Source: Phycisphaerales bacterium (GTDB lineage: Bacteria; Planctomycetota; Phycisphaerae; Phycisphaerales; UBA1924). Taken from it: a DNA stretch of 64,000 nucleotides. Numbering within the stretch: position 1 is the stretch's first letter; every line of letters starts with the position of its first letter. A model generated the notes under the pieces. That model was not told the DNA's origin. It worked only from the letters and a program-made list of their open reading frames with translations, and did no database searches. The position numbers and the translations under genes were made by a program. Below are positions 1 through 64,000 of the stretch, one piece after another. The stretch spans positions 1 through 64,000 of the forward strand of contig JAEPOJ010000009.1 in the NCBI GenBank assembly GCA_017642965.1, written 5' to 3'.

Positions 1-10
1 GCCGGGCCCG

Positions 11-2161
11 GTGGGGACCTTCGCCAACTTGCTCGTGATCGCCGCCGGGAGCGGGTTCATCATCTTTATCCATGAGCTCGGGCACTTTCTGGCCGCAAAG
101 TGGGCCGGGATTCGCGTGCTCGCGTTCTCGATCGGCTTCGGGCAGGTCGCCTGCTCATACCGCAAGGGCATGGGGTTACGGATCGGTTCCAGCGAGCCCG
201 AGTACCGCAAGCGGGCGTACGGGCTGAATGCCGAGCAGGCCCAAGAGCTCCACAAGGAGGTCAGCCCGACCGAGTACCGCCTTTCCTGGCTCCCCCTGGG
301 CGGATATGTCAAAATGCTCGGCCAGGAAGACCTGAACCCAGACGCTGTTTCCGAGGAGCCGGATTCATACCAGAACTGCTCAGTCTTCAGGCGGATGGTG
401 GTCATCAGCGCGGGCGTGATCATGAACGTGATCTCCGCGGCCATCCTGTTCATCATCGTTTTCAACGCCGGACTCAAGGTCTTCCCCGCCAAGGTGGGAT
501 ACGTGGCACCAGACGGGCCCGCCGCGATGGCCACGCCGATCGGCCGTGAAGATGTCAAAGACGGGCTGCAGCGTGGTGACCGTATCACCGAGATCAACGG
601 AAAAAAGATGTACTCATTCGAGCACATCATGCCCGAGATCGCAATGGCGAAGAAGGGCGTCCCTGTCTCGCTCGTCGTCGAGCGCGACGGGATCGAGGGC
701 CCGATCACGTTCGAGGCCATGCCCGTCAAGAACCCGATGACCGGGTTGCTCGGGATCCAGATCGATCCCCCGATTTCAACCAGCGTGCACGAAGCCAAGA
801 CCGACGAAGAGCAAAGACGCGTCAGCATGCTCGCGGGTGGCGCGGGCGTACCGCAGTTGCAGGCGCAGGACACGCTCGCGACGATCGCCGACCGCCCCGT
901 CCGCTCGCCGCTCGACCTGCTCGATGCGGCCAAGGAGTCCGGAGGCAAGCCGTTCCAGATCACCATCAACCGTGACGGTGAGCTGCTCAACTCAAGCATC
1001 GCGCCGGTTCGTGAGCTCCAGCAGGGCGCTGTCTCGATGGACGGCGGGCTCGCCGGGATTGAGCATGTCCTAGGGCTGCACGGCGTCATGATGGTCAACC
1101 CCAACGCGAGTGCGGCCGACACGAAGCAGGGGCTCAAACCGGGCGATATCTTCGTCCAGGTTGGTTCCACAGAGTTTCCAAGTGTCACTGAGGGCATCGA
1201 GATCGTCCAGCGAAACGCGGGCAATGCACTCAGTCTCGCCGTGCTCCGTCAGCAGGCGGACGGCAACTATGAGCGGGTCGAACTCGATGTCAACGTCACC
1301 TCTCAGGGCACCATCGGGTTCTTCCCGGTGACGAGCACCACCTATGCACCGTTCGTGCACAAGCCGATCAGGATCGCGGCCTTTGATGAGCAGCGTTATC
1401 TCACGGATTCGGACTACAACCCCGTCCCCGAGCAGACGCCCGCGCACGAAATTGTGGATTACCCGGGCTCTCGCATCCTCTCAGTCGCGGGGCAGCCGAT
1501 CGAGAATCTACGCGAGGTTGCTGACGCGATCGTCAAGCACACGCGTGAATCGTTCGACGCTGGGGCGGAGTCGTTCATCGTGCCCGTCACGCTCCAGCTG
1601 CCGCTCCCCACGCAACCGGACGGATCGATCCCGACGGCAACGAAGCAGTGGGAGCTCGCACGCTCAGATATCGAGCAGCTCCGCGAGCTCGGGTGGACCC
1701 TGCCCGGCGGCGCGGCGCTGGCCCAGCTCTTTAAGCCGGAGCAAGTCATCGATCGATCCGACAGCCCCGGTGAAGCGATTCAACGCGGCATCGCGGAATC
1801 ACGGCGCGTCATGATGCAGACCTACCTGACCTTCCTGCGCCTGTTCCAGGGTTCTGTGGAGGTCCGTCACCTCAAGGGGCCGGTGGGGATCGCCCATCTG
1901 GGTACGCAGATCGCCTCTCAGGGATTCATATGGGTGCTCTTCTTCATGGCGCTGATCTCCATCAATCTCGCGGTGATCAACTTCCTGCCGCTCCCGATCG
2001 TCGACGGCGGGCAGTTCCTGATGCTCTGCTACGAATGGGTCCGCGGCAGGCCCGTTCCGATCGTGGTGCAGAACGTCGCGACCCTCGCCGGGCTGGTTTT
2101 CATCGGCATGATGTTCCTGTATGTCACCTTCAATGACATCAAGAACATCTTCGGCGCGTGA
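11..2161 (+). CDS. rseP: RseP-type site-2 intramembrane zinc protease, enlarged
   Basis: Site-2 protease family members cut transmembrane anti-sigma factors or signal peptides inside the inner membrane. The zinc motif HELGH is at residues 21-25 in the first membrane segment. The second conserved motif, NFLPLPIVDGG, is near residue 657 in the C-terminal membrane segments. PDZ-like segments lie between. At 716 residues it is about 260 longer than E. coli RseP, with the extra length between the two active-site halves, so the periplasmic part is expanded. A GTG at 11 places HELGH at the usual distance from the N-terminus, but the frame is open to the window edge, so a start further upstream is possible. 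Confidence 0.88.
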   Translation: MGTFANLLVIAAGSGFIIFIHELGHFLAAKWAGIRVLAFSIGFGQVACSYRKGMGLRIGSSEPEYRKRAYGLNAEQAQELHKEVSPTEYRLSWLPLGGYVKMLGQEDLNPDAVSEEPDSYQNCSVFRRMVVISAGVIMNVISAAILFIIVFNAGLKVFPAKVGYVAPDGPAAMATPIGREDVKDGLQRGDRITEINGKKMYSFEHIMPEIAMAKKGVPVSLVVERDGIEGPITFEAMPVKNPMTGLLGIQIDPPISTSVHEAKTDEEQRRVSMLAGGAGVPQLQAQDTLATIADRPVRSPLDLLDAAKESGGKPFQITINRDGELLNSSIAPVRELQQGAVSMDGGLAGIEHVLGLHGVMMVNPNASAADTKQGLKPGDIFVQVGSTEFPSVTEGIEIVQRNAGNALSLAVLRQQADGNYERVELDVNVTSQGTIGFFPVTSTTYAPFVHKPIRIAAFDEQRYLTDSDYNPVPEQTPAHEIVDYPGSRILSVAGQPIENLREVADAIVKHTRESFDAGAESFIVPVTLQLPLPTQPDGSIPTATKQWELARSDIEQLRELGWTLPGGAALAQLFKPEQVIDRSDSPGEAIQRGIAESRRVMMQTYLTFLRLFQGSVEVRHLKGPVGIAHLGTQIASQGFIWVLFFMALISINLAVINFLPLPIVDGGQFLMLCYEWVRGRPVPIVVQNVATLAGLVFIGMMFLYVTFNDIKNIFGA

Positions 2162-2182
2162 TCAACGCACATCGGGGTCGGA

Positions 2183-2188
2183 TACCAT
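2183..2188 (+). promoter_or_regulatory. -10-like hexamer TACCAT, leaderless start
   Basis: TACCAT ends 6 nt before the ATG at 2195. No Shine-Dalgarno fits between, so the transcript probably starts at or next to the start codon. Confidence 0.5.
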
Positions 2189-2194
2189 CGGACC

Positions 2195-3109
2195 ATGCAT
2201 CCGATCCTCGGCCTCATCCAGATACTCGCGATCGGCTTTGTGATCGGTCTGGGCTCGCTCATCCTGTACACCGCGTGGATGCTGACGCACCCGCCGCGGC
2301 GCACGTACGCGTGGTCGGTATCACGATCTCAGGCGGGGGATCCGAGCGAGCTCGACGAGCCGCTTCAGTTTGAGAACTGTGAAATCGATACGAAGCATGG
2401 GCGGGTGCCAATCTGGGACATCGCAGGCCGAGACCCAACTGGGCCGGTGGTGCTGATGACCCACGGGTGGGGCTCAAGCAGACAGGGCGCGCTCAAACGC
2501 ATGTACCCGATCGCAGATCACGCATCCCGCATCATCGCTTGGGATTTACCCGGTCACGGAGAAGCCCCAGCCCATGCCCAGATGGGTGCTGATGAGCACG
2601 AAGCCGCGATCGAGCTGCTCACGGTTCTGGGCATCAGCGATGAGGACCTCGTGCTCTTTGGATGGTCCATGGGCGCAGGGATCTCGCTCGCGATCGCTGC
2701 AGACCCACACTGCCCCCAGCGCCTGCGTGGTGTCATCTGCGAAGCGGTGTACAGGGTACCCTACACCCCGGCGCAGGCCGTGCTCGCGTTAAGAGGCATA
2801 CCCCACAGGCTCAGTCTCAAGCCCGCGCTCTCGCTGATCGGCCTGAAACTCGGGCAGGGCGCTCGCTGGCATGGGTTCGATCGGGCACAGCTTGCCGCTC
2901 GTGTACAGGTTCCAACCCTGTTCCTGCACGGCGATCAGGACCCTGTCAGCCCGATACAGGACGCGATGGACGTGAGCGAGTACGCACCACACGCAGAACG
3001 CTGCATCATCGATGGCGCAGGACACAACAATATCTGGGCTGACCCGCACTATCGAGCAGTCGCGAGCGAAGCGGTCTCGGGCTTTATGAAGCGTTCTTGT
3101 GGGTGTTGA
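2195..3109 (+). CDS. Alpha/beta hydrolase with N-terminal membrane anchor
   Basis: Serine hydrolase of the alpha/beta fold; substrate unknown. Residues about 4-28 are a hydrophobic anchor. The oxyanion region is THGWGSS, the nucleophile elbow is GWSMG, the acid is in HGDQDPV and the histidine in GAGHNN near the C-terminus, so the triad looks complete at 304 residues. The start is set by a -10-like TACCAT just upstream. It lies 33 nt after rseP on the same strand. It ends 3' to 3' with the racemase-like gene, overlapping it by about 26 bp. Confidence 0.82.
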   Translation: MHPILGLIQILAIGFVIGLGSLILYTAWMLTHPPRRTYAWSVSRSQAGDPSELDEPLQFENCEIDTKHGRVPIWDIAGRDPTGPVVLMTHGWGSSRQGALKRMYPIADHASRIIAWDLPGHGEAPAHAQMGADEHEAAIELLTVLGISDEDLVLFGWSMGAGISLAIAADPHCPQRLRGVICEAVYRVPYTPAQAVLALRGIPHRLSLKPALSLIGLKLGQGARWHGFDRAQLAARVQVPTLFLHGDQDPVSPIQDAMDVSEYAPHAERCIIDGAGHNNIWADPHYRAVASEAVSGFMKRSCGC

Positions 3110-3791
3110 TCGCGTATTTCAACGCGTGCTCGGCCATGATGTCCGAAGCGTTGTAGAGCGGAACGTCGCAGTTCTCCGGCGTGATCAGGAGCGGGGCCTC
3201 TGAGTTGCCCAGGATGATCCCCTCGCAGCCGCGATCGCAGAGGCGTCGGATGACGGCCAGCATCGCTTCTCGGGATTCTTCCTCGATGATCCCGTACACC
3301 AACTCCGAGAAGATGATGTTGTCGAGGAGATCCGTATCCTCATCGTTGGGACGAACCAGCTTGATGCCCTTGATTCCCAGCCCGGTCTGATACGCGGAGC
3401 CCGTGGTCACGTAGCGTGTGCCGATGACGCCAACCGTCTGACGTTGATCCTCGATAATGCGTGAGGCTACCGCGTCCGTCATTTTCAGCCAGGGGATCGG
3501 GGAGTTGGTCTTTGCGAGCTGCACCGCGTGCTGGATCGCGTTGTCCGGAGAGAAGCAGAACTCCGCCCCGATGCTCGCGAGCCGCTTGGCCGAGTCGCTC
3601 AGGTAGGTTCCGACCTGGACCCAGTCGTCGCGACGAACGGCGTCGATGTACTGGGCCAGCGGGATGTTGTGCACACTGACGGTGGGGTGGAGGTGCGGCT
3701 CAAGCAGAATCGCGGCATGGCGGAACAGCTGCTGGTAACAGAGCGCAGCGCCCTCGGGGCTAACTCCAACAATCCCGATGTGCATCGTCAT
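3084..3791 (-). CDS. Aspartate/glutamate racemase-fold protein lacking both catalytic cysteines
   Basis: The 235-residue protein has the Asp/Glu racemase layout: HIGIVGVSPEGAA near the N-terminus, a first-half active-site loop SPDNAIQH at 81-88 and a second-half loop ILGNSEAPLL near 193-202. In the family these loops carry PCNT and GCTE, whose two cysteines are the acid/base pair. Here they read PDNA (Asp83) and GNSE (Asn196). Racemase activity by the usual two-cysteine mechanism is therefore unlikely; a related lyase or isomerase or a binding role is possible. The ATG at 3791 is chosen because the homologous N-terminus begins there; the frame is open further upstream. Confidence 0.72.
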   Translation of the reverse strand: MTMHIGIVGVSPEGAALCYQQLFRHAAILLEPHLHPTVSVHNIPLAQYIDAVRRDDWVQVGTYLSDSAKRLASIGAEFCFSPDNAIQHAVQLAKTNSPIPWLKMTDAVASRIIEDQRQTVGVIGTRYVTTGSAYQTGLGIKGIKLVRPNDEDTDLLDNIIFSELVYGIIEEESREAMLAVIRRLCDRGCEGIILGNSEAPLLITPENCDVPLYNASDIMAEHALKYAINTHKNAS

Positions 3792-3925
3792 GCGCGGTGG
3801 CCTTTCCATCCCTCTACGAACGATCTTCGACACCCCATGGTCGCGGAGAACACGCCGCACGTCAAGGCGGGCGAGCAGATTGGCCCCCAGAACGGGTGTT
3901 CACCAACGAGCGAGGCGAGATGACA

Positions 3926-3931
3926 TACCAT
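3926..3931 (+). promoter_or_regulatory. -10-like hexamer TACCAT, leaderless start
   Basis: TACCAT ends 6 nt before ATG 3938. This favours that start over the in-frame ATG at 3920, which would lie upstream of the predicted transcription start. Confidence 0.5.
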
Positions 3932-3937
3932 ACGGGG

Positions 3938-4474
3938 ATGAATGATCAGGAGATGCGAAATCCGTTCCAGGCGCTCGGGTTGCCGGTTGCCTACGACATT
4001 GATCGCGATCGAGTCGAGCGGGCGTACCGCGCGAAGCTGTCGCAGGCGCACCCTGATGCGGGGGGCGGCGATCAGCCGACCGATCCGGCCACGCTCAATG
4101 AGGCCCGCGCGGCGATCCTCGATGACGAGCAGCGAGCCATCCGGCTTCTTGCAGTTCTTGGCGGCCCTGACGCGTCCGCCTGCCGTGACCTCCCCGACGG
4201 GTTCCTGATGGACATGATGATGACCCGTCAGGAGATCGAGGCGGCCATCGATTCGGGCGGCGACGAGGAGCGAGCGCAGTGGGAGGAGTGGGGCATTGCC
4301 CAGCGCCGAGCGTACCGGGACCAGGTCTCGGAGATGTTCAACTCGCTCGGCAGCGATCCGGATATGGAGCAGCTGCGCACCATCCGTGTGCTACTCAATG
4401 CGTGGCGATACATCGAGCGCCTCATCGAGCAACTCGATCCGGAGTATGACCCTGCTCAGGCCGATTTCAGTTAA
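3938..4474 (+). CDS. hscB: HscB-type J-domain co-chaperone for iron-sulfur cluster assembly
   Basis: HscB delivers the IscU scaffold to the Hsp70 HscA. The 178-residue protein starts with NPFQALGLPVAYDID, typical of HscB, followed by a J domain with the HPD loop (HPDAGG) and a C-terminal helical domain containing DLPDGFLMDMMM and the acidic IscU-binding helix. Length matches the family (about 170). No iscS, iscU or hscA is in the window. It is followed 18 nt later by a CNNM membrane protein. Confidence 0.8.
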   Translation: MNDQEMRNPFQALGLPVAYDIDRDRVERAYRAKLSQAHPDAGGGDQPTDPATLNEARAAILDDEQRAIRLLAVLGGPDASACRDLPDGFLMDMMMTRQEIEAAIDSGGDEERAQWEEWGIAQRRAYRDQVSEMFNSLGSDPDMEQLRTIRVLLNAWRYIERLIEQLDPEYDPAQADFS

Positions 4475-4492
4475 GACCGCCCACGCCGGCAC

Positions 4493-5782
4493 GTGAACAC
4501 CATGGACGCATCCGACTCACCCTTCCTCATTGTGCTCGCGGTCCTGCTCGTGGGGTCCGCGTTCGCCTCGGGGTCTGAGACGGCGCTGTTCGGGGTGACC
4601 CATGGGCAGCGGGCCACGCTCCGACGTAGCAACCCAACGCTCGCACGGATGGTCGACGCCCTGCTCTCACGCCCCAGAGAACTGTTGATGCAGGTGCTCC
4701 TGCTCAACATGGTCATCAACGTCAGCTATTTCATCGTGACGAGTGTCCTCACGCTCCGGGCGGAGAGCGGGCTGACTCGCGTGGCTGTTTCCGTGGTTTC
4801 GCTGACCACCATCATCCTGATGGGTGAGGTCTTCGCAAAGCTGTTCGCTTCTGGGGCCACGCTCCTGTTCCTGCGGATCGCCGCCCCGGTGCACCTGTTC
4901 ATCCGCAAGCCGATTTCTGGGCTGCTGCGTGTTCTGGACGTCTGGGTGATCTCCCCGCTCGCCCGATTGGTCGCCCCATCCTCGGCTGAGGGCGAGGCAT
5001 CCGACGTGACGCCGGAGCAGCTCTCGAAGCTGATCAGCATGAGCGCGGGCGATGGCGTGATCGACCGCGGCGAGCAGCTCGTTCTCACGTCCATCGTCGA
5101 GATGGGGCACCTGCGGGTGGAGCAGGTCATGACGCCGCGCGTCGACATGGAATGGGTGACCCCGGACGTAACGCTCGACGAGTTGGCCGAGTTCTGCAGA
5201 CGGACGGGGAGGACACGCACCCTCGTGTGCGAGCGAGGGCTCGATGACGGGATGCTGGGCATCGTTGATGCGAGAAAGGTGTTCGAGGGGATACCCATCC
5301 GTGAGGCGATCCGCCCCGTGCTCTACGTCCCGGAACAGACACGCCTCGACATGCTCATGGAGCAGCTCCGAGAATCCGGACGCAGGGTGGGCGTGTGTGT
5401 CGACGAGCACGGCGGGGTCAGCGGCGTGATCACGATCGCGGATATCCTCAAGGAACTGCTCGAAGAGCTGGAGCACCCGGACGAGCACCCCGCGGAGTCC
5501 ATCGAAGACCTGGGGAACGGCCGCTGGTCGGTGCCCGGGCGACTGAGCATCCGGGACTGGTCGGTGCTCTTCAAAGACCGATCGCTCATCGCCCACACGA
5601 AGCACGTCAACACGCTGGGCGGGCTGGTGATGGTCCTGCTCGACCGCCTGCCCGAAGTGGGGGATCGGGTCCGCGCCGGTGCCATCGAGATGCGGGTCGT
5701 CTCCATGAATGAGCGTGCGATCGAGCGGATCGAGCTGCGTGTCCTGATGCCCGAGACCGAGGCGGCGGAGGGCACGTCATGA
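4493..5782 (+). CDS. CNNM/CorC-family membrane protein (DUF21-CBS-transporter-associated domain)
   Basis: The family (HlyC/CorC, CNNM) is linked to magnesium and cobalt efflux. An N-terminal DUF21 membrane domain (SGSETALFGVTHGQR) is followed by a CBS pair (VEQVMTPRVDMEWV; DEHGGVSGVITIADIL) and a C-terminal CorC/HlyC domain (HVNTLGGLVM). At 429 residues it is full length. GTG 4493 or ATG 4502 could be the start; neither has a clear ribosome site. The stop overlaps the start of a shorter paralogue by 4 bp (ATGA), so the two are translationally coupled and may form a heteromer. Confidence 0.85.
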   Translation: MNTMDASDSPFLIVLAVLLVGSAFASGSETALFGVTHGQRATLRRSNPTLARMVDALLSRPRELLMQVLLLNMVINVSYFIVTSVLTLRAESGLTRVAVSVVSLTTIILMGEVFAKLFASGATLLFLRIAAPVHLFIRKPISGLLRVLDVWVISPLARLVAPSSAEGEASDVTPEQLSKLISMSAGDGVIDRGEQLVLTSIVEMGHLRVEQVMTPRVDMEWVTPDVTLDELAEFCRRTGRTRTLVCERGLDDGMLGIVDARKVFEGIPIREAIRPVLYVPEQTRLDMLMEQLRESGRRVGVCVDEHGGVSGVITIADILKELLEELEHPDEHPAESIEDLGNGRWSVPGRLSIRDWSVLFKDRSLIAHTKHVNTLGGLVMVLLDRLPEVGDRVRAGAIEMRVVSMNERAIERIELRVLMPETEAAEGTS

Positions 5783-6774
5783 GCATCGCCGAAGTCACAC
5801 TCTGGCTGCTCCTGATGCTTGTCGGCATCGGCGGATCGGCTCTCTGCTCCGGGCTGGAGGTCGGGCTCTACAGCGCCAACCGGGTGCGTGTGCAGGTCGA
5901 GGGTGCCAAAAAATCCGGCACGCGCGCCCGAAGATTGCAGGCGCTCCTCGATCAGATTGTCCCGTCACTCACGGCGCTGCTCGTTTGGAACAACATCTTC
6001 AACTATGCTGGCACACTGGCATTGACGACGCTGGTCGCCATGATCGGGCTGAGCGATCTGCAGATGATCCTCGTGCAGGTTGTCGTGCTGACTCCGGTCC
6101 TGCTGGTGTTCGCGGAGTCGACACCGAAAGAGGTATTCCGGGCCAACGCGGACGTGCTGATGCCGCGTTTCTCGATTGTGCTCATCGTGCTCCGGAAAGC
6201 CGTGACATGGGTCCCAATCGTTCCGGTGCTCGGCTGGGTCGCTGAATCCGCATCCAAGCTTGTCGGTGTTGGCTCGCTGGGCTCGCTCGGTGATGCACGC
6301 GAGTCGGTCGCCGAACTCCTTAAGTTCGGATCGGGCACAATGAGCGAAGCACAGGTCTCGCTGATCGACCGGGCCCTGCAGCTTGAACACACCAAGGTAC
6401 AGGGTGAGATGATCCCAATCGGACTCGTCCGCGGTCTCAGAGCCGGCTGGACAGTTGGCCGAGCCAGGGGGGCAGTCCGCGGCCACCCATATTCGCGCTT
6501 CCCGGTGCTCGGGAAGGACGGCAACGTCGTGGGGCTCGTTCATGCGATCGATCTGTATACGCACCCGCTGGCATCAGATGAGTCTGCGACAATCGATGGG
6601 TTCATGGATAAACCCGTCTACCTCACCGCTCAGATGAGCGTGGAAACGGCGCTCAGGGCGTTGAATCGGTCGGGCGGCCATATGGGCGTGATCCGACAGG
6701 GATCGCGGGATATTGGCATCGTGACACGCAAGGACCTGGTCGAGCCGCTCGTCGGCGAGTTGGAAGAGTGGTAG
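5779..6774 (+). CDS. CNNM-family membrane protein, shorter paralogue
   Basis: A DUF21 transmembrane domain (CSGLEVGLYSANRVRV) with the characteristic FAESTPKEVF segment is followed by a degenerate CBS pair (SRFPVLGKDGNVVGLVHA; GIVTRKDLVEPLV). It lacks the C-terminal CorC/HlyC domain of its upstream neighbour (331 versus 429 residues). The 4-bp overlap with that gene implies co-expression. Probable role: cation transport or its regulation; specificity cannot be read. Confidence 0.82.
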   Translation: MSIAEVTLWLLLMLVGIGGSALCSGLEVGLYSANRVRVQVEGAKKSGTRARRLQALLDQIVPSLTALLVWNNIFNYAGTLALTTLVAMIGLSDLQMILVQVVVLTPVLLVFAESTPKEVFRANADVLMPRFSIVLIVLRKAVTWVPIVPVLGWVAESASKLVGVGSLGSLGDARESVAELLKFGSGTMSEAQVSLIDRALQLEHTKVQGEMIPIGLVRGLRAGWTVGRARGAVRGHPYSRFPVLGKDGNVVGLVHAIDLYTHPLASDESATIDGFMDKPVYLTAQMSVETALRALNRSGGHMGVIRQGSRDIGIVTRKDLVEPLVGELEEW

Positions 6775-6841
6775 TTGGCATGGAATAGAAAACCGAGTAC
6801 CCGCGTTTGCTGGGTGCCGGAAGCATGCCCTGGGAGCAAAG

Positions 6842-7288
6842 ATGAACCCGAAGTCCAAAGCCTTTCCTATTCTTATCATCGTGCTCCTGCTTGCGCTGGC
6901 GCTGCCCAACGTGATCTCGCTGATCCGCGGGCCCGCGGAGACCCCAGATGTCTTCTCGGACGGCTACTCGCTCGCAGAAGCCATGCAGATCTCACAGCAA
7001 CAGGGCAAGCCGATCTTCGCGGTCGCAACGGCCGATTGGTGCGCCCCGTGCCAATCGCTCAAACGCGGTCCACTGCAGGATCCGGAGCTGGTTGCGATTA
7101 TCCGCGAGCACGCGATCCCAGTGTATCTTGAAGACGGCGAAGACCGCGATGAGATCAAACAGCTGGGGCCGAGCGGCTATCCCACCAGTTTCATCGTGGA
7201 CGGTGAGGGGCGAGTGCTCGCAAAGGTTGCCGGCGGCGGCGCTCGTTATGGGGATTTCCTCCGTCAGGAACTCGTTCCGGTCCCTTGA
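6842..7288 (+). CDS. Membrane-anchored thioredoxin-fold protein
   Basis: The 148-residue protein has an N-terminal membrane anchor (about residues 7-25), the redox motif WCAPC and a cis-proline in GYPTSF, so the fold and both active cysteines are intact. The likely location is periplasmic, as a thiol-disulfide reductase or DsbD-tail-like protein. GGGAG sits 6-7 nt before the ATG. It lies between the CNNM pair and the S41 protease; its partner is unknown. Confidence 0.82.
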   Translation: MNPKSKAFPILIIVLLLALALPNVISLIRGPAETPDVFSDGYSLAEAMQISQQQGKPIFAVATADWCAPCQSLKRGPLQDPELVAIIREHAIPVYLEDGEDRDEIKQLGPSGYPTSFIVDGEGRVLAKVAGGGARYGDFLRQELVPVP

Positions 7289-7337
7289 GCCCCAATCGGC
7301 GTTTCTCCCAAGGCGAACCGGTCCTCGCCCGCGCGGG

Positions 7338-7345
7338 TATAGACT
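7338..7345 (+). promoter_or_regulatory. Candidate -10 box upstream of the S41 protease
   Basis: TATAGACT lies about 63 nt before the ATG at 7408, which is preceded by GGAG. Unlike many genes here, this one would have a leader of about 55 nt. Confidence 0.35.
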
Positions 7346-7407
7346 GTAAGAACGAATAATCGCCTCGGCCCCGCTGCCGGGGCTTTGCCGGCTATGGAGC
7401 ACTCACG

Positions 7408-9081
7408 ATGAGCAAACGATCAACGCTGCCACTTATCGGGATTCTGGGCGTCGCCGTGGTTGGATCCACGATCGCGGTCGCGACCAACGCGATCCGGATC
7501 ACCGACGATCAGTACAGCTTCTTCGACCCGATCGTCGACGTGAGCACGCTCATCAACGCCCTGTATGTCGAGGAAGCGGACATCGAAGCGATGCAGCGGG
7601 GGGCCATCGAGGGCATGCTCGAAGAGCTCAACGACCCCTACACGACGTTCGTGCCGACGAGGGACACCAAGGACTTCTCCAAGGATCTGACCGGCGAATA
7701 CGTTGGGATCGGTGCCGAGGTGCAGATCCGGGACGGCTGGCTGACCATCTCATCACCACTCGACGGCTCGCCTGCATGGAAAGCCGGCGTGATGGCGGAC
7801 GATCGCGTGGTTGAGATCGACGGCGAGTCGACAGAAGGCCTGACGATAGACGAATCGATCGATCTGCTCACGGGCGAGCCCAACACGACGGTCACCGTCA
7901 CCGTCGAGCGTGGCGCTGAGACGCTCAAGATCGACATCGTCCGCGACCATATCAAGGTTCAGGCCGTCAAGGGCTTCATGCGAGAGGGCGGCGACGGAGA
8001 ATGGATGCACCTGATCGACCCCAGCGCGGGCATCGGCTACATACGCCTGACGCAGTTCACGCCGGGATGCGCTCAGGAAGTCAAGGACGCGATCGAGCAT
8101 ACCAAGCGTGAGCTCGGCGGCGATCTGAACGGGCTGGTGCTGGACCTCCGATTCAATCCGGGCGGACTGTTGGACGAGGCGATCGAGATCGCTGACCTGT
8201 TCATCGAGGAAGGCACGATTGTGTCGACCAAGGGACGCGTGTTCGAGGAGGAAACGGACCGGGCAACCCCAGAAGGCACGATCACCGATCTCCCGCTCCT
8301 GGTCATGGTGAACGGCCAGAGCGCGAGCGCCTCCGAGGTGCTCTCGGGGGCACTGTCTGATCATGGCCGGGCAGTTATCCTCGGGACCAGAAGTTTCGGC
8401 AAGGGCTCCGTGCAGACCGTGCGCCCGCTCGAATCCGGCGCGGGGGTGCTCAAGATCACCGAGCAGTACTACTACCTGCCCTCCGGGCGTCTGCTGCACC
8501 GTCGCGACGACTCCACTGTGTGGGGTGTCGATCCCACGAGCGGTTACTTCGTCCCGGTGACAACGGATGAAACCATCGATATGCTCCGCGCTCGCCGCGA
8601 GCAGGAAATCATCGAGCACAATGACGATTCCGAGCAGGTCGACCTCCGGGATACTCAGGCGGTACTCGAAGAACTCAGCGATCCGCAGTTGAGTGCAGCG
8701 ATCCGGGTCATGCAGCATCGCCTTGCCACGGGTGAGTTCGAGCCTGTCGGCATCGAGGCTAACGAGCCCGACGATGTGGCACTTGCCGAGCTCAACACAC
8801 TCCGGGCACAGGAAGAGCGCCTTCTTCGTGAGCTGGCCCGCCTGGACAAGCGGATGCAGGCAGCCGAGCAGGAGGTCCCGACAGAGATCATCGCGAACGA
8901 TCCGCGCGATTTCTGGGACGACGAGACCAACCTTGAGGGGGGCGAGCTGGTCGTCCGTGACGCCGAAGGCAACATCGTCACGACACTGCGCATCACCGGC
9001 AACAGTCTTGAGGCGTGGCTTGTCGATGCCGATGTCGAGAAGAAGGACAGCGCACCCCAATCGGGGGACGACGATTCGTGA
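7408..9081 (+). CDS. S41-family C-terminal processing peptidase with PDZ domain
   Basis: Tail-specific (CtpA/Tsp-like) serine protease, exported by an N-terminal signal anchor (residues about 6-25). A PDZ domain (GIGAEVQIRDG, SPAWKAGVMADDRVVEIDG) is followed by the catalytic core. The serine motif SASASE is at residues 305-310 and the general-base lysine is K332 in SFGKGSVQ. The C-terminal 150 residues are charged and coiled-coil-like (LRAQEERLLRELARLDKR). At 557 residues it is longer than CtpA because of this tail. Its TGA overlaps the GTG of tsaD, so it heads a coupled unit with tsaD and a GGQ protein. Confidence 0.88.
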   Translation: MSKRSTLPLIGILGVAVVGSTIAVATNAIRITDDQYSFFDPIVDVSTLINALYVEEADIEAMQRGAIEGMLEELNDPYTTFVPTRDTKDFSKDLTGEYVGIGAEVQIRDGWLTISSPLDGSPAWKAGVMADDRVVEIDGESTEGLTIDESIDLLTGEPNTTVTVTVERGAETLKIDIVRDHIKVQAVKGFMREGGDGEWMHLIDPSAGIGYIRLTQFTPGCAQEVKDAIEHTKRELGGDLNGLVLDLRFNPGGLLDEAIEIADLFIEEGTIVSTKGRVFEEETDRATPEGTITDLPLLVMVNGQSASASEVLSGALSDHGRAVILGTRSFGKGSVQTVRPLESGAGVLKITEQYYYLPSGRLLHRRDDSTVWGVDPTSGYFVPVTTDETIDMLRARREQEIIEHNDDSEQVDLRDTQAVLEELSDPQLSAAIRVMQHRLATGEFEPVGIEANEPDDVALAELNTLRAQEERLLRELARLDKRMQAAEQEVPTEIIANDPRDFWDDETNLEGGELVVRDAEGNIVTTLRITGNSLEAWLVDADVEKKDSAPQSGDDDS

Positions 9082-10136
9082 TCGTCCTGGGGATTGAGTC
9101 GTCGTGCGACGAGACCGCCGCGAGCGTTGTAGTAGACGGTCGTGAGGTCCGATCCAGCATCGTGGCAAGCCAGTACGACCTGCACGAGGAGTTCGGCGGT
9201 GTCGTCCCCGAGATCGCATCGCGAGCCCACGAGCAGCACATGCTGCCCGTTCTGCGCGACGCCATCGACCGTGCCGGGATCCAGCACAGCGACATCGACC
9301 TGATCGCGATCGGGCACCGCCCGGGCCTGATCGGTTCGTTGCTCGTTGGTCTGAGCGCCGCAAAGGCACTCGCCTGGTCGCTGGGCGTTCCACTGGTCGG
9401 GGTCGATCACGTTCATGCGCACCTGTACGCCGGGATGCTCGGACGCGAAGAGCCGGAGTACCCAGCACTCGGTCTGGTCGTCAGCGGGGGGCACACTTCC
9501 CTGTACTCGATGCCTGACGCTCTGAGGGTACAGCGATTGGGATCGACGATCGATGATGCCATCGGCGAGGCATTTGACAAGGTCGCTTCGATACTTGGGT
9601 TGGGGCATCCGGGCGGGCCTGCGATCGATCGACTCGCGCGTGAGGACGGTGCGGACGAGCGTGCGTTCGATTTCCCTGTGTCACGACTCAAAAAGGACTC
9701 GCTCGATTTCAGTTACTCCGGGCTCAAGACTGCCGTGCTCTACGAGGCAAAGGGGCGCCCCGCGCCCCCGGCGCTGCCCGGAAGAGATCCGCTGCCCGCG
9801 CCGGAGGTGCCACCGCTGACGCAAGAACGGATGCGCGACATCGCCGCGAGCTTCCAGCGGGCGGCGGTCCGTGCTCTGGTACTCAAGCTCGGGCGAGCCA
9901 TCGATCGGGTGGAGGGGTGCCGGACCTTGATCGTTGGTGGGGGAGTGAGCGCGAACACGCTTGTGAGATCCGAGATGGCCCGGTTCGCAGAAGACCACGA
10001 TCTGGTACTGATCATCCCACGAATGGAGTACTGCGTTGATAACGCCGCCATGATCGCGGGGCTCGGGGCAAGGCTGTATGAAAACGGCCAGGCCGACGAT
10101 CTCACACTCTCAGCGATTCCGACAACGGCCTGCTGA
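9078..10136 (+). CDS. tsaD: tRNA N6-adenosine threonylcarbamoyltransferase TsaD
   Basis: Transfers threonylcarbamoyl to A37 of ANN-decoding tRNAs together with TsaB and TsaE. The 352-residue protein begins IVLGIESSCDETAA, has the metal-binding histidines in HVHAHLYAGML, the SGGHTSLY loop and a C-terminal DNAAMIAGLG. The start is the GTG at 9078, overlapping the S41 stop (GTGA). An ATG upstream (9015) would only add non-homologous residues. The following gene begins 1 nt after its stop. Confidence 0.93.
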   Translation: MIVLGIESSCDETAASVVVDGREVRSSIVASQYDLHEEFGGVVPEIASRAHEQHMLPVLRDAIDRAGIQHSDIDLIAIGHRPGLIGSLLVGLSAAKALAWSLGVPLVGVDHVHAHLYAGMLGREEPEYPALGLVVSGGHTSLYSMPDALRVQRLGSTIDDAIGEAFDKVASILGLGHPGGPAIDRLAREDGADERAFDFPVSRLKKDSLDFSYSGLKTAVLYEAKGRPAPPALPGRDPLPAPEVPPLTQERMRDIAASFQRAAVRALVLKLGRAIDRVEGCRTLIVGGGVSANTLVRSEMARFAEDHDLVLIIPRMEYCVDNAAMIAGLGARLYENGQADDLTLSAIPTTAC

Positions 10137-10137
10137 G

Positions 10138-10689
10138 ATGGATTTCAGCTTCCTCGACAAGCTCGATCAGCCCGTACAGCGCCCTGTTCATCCGGCGGCC
10201 CTCGGGCTCGAAGCACTCATGAAGGAGTGCACCCTGACGCGCGGCAGGACGTCCGGGCCGGGCGGTCAGCACCGCAACAAGGTCGAGACGCACATCACCA
10301 TCACGCACGACCCCACCGGGATCGAGGGGCAGGCAGGGGAGCGTCGCCTCGCCAAGGAAAACCAGCGGGTGGCAGTGAAGCGGCTCCGCCTGAACCTTGC
10401 GACACAGCACCGGGTGCTGGTGCCGGACGGGGAGATCCGGTCGGAACTCTGGAAGTCGCGATGCAGGAACAGGAAGATCGTCTGCGCGGTGCGTCACGAG
10501 GACTTTCCATCGATACTCGCGGAGGCGTTGGACGTGATCGAGGCGTGCGGCTATGACACGCGCAAGGCGTCCGTGCGGTTGCAGTGCTCGGGCTCGCAGC
10601 TGGTCCGCCTGCTCGCGGATCACCCGCCAGCGCTCGCGAAGTTCAACGATGAGCGACGTTTACGGTCGCTGCGTCCGCTCAAGCAGTGA
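10138..10689 (+). CDS. Release-factor-like peptidyl-tRNA hydrolase with GGQ motif
   Basis: The 183-residue protein carries a class-I release-factor catalytic domain (SGPGGQHRNKVET around residues 39-51) but no codon-recognition domain. That domain architecture is like ArfB/YaeJ or related ribosome-rescue hydrolases. The C-terminus is basic and helical, and lacks an obvious ArfB-like tail. It starts 1 nt after tsaD, so it is co-transcribed with a tRNA-modification gene. Ribosome rescue is inferred from the domain only. Confidence 0.78.
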   Translation: MDFSFLDKLDQPVQRPVHPAALGLEALMKECTLTRGRTSGPGGQHRNKVETHITITHDPTGIEGQAGERRLAKENQRVAVKRLRLNLATQHRVLVPDGEIRSELWKSRCRNRKIVCAVRHEDFPSILAEALDVIEACGYDTRKASVRLQCSGSQLVRLLADHPPALAKFNDERRLRSLRPLKQ

Positions 10690-10707
10690 TTTTTCGCGGA
10701 TCGCGGG

Positions 10708-10713
10708 TACACT
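10708..10713 (+). promoter_or_regulatory. -10-like hexamer TACACT before hflX
   Basis: TACACT ends 8 nt before the ATG at 10722. No Shine-Dalgarno lies between, so hflX is probably leaderless or nearly so. Confidence 0.48.
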
Positions 10714-10721
10714 ACAGGTCC

Positions 10722-12206
10722 ATGCCAGAACCCAAAGAACGTCAGAGTATTAAGGTCCAGGCCGAGCGGGCGGTGCTGGCCGCGGTCCGGTTGCCCGAAT
10801 CGAAGTTCGATGAGCGCGATCCCTTCGGAGAGCTGCGCGAGCTGTCGCGTCAGGCCGGCGCGGTGGTCGTCGGCGAGATCGAGCAGCGCCGCGATCGCCC
10901 CGAGGCGGGCACGTACATGGGCACGGGCAAGATCGAAGAGCTCAAGGGGATGTGCGAAGCGCTCAACGCGAAGACGATCATCTTCGATCACGACCTCTCC
11001 CCCAAGCAGATCGCCAAGATCGAGCAGATGACCGAGCGCAAGGTGCTCGATCGCTCGGAGCTGATCCTCGACATCTTTGCATCACGAGCAACCACACACG
11101 AGGCGAAGCTGCAGGTCGAGATCGCCCAGCTCGAGTACACCTACCCGCGACTCCGCGCGATGTGGTCGCACCTCGAGCGAATCGTCGGATCGGGTGGCAT
11201 CGGGGGCGTGGGGACACGCGGCCCGGGTGAGCAGCAGCTCGAGATCGACCGAAGATTGGTCCAGCGCCGCAAGACCCAGCTCAAGCGAGAGCTCGAAGAG
11301 ATCCAGGCTCGCAAGCGTCGCGCGGTCGAGAAGCGGAACAACGACTACTTCACCGTCGGCCTCGTCGGATACACCAACGCGGGCAAGAGCACCCTCTTCA
11401 ATACACTCACGCAGGGCGGCGCGTACGCGGACAACCGGGTCTTCGCGACCCTGATGACACGAACGCGCGAGTGGGATCTGGGCGGCGGGCACAACGTCAT
11501 GCTGTCCGACACGGTCGGATTCGTTCGTGACCTACCGCACCACCTCGTTGCTTCGTTCCGCGCAACGCTCGAAGAAGCCACGCACGCGGACCTCCTGCTG
11601 GTGCTGCTGGACGTATCGGATCCGAGCTCCGAACTCCACTACGAGACCGTGATGGGCACGCTCGAGGAGCTGTTCGAGGAGGTCGAGCAGCGAGAGATCA
11701 AGCGTGCCGAGGAAGCGAAGCGGGACGGCGCAGGAGATATCAAGCGTTACGAGCGCCCGGACCTCCTGGTCGTACTCAACAAGGCCGACAAGGACGAGGT
11801 CGACGAGCAGGACCTCCTGTACTGGCAATCACGGTCTGTCGGTGCCATCCCGCTGTGCTCGCTTCCGGGTGATCCGGACGCCGAGGCGCTCCCGATGGGG
11901 CAGCTGGAGCTCATCGAACGGGTCAAGGCGATCTCGATCGGTGAGATCGAAGAGCTCGACATCACGGTGCCACTGAGCGACTCGAAAACGATCCACACCA
12001 TCGAAAACCGGACCGAGATCCTCAACAGAGAATACGCGGAAAAGACGGTCACGCTCCGCACCCGCATTGGCAAGAACCAGCTCGCGAAGCTGCGTTCAGC
12101 GGGTGCGAAGATGTGGGTGATGCACACCGATGGCGAGCCGTATTACAGGGACGATGAAAAACACGGCTGGGTGTATGACCCAGCCGCGATCGATATCGAT
12201 TTCTGA
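10722..12206 (+). CDS. hflX: Ribosome-associated GTPase HflX
   Basis: HflX splits stalled or stressed 70S ribosomes. The 494-residue protein has the N-terminal HflX domain (GTYMGTGKIEEL, LSPKQIAKIEQM), the glycine-rich linker GSGGIGGVGTRGPGE, and a GTPase domain with G1 GYTNAGKST, G3 DTVGFVRDLPHHLV and G4 NKADKDE. The start follows a -10-like box. It converges with the DUF1015 gene, 10 bp apart. Its position after a rescue-type GGQ protein makes a translation-quality-control neighbourhood. Confidence 0.92.
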   Translation: MPEPKERQSIKVQAERAVLAAVRLPESKFDERDPFGELRELSRQAGAVVVGEIEQRRDRPEAGTYMGTGKIEELKGMCEALNAKTIIFDHDLSPKQIAKIEQMTERKVLDRSELILDIFASRATTHEAKLQVEIAQLEYTYPRLRAMWSHLERIVGSGGIGGVGTRGPGEQQLEIDRRLVQRRKTQLKRELEEIQARKRRAVEKRNNDYFTVGLVGYTNAGKSTLFNTLTQGGAYADNRVFATLMTRTREWDLGGGHNVMLSDTVGFVRDLPHHLVASFRATLEEATHADLLLVLLDVSDPSSELHYETVMGTLEELFEEVEQREIKRAEEAKRDGAGDIKRYERPDLLVVLNKADKDEVDEQDLLYWQSRSVGAIPLCSLPGDPDAEALPMGQLELIERVKAISIGEIEELDITVPLSDSKTIHTIENRTEILNREYAEKTVTLRTRIGKNQLAKLRSAGAKMWVMHTDGEPYYRDDEKHGWVYDPAAIDIDF

Positions 12207-12216
12207 TGCGAGGTGC

Positions 12217-13557
12217 TCAGGAGAGCGGGTTGATCCACAAGCCGGTCGCGAGCTTGGGGTAGAAGAACGTCGATTTCTGCGGCATGAGCTCGCCGGCACG
12301 CGAGATATCACGCACGGCCTCAAGCGGTGTTGGGCGAACGATGATCGCGAGCTGCGGCTTGCCGCCGCCCGCGATCGACGAGCCGGTTTCCTCGCCCTTG
12401 CCGATCGCGAGGACCTCGTCGATCGAATGGGGGAAGGCCCACTTGACGGGCTCACCGTTGTTGAGCTCGGGCTGGCAGATTTCCTCAACGATCAGGTGCT
12501 GGATGAGCGCGACGTCGAGCGTGCGCCAGGCCTCGGATTGCTTGGGGAACTGGGCGTCGAGCGGGTCGTTGACCGCCGGCCAGGCACCGAAGCAGAGCCC
12601 GGTCGCGTAGTCGTAGATGCCGAACACGTTCACGGTGTGCTCACGTTCAGCGAGCGAGGCCATCTGCGATTCGAACGTGTGCGGGTCGTTGTCGATCGCC
12701 TCGATGTTGAGGATGCCCTGCGCCGCCTCGATGAACTTCTCGATGGTGTAGTTCTCCATCCCACCAAGGACACGATGGGTCGGGCCGATCGCGAGCCCGG
12801 GATCGGACATCGAAACCAGGACGTACATCGTCCGGCGTGCGGGATGATCCGCTGGGACATCGCCGAGCGACTCGAGGTAGTTGAGCGCCGTGTTGTAGCG
12901 GTGGTGCCCGTCTGCTACGAAAATGTCTTCGCCCTCGAGCGCCTGCTGGTAGGAGCGGATGGTCTCGTCGTCGTCGATGGTCCAGATTTCCTGGCTGATC
13001 CCGTCACCCATATCCGCGGTCATGTCCGGATCACGCGATTCCATGACGGAGTGGATGATCCTGACCGCTTCGCCGTCCTCGTCGGGGTGGAGACCGAAGA
13101 TCGGTGAGGTCTGGCACCCCGTTGCTTTCATCAGCGCCATCCGGTCTTCCTTGGGGCCGCCAAAGGTCTGCTCGTGCGCGAGGATCCCGCCGCCGTCCCG
13201 GTTCCCGAAGGGAACGGTGTCGACCGCGGCGACCATGCCGCAGCGCTGGTACTTCTCGCCCTGGAACTCGAAGCTCTGGCGGTACGCATAGATCGCGGGC
13301 TTGTCCGACTGGGACATCACGCCGGACTCGATCATGGACGCGAGCTTGCTCGCGGATGCCGCGTAGGCCTCATTCGGTCCCAGTTCTTTCGCGGGGACGT
13401 GGGGGAGATCGACGCCGACGATGTTGTTCTCGTTCTTGTCGAGCAGCGCCTGCTTCTGATTCAGATCAAGGACGTCGTACGGCGGCGCGATCAGATCGCT
13501 GACGTCGCCCTTGCCGTGGTTGTACTGGACCGCTCGGAACGGATGGATTGCGGGCAT
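12217..13557 (-). CDS. DUF1015 family protein
   Basis: The 446-residue protein begins IHPFRAVQYN and DLIAPPYDVL, and has the ADGHHRYNTALNY segment (near residue 219) typical of DUF1015, a conserved cytosolic family of unknown biochemical function. Length matches the family. AAGGAA lies 7-8 nt before the ATG at 13557, so it has a normal ribosome site. A TATGAT on the - strand (13642-13647) may be its -10 element. It diverges from purQ. Confidence 0.82.
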   Translation of the reverse strand: MPAIHPFRAVQYNHGKGDVSDLIAPPYDVLDLNQKQALLDKNENNIVGVDLPHVPAKELGPNEAYAASASKLASMIESGVMSQSDKPAIYAYRQSFEFQGEKYQRCGMVAAVDTVPFGNRDGGGILAHEQTFGGPKEDRMALMKATGCQTSPIFGLHPDEDGEAVRIIHSVMESRDPDMTADMGDGISQEIWTIDDDETIRSYQQALEGEDIFVADGHHRYNTALNYLESLGDVPADHPARRTMYVLVSMSDPGLAIGPTHRVLGGMENYTIEKFIEAAQGILNIEAIDNDPHTFESQMASLAEREHTVNVFGIYDYATGLCFGAWPAVNDPLDAQFPKQSEAWRTLDVALIQHLIVEEICQPELNNGEPVKWAFPHSIDEVLAIGKGEETGSSIAGGGKPQLAIIVRPTPLEAVRDISRAGELMPQKSTFFYPKLATGLWINPLS

Positions 13558-13651
13558 CGCTGGGTTCCTTGTTCATCGCCTCATGAGGCGCAAGATTCGA
13601 AAAAATGGGATCGTCCCCGCGCTCAAAGACGCGTCAGCCCGATCATAGCGC

Positions 13652-13668
13652 CCAGCCCGTTGGGCTGG
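13652..13668. other. Short hairpin in the DUF1015-purQ divergent region
   Basis: A 7-bp perfect stem (CCAGCCC/GGGCTGG) with a 3-nt loop and no adjacent T-run. It lies between the two divergent promoters. It could be a leader hairpin of the DUF1015 mRNA or a protein site. Confidence 0.3.
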
Positions 13669-13716
13669 AACTCGCGTCGCTGAGAATCAGGGCAAGCCCG
13701 CACTCGTGCTCGGGTC

Positions 13717-13722
13717 TAGGAT
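13717..13722 (+). promoter_or_regulatory. -10-like hexamer TAGGAT before purQ
   Basis: TAGGAT ends 5 nt before ATG 13728. No ribosome site fits between, so a leaderless transcript is inferred. Confidence 0.5.
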
Positions 13723-13727
13723 TGATC

Positions 13728-14525
13728 ATGAGCACGCCCAGCGCACTGGTTATCCGCACCGCGGGAATCAACTCGGAAGTCGAACTCTGCAGGGCGTTTA
13801 CGCTCGCGGGTGCGAAGGTGGAGCTTCTCCACCTCGATCACCTGATCAAGGACCCGACACAGATCAGAGGTTTCGATCTGATCGGGTTCCCCGGCGGGTT
13901 CTCCTACGGCGACGACATCAGCTCAGGGCGCATCATGGCGATGCACACCCGACAGAAGCTGCTGCCTGAGCTGATCGCTGCAGCGGACCGTGGCGTCCCG
14001 ATGATCGGCATCTGCAACGGCTTCCAGGTCCTCACCCAGATCGGGCTCCTCCCAGGACTGGACGCTGATCGGAGCGCCAGTGTCGCGTTGTGCGAGAACA
14101 CGAGCGGACGATTCCAGGACGACTGCGTTGCCATCGAGCCGAACCCGGACTCGCCATGCATCTGGACGCGTGATCTGGTTGAACGTGCAAACGCGCAGGG
14201 CGAAGAGCACGAGCTGCTCATGACGATCGGGCATGGCGAAGGGCGCTTCGTCACCAAGAACAATGCGGTGCTCGAGCAGCTCCGCGGCAACCACCAGATC
14301 GCCCTCCGCTACCGCGATGACGTGAACGGCTCGGTGGATCGGGTCGCGGGCATCTGCGACCCCAGCGGGCGAATCATGGGGCTGATGCCGCACCCCGAGC
14401 GCATGCTCGACTGGAACCGTCATCCGTACTGGACGCGTCTTCCGCGGAGCGTGCGTGAGTCTCCGGCACCTGGGTTGGGGATGTTCATCAGCGCCGTCGA
14501 GGCGGTGAGCACCCAGGCCGTATGA
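13728..14525 (+). CDS. purQ: Phosphoribosylformylglycinamidine synthase, glutaminase subunit PurQ
   Basis: Supplies ammonia to PurL in purine synthesis. Class-I glutamine amidotransferase: GFPGGFSYGDD near the N-terminus, the nucleophile Cys96 in IGICNGFQ, and the His/Glu pair in MPHPERM. At 265 residues it is slightly longer than the small PurQ of gram-positives. It heads a tight operon with coaD, a thioesterase and purN. The start is fixed by a -10-like box just upstream; an open frame from 13605 has no homology in its first 41 codons. Confidence 0.92.
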   Translation: MSTPSALVIRTAGINSEVELCRAFTLAGAKVELLHLDHLIKDPTQIRGFDLIGFPGGFSYGDDISSGRIMAMHTRQKLLPELIAAADRGVPMIGICNGFQVLTQIGLLPGLDADRSASVALCENTSGRFQDDCVAIEPNPDSPCIWTRDLVERANAQGEEHELLMTIGHGEGRFVTKNNAVLEQLRGNHQIALRYRDDVNGSVDRVAGICDPSGRIMGLMPHPERMLDWNRHPYWTRLPRSVRESPAPGLGMFISAVEAVSTQAV

Positions 14526-14545
14526 CTCAGCGATCGGAGCGTGAT

Positions 14546-15058
14546 ATGAGCGAAAGCGCCGTGTATGCCGGGAGCTTCGATCCGCCAACGAACGGGCACG
14601 TATGGATGATCGAGCAGGGCGCCCGTCTCTTCCAGAAGCTGATCGTCGCGGTCGCGCGGAATCCCGAGAAGGGCTACAGCTACCCGCTCGAGCAACGCGA
14701 GCTGTGGCTGCGGGAGATCTGCTCGGCATACGAGAACGTCGAGGTCGCGGTCATCGAGAACCAGTTCCTCGCGCACTACGCGGCGACGGTGAACGCTCGA
14801 TTTGTGATCCGTGGGATCCGAAACGAGGCGGACTACCAGTACGAGCGGGGCATGCGGTATGTCAACTCGGACCTGAACCCGAATCTGACCACGGCATTCC
14901 TGATGCCACCTCGCGAGCTGTGCGAGCTCTCATCGAGCTTTGTCAAGGGCATGATCGGCCCGGACGGCTGGGCACCGGTTGTTGAGAACTATGTGCCCAA
15001 GTGTGTGTTCAAGGATCTGCGCCACGAGGCGGAAACCGGGGAGATGCTCGATGGGTAA
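14546..15058 (+). CDS. coaD: Pantetheine-phosphate adenylyltransferase CoaD
   Basis: Penultimate step of coenzyme A synthesis (4'-phosphopantetheine plus ATP). The nucleotidyltransferase motif AGSFDPPTNGH is near the N-terminus and IRGIRNEADYQYE, SSSFVKGM follow, all family signatures; 170 residues is normal length. The ATG at 14546 is chosen because GGAG lies 7 nt upstream; an alternative ATG at 14522 overlaps the purQ stop. The gene overlaps the next one by 8 bp. Confidence 0.92.
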   Translation: MSESAVYAGSFDPPTNGHVWMIEQGARLFQKLIVAVARNPEKGYSYPLEQRELWLREICSAYENVEVAVIENQFLAHYAATVNARFVIRGIRNEADYQYERGMRYVNSDLNPNLTTAFLMPPRELCELSSSFVKGMIGPDGWAPVVENYVPKCVFKDLRHEAETGEMLDG

Positions 15059-15500
15059 AGAACATCACGACCCGAGTCAGAACAAGACCCCGCTCGACCA
15101 GAAAGTGATGGCGATGCGGATCGTCACGATGCCCAAGGAGACGAACCCGTACGGGACAATCTTCGGGGGCATCATCCTGAGCTACATCGACCAGGCGGGC
15201 TTTGTGGAGGCACGCCGGCATGGTGATCTCGACTGGGTGACCGCGGCGATCGACAAGGTCGAGTTCCACGCGCCCGTCCACGTGGGCGACATCGTCACCC
15301 TCACGACGTGCACAACACGGTTCGGGCGGACGAGCATCGATGTGCAGGTCGAGGTCGAGGCAGAGCGCTTCAAAACCCACGAGGTCGTGCGTGTCACCAG
15401 CGCACGCCTCACCATGGTCGGCATGCGAAACGGCGTGCCCCACCCGTTCCGCGAGCACCCCATCCAGTGCCCGAGTGATGGCGATGAGGACGTGTCGTGA
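15051..15500 (+). CDS. Acyl-CoA thioesterase, hotdog fold
   Basis: The 149-residue protein matches YciA-type thioesterases: MPKETNPYGTIFGG (with the catalytic Asn/Asp position before YGTIFGG), the long helix SYIDQAGFVEA, and KVEFHAPVHVGDIV. It hydrolyses acyl-CoA to free CoA; chain-length preference is not readable. It overlaps coaD by 8 bp and purN by 4 bp, so it is translationally coupled, linking CoA synthesis with CoA recycling. Confidence 0.85.
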   Translation: MGKEHHDPSQNKTPLDQKVMAMRIVTMPKETNPYGTIFGGIILSYIDQAGFVEARRHGDLDWVTAAIDKVEFHAPVHVGDIVTLTTCTTRFGRTSIDVQVEVEAERFKTHEVVRVTSARLTMVGMRNGVPHPFREHPIQCPSDGDEDVS

Positions 15501-16129
15501 GCTTCGATGACCTCCCCAGATTCCACAGGCCTGCGCGACTCGCGGTCATGCTCTCGGGGTCCGGGCGGACGCTGGACAACCTGATCGAGCGGATTCAGAG
15601 CGGGGAGATCCCCGCGATGATCCCCGTGGTCATCGCTTCCAGAGACTGCCTCGGTGCCCAGAAGGCACGCGACGCCGTCATCGAAACCCACGTGCACGAA
15701 AAACGCCTGGACCCGGCCTGGCTGGACGCGCTCTGCGACACGCACAAGGTCGATCTGATCGTGCTCGCAGGGTACCTCAAGCTTGTTCCGATCTCCGAGC
15801 GAACCCGCAACCGCATCATCAACATACATCCCGCCCTGCTCCCAAACTTCGGCGGCAAGGGCATGCACGGCCACCATGTGCACGAGGCCGTGATCGAAGC
15901 CGCACGGCGGGGTGAGGTGAATGAATCGGGCTGTACGGTGCATTTCGCGGACGATGAGTATGACACGGGCTCCGTCATCGTCCAGAAGCGGTGCCCCGTG
16001 TTCGCGACGGATACGCCCGATGAGCTCGCGGCGAGGGTGTTCAAGCTCGAATGCGAGGCCATGCCGGACGCGATCAAGTTGCTCATCGAACGCAACGAGG
16101 CAGCCGCTCGTGCGAATAACCCGGCATGA
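15497..16129 (+). CDS. purN: Phosphoribosylglycinamide formyltransferase PurN
   Basis: Folate-dependent third step of purine synthesis. The substrate loop MLSGSGRTLDNL is near residue 18, and the catalytic residues are in NIHPALLP (Asn, His) and DEYDTGSVI (Asp). It has 210 residues, normal for PurN. It starts with GTG overlapping the thioesterase stop, and its own stop overlaps the next ATG (ATGA). Being in one operon with purQ supports coordinated purine synthesis. Confidence 0.92.
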   Translation: MSFDDLPRFHRPARLAVMLSGSGRTLDNLIERIQSGEIPAMIPVVIASRDCLGAQKARDAVIETHVHEKRLDPAWLDALCDTHKVDLIVLAGYLKLVPISERTRNRIINIHPALLPNFGGKGMHGHHVHEAVIEAARRGEVNESGCTVHFADDEYDTGSVIVQKRCPVFATDTPDELAARVFKLECEAMPDAIKLLIERNEAAARANNPA

Positions 16130-17580
16130 ACCCCATCAAGCTCATCTCGCTCCTTCTCATGCTCTGCATCGCGCCGGTCTGGGCCGCGCTCGATGAGCCG
16201 AAGCCCTCCCAGCTCGAAGCGAAGGGCGTGATCGCTATGCGATCCGGCGAGTATGAGCAGGCGGAGGAGGTTTTCCGCGAACTCATCGAGCTCCGGCCGG
16301 ATTCCTATGTCGGGCACTACAACCTCGCGGCGGCCCACTGCATGCAGGACGAGGTGCCCGAGGCGATCGCGGCGATGAGCAACGCCATTGCGCTGGGGTT
16401 CACGGACAAGCCGCAGTTATACAGGGATTCGCACGTGGCAGCACTGCGGGCCGACCCGTGGTTCGATGAGCTCATGAACCAGTGGGACGCCCTGATCGAT
16501 GCCCGACGAGCGGCGGACATCACCCTGATCGAAGGGCTCTTCAGGAAGAAGATCGAGTCTCGGACCGATGAGACCCTCCGCTTCGAGCTCCGTTCCGGGC
16601 ACGACCCGGTCGCCACCGACGAGGCCATGGGGGAACTCCAGATGATCGCGGATTGGGCGCACCGCGAGCTGTTCACCGAGCTGCCCGAGCACGATCTGAG
16701 CGACTCGCCCTGGGTCATGATCGGGCTGCCAGACCGGACGGGGTTCGCACGGTGGGCCATCACGGTGTTCGGACCCGAGGTTCGTTCCTCGCTCAGCTCC
16801 GTGGGCGGGGCGTACGAGCACCAGCAGCGTCGACTCGTCGCGCAGGATCTCGGCGCGACGCTGCGGCACGAGTTCGTGCACGTGCTTCATTGGCGGGACA
16901 TGAGCCGGCTCGGGCAGGTGCACGCCCCTTGGATACAGGAGGGGCTGGCCTCGCTCATCGAAGACTACGACAAGCGTGGGGCTAACCCCGAGCCCGTGGC
17001 GTCATGGCGGACCAATATCGTGCAGCGCTTGCTCAAGGCGAATCGCCTCCCATCGATCGAGGACCTCTCTCGGATCGACATGAACTCGTTCACCGCGAAG
17101 CGTCCGCTCGCACAGTATGCCCAGGCACGCGCCGCGATGCTGTGGCTGCTCGATACCAACAAGCTCGATGAGTTCTATCAACATTACTGCGCACACTATC
17201 ATCAGGACCCAACTGGCTACCGGTCAATATTGGCCGTCACTGGCCAGGAGCCGCCAGAGCTGGAGAAGTCGTACCGCGAGTGGGTTCGCTCGCTGCCATC
17301 GGTACCTGAGACCGGCGCAGATCTGAGCGCGACGCTGGGCATCGAGATCGAGAACGGATCGGGCGACGGCGTGGTCGTCAAGGCCCTTCCGGGTGGCGCA
17401 CGCCGCAGAACCGGGCTCAAACTCGGTTCCGTGATCACGCACATCAACGGACGTCCGACCCGAGATCTGTTCGAGCTCATCCGCGTGCTCGGTGATTATG
17501 GACCCGGGCAGCGCGTGACCTTGCACCACCGACGCGGCACGGTGCACACGATCTCCGAGGCGACATTAATCGCAAGATAA
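16126..17580 (+). CDS. Exported TPR-gluzincin-PDZ protein
   Basis: The 484-residue protein has a signal peptide (residues 1-20, ending PVWA), TPR-like repeats (about 25-110), a peptidase-MA-like zinc site HEFVH at residues 248-252 with a downstream WIQEGLAS supplying the third ligand, and a C-terminal PDZ domain (GLKLGSVITHINGRP). A periplasmic metallopeptidase is the simplest reading; the substrate is unknown. It is the last gene of the purQ operon by a 4-bp overlap, although its function seems unrelated. Similar zinc-site architecture occurs at 52191-53240. Confidence 0.75.
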   Translation: MNPIKLISLLLMLCIAPVWAALDEPKPSQLEAKGVIAMRSGEYEQAEEVFRELIELRPDSYVGHYNLAAAHCMQDEVPEAIAAMSNAIALGFTDKPQLYRDSHVAALRADPWFDELMNQWDALIDARRAADITLIEGLFRKKIESRTDETLRFELRSGHDPVATDEAMGELQMIADWAHRELFTELPEHDLSDSPWVMIGLPDRTGFARWAITVFGPEVRSSLSSVGGAYEHQQRRLVAQDLGATLRHEFVHVLHWRDMSRLGQVHAPWIQEGLASLIEDYDKRGANPEPVASWRTNIVQRLLKANRLPSIEDLSRIDMNSFTAKRPLAQYAQARAAMLWLLDTNKLDEFYQHYCAHYHQDPTGYRSILAVTGQEPPELEKSYREWVRSLPSVPETGADLSATLGIEIENGSGDGVVVKALPGGARRRTGLKLGSVITHINGRPTRDLFELIRVLGDYGPGQRVTLHHRRGTVHTISEATLIAR

Positions 17581-17595
17581 GTTTCAAGTTTTACC

Positions 17596-17625
17596 TTGCA
17601 TGACTATTTTTCTCTGTGTTAAGAT
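17596..17625 (+). promoter_or_regulatory. Promoter of the ten-gene secreted-protein operon
   Basis: TTGCAT (17596-17601) and TAAGAT (17620-17625) are separated by 18 nt (17 nt to TTAAGA), so this looks like a housekeeping sigma promoter. Transcription would start near 17632, giving a leader of about 37 nt with AGGAGG at 17655-17660. Confidence 0.5.
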
Positions 17626-17636
17626 GTGCTCGCCCG

Positions 17637-17647
17637 AGCAGTTTGGG
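17637..17647 (+). other. Leader element AGCAGTTTGGG, copy 1
   Basis: Eleven bases identical to 27109-27119, which lies in the leader of another member of the same secreted family. It sits 21 nt before the start codon, upstream of the ribosome site. Possible RNA-binding or sRNA target site; function unknown. Confidence 0.4.
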
Positions 17648-17668
17648 CGACCGCAGGAGGAAGAAGAC

Positions 17669-18265
17669 ATGCTCAAGATCGTTTCATTGGCAACCGCTGT
17701 TGCCGGGTGCGCCTCGCTCTGCAGTGCGCAGGATTTTTCACTCACCCTGGTGCCCACAGGTGACGTTGATTGTGGATCGAGTGGCTTGATTGAGGTCACA
17801 GTCTATGGCGATGCCAGTATCGGGTCTCATCTGCTCGGTGGGGCATTCGGGCTTGAGGTCGCCCGTGGTGCAGAGTTCGTTACGGATATCACCTGGACGA
17901 ACAATGCCTGGTCTGCATTCAACACCGACGGTGGGTATGACGGGAACGGAACATACAACCAAGTCATCTTTGGCCAACTCGTTATCCCGGGCATCTTTCC
18001 ACCCGCGCCGGGTTCGGAGCTTGGTTCGGCAATCGGATTCTTCGAGGTAGAGGTCGATTTCCAGGGGGGTGGCATCCTCGAGTTGGAGCTGGTTCAGGGG
18101 ACTCCCTTCACGCTGGAAACCGTCGATTCCGTCAGCGGACAGACATACAGAGATGACGGATCCAATATTTCCCTTGGTAGTACTTCAATCTGGTTCTGTC
18201 CATCGCCAGGCACATCGCTCGCGTTCGGATTCTTTGGCCTTGCCGCGTCTTGCCGACGTCGGTGA
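17669..18265 (+). CDS. Secreted tandem paralogue 1, PEP-CTERM-like tail
   Basis: First of ten tandem copies (198 residues). The signal peptide ends CSA before QDFSLTLVP. The family core WSAFNTDGGYDGNGTYNQV and the strand LVIPGIFPPAPGSELGSAIG are present, then TPFTLETVDSVSG. The tail is PSPG, a hydrophobic stretch and CRRR, a weak version of the PEP-CTERM sorting signal. A perfect AGGAGG precedes ATG 17669. The fold is probably a beta-sandwich, perhaps cohesin-like, by pattern only. Function unknown. Confidence 0.82.
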   Translation: MLKIVSLATAVAGCASLCSAQDFSLTLVPTGDVDCGSSGLIEVTVYGDASIGSHLLGGAFGLEVARGAEFVTDITWTNNAWSAFNTDGGYDGNGTYNQVIFGQLVIPGIFPPAPGSELGSAIGFFEVEVDFQGGGILELELVQGTPFTLETVDSVSGQTYRDDGSNISLGSTSIWFCPSPGTSLAFGFFGLAASCRRR

Positions 18266-18298
18266 GGTGAACTGTACATTTAAACTTGGAGAACTGAT

Positions 18299-18892
18299 AT
18301 GCTGAAACTGTGCATAATCTCAGCAGTAGCCGGTTGCGCCTCACTCTGCAGTGCGCAGGATTTTTCACTTACCCTGGTGCCTGAGCCCGTCGTGCAAGAC
18401 TGCCCCGATGGCTCGTTCACACTCTCTGTCTACGGCGATTCGATCTTCGGATCGCACCTGCTCGGCGGGGCGTTCGGACTAGAGATCGGCGACGGTTCCG
18501 AGTTCATCACGGACATCACCTGGACAAACGCCGCGTGGTCCGCGTTCAACACCGATGGCGGGTACGCCGGAAACGGTGTCTACAACCAGGTCGTCTTCGG
18601 ACAGCTCGTGATCCCCGGCATCTTCCCCCCGGCTCCCGGCTCGGAGACCGGCTCGCTGATCGGCACGTTCGAGGTGTCGTACGCGTCCGCAGGCCCGGTC
18701 TTTATGGATATCAATCTGATCGCTGGCTCTCCGTTCTCGCTTGAGACCGTCGATGCCGTGACCGGGCAGACGTATCAGGACAATGGAAGTATCTCGCTCG
18801 GCAGCGCGAGCGTGCTGCTCTGCCCGAGCCCCGGCTGCGGGGTGCTCCTCGGGTTTGCGGGCGTCGCCGCGAGCATGCGACGAAGAAGTTGA
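18299..18892 (+). CDS. Secreted tandem paralogue 2, PEP-CTERM-like tail
   Basis: 197 residues, 33 nt after copy 1 and most like it: signal peptide GCASLCSA then QDFSLTLVP is the same in both. Core WSAFNTDGGYAGNGVYNQV and SPFSLETVDAVTG. The tail is PSPG, hydrophobic, MRRRS. Two cysteines (CPDG early, LLCPSPGCG late) are shared in position with copy 1 (DCGSS, FCPSPG), suggesting a disulfide in this pair. Start ATG 18299 with TTGGAG upstream. Confidence 0.82.
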   Translation: MLKLCIISAVAGCASLCSAQDFSLTLVPEPVVQDCPDGSFTLSVYGDSIFGSHLLGGAFGLEIGDGSEFITDITWTNAAWSAFNTDGGYAGNGVYNQVVFGQLVIPGIFPPAPGSETGSLIGTFEVSYASAGPVFMDINLIAGSPFSLETVDAVTGQTYQDNGSISLGSASVLLCPSPGCGVLLGFAGVAASMRRRS

Positions 18893-18918
18893 TATATGTA
18901 CGCACAGGAGGAAGAGAG

Positions 18919-19518
18919 ATGAATCACGTATCCATGATCACCGCGCTCGCTGGATTTGCATCTGTGACAGCGGCTCAGAACTTCTCGCTCAGCATGGTTC
19001 TGTCATCGAGCACCTTTGACAGCACCGGCGGCCCCGCGGTCCTGACCGCGACCGTCTACGGCGATGCGGACATCGGCACGCACATGCTCGGCGGGGCGTT
19101 CAGCCTCGAAGCCAACAGCGACTGCATCGTCGACATGCAGTGGACCGCGTCTGCGTGGTCCTCGTTCAACACCGATGGCGGCTACGCGGGCAGCGGCAAC
19201 TACAATCAGGTCATCTTCGGCCAGCTGGTGATCCCGGGGATCTTCCCGCCAGCGCCCGGCTCCGAGCTCGGTTCAGCGATCGGCAGCTTCGAGATCACCC
19301 TGATCAACAACGGTGCGGGCTCGATCGATCTCCAACTCGTGGCGGGTTCGCCCTTCACGCTCGAAACAGTTGATGAAGCGACCGGCATGACCTACCAGAG
19401 CTCGCAGGGCAACCTCACGCTGGGATCGGCAACGATCATCTGCATCCCCGCGCCGGGTACCTGCGCGATGCTCGCCTCGGGCGGACTTCTTGCTTTCCGC
19501 CGTCGTCGACAGGCGTAA
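18919..19518 (+). CDS. Secreted tandem paralogue 3, PEP-CTERM-like tail
   Basis: 199 residues. Signal peptide followed by AQNFSLSMV; core WSSFNTDGGYAGSGNYNQV; PGIFPPAPGSELGSAIGSFE; SPFTLETVDEATG. The tail is IPAPG, hydrophobic, FRRRRQA. Cysteines in NSDCIVDMQ and IICIPAPG could pair. AGGAGGAAGAG precedes ATG 18919; the gap to copy 2 is 26 nt. Confidence 0.82.
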   Translation: MNHVSMITALAGFASVTAAQNFSLSMVLSSSTFDSTGGPAVLTATVYGDADIGTHMLGGAFSLEANSDCIVDMQWTASAWSSFNTDGGYAGSGNYNQVIFGQLVIPGIFPPAPGSELGSAIGSFEITLINNGAGSIDLQLVAGSPFTLETVDEATGMTYQSSQGNLTLGSATIICIPAPGTCAMLASGGLLAFRRRRQA

Positions 19519-19549
19519 CGATTCATCTCATTCATTCAGGAGTACAGAC

Positions 19550-20137
19550 ATGAACAATGTGATCCTCGCAGCGGCAATCGCCGGTAGCGCGTCCGCCGCA
19601 TCGGCACAGAACTTCTCGCTCAGCATCGTTCCAAGCACCACCATCATCTCGCCGAGCAGCAGCTTCACGCTCTCGGTGTACGGCGACGCCGACGTCGGCA
19701 CGCACCTGCTCGGCGGGGCGTTCTCGATCGATTCCAACGGCGACTGCGTGCAGTCGATGCAGTGGACGCCGGCCGCGTGGTCCGCGTTCAACACCGACGG
19801 CGGCTACGCGGGCGGCGGCGATTACAACCAGGTCGTCTTCGGCCAGCTCGTAATCCCCGGCATCTTCCCCCCGGCTCCCGGCTCAGAGAACGGGTCCCTG
19901 ATCGGCTCATTCTTTGTTCAGATGGATCCCGCGATCGGCGATTTTTCCATCAACTTCCAGCTCGTGGCCGGCTCGCCCTTCACCCTGGAAACCGTCGATG
20001 CGGTCACCGGAGACACATACCAGAGTTCCAGCGGGAACCTGACGCTGGGTTCCGCGACCGTGTCAGTGATCCCAGCGCCTGGCGTGGTCTCACTCCTCGG
20101 CATGGGTGGGCTCATGTGCACCCGACGCCGTCGTTAA
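19550..20137 (+). CDS. Secreted tandem paralogue 4, PEP-CTERM-like tail
   Basis: 195 residues. Signal peptide SASAASA then QNFSLSIVPS; FTLSVYGDADVGTHLLGGAF; core WSAFNTDGGYAGGGDYNQV; SPFTLETVDAVTGDTYQ. The tail is IPAPG, LLGMGGL, TRRRR. A single cysteine remains in the mature core (GDCVQSMQ) plus one in the tail. AGGAG is upstream of ATG 19550; 31 nt after copy 3. Confidence 0.82.
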   Translation: MNNVILAAAIAGSASAASAQNFSLSIVPSTTIISPSSSFTLSVYGDADVGTHLLGGAFSIDSNGDCVQSMQWTPAAWSAFNTDGGYAGGGDYNQVVFGQLVIPGIFPPAPGSENGSLIGSFFVQMDPAIGDFSINFQLVAGSPFTLETVDAVTGDTYQSSSGNLTLGSATVSVIPAPGVVSLLGMGGLMCTRRRR

Positions 20138-20174
20138 TCTGATTCATGGCTGAGTTTATGGAAGGAAGAGAGAT

Positions 20175-20771
20175 ATGAATAAAGTGATTACAGCCGCAGC
20201 AATCGCGGGGTGCGCGTCCATCGCAGCAGCCCAGAACTTCTCGCTGAGTCTCGTGCCCAGCACGCAGACTGTTGATACCTCTGGTGGCCCGGCGACTTTC
20301 ACGGTGACGGTCTTCGGCGATGCGGATGTCGGCACGCACCTGCTCGGTGGTGCTTTCGCACTCGAAACAAACAGCACCTGCGTCATCGATATGAGCTGGC
20401 AGAACTCGGCCTGGTCTGCATTCAACACGGATGGTGGCTACGCCGGCAACGGGAACTACGACCAGATCGTCTTCGGGCAACTCGTCATCCCGGGCATCTT
20501 CCCCCCCGCACCGGGCTCAGAGCTTGGCTCGGCGATCGGCTTATTCGTAGTGACGGTCGACGGTGGGAATAGCGGCCCGCTTTACATGCAACTCGTCGCC
20601 GGTTCACCGTTCACACTGGAAACAGTTGATGATGTTACGGGTCTTACATTCCAGAACTCATCTGGTACACTGTCGCTCGGCACGACGACTGTGTTCGCGT
20701 GCATCCCGACCCCGGGAGCGTGCTCCGCACTGATGATCGCGGGTCTGGCAACATCGCGTCACCGTCGCTGA
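20175..20771 (+). CDS. Secreted tandem paralogue 5, PEP-CTERM-like tail
   Basis: 198 residues. Signal peptide ending AAA before QNFSLSLVPS; GGPATFTVTVFGDADVG; core WSAFNTDGGYAGNGNYDQI; SPFTLETVDDVTGLTFQ. The tail is IPTPG, hydrophobic, SRHRR: histidine interrupts the arginine cluster. GGAAGGAAGAGAG precedes ATG 20175. Cysteines in STCVIDMS and VFACIPTPG match copies 3 and 4 in position. Confidence 0.82.
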   Translation: MNKVITAAAIAGCASIAAAQNFSLSLVPSTQTVDTSGGPATFTVTVFGDADVGTHLLGGAFALETNSTCVIDMSWQNSAWSAFNTDGGYAGNGNYDQIVFGQLVIPGIFPPAPGSELGSAIGLFVVTVDGGNSGPLYMQLVAGSPFTLETVDDVTGLTFQNSSGTLSLGTTTVFACIPTPGACSALMIAGLATSRHRR

Positions 20772-20801
20772 GCACAGCGGCTATACAGCTGAGGACCTGA
20801 A

Positions 20802-21437
20802 ATGAACAGCCATGCCCTCGCTTCGATGTGTCTCGCGGGCATGGCTTTTCCATGCGCCGCCCAGAACTTCTCCCTCTGGCTCGAACCCAGCAGCATGACG
20901 CCGAATGGTACGTTCACAGTGGGCGTGTACGGCGACGCAGATGTCGGTACCGCATACTTAGCAGGGTCATTCGGGTTATCCGTTGAATCGTTGGCAGGCG
21001 AGAACCAGGTCTCAAACATCACCTGGGACCTTCATTACAGCGGAGGGCTTGGATTGGCTCAGTACTTCGATTATGGGTACGGGGGGAATGGGACGCATCT
21101 TGGTACATCTTTTTACCAGGTGATTGTGCCTTCCTGTGGTATGATCTTTGACTGCGGCAGATCGTATGGTGAACTGATCGGGACCTTTACGATCGAGATG
21201 GACCCGCACGCGATGGGAGACTACGAGATCTCGTTGCTTTCGGCGCCGGATCTTGCTCTGCCCGTTCCGCATACATTTGAAGTGTACGACGAGACAACCG
21301 GGGATCTTTACAATGACTCACAAGGCACACTGACGTTGACCGGCACGACCGTGACGATCGTGCCCGCACCTGCGGGGCTTGGATCACTGCTGCTTTGTGG
21401 GCTGCTGGCGTCACGAAGAACTCGAATGGAATCTTGA
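20802..21437 (+). CDS. Secreted tandem paralogue 6, divergent member
   Basis: 211 residues, the outlier of the array. Signal peptide then AQNFSLWLEPS and VGVYGDADVGTAYLAGSFG keep the family start. The central core is replaced by YFDYGYGGNGTHLGTSFYQV and IVPSCGMIFDCGRSYGELIG, and PGIFPPAPGSE is missing. The ending returns to family form (YDETTGDLYNDSQGTLTL) with tail VPAPAG, LLLCGLL, SRRTRMES. Its TGA overlaps the ATG of copy 7 by 1 bp, the only overlap in the operon. Confidence 0.78.
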   Translation: MNSHALASMCLAGMAFPCAAQNFSLWLEPSSMTPNGTFTVGVYGDADVGTAYLAGSFGLSVESLAGENQVSNITWDLHYSGGLGLAQYFDYGYGGNGTHLGTSFYQVIVPSCGMIFDCGRSYGELIGTFTIEMDPHAMGDYEISLLSAPDLALPVPHTFEVYDETTGDLYNDSQGTLTLTGTTVTIVPAPAGLGSLLLCGLLASRRTRMES

Positions 21438-22033
21438 TGATGAAAAATCGGACAGTTGTCGTGCTGGGACTTTGTGGGCTCGCTTCGTCGGCAATCGCCC
21501 AGAACTTCACGCTCGCGCTGGTTCCCAGTGCCCAAACGATCGACACGAGCGCCGGTGCGGTCACCATGACCGTGACGGTCATCGGCGATGCCGATGTGGG
21601 TGAATACCTTCTGAACGGGGCGTACGGCATCGAATCGAACAACGCCAGCGTGATCGATATGCAATGGGAGCACGCTGACTGGTCGGCCGTGCATATTGAT
21701 GGCGGGTATGCCGGTAATGGGAACTACAACCAAGTCATCTTCGGACAGGCTCCAGTAAACTTTTTCCCGCCTCCCGACGCGTCACTCCTTGGAAACCCGG
21801 TCGGGGCATTCCGTGTCACCATCGCGGAGGATCAGGTTGGTCAGGCAGAGATGAGTATTGTCCCGGGTGATCCGTTCACGCTGGAGACATATAACTGGGT
21901 GACCGGTTCCTTGTACAACTCGAACGATGGCAACCTGACTCTGAACGGCACTACGCTTACCTTTGTTCCCGCGCCCGGCGCTGCATCGTTGCTCGCGTTC
22001 GCGGGTGTTGTCATCACTCGCAGGCGTCGTTGA
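21437..22033 (+). CDS. Secreted tandem paralogue 7, PEP-CTERM-like tail
   Basis: 198 residues. Signal peptide ending AIA before QNFTLALVPS; QTIDTSAGAVTMTVTVIGDADVG. The core is shortened to VHIDGGYAGNGNYNQVIFG followed by APVNFFPPPDASLLGNPVG rather than PGIFPPAPGSE; copies 8 and 9 share this version. Tail VPAPG, LLAFAGVV, TRRRR. ATG 21437 overlaps the copy 6 stop; a second ATG at 21440 is possible. No strong ribosome site, so translation probably depends on coupling. Confidence 0.8.
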   Translation: MMKNRTVVVLGLCGLASSAIAQNFTLALVPSAQTIDTSAGAVTMTVTVIGDADVGEYLLNGAYGIESNNASVIDMQWEHADWSAVHIDGGYAGNGNYNQVIFGQAPVNFFPPPDASLLGNPVGAFRVTIAEDQVGQAEMSIVPGDPFTLETYNWVTGSLYNSNDGNLTLNGTTLTFVPAPGAASLLAFAGVVITRRRR

Positions 22034-22053
22034 TTCTGATTTTGGAGGACCAC

Positions 22054-22647
22054 ATGATTCGCACAGCAACCATTGTCATAAGCCTCGCCGGGCTTGCATC
22101 GGCGGCCTCAGCGCAGAACTTCTCGCTCACGCTGGTTCCCAGCGCCCAGACGATCGACACGAGCGGTGGCGCGGCGACCGTGACCGTGACGATCATCGGT
22201 GATGCAGATGTTGGGACCCATATGTTGGGTGGGGTCTTTGGGATCCAGACCGACAGCGCCTCGATCATCGACATGCAGTGGCAGCCGGCGATTTGGTCGA
22301 CTTTCAATGACGATGGCGGGTATGCCGGGAATGGGAACTACAACCAGACCCTTTACGCGCAGCTGATTCCAGATCATTTCCCGCTTCCCGACTCATCACT
22401 CCTTGGAAACCCGATCGGATCATTTCAGGTGACCATCGCTGCGGATCAGGTTGGTCAGGCGGAGATGAGCATTTTTCCGGGTGAGCCGTTTGCCATGGAG
22501 ACACATGACGAGGTGTCTGGGCGCCTGTACCGATCGAGTGATGGCAACCTGACCTTGAACGGCGCCACACTCACCTTTGTTCCCGCGCCCGGCGCCGCAT
22601 CGCTGCTCGCGTTCGCGGGCGTTGTCGTCGCTCGCAGGCGACGTTAA
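22054..22647 (+). CDS. Secreted tandem paralogue 8, PEP-CTERM-like tail
   Basis: 197 residues, closely similar at DNA level to copy 9 across the upstream 20 nt, signal peptide and first 50 codons, and to copies 7 and 9 over the last 40 codons. ASA precedes QNFSLTLVPS; core FNDDGGYAGNGNYNQT; LPDSSLLGNPIGSFQV; tail VPAPG, LLAFAGVVV, RRRR. TTGGAGGACC precedes ATG 22054. Lacks cysteine in the mature part. Confidence 0.82.
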   Translation: MIRTATIVISLAGLASAASAQNFSLTLVPSAQTIDTSGGAATVTVTIIGDADVGTHMLGGVFGIQTDSASIIDMQWQPAIWSTFNDDGGYAGNGNYNQTLYAQLIPDHFPLPDSSLLGNPIGSFQVTIAADQVGQAEMSIFPGEPFAMETHDEVSGRLYRSSDGNLTLNGATLTFVPAPGAASLLAFAGVVVARRRR

Positions 22648-22667
22648 TTCTGATTTTGGAGGACCAC

Positions 22668-23261
22668 ATGATTCGCACAGCAACGATCGCCATCAGCCTC
22701 GCCGGGTTTGCACCGGCGGCCTTATCGCAGAACTTCTCGCTCACGCTGGTTCCCAGCGCCCAGACGATCGACACGAGCGGTGGCGCAGCGACCGTGACCG
22801 TGACGGTCATCGGTGACGCCGATTTGGGCGACTATCTCTGGAATGGGTCGTTCGGTATCGAATCGAACAACGCCAGTGTCATCGATATGCAATGGGAGCC
22901 CGCCGACTGGTCCCAGTTCAATGATGATGGCGGACATGCCGGCAACGGGAACTACAACCAAGTCATTTTCGGGCAGCTGCTCGCAAACTTTTTCCCGCCT
23001 CCAGACTCATCGTTCTTCGGTAACCCGATCGGCGCGTTCCAGGTGACCTTTGCAGAAGGAAGCATTGGAAGCGTCGACATGAGCCTCGTGGAGGGAATGC
23101 CATACACGCTCTCCACGATTGCCTGGCCGTCGCTTGATGAGTACGAATCGAGCGATGGCAACCTGACCTTGAATGGCACCACACTCACCTTAGTCCCTTC
23201 GCCCGGCGCGGCATCGCTGCTCGCGTTCGCGGGCGTGGTCGTCGCTCGCAGGCGCCGTTGA
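22668..23261 (+). CDS. Secreted tandem paralogue 9, PEP-CTERM-like tail
   Basis: 197 residues, 20 nt after copy 8 and starting exactly 614 bp after it. The leader TTTTGGAGGACCACATG is identical to copy 8. The signal peptide ends LSQ before NFSLTLVPS, so the usual AxA before the Gln is weaker. Core FNDDGGHAGNGNYNQV; FPPPDSSFFGNPIGAFQV; the SPFTLETVD region is changed to MPYTLSTIAWPS. Tail VPSPG, LLAFAGVVV, RRRR. Confidence 0.82.
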   Translation: MIRTATIAISLAGFAPAALSQNFSLTLVPSAQTIDTSGGAATVTVTVIGDADLGDYLWNGSFGIESNNASVIDMQWEPADWSQFNDDGGHAGNGNYNQVIFGQLLANFFPPPDSSFFGNPIGAFQVTFAEGSIGSVDMSLVEGMPYTLSTIAWPSLDEYESSDGNLTLNGTTLTLVPSPGAASLLAFAGVVVARRRR

Positions 23262-23281
23262 TTCAGACCAAGGAGTACAGC

Positions 23282-23875
23282 ATGATTCGCACAGCAGCAG
23301 TTGTCATCAGTATCGCGGGGCTCGCTTCGTTTGCATTTGCCCAGAACTTCGAGCTCTCGATTGTGCTCTCGAGCGAAACAGCGGATACATCCGGTGGTTC
23401 GGCCGTCGTCACCGCCACGGTGTACGGCGACGCCGATGTCGGCACGCACATGCTCGGTGGCAGCTTCTCACTGGTATCGAACTCGCAGATGGTTCAGGGT
23501 ATGACCTGGACCCCCGCGCCTTGGTCTGCTTTTAACACCGACAACGGCTACGCGGGGAATGGCAACTACAGCATGGTCATATTCGGTCAGCTTGTGCTTG
23601 GTGGAATCTTCCCGCCGGCACCGGGATCTGAACTCGGTAGTGAGATCGGTTCATTCGAGATCACGCTGACGGGCCTTGGCCAGGCGAACTTTCATCTTGT
23701 CGCTGGCTCGCCGTTCACGCTGGAGACCACCGATTCGATCACAGGATCGACGGTCATCGATACCAGCGGCACGCTCTCGCTCGGCAGCGCATCGATCAGC
23801 GTTTTGCCCGCACCCGCCGGGCTTTCCCTCTTCGCACTCAGTGGCTTCTGCCTCTCCCGCCGTCGCCGACGGTGA
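23282..23875 (+). CDS. Secreted tandem paralogue 10, PEP-CTERM-like tail
   Basis: 197 residues, last of the operon. AFA precedes QNFELSIVLSS; VYGDADVGTHMLGGSFSL; core WSAFNTDNGYAGNGNYSMV; GIFPPAPGSELGSEIGSFE; SPFTLETTDSITG. Tail LPAPAG, LFALSGF, SRRRRR. AAGGAG precedes ATG 23282. A rho-independent terminator follows 20 nt after the stop. Confidence 0.82.
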   Translation: MIRTAAVVISIAGLASFAFAQNFELSIVLSSETADTSGGSAVVTATVYGDADVGTHMLGGSFSLVSNSQMVQGMTWTPAPWSAFNTDNGYAGNGNYSMVIFGQLVLGGIFPPAPGSELGSEIGSFEITLTGLGQANFHLVAGSPFTLETTDSITGSTVIDTSGTLSLGSASISVLPAPAGLSLFALSGFCLSRRRRR

Positions 23876-23895
23876 GTGTGGCTGGCTCGTATCCC

Positions 23896-23920
23896 AAGCC
23901 CCCAGATCGGGGGCTTTTCT
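23896..23920 (+). terminator. Terminator of the ten-gene operon
   Basis: A stem of AAGCCCCC and GGGGGCTT with a 5-nt loop, followed by TTCTTGTTTTT. It is the only terminator-like hairpin seen between 17.6 and 24 kb. Confidence 0.75.
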
Positions 23921-23950
23921 TGTTTTTGCCACACAGACGCAACCCATTCG

Positions 23951-23973
23951 CATACTTTGTAGTACATAGTATG
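23951..23973. promoter_or_regulatory. 23-bp near-perfect palindrome, likely PadR operator
   Basis: The arms are CATACT and AGTATG around an inner TGTA-G-TACA; only one symmetric pair (position 7 and its partner) does not match. It lies 37 bp before the PadR gene and overlaps a possible -10 (TAGTAT). PadR proteins bind such ATAC...GTAT dyads and usually repress their own gene. Confidence 0.65.
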
Positions 23974-24010
23974 TGAAGCCCAGCATGACGCCAGGGCGGG
24001 AGGTTAAACC

Positions 24011-24352
24011 ATGAAGCTCGAACGCGAACTCATGCGCGGTGCCGGACCCACGGCCGTGCTCAAGCTGCTCTCACGACGCGCCATGTACGGCTACGAGCTC
24101 GTCGAGGCCCTCGCCGAGCAATCCGACGGCGTGCTCGCGATGGGGCAATCGACACTCTACCCCATGCTCTACAACCTGGAGTCCAAGGGGCTGATCGAGG
24201 CCGACTGGCGAGACGCGGACAACGGTCGCCAGCGCAAGTACTACGCCCTCACGGGCAAGGGCAAGTCCAAGCTCAAGGCCGACGAGAAGGCATGGACCAA
24301 GCTGGCGCAGGCCCTTGGTGACATGGGCGTCGTGAAGGGGGCACCGGCATGA
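24011..24352 (+). CDS. PadR-family transcriptional regulator
   Basis: The 113-residue protein is a winged-helix PadR repressor: LLSRRAMYGYELVEAL, then GQSTLYPMLYNLESKGLIEADW and RKYYALTGKGK, all family signatures. It is coupled by a 4-bp overlap (ATGA) to a membrane protein with an N-terminal HAAS-like domain. That is a common PadR partner arrangement, in which the two respond together to envelope or effector signals. Likely autoregulated through the palindrome 37 bp upstream. Confidence 0.9.
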   Translation: MKLERELMRGAGPTAVLKLLSRRAMYGYELVEALAEQSDGVLAMGQSTLYPMLYNLESKGLIEADWRDADNGRQRKYYALTGKGKSKLKADEKAWTKLAQALGDMGVVKGAPA

Positions 24353-26373
24353 GCAACGCATTCACCAACGCGTGGGGCTGGTCCGTTCGGCGCTCGCCGC
24401 TCATGATGCTCTGGCGGAGCTTCCGGGGGCTGCTCCATCCCAACAAGGACGCGTTCGCGCTTCTCGATGCCGCGACGCTCCCCGAGCCGGTCGACGGCGT
24501 GATTCGAACAACCATCGCCCGCACCAGACTCTGGCGCGATGAGCGGGCCCAGGTCGCCCGCGAGCTCATCGCCCACGCCCAGGACGCGATCGACGCGGGG
24601 CGGGACCCGAAACAGGTCGCGGAAACCTTCGGCGACCCCCGACGGGTCGCCCGCCTGCTCAGACGCTCAATGAAACGCAAGCGCCCGCTCTCGTGGCAGC
24701 TATACCGGTTCTCCCGCAGGGCGGTAGGGGTGATGTTCCTTGTGCTCTTTGTTGTCTATATCGCGGTTGTTGTGCGGTTCTACACCAGCGAGCCGGACAT
24801 CAAGGTGGATTACGCCGCGATGCTCAACGATCGCTATGCACACTACCCTGAAGACCAGTTGTCATGGCCAGTGATCATGGAGACATCGCTTGAGTGGTCA
24901 AAGGCCGCGCATGTTCTTGAATCCCAGCAGGAACAGCGTATTCATTCGCTCCCTGAAGAGCAGCAGTACGAGCATATGACGGGGATCTCGCTCTTCCCGC
25001 AGGTCCCCTCCGATCACCCGGACTACCAGCCCATCGCAAGGGCGGTGCGAGATATGGCCCCGCAGCTGGCGCAGCTACGCGATGCTGCGGCTCGCCCGGC
25101 TCTCGGTTTTCCGATCGGGTATGAAGTCACTGAAACCGAGTGGAATGGGAGAAAGTTCACCAGCGGCATCATCCCGGCCACAGAGAATGACTTCAAGAAC
25201 CGATCGCTGATGGAAGTGCGCCTCGCGCATCTGGGCCCGATCCGCCAGCTCTCCAACGTCCTGATCTTCGATGCCCGACTCGCGATTGATGAGGGCGATT
25301 CAGCGCGAGCGACTCAGAACTACATCGCGATCCTGGGGCTCGCCCGCCAGGCGAGATCTGAGCCGTTCATGATCTCAGAGCTAGTAGGGATCGCGATCCA
25401 CATGAGCGCAATCCGTGAAATCGAGCGCCAGGTACGCGACCATCCGGGCCTGCTCAACCGGACACGGCTTATCGAGCTCGCACACATTCATGCCGAAGCA
25501 ATGAAGGAACGGGCGTACGACTTTGATCTGGAGCAACTGATGTTCGAGGACCTGCTTCAGCGTGTGTACAGCGACGACGGGCAGGGCGATGGCCGCCTCA
25601 CACCAGAGGGACTTGAGCACATGGGGTTGATCATGGGTGACACCGCGGACCTCGGCGAGTCGTATGTGACAGACGCGATCAATATGGACGCACGCATCCG
25701 TGCCGCCACCCGTCCGCTCACCCGCGTTTTTTCGGCGAGCCGCGCCGAGGAATCAGCGTTGTACAACAGCGTCATGGAAACGGCGAGTCGTGTGACCGAG
25801 CGCGGCCCAGAGTGGATCGCGATCATGGACGAGCAGGAACTGATCGACGCCAAGCTCCAGTCCGAGGGCAACCCGATCCGATTTTCGTTCGCGGGCATGA
25901 TGACGCCGGCGCTCGGGTCCGCAATCGACACCCTGTTCAAGTACCGTCAATACTGCGATGCATTCAGTCTTATGCTCGGGATCGAGTCGTACCGCCTCGA
26001 ACACGGACGCTTGCCGGACGACCTTGATCAACTCAGCCCGAAGTATGTTCCGCAACTGCCGCAGGATCTGATGGCCCCGGGCAGCGTGATCCGCTATCTG
26101 AGCGATCAGGAATCAAGCGGCTATCTCCTCTACAGCGTCGGGAGCGACGGAAATGATGATGGTGGCCGTTTGATCAGCGACGAAAGCCGATCCAGGTTCT
26201 CGCGCGAGGAACAGAGCTTCCGCGTCCGCTACCGTCAGGCGTATGACCGTTCCACGCACGAGCCCCTGTTTGAGCCCAGTGGCAGGCCAGTGATCGCTGA
26301 ACCACAGGGCCCCGACGCGGACTGGATCCTGATCGATACCCGACCCGAATCGGACGATCCGCAAGCACCGTGA
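24349..26373 (+). CDS. Membrane protein with HAAS-like N-terminus and pseudopilin-like C-terminus
   Basis: 674 residues. Residues about 40-108 resemble a HAAS/permease-prefix domain (RDERAQVARELIAHAQDAID, FGDPRRVARLL), the usual partner of PadR. One transmembrane segment follows at about 120-142. The remaining 530 residues are extracytoplasmic and helical. Near the C-terminus YRLEHGRLPDDLDQL and LLYSVGSDGNDDGG match a segment common in planctomycete secretion-associated proteins. No enzyme motif is visible. Coupled to the PadR gene. Confidence 0.65.
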   Translation: MSNAFTNAWGWSVRRSPLMMLWRSFRGLLHPNKDAFALLDAATLPEPVDGVIRTTIARTRLWRDERAQVARELIAHAQDAIDAGRDPKQVAETFGDPRRVARLLRRSMKRKRPLSWQLYRFSRRAVGVMFLVLFVVYIAVVVRFYTSEPDIKVDYAAMLNDRYAHYPEDQLSWPVIMETSLEWSKAAHVLESQQEQRIHSLPEEQQYEHMTGISLFPQVPSDHPDYQPIARAVRDMAPQLAQLRDAAARPALGFPIGYEVTETEWNGRKFTSGIIPATENDFKNRSLMEVRLAHLGPIRQLSNVLIFDARLAIDEGDSARATQNYIAILGLARQARSEPFMISELVGIAIHMSAIREIERQVRDHPGLLNRTRLIELAHIHAEAMKERAYDFDLEQLMFEDLLQRVYSDDGQGDGRLTPEGLEHMGLIMGDTADLGESYVTDAINMDARIRAATRPLTRVFSASRAEESALYNSVMETASRVTERGPEWIAIMDEQELIDAKLQSEGNPIRFSFAGMMTPALGSAIDTLFKYRQYCDAFSLMLGIESYRLEHGRLPDDLDQLSPKYVPQLPQDLMAPGSVIRYLSDQESSGYLLYSVGSDGNDDGGRLISDESRSRFSREEQSFRVRYRQAYDRSTHEPLFEPSGRPVIAEPQGPDADWILIDTRPESDDPQAP

Positions 26374-26377
26374 GACC

Positions 26378-26383
26378 TACTCT
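26378..26383 (+). promoter_or_regulatory. -10-like hexamer TACTCT before folA
   Basis: TACTCT ends 6 nt before ATG 26390, with no ribosome site; leaderless start inferred. Confidence 0.45.
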
Positions 26384-26389
26384 ATAGAG

Positions 26390-26944
26390 ATGCTCGATAC
26401 CGCCGACGCCTTCGACCCACGTGCCTTCCATGCCCAGTTCGAGATCGCGATGATCGTTGCGTGCTCACGCAACGGCGTGATCGGGCGTGATGGGGACCTC
26501 CCATGGCACCTGCCGCTGGATCTGAGGCACTTCATGCGATCGACCAAGGGCTGCCCGGTCATCATGGGCAGGAAAACCTTCGATTCGCTGGAGAAACCCC
26601 TCCCCGCACGATCCAACATCGTGGTCTCACGCTCGAGCAAGGGCACGGATGAGGAAGGGGTGTGGCGTGTCGAAGGGCTCGATTCGGCCCTGAGCACCGC
26701 CAAGACGCTAATCGGGCAAGGGGTGGTCGAACAGCCGGTCTGGATCGCCGGAGGGGGCACCATCTATGAGCAAATGCTCGCGAGAACAGACCTGATCGTG
26801 CGCACCCTCGTGGACTGCGGGCTCGAGGGCGATGCTTTTTTCCCCGATCTGTGCACAGATACATGGAAAATTGTGCATGAGGTCCAGCACCCGGCTGATG
26901 ACCGTCACCGCTATGGATTCAGTATCCAGTGGCTCACGCGGTGA
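26390..26944 (+). CDS. folA: Dihydrofolate reductase
   Basis: NADPH-dependent reduction of dihydrofolate. Family motifs are present: IVACSRNGVIGRDGDLPW, the catalytic-acid helix HLPLDLRHFM with Asp at the expected place, MGRKTFDSL and IAGGGTIYEQ. It has 184 residues, about 18 more at the N-terminus than E. coli FolA (LDTADAFDPRAFHAQFE), kept because the -10-like box fixes the first ATG. No thymidylate synthase is adjacent. Confidence 0.88.
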   Translation: MLDTADAFDPRAFHAQFEIAMIVACSRNGVIGRDGDLPWHLPLDLRHFMRSTKGCPVIMGRKTFDSLEKPLPARSNIVVSRSSKGTDEEGVWRVEGLDSALSTAKTLIGQGVVEQPVWIAGGGTIYEQMLARTDLIVRTLVDCGLEGDAFFPDLCTDTWKIVHEVQHPADDRHRYGFSIQWLTR

Positions 26945-27036
26945 TCTTAGGGGACGTCCACAGTTTCGGGGTAGGTTATTGTTCGGGTAAAGTGTTTGAA
27001 TTCGGAAAAAGTGCCTCGATCCGGACGAAATGGCGC

Positions 27037-27065
27037 TTGCAATGCGTTCCAGACGCGATTACGAT
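27037..27065 (+). promoter_or_regulatory. Promoter of secreted paralogue 11
   Basis: TTGCAA (27037-27042) and TACGAT (27060-27065) with a 17-nt spacer. The predicted leader is about 70 nt and contains the AGCAGTTTGGG element. A second possible -10, TAATAT at 27094-27099, has no good -35. Confidence 0.5.
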
Positions 27066-27108
27066 GGTTTCGGGTCAGGAATGTTTACGTTCCTAATATG
27101 TTGCCTCA

Positions 27109-27119
27109 AGCAGTTTGGG
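27109..27119 (+). other. Leader element AGCAGTTTGGG, copy 2
   Basis: Same 11 bases as 17637-17647 and at a similar distance (25 nt versus 21 nt) from the start codon of a paralogous gene, although flanking leader sequence differs. Confidence 0.4.
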
Positions 27120-27144
27120 GCCAATCTCAGTAGGAGAAAGAGAA

Positions 27145-27732
27145 ATGAAGACTATCGCTCTTGCAGCAATCGCTGGACTCGCTGCGGCCGCCTCGGCTCA
27201 GAACTTCAGCCTCACCCTCGTCCCCTCAACCATGACCGTCGACACCTCCGGTGGCGCCGCGACCTTCACCATGACCGTTTTCGGTGATGCTGATGTCGGC
27301 ACCCACCTCCTCGGTGGTGCATTCGGTCTCGCAGCCAACGGTGGCGGCGACACGGTTCAGGGCATGTCCTGGTCGCCCGCGGCTTGGTCGGCATTCAACA
27401 CCGACGGCGGCTACGCTGGCAACGGTAACTACAACACCGTCGTCTACGGCCAGCTCGTCATCCCCGGCATCTTCCCGCCCGCACCGGGTTCGGAACTTGG
27501 CTCGGCGATCGGCTCCTTCACCGTCACCGTTGACGGCGCAGGCGTCCTCGACTACCAGCTCACCGCTGGCAGCCCCTTCTCCCTGGAAGTCGTTGACGCA
27601 GTCTCCGGCGCTACCCAGAACGACGCTGGCGGCATCTCGCTCGGCGGCGCAACCATCAACGTCGTTCCCGCTCCGTCGGCAATGGCGCTCCTCGGCCTCG
27701 GCGGTCTCGTCGCTGGTCGTCGTCGTCGCTAA
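27145..27732 (+). CDS. Secreted paralogue 11 (stand-alone), PEP-CTERM-like tail
   Basis: 195 residues. ASA precedes QNFSLTLVPS; FTMTVFGDADVGTHLLGGAFGL; core WSAFNTDGGYAGNGNYNTV; PGIFPPAPGSELGSAIGSF; SPFSLEVVDAVSG. Tail VPAPS, LLGLGGLVAG, RRRR: the best-formed tail of the family. It has its own promoter, AGGAGAAAGAG ribosome site and a strong terminator. Alanine codons are often GCA or GCT and glycine GGT, unlike the array copies. This fits high expression, but that is inference. Confidence 0.84.
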   Translation: MKTIALAAIAGLAAAASAQNFSLTLVPSTMTVDTSGGAATFTMTVFGDADVGTHLLGGAFGLAANGGGDTVQGMSWSPAAWSAFNTDGGYAGNGNYNTVVYGQLVIPGIFPPAPGSELGSAIGSFTVTVDGAGVLDYQLTAGSPFSLEVVDAVSGATQNDAGGISLGGATINVVPAPSAMALLGLGGLVAGRRRR

Positions 27733-27785
27733 TCGCGATGACCGACTCCAGACGCTGATTTCAGCGATCTGAAGCTCAACATCAA

Positions 27786-27819
27786 ACCCCCGATCGGATC
27801 TCCGATCGGGGGTTCTTTT
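27786..27819 (+). terminator. Terminator of paralogue 11
   Basis: A 13-bp perfect stem (ACCCCCGATCGGA and its complement) with a 2-nt apex followed by TCTTTTG. Confidence 0.82.
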
Positions 27820-28091
27820 GTATCCCAGCGTCATCAGCGGCACAACTCAGCCCTCTTCACCACCATCCGATGACGCAGATCCGCTCCCAGAAAACCTCGA
27901 TTCAGCGGGGATTATCGGGTGGGGCCCCCGTGAAGAGCAAAATATCGCTGAATTGCAAAATCATTTGCCAATCGACTGGCAGTCTTCCTGGCTTGGTGTA
28001 CTTTTCGACCGGGTCACGAACGAGTCGTTCGTTTCAACAGGTCAACGGTTAAACAAGATCAAATCAATAACCAAGTGAGGAGAACTCCCAA
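27820..28091. other. Intergenic leader region between paralogues 11 and 12
   Basis: The gap between the two genes (27733-28091) is the longest without a supported gene. After the terminator it holds a 6-bp inverted repeat CGAACG-AGT-CGTTCG at 28017-28031 and an A-rich stretch before a GAGGAG ribosome site. A small open frame at 27818-28078 starts inside the terminator and has no recognisable protein features. No clear -35/-10 pair was found, although the promoter of paralogue 12 must lie here. Confidence 0.5.
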
Positions 28092-28679
28092 ATGAAGAAC
28101 GCAGTTGCACTTATCGCTGTCGCAGGTATCGCTTCCGTCGCCGCCGCTCAGAACTTCAGCCTGACCGTCGTCCCCTCGGCGACCGAGGTCGCTGAAGGTG
28201 GCACTTTCACCCTCTCCGTTTACGGTGACTCCGATCAGGGCTCGCACCTCCTCGGTGGTGAGTTCTCCATGAGCTCGGGCAGCGCTCTGGTTGACAGCAT
28301 GGCATGGTCCAACGCAGCATGGTCGGCATTCAACACCGACAACGGCTACGCAGGCAACGGTGACTACAACAGCGTCATCTTCGGCCAGCTCGTCATCCCC
28401 GGCATCTTCCCGCCCGCACCCGGTTCGGAGAACGGCGCACTGATCGGTACCTTCCAGGTCAACCTGGCAGCAGCCGGCACCGGCGTCATCGACTTCCAGC
28501 TCAACGCTGGTGCAGGTGACTTCACCCTCCAGACCGTTGACTCGGTCACGGGTGACCTCTACGACGATCGCAACGGCCAGCTCTCGCTCGGCTCGACCCG
28601 CGTCACCGTTACCCCCGCTCCGTCGGCACTCGCACTGCTCGGCCTCGGTGGTATCGCAGCAGGCCGTCGTCGCCGCTAA
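28092..28679 (+). CDS. Secreted paralogue 12 (stand-alone), PEP-CTERM-like tail
   Basis: 195 residues. The signal peptide ends AAA before QNFSLTVVPS; FTLSVYGDSDQGSHLLGGEF; core WSAFNTDNGYAGNGDYNSV; PGIFPPAPGSENGALIG; GDFTLQTVDSVTGDLYDD. Tail TPAPS, LLGLGGIAAG, RRRR. GTGAGGAG is the ribosome site. No cysteine in the mature part. It shares codon style with paralogue 11 and has its own terminator. Confidence 0.84.
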   Translation: MKNAVALIAVAGIASVAAAQNFSLTVVPSATEVAEGGTFTLSVYGDSDQGSHLLGGEFSMSSGSALVDSMAWSNAAWSAFNTDNGYAGNGDYNSVIFGQLVIPGIFPPAPGSENGALIGTFQVNLAAAGTGVIDFQLNAGAGDFTLQTVDSVTGDLYDDRNGQLSLGSTRVTVTPAPSALALLGLGGIAAGRRRR

Positions 28680-28700
28680 TCAGCGACAACGACCGCACCT

Positions 28701-28764
28701 CAGCTCATAACGAGCTGAAACGCATAGCCAAGACCCCCGGTCAGAAATGATCGGGGGTTCTTTT
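28701..28764 (+). terminator. Double hairpin terminator of paralogue 12
   Basis: A first hairpin CAGCTC/GAGCTG (28701-28717) is followed by a GC-rich stem (ACCCCCG... to ...CGGGGGT, 28733-28758) closed by a GAAA tetraloop and then TCTTTTG. Confidence 0.78.
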
Positions 28765-28817
28765 GTATGGCTCAGATCGCCAGCGTGGCCTGGTCCCGGA
28801 AGATCCGAGACCCTCGA

Positions 28818-29333
28818 TCACGGGGTCTCGTCCCCTTCATCCGTGGAGGCAGGAGTGATGCCAAAGGACAGCACCACGGCGCCGTCACTGAGCAGATCCA
28901 AGCGGTGAGGCTCCGCGTGATATGCGTCGATCTGCTGCAGGAGATGGAAGAAGCGGGATTCTTGCTGCATGATCCCGCCGGGCTGCGTGCAGAACATGCG
29001 AGTCGAGATGATCTCGGAGATATGCAGCCCTGCCTCAGCTTTGCGGATGTAGCTCGCCGTGTACCGGTTGCAACCGGAACTGCCCTCGAGCCAAGTGTGC
29101 TCTCGGAAGTTCAGGGTGAGCTCGGTCTTGGCGATCGGCGCTTGCCCCTCGATCGTGCTCAGCACCCAGCGCTCACCCGAGACCCAGGCCCAGTCCTGCT
29201 CGGCTTGCCTTATCTCGGACACCATCGGGCGGGTGTCGACCGCGGGTTGTTCTTCGGCTTTGTTGTTGGTGCAGGCGCCGAGCATGCTCAGGCAGATCAG
29301 CAGGCCCGTGCCGTGTGTTGTGGCGTGTTTCAT
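28818..29333 (-). CDS. META-domain (HslJ-like) lipoprotein
   Basis: 171 residues. The lipobox is LSMLGAC, giving a lipidated Cys at about residue 21. The META domain signatures are SSGCNRYTASY and TRMFCTQPGG with the paired cysteines of that family. META proteins such as HslJ are linked to stress or antibiotic tolerance in some bacteria; the role here is unknown. GAGGAGG precedes ATG 29333. It follows the two-TM protein gene by 27 nt, so the two likely form an operon. Confidence 0.78.
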   Translation of the reverse strand: MKHATTHGTGLLICLSMLGACTNNKAEEQPAVDTRPMVSEIRQAEQDWAWVSGERWVLSTIEGQAPIAKTELTLNFREHTWLEGSSGCNRYTASYIRKAEAGLHISEIISTRMFCTQPGGIMQQESRFFHLLQQIDAYHAEPHRLDLLSDGAVVLSFGITPASTDEGDETP

Positions 29334-29360
29334 GTGGCCTCCTCGTCTCGGACAGCGGTT

Positions 29361-29888
29361 TCAGCTGGCGACGCCAGCTGGAGCATACCCCTCATCGTCG
29401 ATCATATCACCAGTGATCGCACGCATGGATGCATCGTACAGCTCGTTCATCTGCTCGTGCGCGATGCGTTGCCCGACGAGCGACGCCCAGTACATCAGCA
29501 CACCGATGCCGATCGGGATCGGGGCCAGCGTGAGCGCCCCCGGCGGTTTGTTGAGCATCCACTGAGAAAACCCGAAGATGACCGCAAACAACACCAAGGT
29601 CGCCAGCGCGATGTAGCCGAGCATGAACCCGGTCCACACGCTCGGGTTCGGGCTGAACCGCCCCTTAACCACCGCACCAGTCCCATGCTCGTGGACCTCT
29701 AGGTGGAGCCAAGGAGACCAGAAGTGACGCCGCGACGGGGGGATCACCAGCAGCAGGTGATTCCCCGCGATCCGCCCATCGATGGGGTAGTCGCGGTCAT
29801 CAACCAGGCGTGCCAGCCGATCGATCGTCGCATTCAGATCGAGCGGGAACTCGATCGTAAAACTGGGTCGCATGGGTGGGATCTGCAC
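29361..29888 (-). CDS. Hypothetical protein with two transmembrane segments
   Basis: 175 residues. It is not recognised as a named family. An N-terminal soluble part (SFTIEFPLDLNATIDRLARL) is followed by two hydrophobic helices (GYIALATLVLFAVIFGF and LAPIPIGIGVLMYWASLVG), with a short C-terminus. GTG 29888 is chosen because GAGGAG lies 5 nt upstream; ATG 29873 is the alternative. A longer frame reading back across the start of apt has no such support. Confidence 0.6.
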   Translation of the reverse strand: MQIPPMRPSFTIEFPLDLNATIDRLARLVDDRDYPIDGRIAGNHLLLVIPPSRRHFWSPWLHLEVHEHGTGAVVKGRFSPNPSVWTGFMLGYIALATLVLFAVIFGFSQWMLNKPPGALTLAPIPIGIGVLMYWASLVGQRIAHEQMNELYDASMRAITGDMIDDEGYAPAGVAS

Positions 29889-29976
29889 GTGGACTCCTCG
29901 TTTCGGGTTCAAGCATACCAGATTGTTCGAGATCCGGATATGTCGATCTTCAATCAGCAGCACGCCCGTGAACGCG

Positions 29977-29982
29977 TATGAT
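29977..29982 (+). promoter_or_regulatory. -10-like hexamer TATGAT before apt
   Basis: TATGAT ends 6 nt before ATG 29989; no ribosome site; leaderless start inferred. Confidence 0.52.
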
Positions 29983-29988
29983 GGCTCC

Positions 29989-30528
29989 ATGCATAGCACA
30001 GAAGCGCACGACAAGCTCAACGCCCTGATCGAAGAGGTCCCCGACTTTCCCAAGGCGGGCGTGGTGTTCAAGGATTTCACCCCATTGCTCGCGGATCCCG
30101 GTGCCCTCGCGCTCGCGGTCGAGCTCATGGCCAACCCGTACCGCGGCAAGGGTATCGATCTGGTAGTCGGTGCTGAGAGCCGGGGATTCATCTTCGGCAT
30201 CGCGATCGCCCAGGCCCTCTCCGCGGGGTTCGTGCCCGTACGCAAACCGGGCAAGCTGCCGCGCATGGTCCACGGGGTCGACTACGACCTGGAGTACGGG
30301 ACCGACCGTCTCGAACTGCACACCGACGCGCTCATGCGAGGACACAGGGTCCTGCTCGTGGATGACCTGTTGGCCACAGGGGGAACGATGAAGGCGAGTT
30401 GCGAACTCGTTCAGAAGACCGGCGCCGAGATCGCCGGGATCACGGTCCTCATCGAGCTCAACTTCCTGCACGGGCGCGAGAAACTCTCGGGCCTCGGGGA
30501 GGTCCACTCCGTGCTCAAGTACGACTGA
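29989..30528 (+). CDS. apt: Adenine phosphoribosyltransferase
   Basis: Salvages adenine to AMP using PRPP. The 179-residue protein has FPKAGVVFKDFTPLL at the N-terminus, GAESRGFIFG, VRKPGKLP and the PRPP-binding loop VLLVDDLLATGGT. Length is typical. The start is set by the adjacent -10-like box, discarding a 39-codon open extension with no homology. Confidence 0.93.
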   Translation: MHSTEAHDKLNALIEEVPDFPKAGVVFKDFTPLLADPGALALAVELMANPYRGKGIDLVVGAESRGFIFGIAIAQALSAGFVPVRKPGKLPRMVHGVDYDLEYGTDRLELHTDALMRGHRVLLVDDLLATGGTMKASCELVQKTGAEIAGITVLIELNFLHGREKLSGLGEVHSVLKYD

Positions 30529-30588
30529 TGAAAAGCTTTCGTGACGGGACTGTGCAGTGCGCCAAGCGAGAAAGCCGGGGCGGGGCGC

Positions 30589-30594
30589 TATCAT
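30589..30594 (+). promoter_or_regulatory. Candidate -10 TATCAT upstream of gcvP
   Basis: TATCAT lies about 63 nt before ATG 30658. The leader that follows (30600-30657) was examined for glycine-riboswitch-like features; none was convincing. Confidence 0.35.
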
Positions 30595-30657
30595 TGAACA
30601 CCCTCCACAAACCCCGCGATTGCACGGCGGGAAGGCACTTTTTCGAGACCGAACCGC

Positions 30658-33618
30658 ATGAGCACCATCGAATCCAGAGGCCGTAACGCCATGAGCAACA
30701 CCGACCCCGGCACGCGCGATCCATACTCGCCGATCACTCCCGCTGATATCGAAGCGCAGGCACAGTTCGCCACGCGACACATCGGCCCTCGGGACAGCGA
30801 TATCGCAGAAATGCTCAGCACGCTCGGTGTCGCCGATATGGATTCATTCATCGCCGAGGTCGTGCCGAGTGACATCCGTCTCGATGCGCTGCTCGATCTC
30901 CCGACCGCTCGCACCGAGTACAAGCTCTGGCACGATCTGCGAGAGATCGCGGAGAAGAACAAGCTGTTCCGATCGTGTATCGGCATGGGTTATGTGGGCA
31001 CGATCACGCCCGCGGTCATCCTCCGCAACGTGCTAGAGAACCCGCAGTGGTACACGCAGTACACGCCGTACCAGCCCGAGACCGCGCAGGGCCGCCTCGA
31101 AGCGCTCCTCAACTTCCAGACCATGATCGCGGACCTCACAGGCCTGCCCCTGGCGAGCTCATCGCTGCTCGACGAGGGCACGGCGGCCGCGGAAGCGGTC
31201 TCGATGGTCGTGAGCATCCTCAAAAACAAGCGGAACACGTTCTACGTCGCCGAAGACTGCCACCCGCAGACCATCGCGGTGGTCAGGACAAGGGCCGAGG
31301 CGATCGGTGTCAAGGTTGAAGTCGCATCTGCGGATTCCTTCGATCTCACCAGCGGCGACGCGGCCGGCATCCTCTTGCAGTACCCCACGAGCGACGGACG
31401 CGTCGAGTGCTACGAATCGCTGACGAAGGCCGCGCACGACAACGGGATGATGGTCGTTGTCGCAACGGACCTGCTCGCGCTCACGATGCTCCGGGCACCG
31501 GGCGAGTGGGGCGCAGACATCTGTGTCGGCAGCGCTCAGCGGTTCGGCGTCCCGATGGGGTTCGGCGGCCCGCACGCGGGCTTCATGTCCACCCACGAAC
31601 AGCACGTACGCAAGATGCCCGGCCGCATCGTCGGGCTATCACGCGACGCCCACGGCGACCCCGCGCTCCGCCTCGCGGTCCAGACCCGTGAGCAGCACAT
31701 CAAGCGCGACCGCGCGACAAGCAACATCTGCACCGCGCAGGTGCTCCTCGCCGTCATCGCCTCGATGTACGGCGTCTATCACGGGCCCGAGGGCATCTCG
31801 GCCATCGCCAAACGCGTGCACGCTCAGGCCCAGACACTGCGCGTCGGGCTGATCGAGCTCGGGCACGAGATCGCTGAATCCATCGTATTCGATACCCTGC
31901 GTGTGAAGGTCAACGGCAGCGCGAAGACCGTGCTGGGCGCGGCTCGCGCTCGTCGCATCAACCTGCGTGACTTCGGCGACGGTACCGTCGGCATCACGCT
32001 CGATGAGACCGCGGACGAGGCGCTGCTGCACGACCTCCTGGAATCCTTCGGCGGCACCGGCGAGGAGGATCTGTCTGAGATGGCGCAGCGGGCCACCCTG
32101 GACATCCCCGAGCCATTCCGTCGCAATACGCCGTTCATGACGCACGAGGTGTTCAACACCCACCGATCAGAAACGGAGATGCTGCGGTACATCACCGAAC
32201 TCCAGTCGCGCGAGCTTTCTCTGGCGCACTCGATGATCCCTCTCGGGTCGTGCACGATGAAGCTCAACGCGACAAGCGAGATGCTGCCGGTCACCTGGCC
32301 CGAGTTTGCGCATATGCACCCGTTCGCGCCGCGTGAGCAGTGGGAGGGGTACGCTGTGCTTTTCGATCAGCTCGAGGCATGGCTCGCGGAGATCACCGGC
32401 TTTGAGGCGGTCTCGCTCATGCCCAACGCGGGCAGCCAGGGCGAGTTCACCGGCTTGCTCACCATCAAGGCCTACCACGAGCACCAGGGTCAGGCCAACC
32501 GCAAGGTCTGTCTCATTCCTGACAGCGCCCACGGGACGAACCCCGCGTCCGCGATCGTCGCGGGCATGAAGGTTGTCGCCGTCAAGACCAACGACAACGG
32601 CGCAATCATGATCGACGACCTCCGCGAGAAGGCCCAGAAGCACGCGGAGGACCTCGGCGCCGCGATGATCACCTACCCGTCAACCTGCGGTGTCTTCGAC
32701 GACAATATCCGCGAGATGATCAGCATCGTCCACGAGTTCGGTGGGCTCGTCTACCTCGACGGCGCCAACATGAACGCCCAGGTCGGGCTCTGCCGCCCGG
32801 GCGACTACGGCGCCGACGTGTGCCACCTGAATCTCCACAAGACGTTCTGCATCCCGCACGGCGGCGGCGGACCGGGCATGGGCCCGATCGGTGTCAATAG
32901 CAAGCTCCGCCCGTACCTGCCGACCCATCCCGTCCGGACCCCCGCGAGCGCCGGCGACCACGCGGTCGGCCCGGTGAGCGCCGCGCCGGAGGGCTCGCCG
33001 AGCATCCTTCCCATTTCGTGGGTCTACATCGCACTCATGGGCACACGCGGGCTCAAGAAGGCGAGCGAGGTTGCGATCCTCAACGCGAACTACATGGTCG
33101 AGCGGCTCAAGGACCACTACCCGGTCATGTTCAAGGGCAGCAAGGGGCGCGTCGCGCACGAGTTCGTGATCGACTGCCGACCGTTCAAGAAGAGCGCCGC
33201 AATCGAGATCGACGACATCGCGAAGCGTCTGATCGATTTCGGGTTCCACGCGCCGACCATGAGCTGGCCCGTGCCCGGGACCCTCATGATCGAGCCCACG
33301 GAGTCGGAATCGAAGGCCGAACTCGATCGGTTCTGCGACGCCCTCATCACGATCCGCGAGGAGATCGCCCAGATCGAACGCGGCGAGATGCCTCAGGACG
33401 ACAACCCGCTGAAGAACGCCCCGCACTCGGTGAAGGCGATCGGATCGGACGAGTGGACCCACCCGTACTCACGCGATGTGGCCGCATACCCCGCGGAGCA
33501 TCTGCGTCGATTCAAGTTCTGGTCACCCGTCGGGCGCGTCGATAACCCGTTCGGCGATCGGAACCTGGTCTGTTCATGCCCGAGCGTTGAAGAGCTGTGC
33601 GCGATCAGCGAGGATTGA
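30658..33618 (+). CDS. gcvP: Glycine dehydrogenase (decarboxylating), single-chain P protein
   Basis: PLP-dependent P protein of the glycine cleavage system. At 986 residues it is the fused form, with both halves (GcvPA-like and GcvPB-like). The PLP lysine is K728 in [31 protein letters not shown] near the N-terminus is the usual opening. ATG 30658 or ATG 30691 may be the start; neither has a strong ribosome site. The other cleavage-system genes (gcvT, gcvH, lpd) are not adjacent. Confidence 0.94.
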
Positions 33619-34137
33619 TCACGCGTCCGGGCCCATAACAAATGTTCCCCGCTGACGATCTTTGATCGGGCCTGGGAACCTTAGCGCGCGTCCATGGGCC
33701 ACAACCCACACGCCGGGCTCCAGCGTGCCCGTGGCAAAGATCGCCTCATTCAAGTTCTGGAGCGCGTCTGAGCGTTTCATTTCGAACGGTCGCATCGCGC
33801 CGGTCAGGATCACCGGGATCTTGGGGTTGTGGATCGCTTCGTTGAGGAACTCTCCAGTCTCGCACAGCGTATCTGTGCCGTGCAGGATGATGATTCCTGC
33901 GCAGTCGGCGGGGTCATCGAGCAGCTCCACCGCTCCAAGGATCCGCTGACGGTCCGTGTCCGTCAGTTCCAGCGAATCCTTCTGCATCAGCTGCAGCGTG
34001 TTGATGTTCGTGTTCTCAAGCCGGAGCAGTCGCAGCATCTCCTGAACGATCGACGCCCGATTGGACAGCGTCCCGGCGTGCTCGTCGTAGGTTTTCTCGA
34101 TGGTACCGCCGGTCGAAATGAGCGTGATCTGTCGCAT
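33619..34137 (-). CDS. Short asparaginase-domain protein
   Basis: 172 residues, about half a normal L-asparaginase (roughly 330). It has the N-terminal domain with both catalytic threonine motifs, STGGTIEKTY and LHGTDTL, plus LTGAMRPFEMKRSDA, but the C-terminal domain is missing. The stop is directly adjacent to the gcvP stop (convergent). No remnant of the missing domain is visible in the flanks, so it looks like a true short family rather than a recent truncation. Asparaginase activity would need a dimer and is not certain. Confidence 0.72.
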   Translation of the reverse strand: MRQITLISTGGTIEKTYDEHAGTLSNRASIVQEMLRLLRLENTNINTLQLMQKDSLELTDTDRQRILGAVELLDDPADCAGIIILHGTDTLCETGEFLNEAIHNPKIPVILTGAMRPFEMKRSDALQNLNEAIFATGTLEPGVWVVAHGRALRFPGPIKDRQRGTFVMGPDA

Positions 34138-34142
34138 CTGCG

Positions 34143-34150
34143 TAAGATTA
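34143..34150. promoter_or_regulatory. Overlapping divergent -10 elements
   Basis: TAAGAT on the + strand (34143-34148) faces the sulfotransferase gene. TAATCT on the - strand (34150-34145) ends 7 nt before the asparaginase ATG at 34137, another likely leaderless start. Confidence 0.42.
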
Positions 34151-34197
34151 TCCCCGTTTTACGACGATGTCTGTGTCTCGGTGAGGAGGATGTTCGC

Positions 34198-35712
34198 ATG
34201 CCGATCATGAGTCTGAAAGATGCCTACGAGCAGGCCAAGGGCCTGCACGATCAGGGATCTTATCGGTCCGCACTCCGCAGCGCTGAGGTCCTCTACAAGC
34301 AGAAGCCCTTTCATCCACCGATCATCGCCCTGTACGTGAGTTGCCTCATCCGGGTGCAGCAGAGCGAGCTCGGCGTCCGGATCGCCAAGCGGGCCCTGAG
34401 GAACATCTCCAACAAGCCGCACCGCTCGATGATCCTCACCAACCTCAGCGACGGGATGACACAGTCGGGCCAGATCGACGAAGCGATCGAGATCGTTCGC
34501 CAGGAACTCGAGTCCCAGCCTGACAACACGGCCCTGCTCGGCTCAATGTGCCACATGCTCATGATGCGCAACGATCGCGATGAGGTGGTCAGAGTCATTG
34601 AGGATCACCGCGAGCGTGGCCTCGAGTCCCTGAACCTCGCCGCGGTCTACGGGCGAGCCCTGCTGCGAACTGACCGACGTGACGAGGCGATCGATTACAT
34701 CAAGGACGTCTTCGAGCGCTTCCCCGATGAGCCGGACTCAAATAAGCACATCGCCTACAACACGCTCGGTCAGCTCCTCGACAAGGCAAAGCGGTACGAC
34801 GAGGCCATGGAGGCCTTCCGGGCGAGCAAAGAGCTGATGAAGCCACAGTTCGATGCGAGGCGTCTCGAGAACACCCTGGAGAGTGTCCGCGATTGCTGGA
34901 CGTCTGAGCGATTCGCGAATGCCCCGCAGCGGCCTCAGCCGACCGGCCCGCGCCCCGTGTTCATCGTGGGGATGCCGAGGTCCGGAACAACCCTCACCGA
35001 GCAGATCATCGATGCCCATCCCCGCGGCTTCGGAGCGGGCGAACTGGGGCTGATCAACGACCTCTTCCGAGAGCTCGCGATCGACCCGGACAACCCCTAC
35101 GGCACAGCGCCAGATCAGTACGACGGCGAGGCGCTCGCAAACGCCGCTGCCGAGTACCGCGAGCGTACCCGTGAGCTTGCTGGTGAGCAGGATGTGGATG
35201 TCATCGTGGATAAGGCGCCGCTCAACTGCCTGAGTCTCGGCTTCATCGCGCTCGCATTCCCAGACGCCCACATCATCCACTGCCACCGTGATCCGCGTGA
35301 CAACTGCCTCTCGTGCTATTTCCAGCTTCTCAACGCTGGCCACAGCTACAGCTTCGACCTGAACTGGTGCGGGCAGTATTACCGGTACTACCGGTCGATG
35401 ATGGAGCACTACCGCAGCCTTCTTGCGAGCCCGAAGGTCGATATGCCGATCTTTGAGAACGATTACGAAGGCATGGTGGCGGATCAGGAAGCCCGCACAC
35501 GCCAGATCCTGGACTTCATTGGTCTGCCGTTTGACGATGCGTGCCTCGATTTCCACACCACCGGGCGCGTCGCGGTGACCCTCAGCAACGATCAGGTCCG
35601 CCAGCCGATCTATACCAGCTCGACAAAGCGGTACGAACGGTACGCGTCGCACCTCGGGCCCCTGATTGAGGGTCTTGGTGATCTGGTTGTGAACGAGCCG
35701 ACGCGCGATTGA
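34198..35712 (+). CDS. TPR-repeat sulfotransferase 1
   Basis: 504 residues. TPR-like repeats fill about residues 1-240. A PAPS-dependent sulfotransferase domain follows, with 5'-phosphosulfate loop VGMPRSGTTLTEQIIDAHP near 258-276 and 3'-phosphate motif HCHRDPRDNCLSCYFQ. The C-terminal STKRYERYASHLGPL is typical of the family, related to tyrosylprotein sulfotransferases. Acceptor unknown. GAGGAGG sits 7-8 nt before ATG 34198. Three related genes lie at 35769, 40442 and 41904. Confidence 0.85.
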   Translation: MPIMSLKDAYEQAKGLHDQGSYRSALRSAEVLYKQKPFHPPIIALYVSCLIRVQQSELGVRIAKRALRNISNKPHRSMILTNLSDGMTQSGQIDEAIEIVRQELESQPDNTALLGSMCHMLMMRNDRDEVVRVIEDHRERGLESLNLAAVYGRALLRTDRRDEAIDYIKDVFERFPDEPDSNKHIAYNTLGQLLDKAKRYDEAMEAFRASKELMKPQFDARRLENTLESVRDCWTSERFANAPQRPQPTGPRPVFIVGMPRSGTTLTEQIIDAHPRGFGAGELGLINDLFRELAIDPDNPYGTAPDQYDGEALANAAAEYRERTRELAGEQDVDVIVDKAPLNCLSLGFIALAFPDAHIIHCHRDPRDNCLSCYFQLLNAGHSYSFDLNWCGQYYRYYRSMMEHYRSLLASPKVDMPIFENDYEGMVADQEARTRQILDFIGLPFDDACLDFHTTGRVAVTLSNDQVRQPIYTSSTKRYERYASHLGPLIEGLGDLVVNEPTRD

Positions 35713-35768
35713 GCGTACACTACCCTGCCCGGCATTGAACCCGCCGGGGAGTTCTTTCGGAGTGAATC

Positions 35769-37298
35769 ATGCAGCAACAAGCACAAGCGAAGCAGCCAAC
35801 CCCCGCTCAGGTCTTTGAGGAGGCACACAAGCTGCTCCGCGTGGGCGACGTCTTCGAAGCGTCACGCCGTGCGGGCAAGCTCCGGGCACACTTCCCCGAC
35901 GATATCCCGATCCTGGCGCTCCACGGGCTGGTGCTCGCCAAGCTTGGCGTCCACGCGCAGGCGCTCAGCGACCTCATCCGCGCTGCGCAGATGACCGAGG
36001 ACGCGCTGAAGAAGGACGACGAGGGCAACCCGGCACGCCCACGCATCGTGGACCAGCTGGTCCGTCTGAGCGTGCAGATCTGCCGCTCATCGATGCAGAT
36101 CGACGAAGCGCCTGCCGCAGAGGAAGCTATCGAGAACGCCTTGCACTGGGACCCAGAACGATCAGACGCGATCGCCGCGAAGGCGGAGATGCTGGCGATG
36201 CAGGGAAAGCAAGAAGAGGCCCTCAAGATCATCGCGCAGGGATTCAAGGACAAGCTCGAGACCATGCCGCTGGTGCTCGCCAAGGCACGCGTGCTGCTGA
36301 TGAATGAAACGCCCGATGAATCGGCCCTGCGAGAGATCATCCCCGAGCTTGAGAACGAGGCGAGCGTCTCCGGACTGCCCGCGCTCGACCTGGGCGACCT
36401 GCTTAGGACCATGGGAGAAGCGCACGACCGCCTCGGTGAGCACGACAACGCGTTCAATGCATACCGGCGCGCCGCACGCCTCCGCCGGGGCAAGTACGAG
36501 CCGCGTTCCTACACCATGATGACCACGAAGGTCATCACGGACTGGTCGCTCGATCGTATGGGCAAGGTCCTCAAGCCCGAGCCGATCGAGGCGCCCCACA
36601 CGCTCATTCTGGGCGCCCCACACTCGGGCACCGAGCAGCTCGCAACGATGCTCGCCCAGCTCGGCGACGTGAATAACGTGGGGCCGCTCGAGACACTCGC
36701 TGCGGTATGCGCTCAGCACCTCGGCGCACGCCAGGGCGTGCTTCGGCCAGTCCCCTTCGAGCCCCAGAAACTCCGGCGCACGCAGCTTGAGGACGCTGGG
36801 AAATCCTACGTGATGCAGGTCCGCGCCCTCTCAGGCGACCCGGTCTCCATGTGCCTCGATACCCACCCGCTCAATATCCCGCACGCCGGCGCGGCGGCGA
36901 TGATGCTCCCGGGCATCAACATCGTGCTCTGCAGGCGTGACCCACTCGAGTCGACCCTCGCCTGCTACTGCAGCGCCATGCCCGGCAACCACCCGTACGC
37001 GGGCGAGCTCATCGACGCGGCCGGATTCGTCGCGGACAGCAACCGCATGCTCGACCACTGGGCGAAGATCCTTTCTGATGAGAAGATCGGCGCGAACATC
37101 GTCGAGGTCCAGTACAACGAGCTCGTCGAGAACCCCGCGAAGACGGCGGCACGTGTCGCGCGCGATCTCGGCCTGGATGCCAGGGCAACCGGCGTCAAGC
37201 ACATTCCCGAGTTCCCGTCTGGGCCCGCGACGCACCCGGAGGACTTCAAGAACTACACGCGCCAGATCCGCGACCTGCTCGAGCCCGCGGAGGCCTGA
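35769..37298 (+). CDS. TPR-repeat sulfotransferase-like protein 2, degenerate
   Basis: 509 residues; TPR-like repeats then a sulfotransferase-like domain. The phosphosulfate loop is altered to LGAPHSGTEQLATMLAQ (His for the conserved Arg, Glu for Thr). The second motif is CRRDPLESTLACYCSAMPG. PAPS binding is therefore doubtful and it may be a non-catalytic partner of the neighbouring enzyme. A -10-like TACACT at 35716-35721 and GGAG 6 nt before the ATG give it its own leader. Confidence 0.72.
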   Translation: MQQQAQAKQPTPAQVFEEAHKLLRVGDVFEASRRAGKLRAHFPDDIPILALHGLVLAKLGVHAQALSDLIRAAQMTEDALKKDDEGNPARPRIVDQLVRLSVQICRSSMQIDEAPAAEEAIENALHWDPERSDAIAAKAEMLAMQGKQEEALKIIAQGFKDKLETMPLVLAKARVLLMNETPDESALREIIPELENEASVSGLPALDLGDLLRTMGEAHDRLGEHDNAFNAYRRAARLRRGKYEPRSYTMMTTKVITDWSLDRMGKVLKPEPIEAPHTLILGAPHSGTEQLATMLAQLGDVNNVGPLETLAAVCAQHLGARQGVLRPVPFEPQKLRRTQLEDAGKSYVMQVRALSGDPVSMCLDTHPLNIPHAGAAAMMLPGINIVLCRRDPLESTLACYCSAMPGNHPYAGELIDAAGFVADSNRMLDHWAKILSDEKIGANIVEVQYNELVENPAKTAARVARDLGLDARATGVKHIPEFPSGPATHPEDFKNYTRQIRDLLEPAEA

Positions 37299-37307
37299 GC
37301 CGCCGCA

Positions 37308-37961
37308 TCACCGGCAGCCGCACCCCGACTTCCCGCAGCCGCCATCGCCGCAGGGCTCGGGCATGGGCGCGGGGCCGAGCAACTTCTCGATCTTCGCGTT
37401 CAGGTACCACGCGTGATGTTCGAGGTGGTAGCAGTTGTAGTTCGCGATCTCACGCGCGGTCATCGGGCCGTTGATCGGGTGCATCCCTTGGCGTGACCAG
37501 TGATCGTCTTCCAGCTGCATGAGCAGGGCACACAACCAGTTGCGCGTGGTGTGAATCATGGCGAGATCACCGCCCATCGGGGGCAGCAGCGTGGAACCCT
37601 CGGTGCATCCGTAGATCCCGCCGTCGATGAACGCGTGCTCATCCCAGAGCGTGAGCTCGGGGTTGTCCTCGGCGAGGACCTTGCGAATCCGGTGAGCGAG
37701 GACGAGCTCCGCGTCAGCCAGGTGACCGATCAGCACCCGGATCGGCCAGATGCCCACACCCGCGTCCTCGAGCCACGCCTGCAAAACCTGCTCCTGAGAG
37801 AGCTCGACCACGCGCGGGTCGAACAGCTCGAGCCCGAGACGCATGCGGGCACACAGCGACGCCGCGTCGAGATCCTTGATCTCGCGCATGCGAGGGCGGG
37901 GCGAATCGAAGGCGCTGGGGAGGGTGTCAGAACTTGTGGATTGGGTGTCAGCGGTAGTCAT
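37308..37961 (-). CDS. DinB-family protein with cysteine-rich tail
   Basis: 217 residues. The four-helix DinB/YfiT fold is suggested by IGHLADAELVLAHRIRKVL, MIHTTRNWL and the metal-ligand helix NYNCYHLEHHAWYLNAKI. Members are often thiol (bacillithiol, mycothiol or glutathione) transferases or metal-binding proteins of unknown role. The extreme C-terminus is unusual: EPCGDGGCGKSGCGCR, four cysteines in 16 residues. The start at 37961 follows a -10-like TACAAT by 5 nt. Confidence 0.68.
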   Translation of the reverse strand: MTTADTQSTSSDTLPSAFDSPRPRMREIKDLDAASLCARMRLGLELFDPRVVELSQEQVLQAWLEDAGVGIWPIRVLIGHLADAELVLAHRIRKVLAEDNPELTLWDEHAFIDGGIYGCTEGSTLLPPMGGDLAMIHTTRNWLCALLMQLEDDHWSRQGMHPINGPMTAREIANYNCYHLEHHAWYLNAKIEKLLGPAPMPEPCGDGGCGKSGCGCR

Positions 37962-37966
37962 GCGCA

Positions 37967-37972
37967 ATTGTA
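37967..37972 (-). promoter_or_regulatory. -10-like hexamer TACAAT before the DinB gene
   Basis: Read on the - strand, TACAAT ends 5 nt before ATG 37961. The DinB gene is thus probably transcribed leaderless on its own as well as from upstream nadB. Confidence 0.48.
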
Positions 37973-37983
37973 GCGCACCACGC

Positions 37984-38562
37984 TCACCGGTTCGGGAGGA
38001 ACCACCGCAACCGGTAGTTGTAATCCTCGAAAACCACATCGATGCCGATCCAGTAGAGCCCGTCGTGCGTTTTGTTGGGCAACCGCAGCCGGAAGACGTT
38101 GCGGCCGATGGTCTCGTAATACACGCCGGGGGTGAACTCACCCATCGGCATGAAGTAAAAGAGGCGCCCGATGTCGCGCTGCCGGTTGACCAGCTCGTCA
38201 AACGCGAGCCCCGGATCGAGCCCCCGCTCAACAAACTCATCCCGCGTTCGCTCAGAGAGCAACTGCTCGAGGAAGAGCTCCCGCTCGCCGTTGCCCACGG
38301 TGGTCACGATGTGGGTCATGAGCTGGCGCACCGACTTGGAATACAGGGTGACCGTGCCGTCCTCATCCTCGACCCGGATACCCTCGTCGGGTGTACGCAG
38401 AAAATCGGGGAGGGGGCGCGACTCACGCTTTGGGGGGATTCCAGACTGGGCCCCTTCCAGACCCACCAGCAGCCCGGATTGCGAAACGATCCGCTCATAC
38501 CGGCACCCGCCTACGGGGCTGAGAACGATCAGGAGGGCGGCTGTCAGGAGTCGCAGGGTCAT
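37984..38562 (-). CDS. Hypothetical lipoprotein
   Basis: 192 residues. A signal peptide ends in a lipobox-like SPVGGC with the lipidated Cys near residue 20. The rest (SVRQLMTHIVTTVGNGERE, GLYWIGIDVVFEDYNYRLRW) matches no family recognised here. Its ATG overlaps the nadB stop by 4 bp, so it is co-translated with nadB although a role in NAD synthesis is not apparent. Confidence 0.65.
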   Translation of the reverse strand: MTLRLLTAALLIVLSPVGGCRYERIVSQSGLLVGLEGAQSGIPPKRESRPLPDFLRTPDEGIRVEDEDGTVTLYSKSVRQLMTHIVTTVGNGERELFLEQLLSERTRDEFVERGLDPGLAFDELVNRQRDIGRLFYFMPMGEFTPGVYYETIGRNVFRLRLPNKTHDGLYWIGIDVVFEDYNYRLRWFLPNR

Positions 38563-40331
38563 GGGCTATCCGATACGCTCGGATTGACCTCCGGTTCGGC
38601 CCGAACCGCAACGCTCCCCGAACTCTTCGACCCCGGAACGCTGATGCTCGGCGTGTGTTTCGGGTGCTCGACCCCGCGGGTCCAGACCACGTGCTCAAAG
38701 CAACGCGATCGGTCCTGATCAGACGGCTCGCTGTCCAGCGTGTGGGTGCCGATCGAGCAGGTGCGATGAAGCGCGGCTCGTGTGATCATGGCGCCCGTGG
38801 TCAGCATGTTCTGCACCTCCCAGCCGTCGGGAGTCTCGAAGACCTTATCGAGCGTATATCGGGCCCAGAAGTCCAACATGTCGCACGCGTCCTCGAGGCG
38901 CGTCCTGTTCCGTTCTACGCCGGCGTTGATCCACATGCAGGATCGCAGCGAGGATCGCACATCATCAAGATCGAGCTCCGCGTGCCCGGATTCATCGATG
39001 GCTGAGACGATCGAGCTGGGCGTGACCGGCCCCGCGTCGGCGCGGACCGCCGCTTGCTCGCCCGCGATCGCGCCCATGACCAACCCCTCAAGCAGCGAGT
39101 TGGAAGCGAGCCGGTTCGCGCCATGAAGCCCGGTACACGAAACCTCGCCGATGGCCAGCAGATTGGGCACGTTGGTCCGCGTCTGAAGATCCGTGCGCAC
39201 GCCCCCGATCGTGTAATGAGCCGCTGGATGGACCGGGATCAGGTCCTCTCCCGGATCGATCTCGAACGAACGCAGCGTGGAATAGATGCCCGGGAATCGC
39301 TCTGGGAAGTGCTTGATGTGACGGCAGTCCAGCCACACGTGCTTGCCGCCCTGCTGTGCGATCTGTCGCACGATCGCTCGGGCCACGACATCGCGCGGGG
39401 CGAGTTCGGCCAGCTCATGGATGGCGGGCATAAACCGATTGCCGGCGTGATCGAGAAGATGCGCACCCTCGCCCCGCACCGCTTCGGAGATCAGCGCTCG
39501 CGCGGCGCCCGGCACATACAGCGTTGTCGGATGGAACTGCACAAACTCCATGTCGGCCAGCTGGGCCCCCGCGCGGTACGCGATCGCGATACCGTCTGCG
39601 GTAGCAACACGCGGGTTGCTCGTCTCGCGAAACAGCTGGCCCGCGCCGCCCATCGCGAGGATCGTTGTCCGCGACCAGATTACTTGGAGTCCATACTTCG
39701 GGTGCCAGGTCATCGCGCCCAGCACGGGAGAGCCCGGCTCCGGGCTCATCGTCAGCAGGTCGATGACGAAGCATTGATCGAAGAGGCGGATGTTCTCGTG
39801 CGATTGCGTCCGTTCGATCAGCGTGCGCTGGAGTTCTACACCAGTCGCGTCACCGCCGGCGTGATACACGCGGTGTGCGTTGTGCCCGCCCTCACGGCCG
39901 CGCAGCAAGTGGCCCTCGCTGTCCCGATCGAACCGCATCCCCCAGTCGATGATTTCGTTGATCCGGTCGGGTCCCTTGGAGCAGATGAGTCGAACCGCCT
40001 CCAGATCGCACAACCCAGCGCCCGCGGTCAGGGTGTCCTGGATGTGCGACTCGATGCTGTCGCCTTCCGTCGCACCCCGCTGCAGCACGGTCGCCACGCC
40101 CCCCTGCGCCCACGCGGTGTTCGTCACATCGAGCTTGTCCTTCGCGCAGACAATGACCTGACCGTTGTGCGCCGCGCCGATCGCGCTGCGCAGCCCAGCG
40201 ACTCCGGAGCCGAGCACCAACGTGTCGCAGAAAATCTGCGGAAGAAGACCAGTGCGGAATGGTATGAGGTATCTTCGTGACTCAAAGTTACTGTTCAACG
40301 CACGCTCCGGGCTTCGGGCGTCCCCACGCAT
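38559..40331 (-). CDS. nadB: L-aspartate oxidase
   Basis: Flavoenzyme making iminoaspartate, the first step of de novo NAD synthesis with NadA. FAD motif LGSGVAGLRSAIGAA near residue 40; REGGHNAHRVYHAGGDATG, HPTTLYVPGAARALISEAVRGEG and HPAAHYTIGGVRTD are signature stretches. 590 residues, with about 40 more at the C-terminus than E. coli NadB. ATG 40331 is used; a -10-like TAGAAT lies about 20 nt upstream. No nadA or nadC is in the window. Confidence 0.92.
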   Translation of the reverse strand: MRGDARSPERALNSNFESRRYLIPFRTGLLPQIFCDTLVLGSGVAGLRSAIGAAHNGQVIVCAKDKLDVTNTAWAQGGVATVLQRGATEGDSIESHIQDTLTAGAGLCDLEAVRLICSKGPDRINEIIDWGMRFDRDSEGHLLRGREGGHNAHRVYHAGGDATGVELQRTLIERTQSHENIRLFDQCFVIDLLTMSPEPGSPVLGAMTWHPKYGLQVIWSRTTILAMGGAGQLFRETSNPRVATADGIAIAYRAGAQLADMEFVQFHPTTLYVPGAARALISEAVRGEGAHLLDHAGNRFMPAIHELAELAPRDVVARAIVRQIAQQGGKHVWLDCRHIKHFPERFPGIYSTLRSFEIDPGEDLIPVHPAAHYTIGGVRTDLQTRTNVPNLLAIGEVSCTGLHGANRLASNSLLEGLVMGAIAGEQAAVRADAGPVTPSSIVSAIDESGHAELDLDDVRSSLRSCMWINAGVERNRTRLEDACDMLDFWARYTLDKVFETPDGWEVQNMLTTGAMITRAALHRTCSIGTHTLDSEPSDQDRSRCFEHVVWTRGVEHPKHTPSISVPGSKSSGSVAVRAEPEVNPSVSDSP

Positions 40332-40381
40332 GGGAACCGGGGTAGAGCATATTCTACGCGGGAAACGCCCCTGAAAGGGTC

Positions 40382-40387
40382 TACCAT
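40382..40387 (+). promoter_or_regulatory. Candidate -10 TACCAT upstream of sulfotransferase 3
   Basis: TACCAT ends 54 nt before the ATG at 40442, so this gene has a leader, unlike the leaderless group. The 110-bp gap to nadB holds both divergent promoters. Confidence 0.35.
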
Positions 40388-40441
40388 TCCCCCTGAGACT
40401 GTCATTGATCGAGCTATCCCCAGGGAGCGTTCAGACCAGAT

Positions 40442-41899
40442 ATGCCCAAGAACACCGCACAAGCCGCCACATTCCTCAGGAGAGGTGTGCAGGAACTCAA
40501 GGCCGAACGCTACGGCATCGCTCTTGGGCTCCTGGAGAAGGCCCTCAAGCTCGACAAGGACAACCCCGAGATTCTCTGCCGGCTGGCCCAGCTGCACATC
40601 GTCACGTGGAAATCTGAGGAGGCGATCGAGTACGCTCGCCGCGCACTCAAACGCAGGGCCAATCATCCGGATACGCTCCTCCTGCTTTCCCAGGCCTACA
40701 TGCAACTCGGACGCATTGATGACATGCACGACGCGCTGGATCGAGCCCTCCAGCAGGACCCGAGCCACGATCCATGTGCGCACGCCAAGGTCATGGCGTA
40801 CATCAACTCGGGCGAGTTGGAGCAGGCCGCGGCGGTCCTCGAGCGGGTCGAGGTGCACGGGCAGACCCCGACCCTCATCAGCATGGCCCGCGGCAAGCTC
40901 GCGAGATCCCAGAAGCGATTCGCCGATGCGATCCCGCACTTCGAGCAGATCCTGGCGCAGGAAAACGCTATGGATCGTCAGAAGCGATCCGCGCGTTTCG
41001 AGCTCGGGCACTGCTACGACGCGCTCGGCGAGTACGACAAGGCGTTCGAGTACTTCCGTGTCGCCAATGGAGGGCACCTCCCGGGCCGTCAGCTCCATGC
41101 CCCAACCATGATCGAGCAATGGTCCAGGGAGATTCTCGATTCCATGCCCAGCGCCAAGAGCGACTCCGCACGCCCGGTGTTCATCGTCGGGATGCCGCGC
41201 TCGGGCACCACGCTCACTGAGCAGATCCTCGCGGCCCACCCGGAGGTCGCGACGGTCGGCGAGGCGCCCCTGCTCGGGCACCAGTTCAACCGCAAGAGCC
41301 CATCATCGCTCGGCCCAGAAGACATCGAGCGATACGCCAGCGAGTACCTCGAGATGCTCAGCAGCCGGGCCGGGGATTCGGCAGCCCGCGTCGTTGATAA
41401 GCACATGGGCATGGAGCGCACGCTCGGGCTCATCTCGAAGATGTTCCCGCGTGCAAGGGTCATACACTGCCTCCGCGACCCGATCGACTCGTGCCTCAGC
41501 TCTTACTTCCAGAACTTTGGCACCAACGTCAGCTACTCGCGCGACCTGCGATCGCTCGGCGAGCAGTACGTGGCGCACCGCCAGGTCATGGACCACTGGT
41601 ACGACATCCTCGGCATCGAGATCCTGCCGAACCGGTACGAGGAGCTTGTCGCAGATTTCGAGCCGCGCGCCAGAGCGTTGATCGATCACATCGGTCTCGA
41701 GTTCCACGAGGATTGCCTGAGCTTCCATGAATCCAAGGATCTTGTGAGCACCGCGAGCAGCGTGCAGGTGCGGAGCCCGATCTATCAGAGCAGCACGCAG
41801 CGGTGGCGGAACTACGAGAAACACATCGGACCTTTGATCGAGGCGCTGGGTGAATATGCCGATACCAGCCCCCAGACCGCAACGAAACAGGGAGCGTAA
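40442..41899 (+). CDS. TPR-repeat sulfotransferase 3
   Basis: 485 residues. TPR-like repeats (about 10-200) precede a sulfotransferase domain with intact loop VGMPRSGTTLTEQILAAHP and HCLRDPIDSCLSSYFQNF. The C-terminal SSTQRWRNYEKHIGPLIEALG is shared with gene 4. It is 4 nt from the next gene, so the pair is an operon. Role inferred as sulfation of a secreted or cell-surface acceptor. Confidence 0.86.
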   Translation: MPKNTAQAATFLRRGVQELKAERYGIALGLLEKALKLDKDNPEILCRLAQLHIVTWKSEEAIEYARRALKRRANHPDTLLLLSQAYMQLGRIDDMHDALDRALQQDPSHDPCAHAKVMAYINSGELEQAAAVLERVEVHGQTPTLISMARGKLARSQKRFADAIPHFEQILAQENAMDRQKRSARFELGHCYDALGEYDKAFEYFRVANGGHLPGRQLHAPTMIEQWSREILDSMPSAKSDSARPVFIVGMPRSGTTLTEQILAAHPEVATVGEAPLLGHQFNRKSPSSLGPEDIERYASEYLEMLSSRAGDSAARVVDKHMGMERTLGLISKMFPRARVIHCLRDPIDSCLSSYFQNFGTNVSYSRDLRSLGEQYVAHRQVMDHWYDILGIEILPNRYEELVADFEPRARALIDHIGLEFHEDCLSFHESKDLVSTASSVQVRSPIYQSSTQRWRNYEKHIGPLIEALGEYADTSPQTATKQGA

Positions 41900-41903
41900 C
41901 AGC

Positions 41904-43346
41904 ATGAGCCAGATCGGACCCTCGATCACGACCGCCTATCAGAAAATGGTAGGTAACTGCCGGAACCTGCTCGAGTCGGGCCAGTACGACAGCGCCATCG
42001 CGATGCTCCACGAACTCCGAGAGCAGCAACCGCGCGATACCGCGGTCCTGCGCATGCTTGGGCATGCGTTGATGATGATCGACTTTCGTGACGAGGCCAT
42101 CCGCCACCTCTCGTTCGCCTCCAAACTCGAGCCCAATAACGTGGACCTGCTCGTTGATCTTTGCGGCGCGTACCGGCGCATCGATCAGATCGGCAAGGCG
42201 CATCAGGCCGTGGACAAGGCGCTCAAAGTCCGCCCCGGCTTCCCGCGGGCCGTCATGGCCAAGGCACGCCTGCTCCAATCGCACGGCAACTCCGAGCAGG
42301 CATACGAGCACGTCAAGGCGACCCTCGAAGCACACAAGGACCCGGACGTGGTCGCGGTGTTCGGGCAGCTTTGCCGGGAACTCAAGCGCCAGCACGAGGC
42401 GATCGATATCGTCCGCCAGACGCTCGAACGCGCGGATATGAGCCGCAACCAACGCCAGGACCTGCTCTTCTCCCTCGGGCACCTGCTCGATTCCGTCGGC
42501 GAATACGATGAGGCATTCGACTGCTTCGCCAAGGGCAACGGCATGAGCGCCGAGTACCCCCAGTTCGAGTACGACAAGTGGGAGAGCAACTGGACAAGAG
42601 AGAAATACGACGCGATCCCGGAGAGCGACATCGATGGGTCGCGCTGCGTCTTTATCGTCGGCATGCCCCGTTCGGGCACCACGCTCACCGAACAGATCAT
42701 CGCCTCCCACCCCAACGCCAACGGCATAGGTGAGGGCGACATGATCGATAAGTTCACACGCAACCGCAAGACCGGTGACTTCGACAAGGCGTACGTCAAC
42801 AAGGCGGGCGAGGCATACACCGAGATGCTCCGCAACACCTTCCCAGATCAGAAGAAGCACAAACGCATCTGCGACAAGATGCCCGAGAACTACTACTTCG
42901 CGGGTTTTATATCGCGTGCGCTCCCCGGTTCCAGGATCATCCACTGCAAGCGCAACCCGATCGACACCTGCCTATCGATCTACTTCCAGCGCTTCGGCCC
43001 CCGGATCGTCTACGCGACGGACCTGAGCAACTGCGCCCAGCAGTACCTGAGCTACCTCAAGGCGGTCGATCACGTGCAGGACGTGCTCAAGATCGACATG
43101 CTCGACGTGCAATATGAGCAGACGACCTCCGAGCCAGAGCCGTCAATCCGGCGCATGCTCGACCACGTCGGGCTGCCCTTCGATGAGGCGTGCATGAACT
43201 TCCACAAGAGCAAGAAGTCGGTGCACACCGCCAGCGTGTCGCAGATCCGCCAGCCGCTCTACAAGACCTCCGCGAACCGGTGGAAGAACTACGAGAAGCA
43301 CATTGCTCCGCTGATCGACAAGCTGGGCCATCTTGTCGATCAGTAA
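41904..43346 (+). CDS. TPR-repeat sulfotransferase 4
   Basis: 480 residues, same architecture as gene 3: TPR-like repeats, VGMPRSGTTLTEQIIASHP, HCKRNPIDTCLSIYFQRF and SANRWKNYEKHIAPLIDKLG. GGGAG lies about 9 nt before ATG 41904. Intact motifs suggest an active enzyme. A bidirectional terminator follows 20 nt after the stop. Confidence 0.86.
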   Translation: MSQIGPSITTAYQKMVGNCRNLLESGQYDSAIAMLHELREQQPRDTAVLRMLGHALMMIDFRDEAIRHLSFASKLEPNNVDLLVDLCGAYRRIDQIGKAHQAVDKALKVRPGFPRAVMAKARLLQSHGNSEQAYEHVKATLEAHKDPDVVAVFGQLCRELKRQHEAIDIVRQTLERADMSRNQRQDLLFSLGHLLDSVGEYDEAFDCFAKGNGMSAEYPQFEYDKWESNWTREKYDAIPESDIDGSRCVFIVGMPRSGTTLTEQIIASHPNANGIGEGDMIDKFTRNRKTGDFDKAYVNKAGEAYTEMLRNTFPDQKKHKRICDKMPENYYFAGFISRALPGSRIIHCKRNPIDTCLSIYFQRFGPRIVYATDLSNCAQQYLSYLKAVDHVQDVLKIDMLDVQYEQTTSEPEPSIRRMLDHVGLPFDEACMNFHKSKKSVHTASVSQIRQPLYKTSANRWKNYEKHIAPLIDKLGHLVDQ

Positions 43347-43365
43347 ACAAGTCGATCAGGAAGCA

Positions 43366-43399
43366 ATAAAAAACGCCCGCGCTGGCGCGGGCGTCCTTT
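43366..43399. terminator. Bidirectional terminator
   Basis: A 10-bp perfect stem (ACGCCCGCGC and its complement) with a 2-nt apex. The left side is AATAAAAAA, which gives a strong T-run for - strand transcripts (OmpH gene); the right side CCTTTC serves the + strand less well. Confidence 0.78.
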
Positions 43400-43436
43400 C
43401 ATATGCAACTCGTCGGGTGCGATGCGGCCAGCGTGA

Positions 43437-44171
43437 TTACTCTTCGCCGCCCTCTTCGCCCGAGGCCGGCTCCGCGTTCTCGGCCGGCTCTTCGCTCTGC
43501 GCATCTTCCACGCCACCGTTGCTCGGGTCGATCAGCCCGGAATCGGCTTCGCCTTCGGGCGCGTCCTCGGGGTATCCCAGACGCACACGCAGCTGCTCGG
43601 TCAGGTCCGTCGCGGTGGGGGGCGTCACCAGCGGACGGGCGAGGATCTCCTGCGTGATCCCGGTGATCGTGTCGGTCTGGAGCAGCTCACCGTCTGCGCG
43701 GGTCGCGAAAACGAAGTCGTAGCCCTCCTCGGCCGCGATCTCGTTCGCAGCAGCGTAGATCTCCTGATACGCGCCGGCGATCTGGTTTGCGATCAGGCGC
43801 TGGTAGCCGGTGGTGGCCTCCTGGCTCTGATACTGGGCCTGGTTCTGCAAGGTCTGGTACTGCTGGTAGAGCGCCTGCGCGTTCTGGTCATCGGGCGTCA
43901 TATTGCTCAGCTGCGTCTGCAGTGCCATCAGCTGCTGCTGCACCTGCTCCATCTGCGCATTGGTCGCGGTCTCATACTCCGCCCGCTGGGTCGTCATCTC
44001 GTCGGTGCTCAGGGCGCGGTCAACGAGCGCGAACACATCGATCGAGGCGAGGTTGCCGGTCTCAACACCGACGGTGCGGGTCGCGTGAGCCGCATTGTTC
44101 CAGCCGATCGCGCCGATCGTCGCGGTCAGGGCGAGGGCGCCGATCAGGGCGGCGTTCGTGGGGCGTTTCAT
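43437..44171 (-). CDS. OmpH/Skp-like periplasmic protein
   Basis: 244 residues. A signal peptide (ending AHA, about residue 28) is followed by a central coiled coil (QMEQVQQQLMALQTQLSNM) and ANEIAAEEGYDFVFATR, the usual end of OmpH/Skp domains. The acidic C-terminal extension (about 45 residues rich in E, G, A, P) is not part of the family. The likely role is as an outer-membrane protein chaperone. ATG 44171 is chosen for GAGAGTAAG upstream. Confidence 0.75.
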   Translation of the reverse strand: MKRPTNAALIGALALTATIGAIGWNNAAHATRTVGVETGNLASIDVFALVDRALSTDEMTTQRAEYETATNAQMEQVQQQLMALQTQLSNMTPDDQNAQALYQQYQTLQNQAQYQSQEATTGYQRLIANQIAGAYQEIYAAANEIAAEEGYDFVFATRADGELLQTDTITGITQEILARPLVTPPTATDLTEQLRVRLGYPEDAPEGEADSGLIDPSNGGVEDAQSEEPAENAEPASGEEGGEE

Positions 44172-44226
44172 GGTCTTACTCTCAGTCTGCCCATGCATGA
44201 TTCAGGGCGGGTTTGGGGTCCGTGTA

Positions 44227-44232
44227 TATACT
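44227..44232 (+). promoter_or_regulatory. Candidate -10 TATACT before the aminopeptidase gene
   Basis: In the 149-bp gap between the divergent OmpH and M29 genes, TATACT lies 88 nt before ATG 44321. The overlapping TATACA on the - strand could serve the OmpH gene. No convincing -35 for either. Confidence 0.3.
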
Positions 44233-44320
44233 TGAATCTCACAGAACAATACGGGCCCGGGGGGTGTCTGTGTTCAGTCCGCACCGAATTCCCGCGATCC
44301 CACGCCAGGAGAGCCGCTGC

Positions 44321-45466
44321 ATGCGCGATCAACGCCTCGATAAACTCGCCGACATCCTCGTCCGTTATTCCACCAAAGTGAAAAAGGGCGATCTCGTCGA
44401 GATCGGGGCGGACCCCGTGGCCATGCCGCTCGTCGAAGCGGTCTACGAGGCGGTCCTCAAGGCGGGAGGGCACCCGTTCTGGAAGCTCAAAAGCTCTTCA
44501 CTCGCGGACATCCTCTACGAGCACGCGAGCGATGAGCAGCTCGATTACCTGAGCCCGATCGATCAGTTCACCAACGAGACGATCGATGTCTCGATCGGGC
44601 TCTGGGTGGACAACAACACCAAGGCCTTCTCGCGCGTCGACCCCGCCAAGCTTGCTCGCCGCCGCCTCGCGACCGCCCCGAACATGAAGACCGTCCTCAA
44701 CCGTGCAGCAGAGGGCAAGATGCGCTGGACGGGGACGATGTACCCGACCAACGGGGCCGCCCAGGACGCGGAGATGTCCCTGGCGCAGTATGAGAAGTTC
44801 GTGTTCGAAGCCGGGCTCCTGCACCTTTCAGATCCCGTCGCGGCGTGGGAGCAGATCCACGTGCGCCAGCAGCGCGTGTGCGATTACCTCGCAACGAAGA
44901 ACGAGCTGCATTTCAAGGCGCCGGCCGGCAAGGACCACGACGGCACCGATCTGCGTGTCAACATCGACACGAGCAAGTCCATCTGGGTCAACTGCTCCGG
45001 GGGCGAGAACTTCCCAGACGGCGAGGTCTTCTGCGGCCCGCAGGGCGCGGATGGTCATGTGAACTACACATTCCCCGGCGTCTACAACGGACGCGAAGTG
45101 GACGGGATCCGTCTTGAGTTCAAGGACGGTCGCGTCGTCGACGCGAGCGCGAAGAAGAACGAGGAGTTCCTCATCGCGATGCTCGATCAGGACGAGGGCG
45201 CCCGCGTCATGGGTGAGATCGCGATCGGCACGAACTACTCCATCAAGGAGTTCTCCAAGAACACCCTCTTCGACGAGAAGATCGGCGGCACCTTCCACGC
45301 GGCGTGCGGCATGGGATACCCCGAATCCGGGTCCTTCAACGAGTCCGCGTTGCACTGGGATATGGTCTGCGATCTGCGAGATGGAGGCGAGATCAGCGCC
45401 GACGGCGAGGTCTTCCATAAGGACGGCAAGTTCCTGCGTGATGGGTGGCCGTGCGCTGCCGAGTAA
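44321..45466 (+). CDS. M29-family aminopeptidase
   Basis: 381 residues. Matches thermophilic-aminopeptidase (AmpS, AmpT) proteins: VKKGDLVEIGADPVAMPLVEA, the metal-site region NCSGGENFPDGEVFCGP and GEIAIGTNYSIKEFSKNTLFDEKIGGTFH (read in pieces), with FNESALHWDMVCDLR near the end. These contain the Glu, His, Tyr and Asp ligands for two divalent metals. AGGAGAG precedes ATG 44321; earlier in-frame codons lack homology. Cytosolic peptide breakdown. Confidence 0.88.
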   Translation: MRDQRLDKLADILVRYSTKVKKGDLVEIGADPVAMPLVEAVYEAVLKAGGHPFWKLKSSSLADILYEHASDEQLDYLSPIDQFTNETIDVSIGLWVDNNTKAFSRVDPAKLARRRLATAPNMKTVLNRAAEGKMRWTGTMYPTNGAAQDAEMSLAQYEKFVFEAGLLHLSDPVAAWEQIHVRQQRVCDYLATKNELHFKAPAGKDHDGTDLRVNIDTSKSIWVNCSGGENFPDGEVFCGPQGADGHVNYTFPGVYNGREVDGIRLEFKDGRVVDASAKKNEEFLIAMLDQDEGARVMGEIAIGTNYSIKEFSKNTLFDEKIGGTFHAACGMGYPESGSFNESALHWDMVCDLRDGGEISADGEVFHKDGKFLRDGWPCAAE

Positions 45467-45877
45467 TCAAAGGCGTCGCAACCGGACCACCCGACGAGCC
45501 GCGATCGAGTCCACATCAACCCCGCATTCCGGGCAGATAGTGGGGCGGGGCAACCGCTCGACATCGTACCCGCAGAACGAGCAGTGCCCGCTCGGTGTGA
45601 CGGCGCGGGGGTGCTGCTCAAGGATCGCGTCCCAGATCGAGCGGATCGAGTCCTGCGCGATCCGCCACTCCAGCTCGTTCTGCGTCTCGATGAGAATCAG
45701 GAACCGCGGTGGCTTGGCGCCTTCGATCTGGGAATGAGGCGTTTTCTCCTCATTCTCCACCTCGACCGCCTTCACCCCACGCAGAGATAGCCCGTAGAGG
45801 ATCTGGGCCACATCATCGCGAGTATCGGCGCTGGTGATGATGCGATCTTTGTACGGGCTCGGGTCTGTCTTGCGCAC
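45467..45877 (-). CDS. Small zinc-ribbon protein
   Basis: 136 residues, not a named family. The N-terminal half (TRDDVAQILYGLSLRGVKAV) looks like an alpha/beta domain. The C-terminus has a two-knuckle ribbon CSFCGYDVERLPRPTICPEC, common in planctomycete proteins. GTG 45877 is chosen because a TATCCT -10-like box ends 5 nt upstream; the open frame extends to a TTG at 45895. Divergent from rsmH through a symmetric promoter. Confidence 0.65.
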   Translation of the reverse strand: MRKTDPSPYKDRIITSADTRDDVAQILYGLSLRGVKAVEVENEEKTPHSQIEGAKPPRFLILIETQNELEWRIAQDSIRSIWDAILEQHPRAVTPSGHCSFCGYDVERLPRPTICPECGVDVDSIAARRVVRLRRL

Positions 45878-45880
45878 CCC

Positions 45881-45913
45881 TGAGGATAGCGACAACCCGC
45901 CCGTCTATCCTCA
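45881..45913. promoter_or_regulatory. Symmetric divergent promoter: perfect 9-bp inverted repeat
   Basis: TGAGGATAG (45881-45889) and CTATCCTCA (45905-45913) are exact complements 15 bp apart. Each arm holds a TATCCT hexamer. The + strand copy ends 6 nt before the rsmH ATG (45918), the - strand copy 5 nt before the GTG at 45877. Each -10 sits at the -35 distance (17-nt spacing) of the other. Confidence 0.6.
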
Positions 45914-45917
45914 CCCC

Positions 45918-46862
45918 ATGGGCGACGAACTCACCCACATCCCGGTCCTACCCAGCGAGGTCATCGAGCTGCTCGATCCCCAGCCGGGGCAGGTGTATGT
46001 CGACTGCACCGCCGGTCTGGGGGGGCACGCATGCATGGTCGCCGAGCACCTCGGGCCCGAGGGCACGATCGTTCTCAACGACATGGACCAAGGGAATCTT
46101 GATCTTGCTAAGGCCAGCGTTGCCAGCACCTTGCGTCCGGATGACCCCGGCTCGGCGAGGGTCCACGCGATCCGAGGAAACTTCTCCGAGCTGCCCAGGG
46201 CCTTGGGCGAGCTTGGGCTCCAAGCGGACATGGTTCTTGCGGATCTGGGGTTCGCAAGCACGCAGGTCGACGACCCGGAGCGGGGGCTGAGCTTCCGTTT
46301 CTCGGGCCCCCTCGACATGCGGCTCGACCCCTCCATGCCGATCACCGCCGAGGAACTGGTCAACACCCTCCCGGAACGGGAGCTGGCCCAGATCATCTTC
46401 CGGTACGGCGAGGACAAATCCGCGAGAAGGATCGCGTCAAAACTTGTTGCTGCTCGGGAGGTTGAGCCGATTACAACGACTGATCGGCTTGCCGAGATCG
46501 TGCGTTCGGCGATCCCCGGCCCGCGCGGCAGTATCAATCCAGCGACGAAGACCTTCCAGGCACTTCGCATCGCGGTCAACGACGAACTGGGCAGCCTTGA
46601 CGCGCTGCTCCGATCGATCGGGATCGCGCTCAAGAAGAACCGAGGGGGCAATCCGAGCTGGATCGCTCCTGGCGCTCGTGTAGGGATCATCGCGTTCCAC
46701 TCGCTCGAGGACCGCCCCGTCAAACGGGCAGTTGGCGAATGGACAAGCAACGACTGGGGCGAGTCGATCACACGCAAGCCGATCGAGGCCACAGACGCCG
46801 AGATCGCGAGCAACCCGCGGGCACGCTCGGCCAAGCTCCGCGGGATCAGGGCGAGTCAATGA
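45918..46862 (+). CDS. rsmH: 16S rRNA m4C1402 methyltransferase RsmH
   Basis: 314 residues. SAM-binding YVDCTAGLGGHACM, LADLGFASTQVDDPERGLSF, RIASKLVAAR and the C-terminal GARVGIIAFHSLEDRPVKRA are signatures. Normal length. The start follows the -10-like TATCCT with no ribosome site. It heads the remnant division and cell-wall cluster (LysM, FtsL-like, FtsI), as mraW does in the dcw clusters of many bacteria. Confidence 0.94.
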   Translation: MGDELTHIPVLPSEVIELLDPQPGQVYVDCTAGLGGHACMVAEHLGPEGTIVLNDMDQGNLDLAKASVASTLRPDDPGSARVHAIRGNFSELPRALGELGLQADMVLADLGFASTQVDDPERGLSFRFSGPLDMRLDPSMPITAEELVNTLPERELAQIIFRYGEDKSARRIASKLVAAREVEPITTTDRLAEIVRSAIPGPRGSINPATKTFQALRIAVNDELGSLDALLRSIGIALKKNRGGNPSWIAPGARVGIIAFHSLEDRPVKRAVGEWTSNDWGESITRKPIEATDAEIASNPRARSAKLRGIRASQ

Positions 46863-46883
46863 CGCGCCCGCCTCAACCGATCG

Positions 46884-46899
46884 GTGTGTGAGAACACAC
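46884..46899 (+). other. Hairpin with GAGA tetraloop after rsmH
   Basis: GTGTGT-GAGA-ACACAC, a 6-bp stem with a GNRA-type loop, 22 nt after the rsmH stop and with no T-run. It may tune expression or mRNA processing between rsmH and the LysM gene. Confidence 0.35.
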
Positions 46900-46984
46900 T
46901 CATCGTCTTCATGATTTCTGAATGCGTAGCGCCAGGGATTCGGCACTACGCTCAACGATGGCATCACTCGGCAAGGAAGCGGCT

Positions 46985-47770
46985 GTGACCAAAGAAAGCA
47001 AGCTCGCGCTCATCATCGGATTCGTCCTCGTGCTCGTCGTCGGCGTGCTCGTCAGCGATCACTTCTCGCAGGCCAACAAGATGTCGCACGACACCATCTC
47101 CCCGGAAGAGGGGGCGACGCGCACGCCCATCGCTTCGTTGGGCGATCGCGAGACCCAGGCCATCAACGACGCCTTCGCACACGTGCAGGCGCCCACCCGA
47201 TCCGCATCGAACGAGTCGAGCAGCACGCCGCAGGACACGTTCGAGCCGATCGCGATCGACAACACGAACCCGCGGTCCATACTCGATAACGCGATCGACT
47301 ACGCACGCAACACAAAGCTGCCGCAAGCAGCCAGCACCATCGAGAAACGAGAAGAGCGTGCACCTGAACCATCGCGCCTCCCCGAACCGCAGTACCATGC
47401 GTACACGGTGCAGTCCGGGGATACCCTCATCGGGATCGCGCGGCGTCTGCTCGGCGATGGCGATCGGTACACAGAAATAGAGGCACTCAACGCCGACCAG
47501 CTCGGCCCGGACCTGGTCATCACCATCGGGATGACGCTCAAGCTCCCCCCCGACGCGACCATTATCACGCTCGGCTCACGCGAATCGAAGCCTACGACGC
47601 ACAGCCGCGGTGAACGGTCCTACACCGTGAAGCCGGGCGACACGCTGGGCGAGATCGCCTTCAAGCTGCTCGGGACCTCGAAGAGGATGGACGAGATCGT
47701 CGAGCTCAACGGGCTTGACAGCGCCGATACCATCTTCGTCGGCATGGCGCTCAAGATCCCCGCCAAGTAA
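46985..47770 (+). CDS. Membrane-anchored protein with two LysM domains
   Basis: 261 residues from GTG 46985: a short cytosolic start, one transmembrane helix (LALIIGFVLVLVVGVLV), a low-complexity linker, and two LysM peptidoglycan-binding domains (YTVQSGDTLIGIARRLLG and YTVKPGDTLGEIAFKLLG). AAGGAAG lies 5-6 nt before the GTG; an ATG at 46958 is an alternative. Its place between rsmH and ftsL/ftsI suggests a division-site or wall-anchoring role. LysM binds the sugar backbone of peptidoglycan, so it supports the presence of a wall. Confidence 0.78.
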   Translation: MTKESKLALIIGFVLVLVVGVLVSDHFSQANKMSHDTISPEEGATRTPIASLGDRETQAINDAFAHVQAPTRSASNESSSTPQDTFEPIAIDNTNPRSILDNAIDYARNTKLPQAASTIEKREERAPEPSRLPEPQYHAYTVQSGDTLIGIARRLLGDGDRYTEIEALNADQLGPDLVITIGMTLKLPPDATIITLGSRESKPTTHSRGERSYTVKPGDTLGEIAFKLLGTSKRMDEIVELNGLDSADTIFVGMALKIPAK

Positions 47771-47806
47771 CCACACCACGCCCGCCCCGACCGATCGGAT
47801 ACCGCC

Positions 47807-48202
47807 GTGTTTGCCAAGTTCGTTGTGCTCATCCTGGTCTTCGGAGCCACCGGCGTCGGTGTGCTGTCCGTCCGCCAGTCGCGCCTGCAGAGCGTGCATG
47901 AGATGGCCGAGTCGCGGCACCGCTCGCTGCAGCTCAGCGAGAAGGCGGGCGAGATCCGCACCCTGATCGTCAGGGCGTGCACCCCGCAGCGGATCCACGC
48001 CCTGCTCGAGACGCATGGCGAGTTCGTGCCCGCGTCGAAAGCGCCCGCGCAGATCAAGCTCATGCAGCGTGGTCTCGAACGCGAGCAAGCTGTCGCGCTG
48101 CCCATCGAGAAGACAGAACCGGTCAAGGACGTACAGCTCGAAGACGGCTCACTCGTGTTTACGCTCGAAGACGGAACACGCGTGGTCTTTGTCAGAGAGT
48201 AA
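47807..48202 (+). CDS. FtsL-like small membrane protein
   Basis: 131 residues. An N-terminal transmembrane helix (VVLILVFGATGVGVLSV) is followed by a helical stretch (QSRLQSVHEMAESRHRSLQ) and EIRTLIVRACTPQRIHAL. FtsL is poorly conserved and recognised by position: a small bitopic protein between rsmH and ftsI. GTG start at 47807. The C-terminal domain (about 60 residues, ending EDGTRVVFV) is longer than usual for FtsL, so the identification is tentative. Confidence 0.55.
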   Translation: MFAKFVVLILVFGATGVGVLSVRQSRLQSVHEMAESRHRSLQLSEKAGEIRTLIVRACTPQRIHALLETHGEFVPASKAPAQIKLMQRGLEREQAVALPIEKTEPVKDVQLEDGSLVFTLEDGTRVVFVRE

Positions 48203-48235
48203 CAGGCCCAGTCAACCGCGAGAGGAAGGATCCAA

Positions 48236-50278
48236 ATGGCGAGTGATCGCGATGCGCTGATGAGTTCCGCCGTGAACACGATGACAATCGACCAGCGAGG
48301 AATCTTCATCGCGTGGCTCATCCGCATCGGTGTGCTCCTCGCGCTCGTCATCGTCGTCGCGAGAGTCCTGCAGCTGCAGATCTCGCCAAGCACAGATCTG
48401 AGATCGTTCGTCGAGTCACGCACCAGCACCAGCCCGCTCGGTGCAACCCGAGGCGACCTGCTCGATCGGCGTGGGCGCACGCTCGCCACGACCCGCATGG
48501 GCTACCGCGTCATCGTGGACCCGGAGGGGCTCCGCAAAGCCATGCAGCGCGACAGCACCCTGCTCGATCGTGAGATCGTGACCCTCAGCGGTGTGCTCAC
48601 CACACCCGCGGACCAGTTCGCGCCGCAGATCATCCAGAAGATCGTCCGCAACGAGCAGATCCAATCCGGCGCGACAAAGGATGCCGAATCGCCCGTGGTC
48701 TCGCGATATCTCCGCATCGGTGAGGTGCTCAATCAGGAACAGGCGGAAAAGCTCAGAGAACTCAAGGCCGCGGGCAAGCTCCCGGCCATCACCATCGAGC
48801 ACGAGCCGGTTCGTGAACAGACAAGCGCCGAACTGCTCGGCCCGATCGTCGGCAAGGTCGCCTTCGCAGAAAACGCAACCTCGCGATCGGGCGTGCTCGG
48901 CGCAGAGAAGCTCTTCGATGCCCAGCTCAAAGGCGAGGACGGCTCGCTGACCTACGTCCGCGACGCGAGCGGGCGCCCGCTGTGGATCGAGCGCGGTGCA
49001 TGGGTCGATGCGGACCGTGGGCAGGACGTCCGCCTGAGCATCGATATCGAGATCCAGCGGATCGTGCGCGACCATCTCATCTGGGGCATGGAGCAGGCAG
49101 ACGCGGCAGGCGGACGGGCGATCGTCATCAACCCGCACACGGGCGAGATTCTCGCCATGACGGATCACCTCCGCGAGATCCCGAACCTCGCCGAGGTCCC
49201 GTGGTGGGATCCCGACTCCGATACGCCACGCCCTGTGCTGCCACCCGTCGATGAGCAGCCCCGTTACAAAGTCCTGCGCGACGACCCGATGCGCTCGAAG
49301 GAGCCCGCGCTGGCGCACAACCGCGTGCTCGAAGACGTGTACGAGCCCGGATCTACGTTCAAGCCATTCGCATGGACCCTCGCAAAGACCAAAGGACTCC
49401 TGCCCGACGATGAGGTCCTCAAGATCGATCAGCGTGCGATGTACACCGACTATGGCCGGCGCATCGAGGATGTGTACAGCTACGACGACCTCGATAACTG
49501 GGATGCCGTCATCCGGTACTCGTCCAACATAGGTATGTATCACGCGACCTCGCGCCTGAGCTTCGAGGACCTCCGAGGCATGGTCAAGGCGCTCGGTTTC
49601 GGCGCGCCGACCGGTATCGGTCTGGGTGGCGAGGCCTCCGGCCTGGTCACGAGCCAGCGGGACTGGACAGACTACACCCAGACATCGGTCGGCATGGGCT
49701 ACGAGGTTGCCGTCACACCGATCCAGATGGCCCGCGCCTTCAGTGTGTTCGCACGCGAAGGTGAACTCGCCGGCACGCTCCCGCAGATCCGCCTCACCGC
49801 GGTCGGCAATGAGCAGAAGCGGGGGATGCTCGGTTCGCACGCGATCGTCGAGCGGATCTTCTCTCCCGAAGCCGCCCAGCGTGTGATCAAGCCCATGACC
49901 ACCGTGGCCGAGCGGATGGACAGGACGATGCAGCGCCAGTACCCGGACCTGCCAGAACCGCGATACACGATGTTCGGCAAGTCCGGCACCTCGCTGATCG
50001 CCATGGTCCCGCCCGAGCCCGGGCTGATTTCACCCAAGGGCGGACGTGCGTACTTTGAGAAGCAGCACCACTCCAGCTTCCTCGTGGCCGCGCCGGCGAG
50101 CGATCCGCAGATTGTCGTGCTGGTTGTGCTCGACGATATCGGACCTGAGCGTGTACGCAATCGCAAGCACTACGGCTCGTGGGTCGCCGGCCCGGTCGTC
50201 CGCAGGATCGTCGAGGACACGCTCCCATACCTGAATGTGCCGTCGGATATCGAACAGAATCCGAGTATTCAGGAGTGA
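48236..50278 (+). CDS. ftsI: Penicillin-binding protein, FtsI/PBP2 class
   Basis: Class B transpeptidase that cross-links peptidoglycan, usually at the septum. 680 residues: N-terminal membrane helix (about 22-44), dimerisation domain beginning RGDLLDRRGRTLATT, and transpeptidase domain with all active-site motifs, SxxK at S373-T-F-K376, SxN at S429-S-N431, KSGT at 582-585. AGGAAGG precedes ATG 48236. The gene order fits ftsI, but the usual murE, murF and mraY do not follow, so the cluster is cut short here. Confidence 0.88.
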   Translation: MASDRDALMSSAVNTMTIDQRGIFIAWLIRIGVLLALVIVVARVLQLQISPSTDLRSFVESRTSTSPLGATRGDLLDRRGRTLATTRMGYRVIVDPEGLRKAMQRDSTLLDREIVTLSGVLTTPADQFAPQIIQKIVRNEQIQSGATKDAESPVVSRYLRIGEVLNQEQAEKLRELKAAGKLPAITIEHEPVREQTSAELLGPIVGKVAFAENATSRSGVLGAEKLFDAQLKGEDGSLTYVRDASGRPLWIERGAWVDADRGQDVRLSIDIEIQRIVRDHLIWGMEQADAAGGRAIVINPHTGEILAMTDHLREIPNLAEVPWWDPDSDTPRPVLPPVDEQPRYKVLRDDPMRSKEPALAHNRVLEDVYEPGSTFKPFAWTLAKTKGLLPDDEVLKIDQRAMYTDYGRRIEDVYSYDDLDNWDAVIRYSSNIGMYHATSRLSFEDLRGMVKALGFGAPTGIGLGGEASGLVTSQRDWTDYTQTSVGMGYEVAVTPIQMARAFSVFAREGELAGTLPQIRLTAVGNEQKRGMLGSHAIVERIFSPEAAQRVIKPMTTVAERMDRTMQRQYPDLPEPRYTMFGKSGTSLIAMVPPEPGLISPKGGRAYFEKQHHSSFLVAAPASDPQIVVLVVLDDIGPERVRNRKHYGSWVAGPVVRRIVEDTLPYLNVPSDIEQNPSIQE

Positions 50279-50351
50279 GTCCGTATAGCCTCTTTCGTGG
50301 ATTTCCGTCCTGAGAATGGGTGTTTTTTGCGATTCACTCCCGCAAAACGCT

Positions 50352-50380
50352 TTGTTCTGGGAAGTTCTTTCGTGTATGCT
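50352..50380 (+). promoter_or_regulatory. Promoter of secreted protein pair, gene A
   Basis: TTGTTC (50352-50357) and TATGCT (50375-50380) with a 17-nt spacer. Leader about 78 nt to ATG 50465. Confidence 0.55.
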
Positions 50381-50464
50381 CTGACATTGGAACAGAACCG
50401 TTTTACTCGCTGGGGGTCGGCGTTGATGCCCGATGCGAGCCGCGGAACTCTACGGAGCAGAGAT

Positions 50465-51196
50465 ATGAACAAAGGCACACTGAGTGTTGCATTGGTTGCA
50501 CTCCTCGCTGGAGCCGCGTCGGCAGACGTCTACAGCGACAACACCGGCAACCACCTTGCCGGCGGAGACGTCCACGACTTCTTCTACAGCCAGGGCTTCA
50601 CCCACCTCGACATCACGATGGTCGAAGTCACCAACGACGCGAACTTCATCTACTTCGACATCCACGTCGACGCAGATATTGATGCGACCAACTGGGGCAA
50701 GTACATCATCGGTCTGGACACCGGCCGCAACGCCGGCGACAACTCCACCGACCCCGGCTCCTGGAACCGCAACGTCGACTGGGGCCGCGGGATTACCGAT
50801 TTCGTCGGCTCATGGGCTGATGATGGCGGATCCGGTGCGGGCGGCGAGCTCCGCTCGTGGGATGGTGCCGCATGGAACCTCACCGATGCAACCTACGCGG
50901 CTGGCACGGACATCAACGCGGATGACTCGGGCCACGCATCGGGTATCCAGCGCATCGGTCTCTCGCTCGCATCGCTCGGCCTGAGCGTTGGTGACACCAT
51001 CGAGTTCGATGTCTTCGCGACCGGCGGCGGTGCCGACCCAGGGGTCGATCACCTGAGCCGCAGCGACTTCGCGACCGACGACTGGGCGAACCAGTCCACC
51101 GCTGGCGATTTCCTGAGCTACACCATCATCCCCGCACCAGGCTCGATGGCGCTGCTCGGTCTCGGTGGCCTCGCGGCTGCTCGTCGCCGTCGCTAA
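50465..51196 (+). CDS. Secreted protein A of a paralogous pair, PEP-CTERM-like tail
   Basis: 243 residues. Signal peptide ending ASA before DVYSDNTGN. The core FTHLDITMVEVTNDANFIYF and WGKYIIGLDTGRNAGDNS, SWNRNVDWGRGITDF are nearly identical to gene B. The pattern of a beta-strand-rich ligand-binding domain (CBM9/DOMON-like) is suggested only. Tail IPAPG, LLGLGGLAA, RRRR matches the array proteins though the cores are unrelated. No good ribosome site is visible (GGAG is 7 nt before AGATATG). Own terminator. Confidence 0.8.
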   Translation: MNKGTLSVALVALLAGAASADVYSDNTGNHLAGGDVHDFFYSQGFTHLDITMVEVTNDANFIYFDIHVDADIDATNWGKYIIGLDTGRNAGDNSTDPGSWNRNVDWGRGITDFVGSWADDGGSGAGGELRSWDGAAWNLTDATYAAGTDINADDSGHASGIQRIGLSLASLGLSVGDTIEFDVFATGGGADPGVDHLSRSDFATDDWANQSTAGDFLSYTIIPAPGSMALLGLGGLAAARRRR

Positions 51197-51224
51197 ACCC
51201 ATCTCGGGACGTCAATCTCCGAAG

Positions 51225-51252
51225 CCCACCTGGTACGCCGGGTGGGTTTTTT
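51225..51252 (+). terminator. Terminator of secreted protein A
   Basis: Stem CCCACC...GGTGGG with inner GG/CC and a TACG apex, followed by TTTTTT. Confidence 0.85.
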
Positions 51253-51323
51253 CGTATGCCTCCGAACGCCCCAGAACAGGGTAATTTCGTTCGTTTTCTC
51301 CGTATGAATGACACACAATTGAG

Positions 51324-51352
51324 TTGTCCGTGAAAGAGATTTCCTTTAGGAT
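51324..51352 (+). promoter_or_regulatory. Promoter of secreted protein pair, gene B
   Basis: TTGTCC (51324-51329) and TAGGAT (51347-51352) with a 17-nt spacer. Leader of about 47 nt ending in a GAGGAGAG ribosome site. Confidence 0.55.
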
Positions 51353-51405
51353 ACCCCTGTCCCTTGCTCGCTCGTGGGAGACCGAGAAGGACGAGGAGAG
51401 AATCA

Positions 51406-52137
51406 ATGGAACTGAAATACGCACAGACTCTGCTGGCGCTGTCGCTGCTCACTTGCGGTGCGATGGCAGACACCTACAACGACGCGACCGGAGACCTCGC
51501 ATCACCGACCTTCGATGGCTTCACACACCTCGACATCACCTCGGTCGAAGTGACCAACGACGCGAACTTCGTCTACATCAGCATCAATACGGCCGGTGAT
51601 CTCGACGCGGTCAACTGGGGCAAGTTCATCGTCGGCTTTGACACCGGGCGTAACGCGGGCGACAACTCCGTCGATCCCGGCTCCTGGAACCGCAACGTCG
51701 ACTGGGGCCGCGGGATCACCGATTTCATCGGCTCGTGGACCGACGACGGCGGCTCGGGCGCCGGCGCTGAACTCCGCTCTTTCGATGGCAGCAGCTGGGG
51801 TCTGACCGACGCTACCTACCTCGGCGGCGGCGACGTCACCGCGGACGACTCGGGCCATGCAGGCGGCACACAGATGCTCGCCGTGTCGCTCTCAGCGCTC
51901 GGGCTGGGCAACGGCGACACCTTTGACTTTGACGTATTCTCGACAGGCGGCGGCGCTGATCCGGGCGTCGATCACCTCAGCCGCATGGATCCCGCAACCT
52001 CCGACTGGGGCATGACCTCCATCGCGGGCCAGTTTATGAGCTACACGATCAACATCGTCCCGCTTCCCCCTGCCGCGTTCGCCGGCTTCATCGGGCTCGC
52101 AGGCGTCGTGGGCATCCGCTTCGCGAAGCGCCGCTGA
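51406..52137 (+). CDS. Secreted protein B of a paralogous pair, VPLPPAA-type tail
   Basis: 243 residues, paralogue of gene A (FTHLDITSVEVTNDANFVYI; TGRNAGDNSVDPGSWNRNVD; GGGADPGVDHLSR). The signal peptide ends AMA before DTYNDATGD and lacks an insert of about 8 residues seen in A. The tail is of another type: VPLPPAA, FIGLAGVV, RFAKRR. The two copies of one domain thus carry two variants of the sorting signal. ATG 51406 is preceded by GAGGAGAG. Confidence 0.8.
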   Translation: MELKYAQTLLALSLLTCGAMADTYNDATGDLASPTFDGFTHLDITSVEVTNDANFVYISINTAGDLDAVNWGKFIVGFDTGRNAGDNSVDPGSWNRNVDWGRGITDFIGSWTDDGGSGAGAELRSFDGSSWGLTDATYLGGGDVTADDSGHAGGTQMLAVSLSALGLGNGDTFDFDVFSTGGGADPGVDHLSRMDPATSDWGMTSIAGQFMSYTINIVPLPPAAFAGFIGLAGVVGIRFAKRR

Positions 52138-52166
52138 ACATCTCCCAGAATCAATGACTCCATCCG

Positions 52167-52191
52167 CACCCGGCTCCATGCCGGGTGTTTT
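52167..52191 (+). terminator. Terminator of secreted protein B
   Basis: An 8-bp stem CACCCGGC/GCCGGGTG with a 5-nt loop, followed by TTTTC. It abuts the stop of the opposing metallopeptidase gene. Confidence 0.72.
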
Positions 52192-53240
52192 CATTGGAGG
52201 GGTGAGCGTCCGGCAACGACCGCGTCGCGCCCACCGACACCAACGATGCGTCGGACGAACCGCTGGTATTCAGCGTCGAGTTGTGAGAGCGTCATCCCCT
52301 CGGGCAGATACGCGAGCAGGGTCTTCGTGCCCGTGCGGCGTGTATTGAACTGCTTAAGGTCCTGCCCCCCCAAGCGGGCACGCAGACCATCGGTCGAGCA
52401 GTCCTGCAGCAGCGTCTCAAAGCCCTCGCGATACATCCCGCCCTCGCCCTCGCGCAGGAAGTGGATGAGCGCCCAGACCTGCGCGTAGTAGACCAGAGCC
52501 GCGGGCTGCGACGAGCCCGACTGTGCCCCGCGCTCAATCAGGTCCTGCGGTCGAAGCGTCAGCAGTGTGTGCACGGGCATCAGCGATTCGTTCGAGACCG
52601 CACGGCGAAGCTGATCGAACCGCTCGATGTTCGCCCACGGGTGGAAGCGGGGGTGATCAGGGAACTGCTCGTCCCATTTGAACCCCTCCATGACGCACGC
52701 GACGCCCTCGTCAAGCCACACGGGCATCGGGCCGGCGAACGTTGAGTGGGCGTATTGGTGCCAGCCCTCATGGGCGCAGATCACAAACGAGTCACGCGGC
52801 CCGAGATCAAAGAACACACCGATGTGGTTGTAGGCGTACCCGCCACGCTCGATGGAGAGGTACACCGGTGAACGCTCGCCCATCAGCGCCTCGGTCATGG
52901 ATGCCCATTGTGAACGGGACTGAAAGAAGTACGTTTCGATCGGCTTCTTTGGGCGCGGCAGGCGCACGAGGTCCGACTGGTAGTGCAGGATCGACAGTTC
53001 GATGAACGGCGGCAACCGCTCAAGAATCTTGCGGTCCGTGCTCGTGGTGCGGATGATCGAGTTGGGCGTGCGGTACTCGTAGCCCGCCACGCCGCGGAAC
53101 GACCAGGGCTGCCGGTCCGCGACAAAGCGTCCGATGTCGGAGGTGGGGGGCGTGGAGACAAAATCGCCGCTGCGATCCGGCGTGCCCGCGCACCCGCTGA
53201 GCAACACTGCCGACGCGACGATCGAAACGCCGCGGATCAC
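52191..53240 (-). CDS. Lipoprotein with gluzincin-type zinc site
   Basis: 349 residues. Lipobox LLSGC (Cys17). The zinc motif HEGWH is at 157-161, and WLDEGVA supplies the third ligand (Glu178), the layout of peptidase-MA-like proteins. The C-terminal part (YYAQVWALIHFLREGE, LLAYLPEGMTLSQLDAEYQ) is helical. An outer-membrane or periplasmic peptidase or peptidase-like protein. Its ATG overlaps the valS stop by 4 bp. Confidence 0.72.
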   Translation of the reverse strand: MIRGVSIVASAVLLSGCAGTPDRSGDFVSTPPTSDIGRFVADRQPWSFRGVAGYEYRTPNSIIRTTSTDRKILERLPPFIELSILHYQSDLVRLPRPKKPIETYFFQSRSQWASMTEALMGERSPVYLSIERGGYAYNHIGVFFDLGPRDSFVICAHEGWHQYAHSTFAGPMPVWLDEGVACVMEGFKWDEQFPDHPRFHPWANIERFDQLRRAVSNESLMPVHTLLTLRPQDLIERGAQSGSSQPAALVYYAQVWALIHFLREGEGGMYREGFETLLQDCSTDGLRARLGGQDLKQFNTRRTGTKTLLAYLPEGMTLSQLDAEYQRFVRRIVGVGGRDAVVAGRSPLQ

Positions 53241-56200
53241 CCGAGCTTGTCCAGCGCCGCCTTGGTGGCGGCGTGGTCCTTCTCGAGCTGGGCGAGCTGA
53301 TCGCGGGTCTGCTGCACGAGGTGCTCCGGGGCCTTGTCCACGTAGCCGGGGTTCGACAGACGCCCCTGGATGCCCTTTATGTTCTTCTCGATCGAGGCGA
53401 GCTCCTTCTCCAGACGATCACGCTCCGCGCCGGCGTCAAGCGCATCCGCGAGGTTCGAGAGCTGGTATTCCTCGCCCTCGAACATGAACGAAGAGGAGGC
53501 CCCCTCCGGGTCGTCCGCCGTGATGGTGTCCACGCCCGCGAGCGTCTCGACCAGCGGCGACCATCGCGCGATGTCATCCTCAAGCGGCCCGTTGACGTGC
53601 AGGGTGATCTGCCGCTTGGGCTTGACCTGGTTGGTGGCCCGCACCTCGCGGATCGCCGTGACGAGCGAGCGGACCCGCTCGTACGCTTCGACCGCGACCT
53701 CATCGCGCAGCTCGTCGTCGGGCGTAGGCCAGCCGGACTGGCACAGCGTGGCACTGCTCTGCGTGGTCTCGAAGTTAAAGCCCTCGATCTCACGGATCGG
53801 CAGCGACTCGAAACGCTCGAAGAGCGTCTCGGTGATGAACGGCATCACGGGGTGTATGAGGCGGAGGATCGCATCGATGACATTGCGCAGCACCGCCGCC
53901 TGCGTGGGCGAGTCGGCGATGGTCGGCTTGATCGATTCGAGGTACCAGTCGCAGAAGTCGCGCCAGAACAGGTCGTAGATCGCGTCCGCGTAGTCCTTGA
54001 ACATGTAGTTGCGGAGCGCCGTGTTGACCTTGTTCGTCGCCTCGGTAACGCGCGAGAGCATCCAGCGATCGACGAGCGAGAGCTCCTCGGGGCTGATGGG
54101 GATGCCCGCCTTGAGCTCGGCCTTCTCGAACATGCCCAGCGCGAACTTCGACGCGTTCCACAGCTTGTTGCACAGGTTACGCCCGAGGTCGAACTTCGGC
54201 GAGGTGTTCTTGCCGGTCGATTCGTCGAGTTCGACGGGCATGCGGACATCCTGCGTCTGCGTCGTCATCTGGCAGAGCGTGAAGCGCATCGCATCGGAGC
54301 CGTGCGAGTCGATGATGTCCAGCGGGTCCACGCCGTTGCCCAGCGTCTTGGACATCTTGCGCCCCTCGCCGTCCTGGATCATCGCGTGGATGAAGACGTC
54401 CTTGAACGGGGCTTTACCCGCGTGATCCTCGTCACCGAGGAAGTACCGGTTGAACATGGTCATGCGCGAGACCCACAGCGTGATGATCTCGCGGGCCGTG
54501 CACAGCACGCTCGTCGGGTTGAATGCGGGGAGGAGTGACTCGAAGTCGGCGATGTTCGAGCTGTCTTTGGCAGCCGATGCATCGGGCCAGCCCATGGTAC
54601 TCAGCGGCCAGAGGGCGCTGGAGAACCAGGTGTCGAGTACATCGGGGTCTTGGGTGAAGCCGTATTCCTCCAAAAATGCAATTATCTCAGGGTCCTGATC
54701 TCGCACACAGACGGCAATCTCTTGTCCGATTAACGGTTCGCCAGAATTGGTCAGCGGTGGATTTGGATCAGATGAGTCGATGGTGAGTTGTGTAGTCAGT
54801 TTTCCCTGTCGCCACCACGCTGCCATCGTACTTTCAAACCGATCGACTTTTTCAGTTGGGCCGATCACCGATCCATTCCACACCGGGATCCGATGCCCCC
54901 ACCAGAGCTGGCGGCTGATGCACCAGTCGCGAAGGTTGTCGTGCCAGATCTCGTAGGTCTTGGCGTAGCGCGACGGGTAGAAGGTCATCGTGCCGTCGTT
55001 GCTGCCGGCGGTGTGCATCTTGGGTCGCGACTCGGGCCAGTCCTTGATGGATTGCTCCGTACGCTGCTCGGGCAGCAGCGCCCGCTGCGCATTGCCGCGC
55101 AGCTTGTCGTCCGTCACCTTGCAGTACCACTGATCGCTCAGGTAGGGCTCGACGGGCACGTGGCTGCGGTACGAGTGCCCCACGCTGTGGCGGTGGGGGA
55201 CCATCTTTTCCAGCAGCGAACCCTCCGAGCCCTCTGCCACCGTGCGCGCATCGAACTCCTTGACCACGAGCTTGCGTGCTTCTTCGCGGCTCTTGCCAAG
55301 GAAAATGTGCCCGTCCTCGCCGCGCTCCTCGCGGTCCCAGCCGTGCTGGTCGGAGATCGACGCGTCGGGGGCCATGATGTTGATCATCTCGAGATCGTGA
55401 CGCTGCCCGATCATGTAGTCGTTCGGATCATGGGCCGGGGTGACCTTGAGGAATCCGGTGGACATCTCGGCCTTGGCGTCGCCCTCTTCGCCGCCGTACT
55501 TCACCGGCAGCACCACGTAGTCGTCCTCAATGATCGGGATGACGCGCCCGACGATGGGCAGCATGACGTGCATCCCGCGCACCGCGCCGGCGCGGGGGTC
55601 CTTCGGGTTGACGGCCACGCCCGTGTCGCCCATGTAGGTCTCGGGGCGTGTCGTCGCGACGGTGATCCATGCCTGCTCGTCGTCGGGGTGGTTCTCCGCG
55701 TCGGGGTACCCACGTGCGGCAAGCTCGCCCCAGGTCACCGGGATGGTCGGGTCGCCTTCGATCTCCTTCACCAGCGGGTAGCGGAGGTAGTAGAAGTGCC
55801 CGTTCACTTCTTCCATCTCAACCTCATCGTCGGCCAGCGCGGTCTGCGTGACCGGGTCCCAGTTCACGAGGCGCTTGCCGCGGTAGATGAGTCCGTCCTT
55901 GAAGAGTTGGAAGAACGCCTCACGTACGGCGCGGGCGCAGATGTCGTCCATCGTGAACCGCTGACGCTTCCAGTCGCACGAGCATCCCATCTTCTGGAAC
56001 TGGTTGGTGATTCGCTGCTCGAAGTCGTCCTTGAACTCCTGCACGATGGCGAGGAACTCGTCGCGGCCGTTCCCGCCGTCGAGTTCCTTCCGTTTGTAGT
56101 CCGCGATGCCGGGCTTGCCCTGCTCCTGCAGTCGTTTGTCCACCATGGTCTGGGTGGCGATGCCGGCATGGTCGGTGCCGGGCATCCACAGCGTCTCGTA

Positions 56201-56449
56201 CCCCATCATCCGGTGGGCGCGAACGAGGATGTCCTGGATCGTGCCGTTGAGCGCATGACCGAGGTGCAGGGCCGCCGTCACATTGGGCGGCGGGATCAGC
56301 ACGCAGTACGGGCGTGCGTCGCCGTCGAGCACCCGCCCCGGATCCGCGGCGAAAGCGTCCGCCTCGGTCCATTTCTGCCAGATCCGGTTCTCGTGGTCGG
56401 CCGGGTTGTAGGCCTTGCTCATGGGCGGCATGGTCGCGTCCGTGGTCAT
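53237..56449 (-). CDS. valS: Valyl-tRNA synthetase with an atypical insertion
   Basis: Charges tRNA-Val; class Ia, about 1,070 residues against 880-950 usually. The HIGH motif is HLGH in PPPNVTAALHLGHAL, the KMSKS motif is KMSKT in GRKMSKTLGNG, and a C-terminal coiled coil is present (VQQTRDQLAQLEKDHAATK). After WWGHRIPVWNG, where many ValRS have a Cys-knuckle stretch, this protein has about 60 unrelated residues (see findings). ATG 56449 is chosen, with GGGAACG upstream; the longer frame has no homology. Confidence 0.93.
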   Translation of the reverse strand: MTTDATMPPMSKAYNPADHENRIWQKWTEADAFAADPGRVLDGDARPYCVLIPPPNVTAALHLGHALNGTIQDILVRAHRMMGYETLWMPGTDHAGIATQTMVDKRLQEQGKPGIADYKRKELDGGNGRDEFLAIVQEFKDDFEQRITNQFQKMGCSCDWKRQRFTMDDICARAVREAFFQLFKDGLIYRGKRLVNWDPVTQTALADDEVEMEEVNGHFYYLRYPLVKEIEGDPTIPVTWGELAARGYPDAENHPDDEQAWITVATTRPETYMGDTGVAVNPKDPRAGAVRGMHVMLPIVGRVIPIIEDDYVVLPVKYGGEEGDAKAEMSTGFLKVTPAHDPNDYMIGQRHDLEMINIMAPDASISDQHGWDREERGEDGHIFLGKSREEARKLVVKEFDARTVAEGSEGSLLEKMVPHRHSVGHSYRSHVPVEPYLSDQWYCKVTDDKLRGNAQRALLPEQRTEQSIKDWPESRPKMHTAGSNDGTMTFYPSRYAKTYEIWHDNLRDWCISRQLWWGHRIPVWNGSVIGPTEKVDRFESTMAAWWRQGKLTTQLTIDSSDPNPPLTNSGEPLIGQEIAVCVRDQDPEIIAFLEEYGFTQDPDVLDTWFSSALWPLSTMGWPDASAAKDSSNIADFESLLPAFNPTSVLCTAREIITLWVSRMTMFNRYFLGDEDHAGKAPFKDVFIHAMIQDGEGRKMSKTLGNGVDPLDIIDSHGSDAMRFTLCQMTTQTQDVRMPVELDESTGKNTSPKFDLGRNLCNKLWNASKFALGMFEKAELKAGIPISPEELSLVDRWMLSRVTEATNKVNTALRNYMFKDYADAIYDLFWRDFCDWYLESIKPTIADSPTQAAVLRNVIDAILRLIHPVMPFITETLFERFESLPIREIEGFNFETTQSSATLCQSGWPTPDDELRDEVAVEAYERVRSLVTAIREVRATNQVKPKRQITLHVNGPLEDDIARWSPLVETLAGVDTITADDPEGASSSFMFEGEEYQLSNLADALDAGAERDRLEKELASIEKNIKGIQGRLSNPGYVDKAPEHLVQQTRDQLAQLEKDHAATKAALDKLG
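54661..54840 (-). other. Low-GC patch inside valS
   Basis: About 49% GC by direct count over 180 bp, against the low sixties in the rest of the gene. It encodes the non-homologous insert between the WWGHRIPVW motif and the QDPDVLDTWFSSALWP motif. Confidence 0.55.
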
Positions 56450-56530
56450 CGTGGTTCGTTCCCTGCGTGATCCCGCGCAAACGGGGAGAATTGCGTCTCT
56501 TCCTTGGTTTCTGAGTGTACGCGTGGACGA

Positions 56531-56536
56531 TATCGT
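56531..56536 (+). promoter_or_regulatory. -10-like hexamer TATCGT before the TPR protein
   Basis: TATCGT ends 6 nt before ATG 56543; no ribosome site. Confidence 0.45.
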
Positions 56537-56542
56537 GTGCAT

Positions 56543-57610
56543 ATGCCTCACCCCCCAAAGACCCAGAAACCATGCAATCCGTACCCCTCACGCCGCGGCA
56601 GCGCCCGGATCACCGGCGTGGTGCTGGGCATACTCGCGCTCGCCGGGCTCGGGGTCGCGGGCTATGCCGTCTGGTCAATCCTTCAGAGCCCATCGCCCAC
56701 GCCCGAACAGGCGGACCCGAACAGCACGGGTGACCCCGGCACGGGCATGGCCCAGACCGAGTCGATCGAGGAGATCCTGGGCGCGGTGCAGGTCTACGTC
56801 CGCGAAGAGGACTTCGCATCGGCTCAGCGCGTCCTCGAAGAAGCCGTCGTGAGCTACCCGACCGATCAGGAGCTGCGCTACGCGCTGGGCGACCTGTACC
56901 TGCTGACCAACCAGACCGGCATGGCCTACGAGCAGTACCTCGCGGGCATCGAGATCGGGCCCGAGTCGTGGAACGCGCACTTCACGGCCGGGACCATCGC
57001 CAACACGCTCGATCGCCCCGAGATCGCGGAGGTGCACTACGCGGCCGCGATGCGCCTGGACCCCAACAACGCCGAGACGCCGCTATACCTCGCGGCCATC
57101 CAGCAAAAGCTCAACCGGCTGGAGGAAGCCAAGGCGAACCTGGCGATCGCCGGACGGCTCAATCCGACGGACGCCCGCATATACGCGATGCGGGCCGAGA
57201 TCGCGCTGCGTGAGAACAAGGCCACGATCGCGTTGGAGCAGGTCCGCCGCGCCCGTGAGATCGAACCCAACGCGCTGGGGCTGATCCTGATGGAGGCCAG
57301 AGCGCTCAAACGGCTCCGCGAGACGCAGGAAGCGATCGACCTGCTCACAGCTCTCCCGATGGAGCAGGCCAGCACGCCCGACGCCGTCAAGCTTCTCGCC
57401 GAGTGCCTGGGGGCTGTTGGGCGATTCGACGATGCGGCCTCGCGCATGATGGACGCGGCTGAGCGCCAGCCGGGCAACGCGGAACTGCGGTTCGAGGCCG
57501 CCCTCTGGCTTCAGCGTGCCGGGCGGATCGATGAGGCGAGGGATTGGGCGCAGCAGGCCGCCGACCTGGGCGATGCCCGCGCCAGGGAATGGCTCGACTC
57601 ACTGCCGTGA
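56543..57610 (+). CDS. Membrane-anchored TPR protein
   Basis: 355 residues. Arg-rich start, one transmembrane helix (GVVLGILALAGLGVAGYAVW) and a poly-linker (SPSPTPEQADP) are followed by about eight TPR-like helical repeats (for example LGDLYLLTNQTGMAYEQYLA and AGTIANTLDRPEIAEVHYAA). Probably a periplasm-facing scaffold; no enzyme motif. The start follows a -10-like hexamer and is divergent from valS. Confidence 0.75.
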   Translation: MPHPPKTQKPCNPYPSRRGSARITGVVLGILALAGLGVAGYAVWSILQSPSPTPEQADPNSTGDPGTGMAQTESIEEILGAVQVYVREEDFASAQRVLEEAVVSYPTDQELRYALGDLYLLTNQTGMAYEQYLAGIEIGPESWNAHFTAGTIANTLDRPEIAEVHYAAAMRLDPNNAETPLYLAAIQQKLNRLEEAKANLAIAGRLNPTDARIYAMRAEIALRENKATIALEQVRRAREIEPNALGLILMEARALKRLRETQEAIDLLTALPMEQASTPDAVKLLAECLGAVGRFDDAASRMMDAAERQPGNAELRFEAALWLQRAGRIDEARDWAQQAADLGDARAREWLDSLP

Positions 57611-57622
57611 GATCGGGGCGGC

Positions 57623-57898
57623 TCAGTCGTCGCGGAACTCCATGATGGAGTCGTCCATGCGCTTCCCGGACTCGGTCCACGCATCGGCGATGGGGGCGTC
57701 CTTCTTCTTGGGAAGTGATTCCATGCGTCGACGGGCGCGACGACGAGCGACGATAAACGCCAGCGCCGTGATGGCGATGACGCAGAGCAGGATCAGGACC
57801 AGCATGAGCGAGGACCACTGGCGATACAGCTCACGTTGAGGCTCGTCTCCGGACTCTTGGAGCAGCAGGGCTGTGCCGCTCAGGATCGCTGGAATCAT
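57623..57898 (-). CDS. Small membrane protein
   Basis: 91 residues. A short N-terminal hydrophobic start (MIPAILSGTALLL), then one strong transmembrane helix (LMLVLILLCVIAITALAFIVA) followed by RRRARRRM and an acidic tail. Unknown function. A real gene is supported by a -10-like TACACT 5 nt upstream of ATG 57898. Confidence 0.6.
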   Translation of the reverse strand: MIPAILSGTALLLQESGDEPQRELYRQWSSLMLVLILLCVIAITALAFIVARRRARRRMESLPKKKDAPIADAWTESGKRMDDSIMEFRDD

Positions 57899-57903
57899 GC
57901 CCT

Positions 57904-57909
57904 AGTGTA
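57904..57909 (-). promoter_or_regulatory. -10-like hexamer TACACT before the small membrane protein
   Basis: On the - strand TACACT ends 5 nt before ATG 57898; no ribosome site. Confidence 0.48.
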
Positions 57910-57974
57910 CGGCAAAGAACCGAATCGGATGCTAGAGTTCTGTCCGATTCGTACGCCAGAAGGCAGGAGCACAC

Positions 57975-59085
57975 ATGCATCTAGAAGCGCATCACAACGT
58001 GATCAGCGACTTAGAGGCGCGGATTGTAACGATCCGTGACTCTCTTTGACTATGAAAACAAGCGATCCAGACTGAGCGAGCTTGAGGACCAGATGGGGCA
58101 GGCGGACTTCTGGGACAACCAGACGAAGGCCAACGAGGTCGTCGCCGAGCTCAAGCTCATCAAGGCCCAGACCGACCCCATCACGCATGTGACCGAGGAC
58201 TTCGAGAACGCCAAGCTCGCGTACGAGATGTCACGCGAGGAGGGCGACGAGGACCTGCTCAAAGAAGCAGACGAGGCGCTCCATACGCTCCTTGGCAAGA
58301 TGGAAAAAATCGAGATCCAGTCGCTCCTCGGTGGCAAGCACGATCACCGCGACTGCTTCCTCACCATCTCCGCTGGTGATGGTGGCACCGAAGCCAACGA
58401 CTGGTGCGAGATGCTCTTCCGCATGTACCTCTACTACTGCGAAAAGCACGGCTGGAAGCTCGAAGAGGTTGAAAAATCGCACGCCTCCGAGGTCGGGCTC
58501 GACTCGGTCACCCTGCACGTGCAGGGCCCGTTCGCGTTCGGCATGCTCAGCTGCGAACGCGGGACGCACCGCCTGGCGCGCGTTTCGCCATTCAACTCGC
58601 AGGGCAAGCGCCAGACCAGCTTCGCGACCGTGGACATCACGCCAGAGTTCGAGGATGTCGAGGTCGAGATCCCCGATCGCGATCTGGACATCGTCGTGTT
58701 CGCGCGATCCAGCGGCCCGGGCGGGCAGAACGTGAACAAGGTCGCGACCGCGGTCCGCGTCACGCACAAGCCCACCGGCATCCAGGTCGTGTCGAGCACG
58801 CACAAGGAGATGCCGCAGAACCGCAAGCAGGCCCTGTCCATTCTCCAGGCCAAGCTCGAGCAGATGGCGGAAGAGGAACGCGAGCGCGAGATCACCGAAG
58901 CCGCGGGCGGCAAGATCGAGCACCGCGGTTGGGGGGCCCAGATCCGCAGCTACGTGCTCTACGACAACCGCGTCAAGGACCACCGCACCAACGTCGAGGC
59001 GAACCCGAGCAACGTGCTCGACCGTGGCGAGCTCGATCCCTTCATCGACGCGGAGCTCAAGCGGCGACGCTCGAACAAGGAGTAA
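57975..59085 (+). CDS. prfB: Peptide chain release factor 2, programmed +1 frameshift
   Basis: RF2 reads UGA and UAA stops. Two frames are joined: 24 codons from ATG 57975 (GGAG upstream) run to CTT TGA C at 58044-58050, and a +1 shift onto GAC at 58048 continues to 59085, giving 369 residues. The slippery CTT-TGA-C is the classical RF2 autoregulation site. Body motifs are SPF (RLARVSPFNSQGK), specific for RF2, and GGQ (SSGPGGQNVNK). A GTG at 58036 also opens the second frame but would drop the conserved N-terminus. Confidence 0.93.
58044..58050 (+). promoter_or_regulatory. RF2 programmed frameshift site CTT TGA C
   Basis: In-frame TGA at codon 25 with the shift-prone CTT before it and C after it. 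The usual internal Shine-Dalgarno a few bases upstream is not obvious; the nearest purine-rich run (GAGG at 58014) is too far. Confidence 0.85.
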
Positions 59086-59088
59086 GCC

Positions 59089-59445
59089 GTGAACACGCCC
59101 ATGGGATTCATCGGCGCGATGTTCGAGCCCTGCGAGTCCAAGTCGCAGGCGATCATGACGGCCTTCTTCATGCTCGTGGTTGCGGCGGGCGCGCTCGCGG
59201 TCGCCTGGGTGCTCTACAAGTTCGGCGAGGGAGCGCGGATCACGATGTCGGAGCTTGACATCTCCGACAACAGCTACCGCACCCGCCGGGCCGAGAACGG
59301 TGTGTACCAATACATGATCATGGGGTACGCCGGGGCCGCGATCGCGGCGCTTGTTGCGCTGGTGTTCATCCTGACGGCCATCATCGCTCCTGTACGCTCG
59401 CTCTTCCCCAAAGAGCGAAAGCAGCGCGACCAAGTTCTGCGATGA
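59089..59445 (+). CDS. Hypothetical two-TM protein
   Basis: 118 residues. Helices at about 22-42 (AFFMLVVAAGALAVAWVLY) and 78-100 (YAGAAIAALVALVFILTAII) flank a polar loop (TMSELDISDNSYRTRRAENG). GTG start 3 nt after the prfB stop with AAGGAG before it. Overlaps the next gene by 4 bp, so the two form a unit with prfB. Function unknown. Confidence 0.65.
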   Translation: MNTPMGFIGAMFEPCESKSQAIMTAFFMLVVAAGALAVAWVLYKFGEGARITMSELDISDNSYRTRRAENGVYQYMIMGYAGAAIAALVALVFILTAIIAPVRSLFPKERKQRDQVLR

Positions 59446-59747
59446 GGAATCATCTCGCCAGCGTGATCCAGGAGGCGCGGGAAAAAGGGGACTACGCCTG
59501 TGCACGCTGCGATTACGCACTCAGGGACGTCCCGCTGCAGGACGACCTCTCGATCATCTGCCCCGAGTGTGGCTATGACATGGTCTTCGAGGTCAAGGTC
59601 CGCCTCAAGCCCCGCGACCCGAACTTCGATCGCGCGATCCGCGGCCGCCTACGCCGCCTCGAGGTCGTATTGGTGATCATCGGTATCGGGCTCGTCGCCA
59701 CAGCGATCGCCATCGGGATCATCGTCATGGCGATCGTCGGCGCCTGA
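59442..59747 (+). CDS. Hypothetical zinc-ribbon membrane protein
   Basis: 101 residues. N-terminal ribbon CARCDYALRDVPLQDDL followed by CPECGYDM, then one C-terminal transmembrane helix (VVLVIIGIGLVATAIAIGII). Same ribbon pattern as the protein at 45467-45877. It converges with the BLUF gene, 0 bp between stops. Function unknown. Confidence 0.68.
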   Translation: MRNHLASVIQEAREKGDYACARCDYALRDVPLQDDLSIICPECGYDMVFEVKVRLKPRDPNFDRAIRGRLRRLEVVLVIIGIGLVATAIAIGIIVMAIVGA

Positions 59748-60203
59748 TCAGTTTGTTGCTGGTTCGACGGTCGCGAGCTCGACGAGGTACTCGCGGACCT
59801 GCTCGAGAATCGAGATGCTTTCTGGTGCATCGAGGGGAGAGTGGCTTGCGCCGAAGTTTGGCGCATATTCATGGATCAGCTCTTCGATCCGGTCTTCCTT
59901 GCTGTTCTTCAGCGAACGCATGCCCCAGCGAGCGAACGAGCGTTTCGCAATTGGGCTCGAGGAGACCGTGCTAATGTCGTAGTGACGATCATCGGCCAAG
60001 ATCTTGGAGTACACATCTTCGACGGCCTCGCGCGGCCCCTCAAGGATCTGCAGGAACCGATCCCGAGAGAACCACAGGCAGCCCGTAATCTCGAGCAGCT
60101 TGTTTTTAATGCCTGCAGGGAGCACGATATCGTCGACGACGACCTGATCCGTTACGCCCTCTGCACGACGGCTCACGTAAATCACTTCATGGAGATTGGT
60201 CAA
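59748..60203 (-). CDS. BLUF-domain blue-light photoreceptor
   Basis: 151 residues. BLUF domains bind flavin and switch via a Tyr-Gln-Met/Trp network. All key residues are present: Y9 in VIYVSRR, N34 in IKNKLLEITG, Q52 in FLQILEGP, W93 and M95 in FARWGM. Two or three helices of unknown role follow. A TTG at 60203 is chosen as start because AAGGA lies 8 nt upstream and it gives the usual short lead to the first Tyr. No linked output domain or effector gene. Confidence 0.78.
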   Translation of the reverse strand: MTNLHEVIYVSRRAEGVTDQVVVDDIVLPAGIKNKLLEITGCLWFSRDRFLQILEGPREAVEDVYSKILADDRHYDISTVSSSPIAKRSFARWGMRSLKNSKEDRIEELIHEYAPNFGASHSPLDAPESISILEQVREYLVELATVEPATN

Positions 60204-60320
60204 TGCAATGTTCCTTGATCGTGGGGAGTGCCATATCACTGTACTCCGAACCAGCATGAGGAAGTTGAACAATCTCAGGAATGGCACCACTATGAAGCTA
60301 TTCTCACGCGCACGCGCACT

Positions 60321-60623
60321 TTACGTGCGATCCTGCAGTGTGAGCAGCGATCCGATAAGGATCGAAATAAAGCACAGGATGGGAACAAAGGGCGGTAAAC
60401 GCAGCCCGTAATGGGGGAGAACTACGTAGAAACCAACGCCTAACAGAACGATCAACAGGAACGCCACGAGCAGGCGACGCGCGAGACGTTGCGATTCCTT
60501 ATTCCTGATATCCTCGTCCCGAACTCGTTCGCGCGCATCATCAATAAGCGATCCGGGGTCATCGCCCGTCTCCGGGCCAATGAAAAACTGAGGCGGGTTG
60601 TCACGATCGCGATCTCGTTTCAC
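60321..60623 (-). CDS. Hypothetical two-TM protein
   Basis: 100 residues. An acidic N-terminus (GDDPGSLIDDARERVRDED) precedes two helices (LLVAFLLIVLLGVGFYVVLP and PPFVPILCFISILIGSLLTL). Start overlaps the previous stop by 4 bp. Unknown function, probably co-expressed with the E2 gene and the 191-residue protein. Confidence 0.6.
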   Translation of the reverse strand: MKRDRDRDNPPQFFIGPETGDDPGSLIDDARERVRDEDIRNKESQRLARRLLVAFLLIVLLGVGFYVVLPHYGLRLPPFVPILCFISILIGSLLTLQDRT

Positions 60624-61195
60624 GCCTCACCCCGAAAATCAAGCGACGGCTTATCCGACTCACGCATCATCCGACTCAGGATCAGGCCCAGCGCGATGAC
60701 CATGACCACGAGCGGAACAGCCGCGACGATCCAAAGAGGCGCAGCGGCACGGATCTCGCGCTCGAACACATCGTCGATGCGGCGATAGATCAGGAAATCC
60801 TCGTTCTCTTCGGTGTCGATGCGGATGGTCAGGCGGCCGTCTTCGGGCGGTTCAATCACGAGGAACTGCTTGTACTCACGCCCCATCATCGCGTTCCAAC
60901 GATCGATCCGGCTGGTCTCAGGCACGCCGCCGTCACTGGTCGCGATGGCGATTTCCATCTCCGGCAACGGCGGGTTGCGCTCCTCGACCTCCATCGAAAG
61001 CAGATACCCGGAATAGGGATCGGGATCGACGAACTCGACGGTCTCGCCGGAGTCGAACTGTTCCAGCGGGTGCAGCGTGCCCACAAAGAATCCCCGCACG
61101 AATCGGATCGTCGGGGCGAACGCGATCACGCCAGAGAGCAACAGCATCAGGGCGGCGATGCCGAGCAGGTGCGCGTTGCTCAGTCGTCTCAGCAT
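60620..61195 (-). CDS. Hypothetical bitopic or two-TM protein
   Basis: 191 residues. An N-terminal membrane helix (LGIAALMLLLSGVIAFAP), a periplasmic beta-rich domain of about 115 residues (GYLLSMEVEERNPPLPEME; LTIRIDTEENEDFLIYRRI) and a C-terminal helix (PLWIVAAVPLVVMVIALGLIL). Starts 16 nt after the E2 gene, so likely in the same operon. Not recognised as a family. Confidence 0.62.
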   Translation of the reverse strand: MLRRLSNAHLLGIAALMLLLSGVIAFAPTIRFVRGFFVGTLHPLEQFDSGETVEFVDPDPYSGYLLSMEVEERNPPLPEMEIAIATSDGGVPETSRIDRWNAMMGREYKQFLVIEPPEDGRLTIRIDTEENEDFLIYRRIDDVFEREIRAAAPLWIVAAVPLVVMVIALGLILSRMMRESDKPSLDFRGEA

Positions 61196-61211
61196 GGAGG
61201 GAACCGTTCTA

Positions 61212-62552
61212 TCAGACGAGGAGTGATGCCGGCGATTCGAGCAGCTGCTTGACCGTGTTGAGGTATGCAGCGGCCATCGCCCCGTCGATGATCCGGTGAT
61301 CGCTGGAGATCGTCATCGACATCTCGTGCCCGATCACCAGCTCTGGTGTCCCGTCCTCATCGTACTCAACGAAGGGCTTCTCGATCGAGCGCCCGACCGC
61401 GAGGATCGCGGCGTTGGGCGGGTTGATGATCGCGGTGAAGTGATCCACCCCGAACATGCCCAGGTTGCTGATCGTGAACGTCGAGCCCGAGAGCTCTTCG
61501 GGGCTCAGTCCCTTCTCGCGTGCCTTCTTCGCCAGACGCTTGGTCTCGGCGCTGATCTGACGCAGCCCGATCTGATCGGCGTTGTTGATCGTTGCAACGA
61601 CAAGCCCGCCGCCACGCTCTTCAGGAAGCGCCACGGCAACGCCGACGTTCACGTGCCCGTGCAGCTCGATCGAAGGGCCCTGAGGGTTCCAGGACGAGTT
61701 GATGAACGGGTGCTGGTGCATCGCGATCGCGCACGCACGAACAAGGAAATCGTTCACGCTCAGCTTCACGCCATGCGTGCTCAGCTGCTCGTTGAGCTCC
61801 TCACGCAGCGCTAGCAGCGCATCCATCCGGGCGCTGACGGTGACCTGATAGTGGGGGATCGTCGTCTTCGACTCTACGAGGCGCTTGGCGATCGTGGAGC
61901 GCATGTTGTTGAGCGCCACATTCTTTGATTCCAGCGTTGCGCCAACCGCGGGCATCGGCGCGGGTGCCGGTGCGCTCGCCTGCTGCGTCTGCTGAGGAGC
62001 AGCAGTGCCAGCCGCGGTGCCGTTGCCGATCGCGGCCTCGACGTCTTTCTTGACGATCCGCCCCGAAGGCCCAGAGCCCGAGATCGACCCGAGATCAACG
62101 TTGTGCTCCTCAGCGATTTTGCGTGCCAGGGGCGAAGCAAAGACCCGCTCGGTCGATTCGCTGCTGGTCTGCGGCGGCTCCTGCACCGCCGTCGCACTCC
62201 CCGAACTGCTCGGAGCGGGCGCGTCTGACCCGGATTCGCTCGCGGCCGCCGATTCACTCTTTCCCGACCCGCCAGAGGCGCTCAGCGACTTCGCTGCCTC
62301 CTCCGCGTCCTCGCCTTCCTCGGCCAGGACCACGATCGTCTCGCCAACGCTGATCGTCTGGCCCTCCTCGATCGCCAGCGCCGCCACGGTGCCCTCGTCG
62401 AAGGCCTCAAGCTCCATCGTCGCCTTGTCGGTCTCGATGTCCGCGATCACGTCGCCGGGCGATACGCTGTCGCCGGTGTTCACATGCCACTTGACAACGG
62501 TGCCTTGTTCCATCGTGTCCGAGAGGCGGGGCATGGTGATGTTGATGGGCAT
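61212..62552 (-). CDS. pdhC: Dihydrolipoamide acetyltransferase, E2 of a 2-oxoacid dehydrogenase
   Basis: 446 residues. One lipoyl domain with lipoyl-lysine K43 (ETDKATMELEAF), an Ala/Ser/Pro-rich linker, a peripheral-subunit-binding domain (SPLARKIAEEHNVDLGSI), a second linker and a catalytic domain with DHRIIDGAMAAAYL near the end. The upstream pdhB-like E1 beta suggests the pyruvate complex. AGGAG precedes ATG 62552. One lipoyl domain rather than the three of E. coli AceF. Confidence 0.9.
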   Translation of the reverse strand: MPINITMPRLSDTMEQGTVVKWHVNTGDSVSPGDVIADIETDKATMELEAFDEGTVAALAIEEGQTISVGETIVVLAEEGEDAEEAAKSLSASGGSGKSESAAASESGSDAPAPSSSGSATAVQEPPQTSSESTERVFASPLARKIAEEHNVDLGSISGSGPSGRIVKKDVEAAIGNGTAAGTAAPQQTQQASAPAPAPMPAVGATLESKNVALNNMRSTIAKRLVESKTTIPHYQVTVSARMDALLALREELNEQLSTHGVKLSVNDFLVRACAIAMHQHPFINSSWNPQGPSIELHGHVNVGVAVALPEERGGGLVVATINNADQIGLRQISAETKRLAKKAREKGLSPEELSGSTFTISNLGMFGVDHFTAIINPPNAAILAVGRSIEKPFVEYDEDGTPELVIGHEMSMTISSDHRIIDGAMAAAYLNTVKQLLESPASLLV

Positions 62553-62622
62553 CGGAGCGTCTCCTGGTCTATCTCTTCAGAGCGGGCGGGGGTCAAGCCG
62601 CCGGGTGGTGTTCAGTCTTGTG

Positions 62623-63603
62623 TCAGATCCATTTTATCAGGCGAAGCACCCCAAGTGTGATCGCCATTAAGGTCAGCATCCCGATCGTGGTGAGCCAGAA
62701 TCCCCATTCGGTCTCGCCGAGAGGGATGCCGCCCACGTTCATGCCCAGCATCCCCGTCAGCACGCTCAGCGGCAGGCACACCCCCGCGAGCACCGTCAGC
62801 ACGTACACCCGCTGGTTGAGCTGGTCGCTGCGCTGGGAGATGATCTCGTCACGCGTCACCGACGCGCGCGAATCGATCGCCGCCAGCTCTTCCACGATCC
62901 GCCCGAGCTGGTCCTTGATCAGGTTTGCCTCGGCCTTGAGCGCCTTGGAACTCGTCAGCTGGGGCGCGTTGCAGAGCGTGATCGCCGCGTCGTACATCGG
63001 CGCAAGGTACCGGTGAAGACTCACCGCCCGCAGACGAAGGGGCGACAGATCCGAGATCTCCGGCAGCGGCGTCGAGTCATCGATCACCGTGTCCTGGATG
63101 TCATCAAGATGATCGCCGAGGTCCTGCACGACCGGCGCGATGAACTGGATCATCTGGGCGAAGAGCTGCACAAGCACCTCCGCCGGCGAACCGGGAGCCC
63201 CGCTGGAGCCGAAACGCTGCGCGATGGTCTCCGCCGAACGCATCCGCCGCTTCACGACCGTCACGATGCCGCCCTGATCGATCCATACCCGGATCGATTT
63301 CACATCCTCGGGCACGCTCGCCGGGTCGAGGTTGACGCCGCGACCGATGAACAGCAGGCCCTGATCGGACTGCACGCAGCGTGGCCGCGCGTGCTCCGCC
63401 ACCATCGCCTTCGCCTCCCCGATCGGGATGCCGGACTTGCTCAGGACCCACTCACGCGCCTCATCGCTGGTCTGCGCGAGGTGGCGCCAGGACCACCCGC
63501 TCAGTTCGGCCGGGGCGTACGGGTCCGTCAGATCGCGCCCCTCGCTGTCGATCGCGAAGAGCACGCCGTCGGTCGCGAGCTGGGGGTCGCTGATCAGCCG
63601 CAT
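62623..63603 (-). CDS. CorA/ZntB-type divalent cation transporter
   Basis: 326 residues. A cytosolic N-terminal domain and a long helix (DLGDHLDDIQDTVID) precede two C-terminal transmembrane helices with the pore-entry signature GMN in GMLGMNVGGI. The N-terminal sequence (GWSWRHLAQTSDEAREWV) resembles the ZntB subgroup of zinc transporters. It lies between pdhB (7 nt away) and E2 (70 nt), an unusual position. ATG 63603 is the first start. Confidence 0.85.
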   Translation of the reverse strand: MRLISDPQLATDGVLFAIDSEGRDLTDPYAPAELSGWSWRHLAQTSDEAREWVLSKSGIPIGEAKAMVAEHARPRCVQSDQGLLFIGRGVNLDPASVPEDVKSIRVWIDQGGIVTVVKRRMRSAETIAQRFGSSGAPGSPAEVLVQLFAQMIQFIAPVVQDLGDHLDDIQDTVIDDSTPLPEISDLSPLRLRAVSLHRYLAPMYDAAITLCNAPQLTSSKALKAEANLIKDQLGRIVEELAAIDSRASVTRDEIISQRSDQLNQRVYVLTVLAGVCLPLSVLTGMLGMNVGGIPLGETEWGFWLTTIGMLTLMAITLGVLRLIKWI

Positions 63604-63610
63604 CGGTTGG

Positions 63611-64000
63611 TTAGGCGTTCACCATTGATCTGACCGCGTCGTAGATGCGATCGGGGTTGGGCAGGTAGTTGTACTCCAGCCCCTTGGCGTAGGGCGTCGG
63701 GACGTCCTCAGTGTTGAGGCGCTGCGGCGGGGCGTCGAGCCAGTCGAAACAACGCTCGCAGATCTGCGTGACCACTTCGGAGGCGATCGATGCGAACGGC
63801 CACGACTGATCAACAACGAGGACCTGGTTGGTCTTCTTCACGCTCTCGATAATGGAGTCAATATCCAGCGGGCGGATCGTCCGCATGTCGAGGACCTCGA
63901 CATCGATGCCCTCCTCGGCCAGCTTTTCAGCCGCGTCGAGGCAGAAGTTCACCGGGCGGCCGAAGCTCACGAGGGTGATCGCGTCGCCCTCGCGCGCGAC
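63611..64000 (-). CDS. pdhB: Pyruvate dehydrogenase E1 beta subunit, C-terminal part
   Basis: Only the last 129 residues lie in the window; the frame is open to the edge. VSFGRPVNFCLDAAEKLAEE, VLDMRTIRPLDIDSIIESVK and RLNTEDVPTPYAKGLEY are the C-terminal transketolase domain of E1 beta, which sits at the alpha/beta interface and E2 contact. It begins the run pdhB-CorA-E2 on the - strand. Confidence 0.9.
   Translation of the reverse strand, partial: VAREGDAITLVSFGRPVNFCLDAAEKLAEEGIDVEVLDMRTIRPLDIDSIIESVKKTNQVLVVDQSWPFASIASEVVTQICERCFDWLDAPPQRLNTEDVPTPYAKGLEYNYLPNPDRIYDAVRSMVNA

Follow-up and report, generated by a model that had tools for sequence, protein, structure and literature searches.

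The closest described counterpart of the promoter pair analyzed here is found on the Bacillus subtilis plasmid pLS20 (PMC4207663), where the starts of the divergent promoters Pc and Pr were both mapped, the spacer is 17 bp, and the Pr boxes that the authors favour are said to 'correspond exactly' to the boxes of its divergent partner. According to that paper, each start lies 6 bp past either its own core or the box of the opposite promoter, which by our own addition sets the two starts ~41 bp apart, and the polymerase is treated as a part of the switch. The pair of promoters between rsmH and a small zinc-ribbon gene shares with pLS20 the reciprocal coincidence of the -10 and -35 positions, the 17-bp spacer, and the predicted room for only one polymerase. 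It differs in that both genes appear leaderless, the -35 elements are weak, and the -10 elements are identical, whereas pLS20, as described in that paper, has a long leader (Pc lies 461 bp before gene 28), recognizable -35 elements, promoters of very unequal strength, and a dedicated regulator, Rco. Thus, the reciprocal overlapping arrangement is already known, and the rsmH pair is a further, compact and well-conserved example of it.

A second class is that of the Warman/Grainger bidirectional promoters, in which, according to PMC12825309 and PMC10268837, the polymerase can bind symmetric DNA in either of two orientations but not in both at once, as is predicted for the rsmH pair. These promoters were defined by Warman et al. 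by divergent starts 7-25 bp apart and by shared -10 bases (PMC10268837), while the predicted starts of the rsmH pair are 40-41 bp apart in one clade of the genus (clade A, below) and 29-30 bp apart in the other nine genomes, with separate -10s; the rsmH locus therefore falls outside the definition. In tests of five such promoters of E. coli, basal activity did not suffice for competition, which required that one direction be activated (PMC12825309). As for leaderless genes, one survey (PMC5397173) reports the leaderless/RPS1 nucleotide bias for its single planctomycete; as in the genes described there, TANNNT lies 5-6 nt from both start codons of the rsmH pair and there is no space for a Shine-Dalgarno sequence, but here two such genes lie in one 40-bp intergenic region. 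The open literature on leaderless planctomycetes, divergent, overlapping or bidirectional promoters, rsmH or mraZ in planctomycetes, and the mapping of transcription starts in this group, represented mostly by titles and the openings of abstracts, contained nothing on the rsmH locus. Leaderless genes with the -10 element just before the start codon have examples in Deinococcus and in actinobacteria.

The rsmH intergenic region and its two genes

The window analyzed here is a stretch of 64,000 nucleotides from the MAG of an uncultured Phycisphaerales bacterium (contig JAEPOJ010000009.1, positions 1 to 64,000), and the features of interest are collected in Table 1. The initial annotation had described a perfect 9-bp inverted repeat with a 15-bp spacer, placing a TATCCT hexamer 6 nt before rsmH on one strand and 5 nt before a small zinc-ribbon gene on the other, and reading of the sequence bore this out: the arms, TGAGGATAG and CTATCCTCA, are 9 bp each, 100% complementary and 15 bp apart, and both distances were correct. 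On the plus strand, TATCCT is followed by CACCCC and the ATG of rsmH at 45918, and on the minus strand by CAGGG and the GTG of the zinc-ribbon gene at 45877; the gap between the two hexamers is 17 bp.

Table 1. Features of the rsmH/zinc-ribbon intergenic region and the flanking genes (window coordinates).
Feature	Position	Strand	Remarks
136-aa zinc-ribbon protein gene	45467-45877	-	Predicted leaderless, GTG start
Inverted repeat, left arm TGAGGATAG	45881-45889		9/9 columns invariant in 10/10 clade-A genomes
Predicted -10 (TATCCT) of zinc-ribbon gene	45883-45888	-	5 nt 5' of GTG; coincides with the -35 place of the plus-strand -10
Inverted-repeat spacer, 15 bp	45890-45904		Length fixed, letters vary; invariant columns are 45894 and 45903
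Inverted repeat, right arm CTATCCTCA	45905-45913		Clade A: CTATCCT in 10/10, next C in 9/10, last position variable
Predicted -10 (TATCCT) of rsmH	45906-45911	+	6 nt 5' of ATG
rsmH, 16S rRNA C1402 N4-methyltransferase	45918-46862	+	Predicted leaderless, ATG start

The product of rsmH matches PF01795 (1.1e-82) and TIGR00006 (257.8 bits; cut-off 154.3) and is 89% identical to RsmH of the nearest named genomes, which are Phycisphaerales MAGs (UBA1910); the gene is the head of a division-gene stretch. The 136-aa protein is predicted to consist of a ferredoxin-like N-terminal part and a C-terminal zinc ribbon, the former label being drawn from the order of secondary structure elements and from weak matches. 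Its structure model had a mean pLDDT of 78, a fold search with this model returned no match at E <= 0.001, and family searches of the sequence found no DNA-binding family. Among 41 genomes searched, the full-length protein was found only in its own genus, and elsewhere the matches covered the zinc ribbon only.

By itself, the inverted repeat is unremarkable, since 40 complementary 9-mer pairs separated by 0-40 bp were counted in the window, where first-order Markov sequences give 22 +/- 5, and three of the 40 have a 15-bp gap. Such abundance would suit a chance repeat, or an RNA hairpin or terminator, with no role of its own, but the position and spacing are kept in 10 genomes, and this conservation refutes chance as a full account. 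Moreover, a scan of the intergenic site found no terminator, and the repeat, lying between the two predicted start sites, would be part of neither RNA, which argues against a hairpin; this explanation is left with next to no probability. Three things go beyond chance: the repeat is placed between two start codons, TANNNT is enriched genome-wide at that very distance from starts, and relatives conserve the repeat exactly. In the 3.45-Mb genome, the inverted repeat is single-copy.

The leaderless signal in the genome

A count over 464 kb of the genome placed TANNNT 4, 5, 6, 7 and 8 nt before 468 candidate ATGs in 6, 17, 32, 6 and 7 cases, respectively, compared with about 2 at each of the other positions, and the hexamer was also over-represented 4-6 nt before GTG. 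This strong over-representation 4-8 nt before starts indicates that leaderless genes are common in the genome; in 848 kb, the hexamer occurs at leaderless distance in 88 of 726 called genes. A set of 72 candidate leaderless sites showed little conservation beyond the hexamer. TATCCT itself is a common leaderless hexamer, found at 8 of these 72 sites and at 5 of 81 sites in a set without the rsmH locus. Upstream of these 81 other -10s, the likeness to TTGACA peaks at a spacing of 17 bp (z 3.5, the best among 28 spacings tested, with the rsmH locus left out), and since 17 bp gives the highest likeness genome-wide, weak -35 elements at the usual place are likely. The 8-mer CTATCCTC was also considered as a general leaderless signature and was rejected, as the genome has only 4 sites where it precedes an ATG by 2-5 nt and the control has 2.

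Close divergent starts of this type are not confined to rsmH. In 848 kb, leaderless-like starts that diverge at close range and are each followed by an open frame occur at six distinct sites, rsmH included, with gaps of -2 to 22, whereas the reversed control gave none with open frames but had more raw matches (27 vs 13); the raw geometric matches are thus not enriched over the control. By the route of gene calls, 3 of 106 divergent pairs qualified, with gaps of 7, 17 and 84 bp. Taken together, the six open-frame sites and the three gene pairs signify that the divergent leaderless architecture recurs in the genome, and among such pairs only that of rsmH has identical hexamers. Close pairs of leaderless type with unlike arms were noted at L073:11393-11429 (gap 7), L142:19165-19208 (13) and L072:4208-4258 (22 bp).

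Conservation of the pair within the genus

Of the 21 genomes of the genus, our own included, 19 yielded an rsmH gene; two genomes (G011 and G020), in which rsmH had no match, are absent from all counts. In all 19, the zinc-ribbon gene divergently adjoins rsmH, and TANNNT is located 5-6 nt before both start codons. The divergent leaderless promoters proposed in the initial annotation are predictions that gain support from these 19/19 loci as well as from the genome-wide TANNNT peak. The feature common to the genus is a predicted overlapping divergent promoter pair, as judged from the sequences.

The perfect mirror, on the other hand, is restricted to ten genomes, here named clade A, that form one side of a branch of the RsmH tree (support 95/93). 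In all ten, both hexamers are TATCCT and stand exactly 17 bp apart, and nine of the genomes have exact 8-bp arms, one base of one arm being changed in the tenth (G016). In the other nine congeners, the gap is 5 bp (eight genomes) or 6 bp (G010), and the two hexamers are never identical. Conservation of the repeat in relatives, a check set beforehand, was therefore found in 10 of 19 loci, counting the one with the changed arm base, while that of the promoter pair was found in 19 of 19. As the two hexamers differ from each other in these nine congeners and are 5-6 bp apart, the perfect mirror is best seen as a derived state of one clade. In the tree, G010 branches just outside clade A, and the second main branch of the genus is made up of the remaining eight; these positions make an ancestral short gap the simplest inference, with one gain of 11-12 bp giving rise to the 17-bp gap.

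Within clade A, the constancy of the gap stands in contrast to its surroundings. The spacers comprise eight distinct versions in ten genomes, with a mean identity of 0.47, and yet all are 15 nt long; the distance from TATCCT to the rsmH start is 5 or 6 nt, and the interval from rsmH to the next gene varies from 43 to 95 nt. One of the invariant spacer letters, the A at 45894 (10/10), corresponds to a minus-strand T at roughly -18 in the zinc-ribbon promoter, a position that is said in PMC10268837 to aid polymerase binding.

All 7 syntenic orthologs preserved both CTATCCTC 8-mers, whereas in six other leaderless-like genes of the window the 8-mer was kept in at most two orthologs (0-2), some of these genes having few orthologs. 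The leaderless promoter of the gene at 29989 kept its hexamer in 6/6 orthologs and its 8-mer in 1/6, and that of the gene at 56543 in 5/6 and 3/6, respectively. It is to be noted that this control is small, consisting of eight leaderless-like window genes, two of which are the rsmH/zinc-ribbon pair, plus a few more, and that genes were called by a simple codon score, which on G012 gave a poor result of 11 genes in 60 kb. As two other window promoters keep their hexamers nearly as well, the rsmH pair is best regarded as among the best conserved, at the top of the normal range. Before the gene at 56543, the plus strand at 56513-56542 carries a leaderless-type promoter, CGATATCGT, with an upstream TGTACGCG block, both nearly unchanged in 6/6 clade orthologs. 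In 11 more distant loci of the family or order, TANNNT was found 6-7 nt ahead of a candidate rsmH start in eight, some upstream starts being ambiguous; a full-length homologue of the zinc-ribbon protein was not seen next to rsmH in any of these 11, which were therefore left out of the pair counts.

The conservation data bear on the simplest alternative, namely that two independent leaderless promoters happen to lie close together and use the same common -10 variant, the symmetry and the 17-bp gap having no function of their own. The frequency of TATCCT among leaderless hexamers (8/72; 5/81) is in its favour, as are the other close divergent leaderless pairs, which in 848 kb have gaps of -2, 7, 13, 21 and 22 and unlike arms, and the lack of symmetry in 9 of the 19 congeners. 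Against it, the 17 bp are kept in 10/10 genomes in spite of varying spacer letters and nearby indels, and both 8-mers are kept more strictly than those of the other leaderless promoters examined. We regard it as a minority possibility, but one to be taken seriously.

A second alternative makes the repeat an operator, at which a symmetric, dimeric regulator would contact both arms and control the two genes; a symmetric regulator had also been suggested in the initial annotation. A perfect 9-bp dyad with almost unchanged arms and fixed spacing in the ten clade-A genomes is what such an operator would look like. However, each of the seven genomes searched holds a single copy of the repeat and none at 1-2 mismatches, the hexamers differ from each other in 9 of 19 congeners, and the neighbouring small protein has no match to a DNA-binding family; the suggestion is not supported, and we consider an operator of this kind improbable. 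A global regulator was rejected on the same search, in which only the rsmH copy was found below 3 mismatches. At up to 3 mismatches, the number of copies was weakly and unevenly above the reversed control (5 vs 4 in our own genome, 5 vs 10 in G012, and 8 vs 2 in G018). A purely local autoregulator with a private operator at the repeat may act here instead, though with low probability.

The third candidate regulator is MraZ. In other bacteria, mraZ is the usual neighbour of rsmH, and MraZ is the usual regulator beside it, controlling mraZ-rsmH operons; a mraZ gene is indeed present in this genome. However, it is located on contig C11 and not beside rsmH, it has TGGG repeats of its own, 10 nt apart, and on reading the sequence no such tandem repeats were seen at the rsmH site. 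That the site is an MraZ operator is thus very improbable. The TGGG repeats, which lie ~10 nt apart directly upstream of mraZ (L132:990-1025, contig C11 of G000), look like the gene's own operator, and we take them to resemble MraZ boxes.

A predicted shared polymerase site

The reading that we favour, with a probability of roughly 0.7, is that rsmH (plus strand) and the zinc-ribbon gene (minus strand) are transcribed as leaderless mRNAs from two overlapping divergent promoters of sigma-70 type that form one shared polymerase site. From the sequence, the positions, their conservation and the leaderless signal genome-wide, we infer the start sites, the mutual exclusion of polymerases and the dual role of the hexamers. 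Each transcript would begin at or beside its start codon, ~7 nt (rsmH) or ~6 nt (zinc ribbon) past the last base of TATCCT. The outward-facing start sites would then be ~41 bp apart, and a polymerase bound in one orientation would cover the opposite promoter, so that both genes would share a single polymerase-binding site. Such one-at-a-time occupancy is drawn from ordinary polymerase footprints. The earlier proposal that two polymerases could not bind at once gains support from this predicted geometry.

In clade A, the 17-bp gap would further set each -10 at the -35 place of its partner, and the same hexamer would probably be read twice, as -10 in one direction and as a weak -35 in the other. 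Viewed from the opposite strand, TATCCT is AGGATA, which matches TTGACA at 3 of 6 positions and is thus a weak likeness of a -35; a consensus scan of the site, too, found no full sigma-70 promoter, which speaks against this reading. The proposition that each -10 sits at the -35 distance of the other holds true at 17 bp, in the window and in 10/10 clade-A genomes. This pLS20-type reciprocal geometry is not found in the other nine congeners, where the gap is 5-6 bp, and it is therefore not needed for the pair to persist.

A more specific version of the shared-site reading would be a regulator-free two-way promoter: ~12 bp would have been gained once between older divergent -10s, both of which then came to be the same hexamer, each serving as -10 one way and as -35 the other, with the polymerase dividing its time between rsmH and the zinc-ribbon gene, both translated from leaderless mRNAs. 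We put this forward tentatively, and rather doubt it than expect it. As to the consequence of sharing, mild coupling or damping of noise is as likely as a switch through polymerase competition. The built-in switch that the initial annotation had considered is not adopted here, mainly because the E. coli bidirectional promoters were too weak at the basal level for polymerases to compete (PMC12825309).

On the conservative reading alone, the locus would neatly illustrate how a genome is compacted in a leaderless lineage. Should the dual-role reading be true, it would represent a conserved bidirectional promoter of very small size, directly followed by a start codon in both directions, and the gaps of 5, 6 and 17 bp within one genus would offer natural material on the relationship between spacing and polymerase competition. 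In the latter case, transcription of an rRNA methyltransferase gene would also be tied to that of a small protein of no assigned role.
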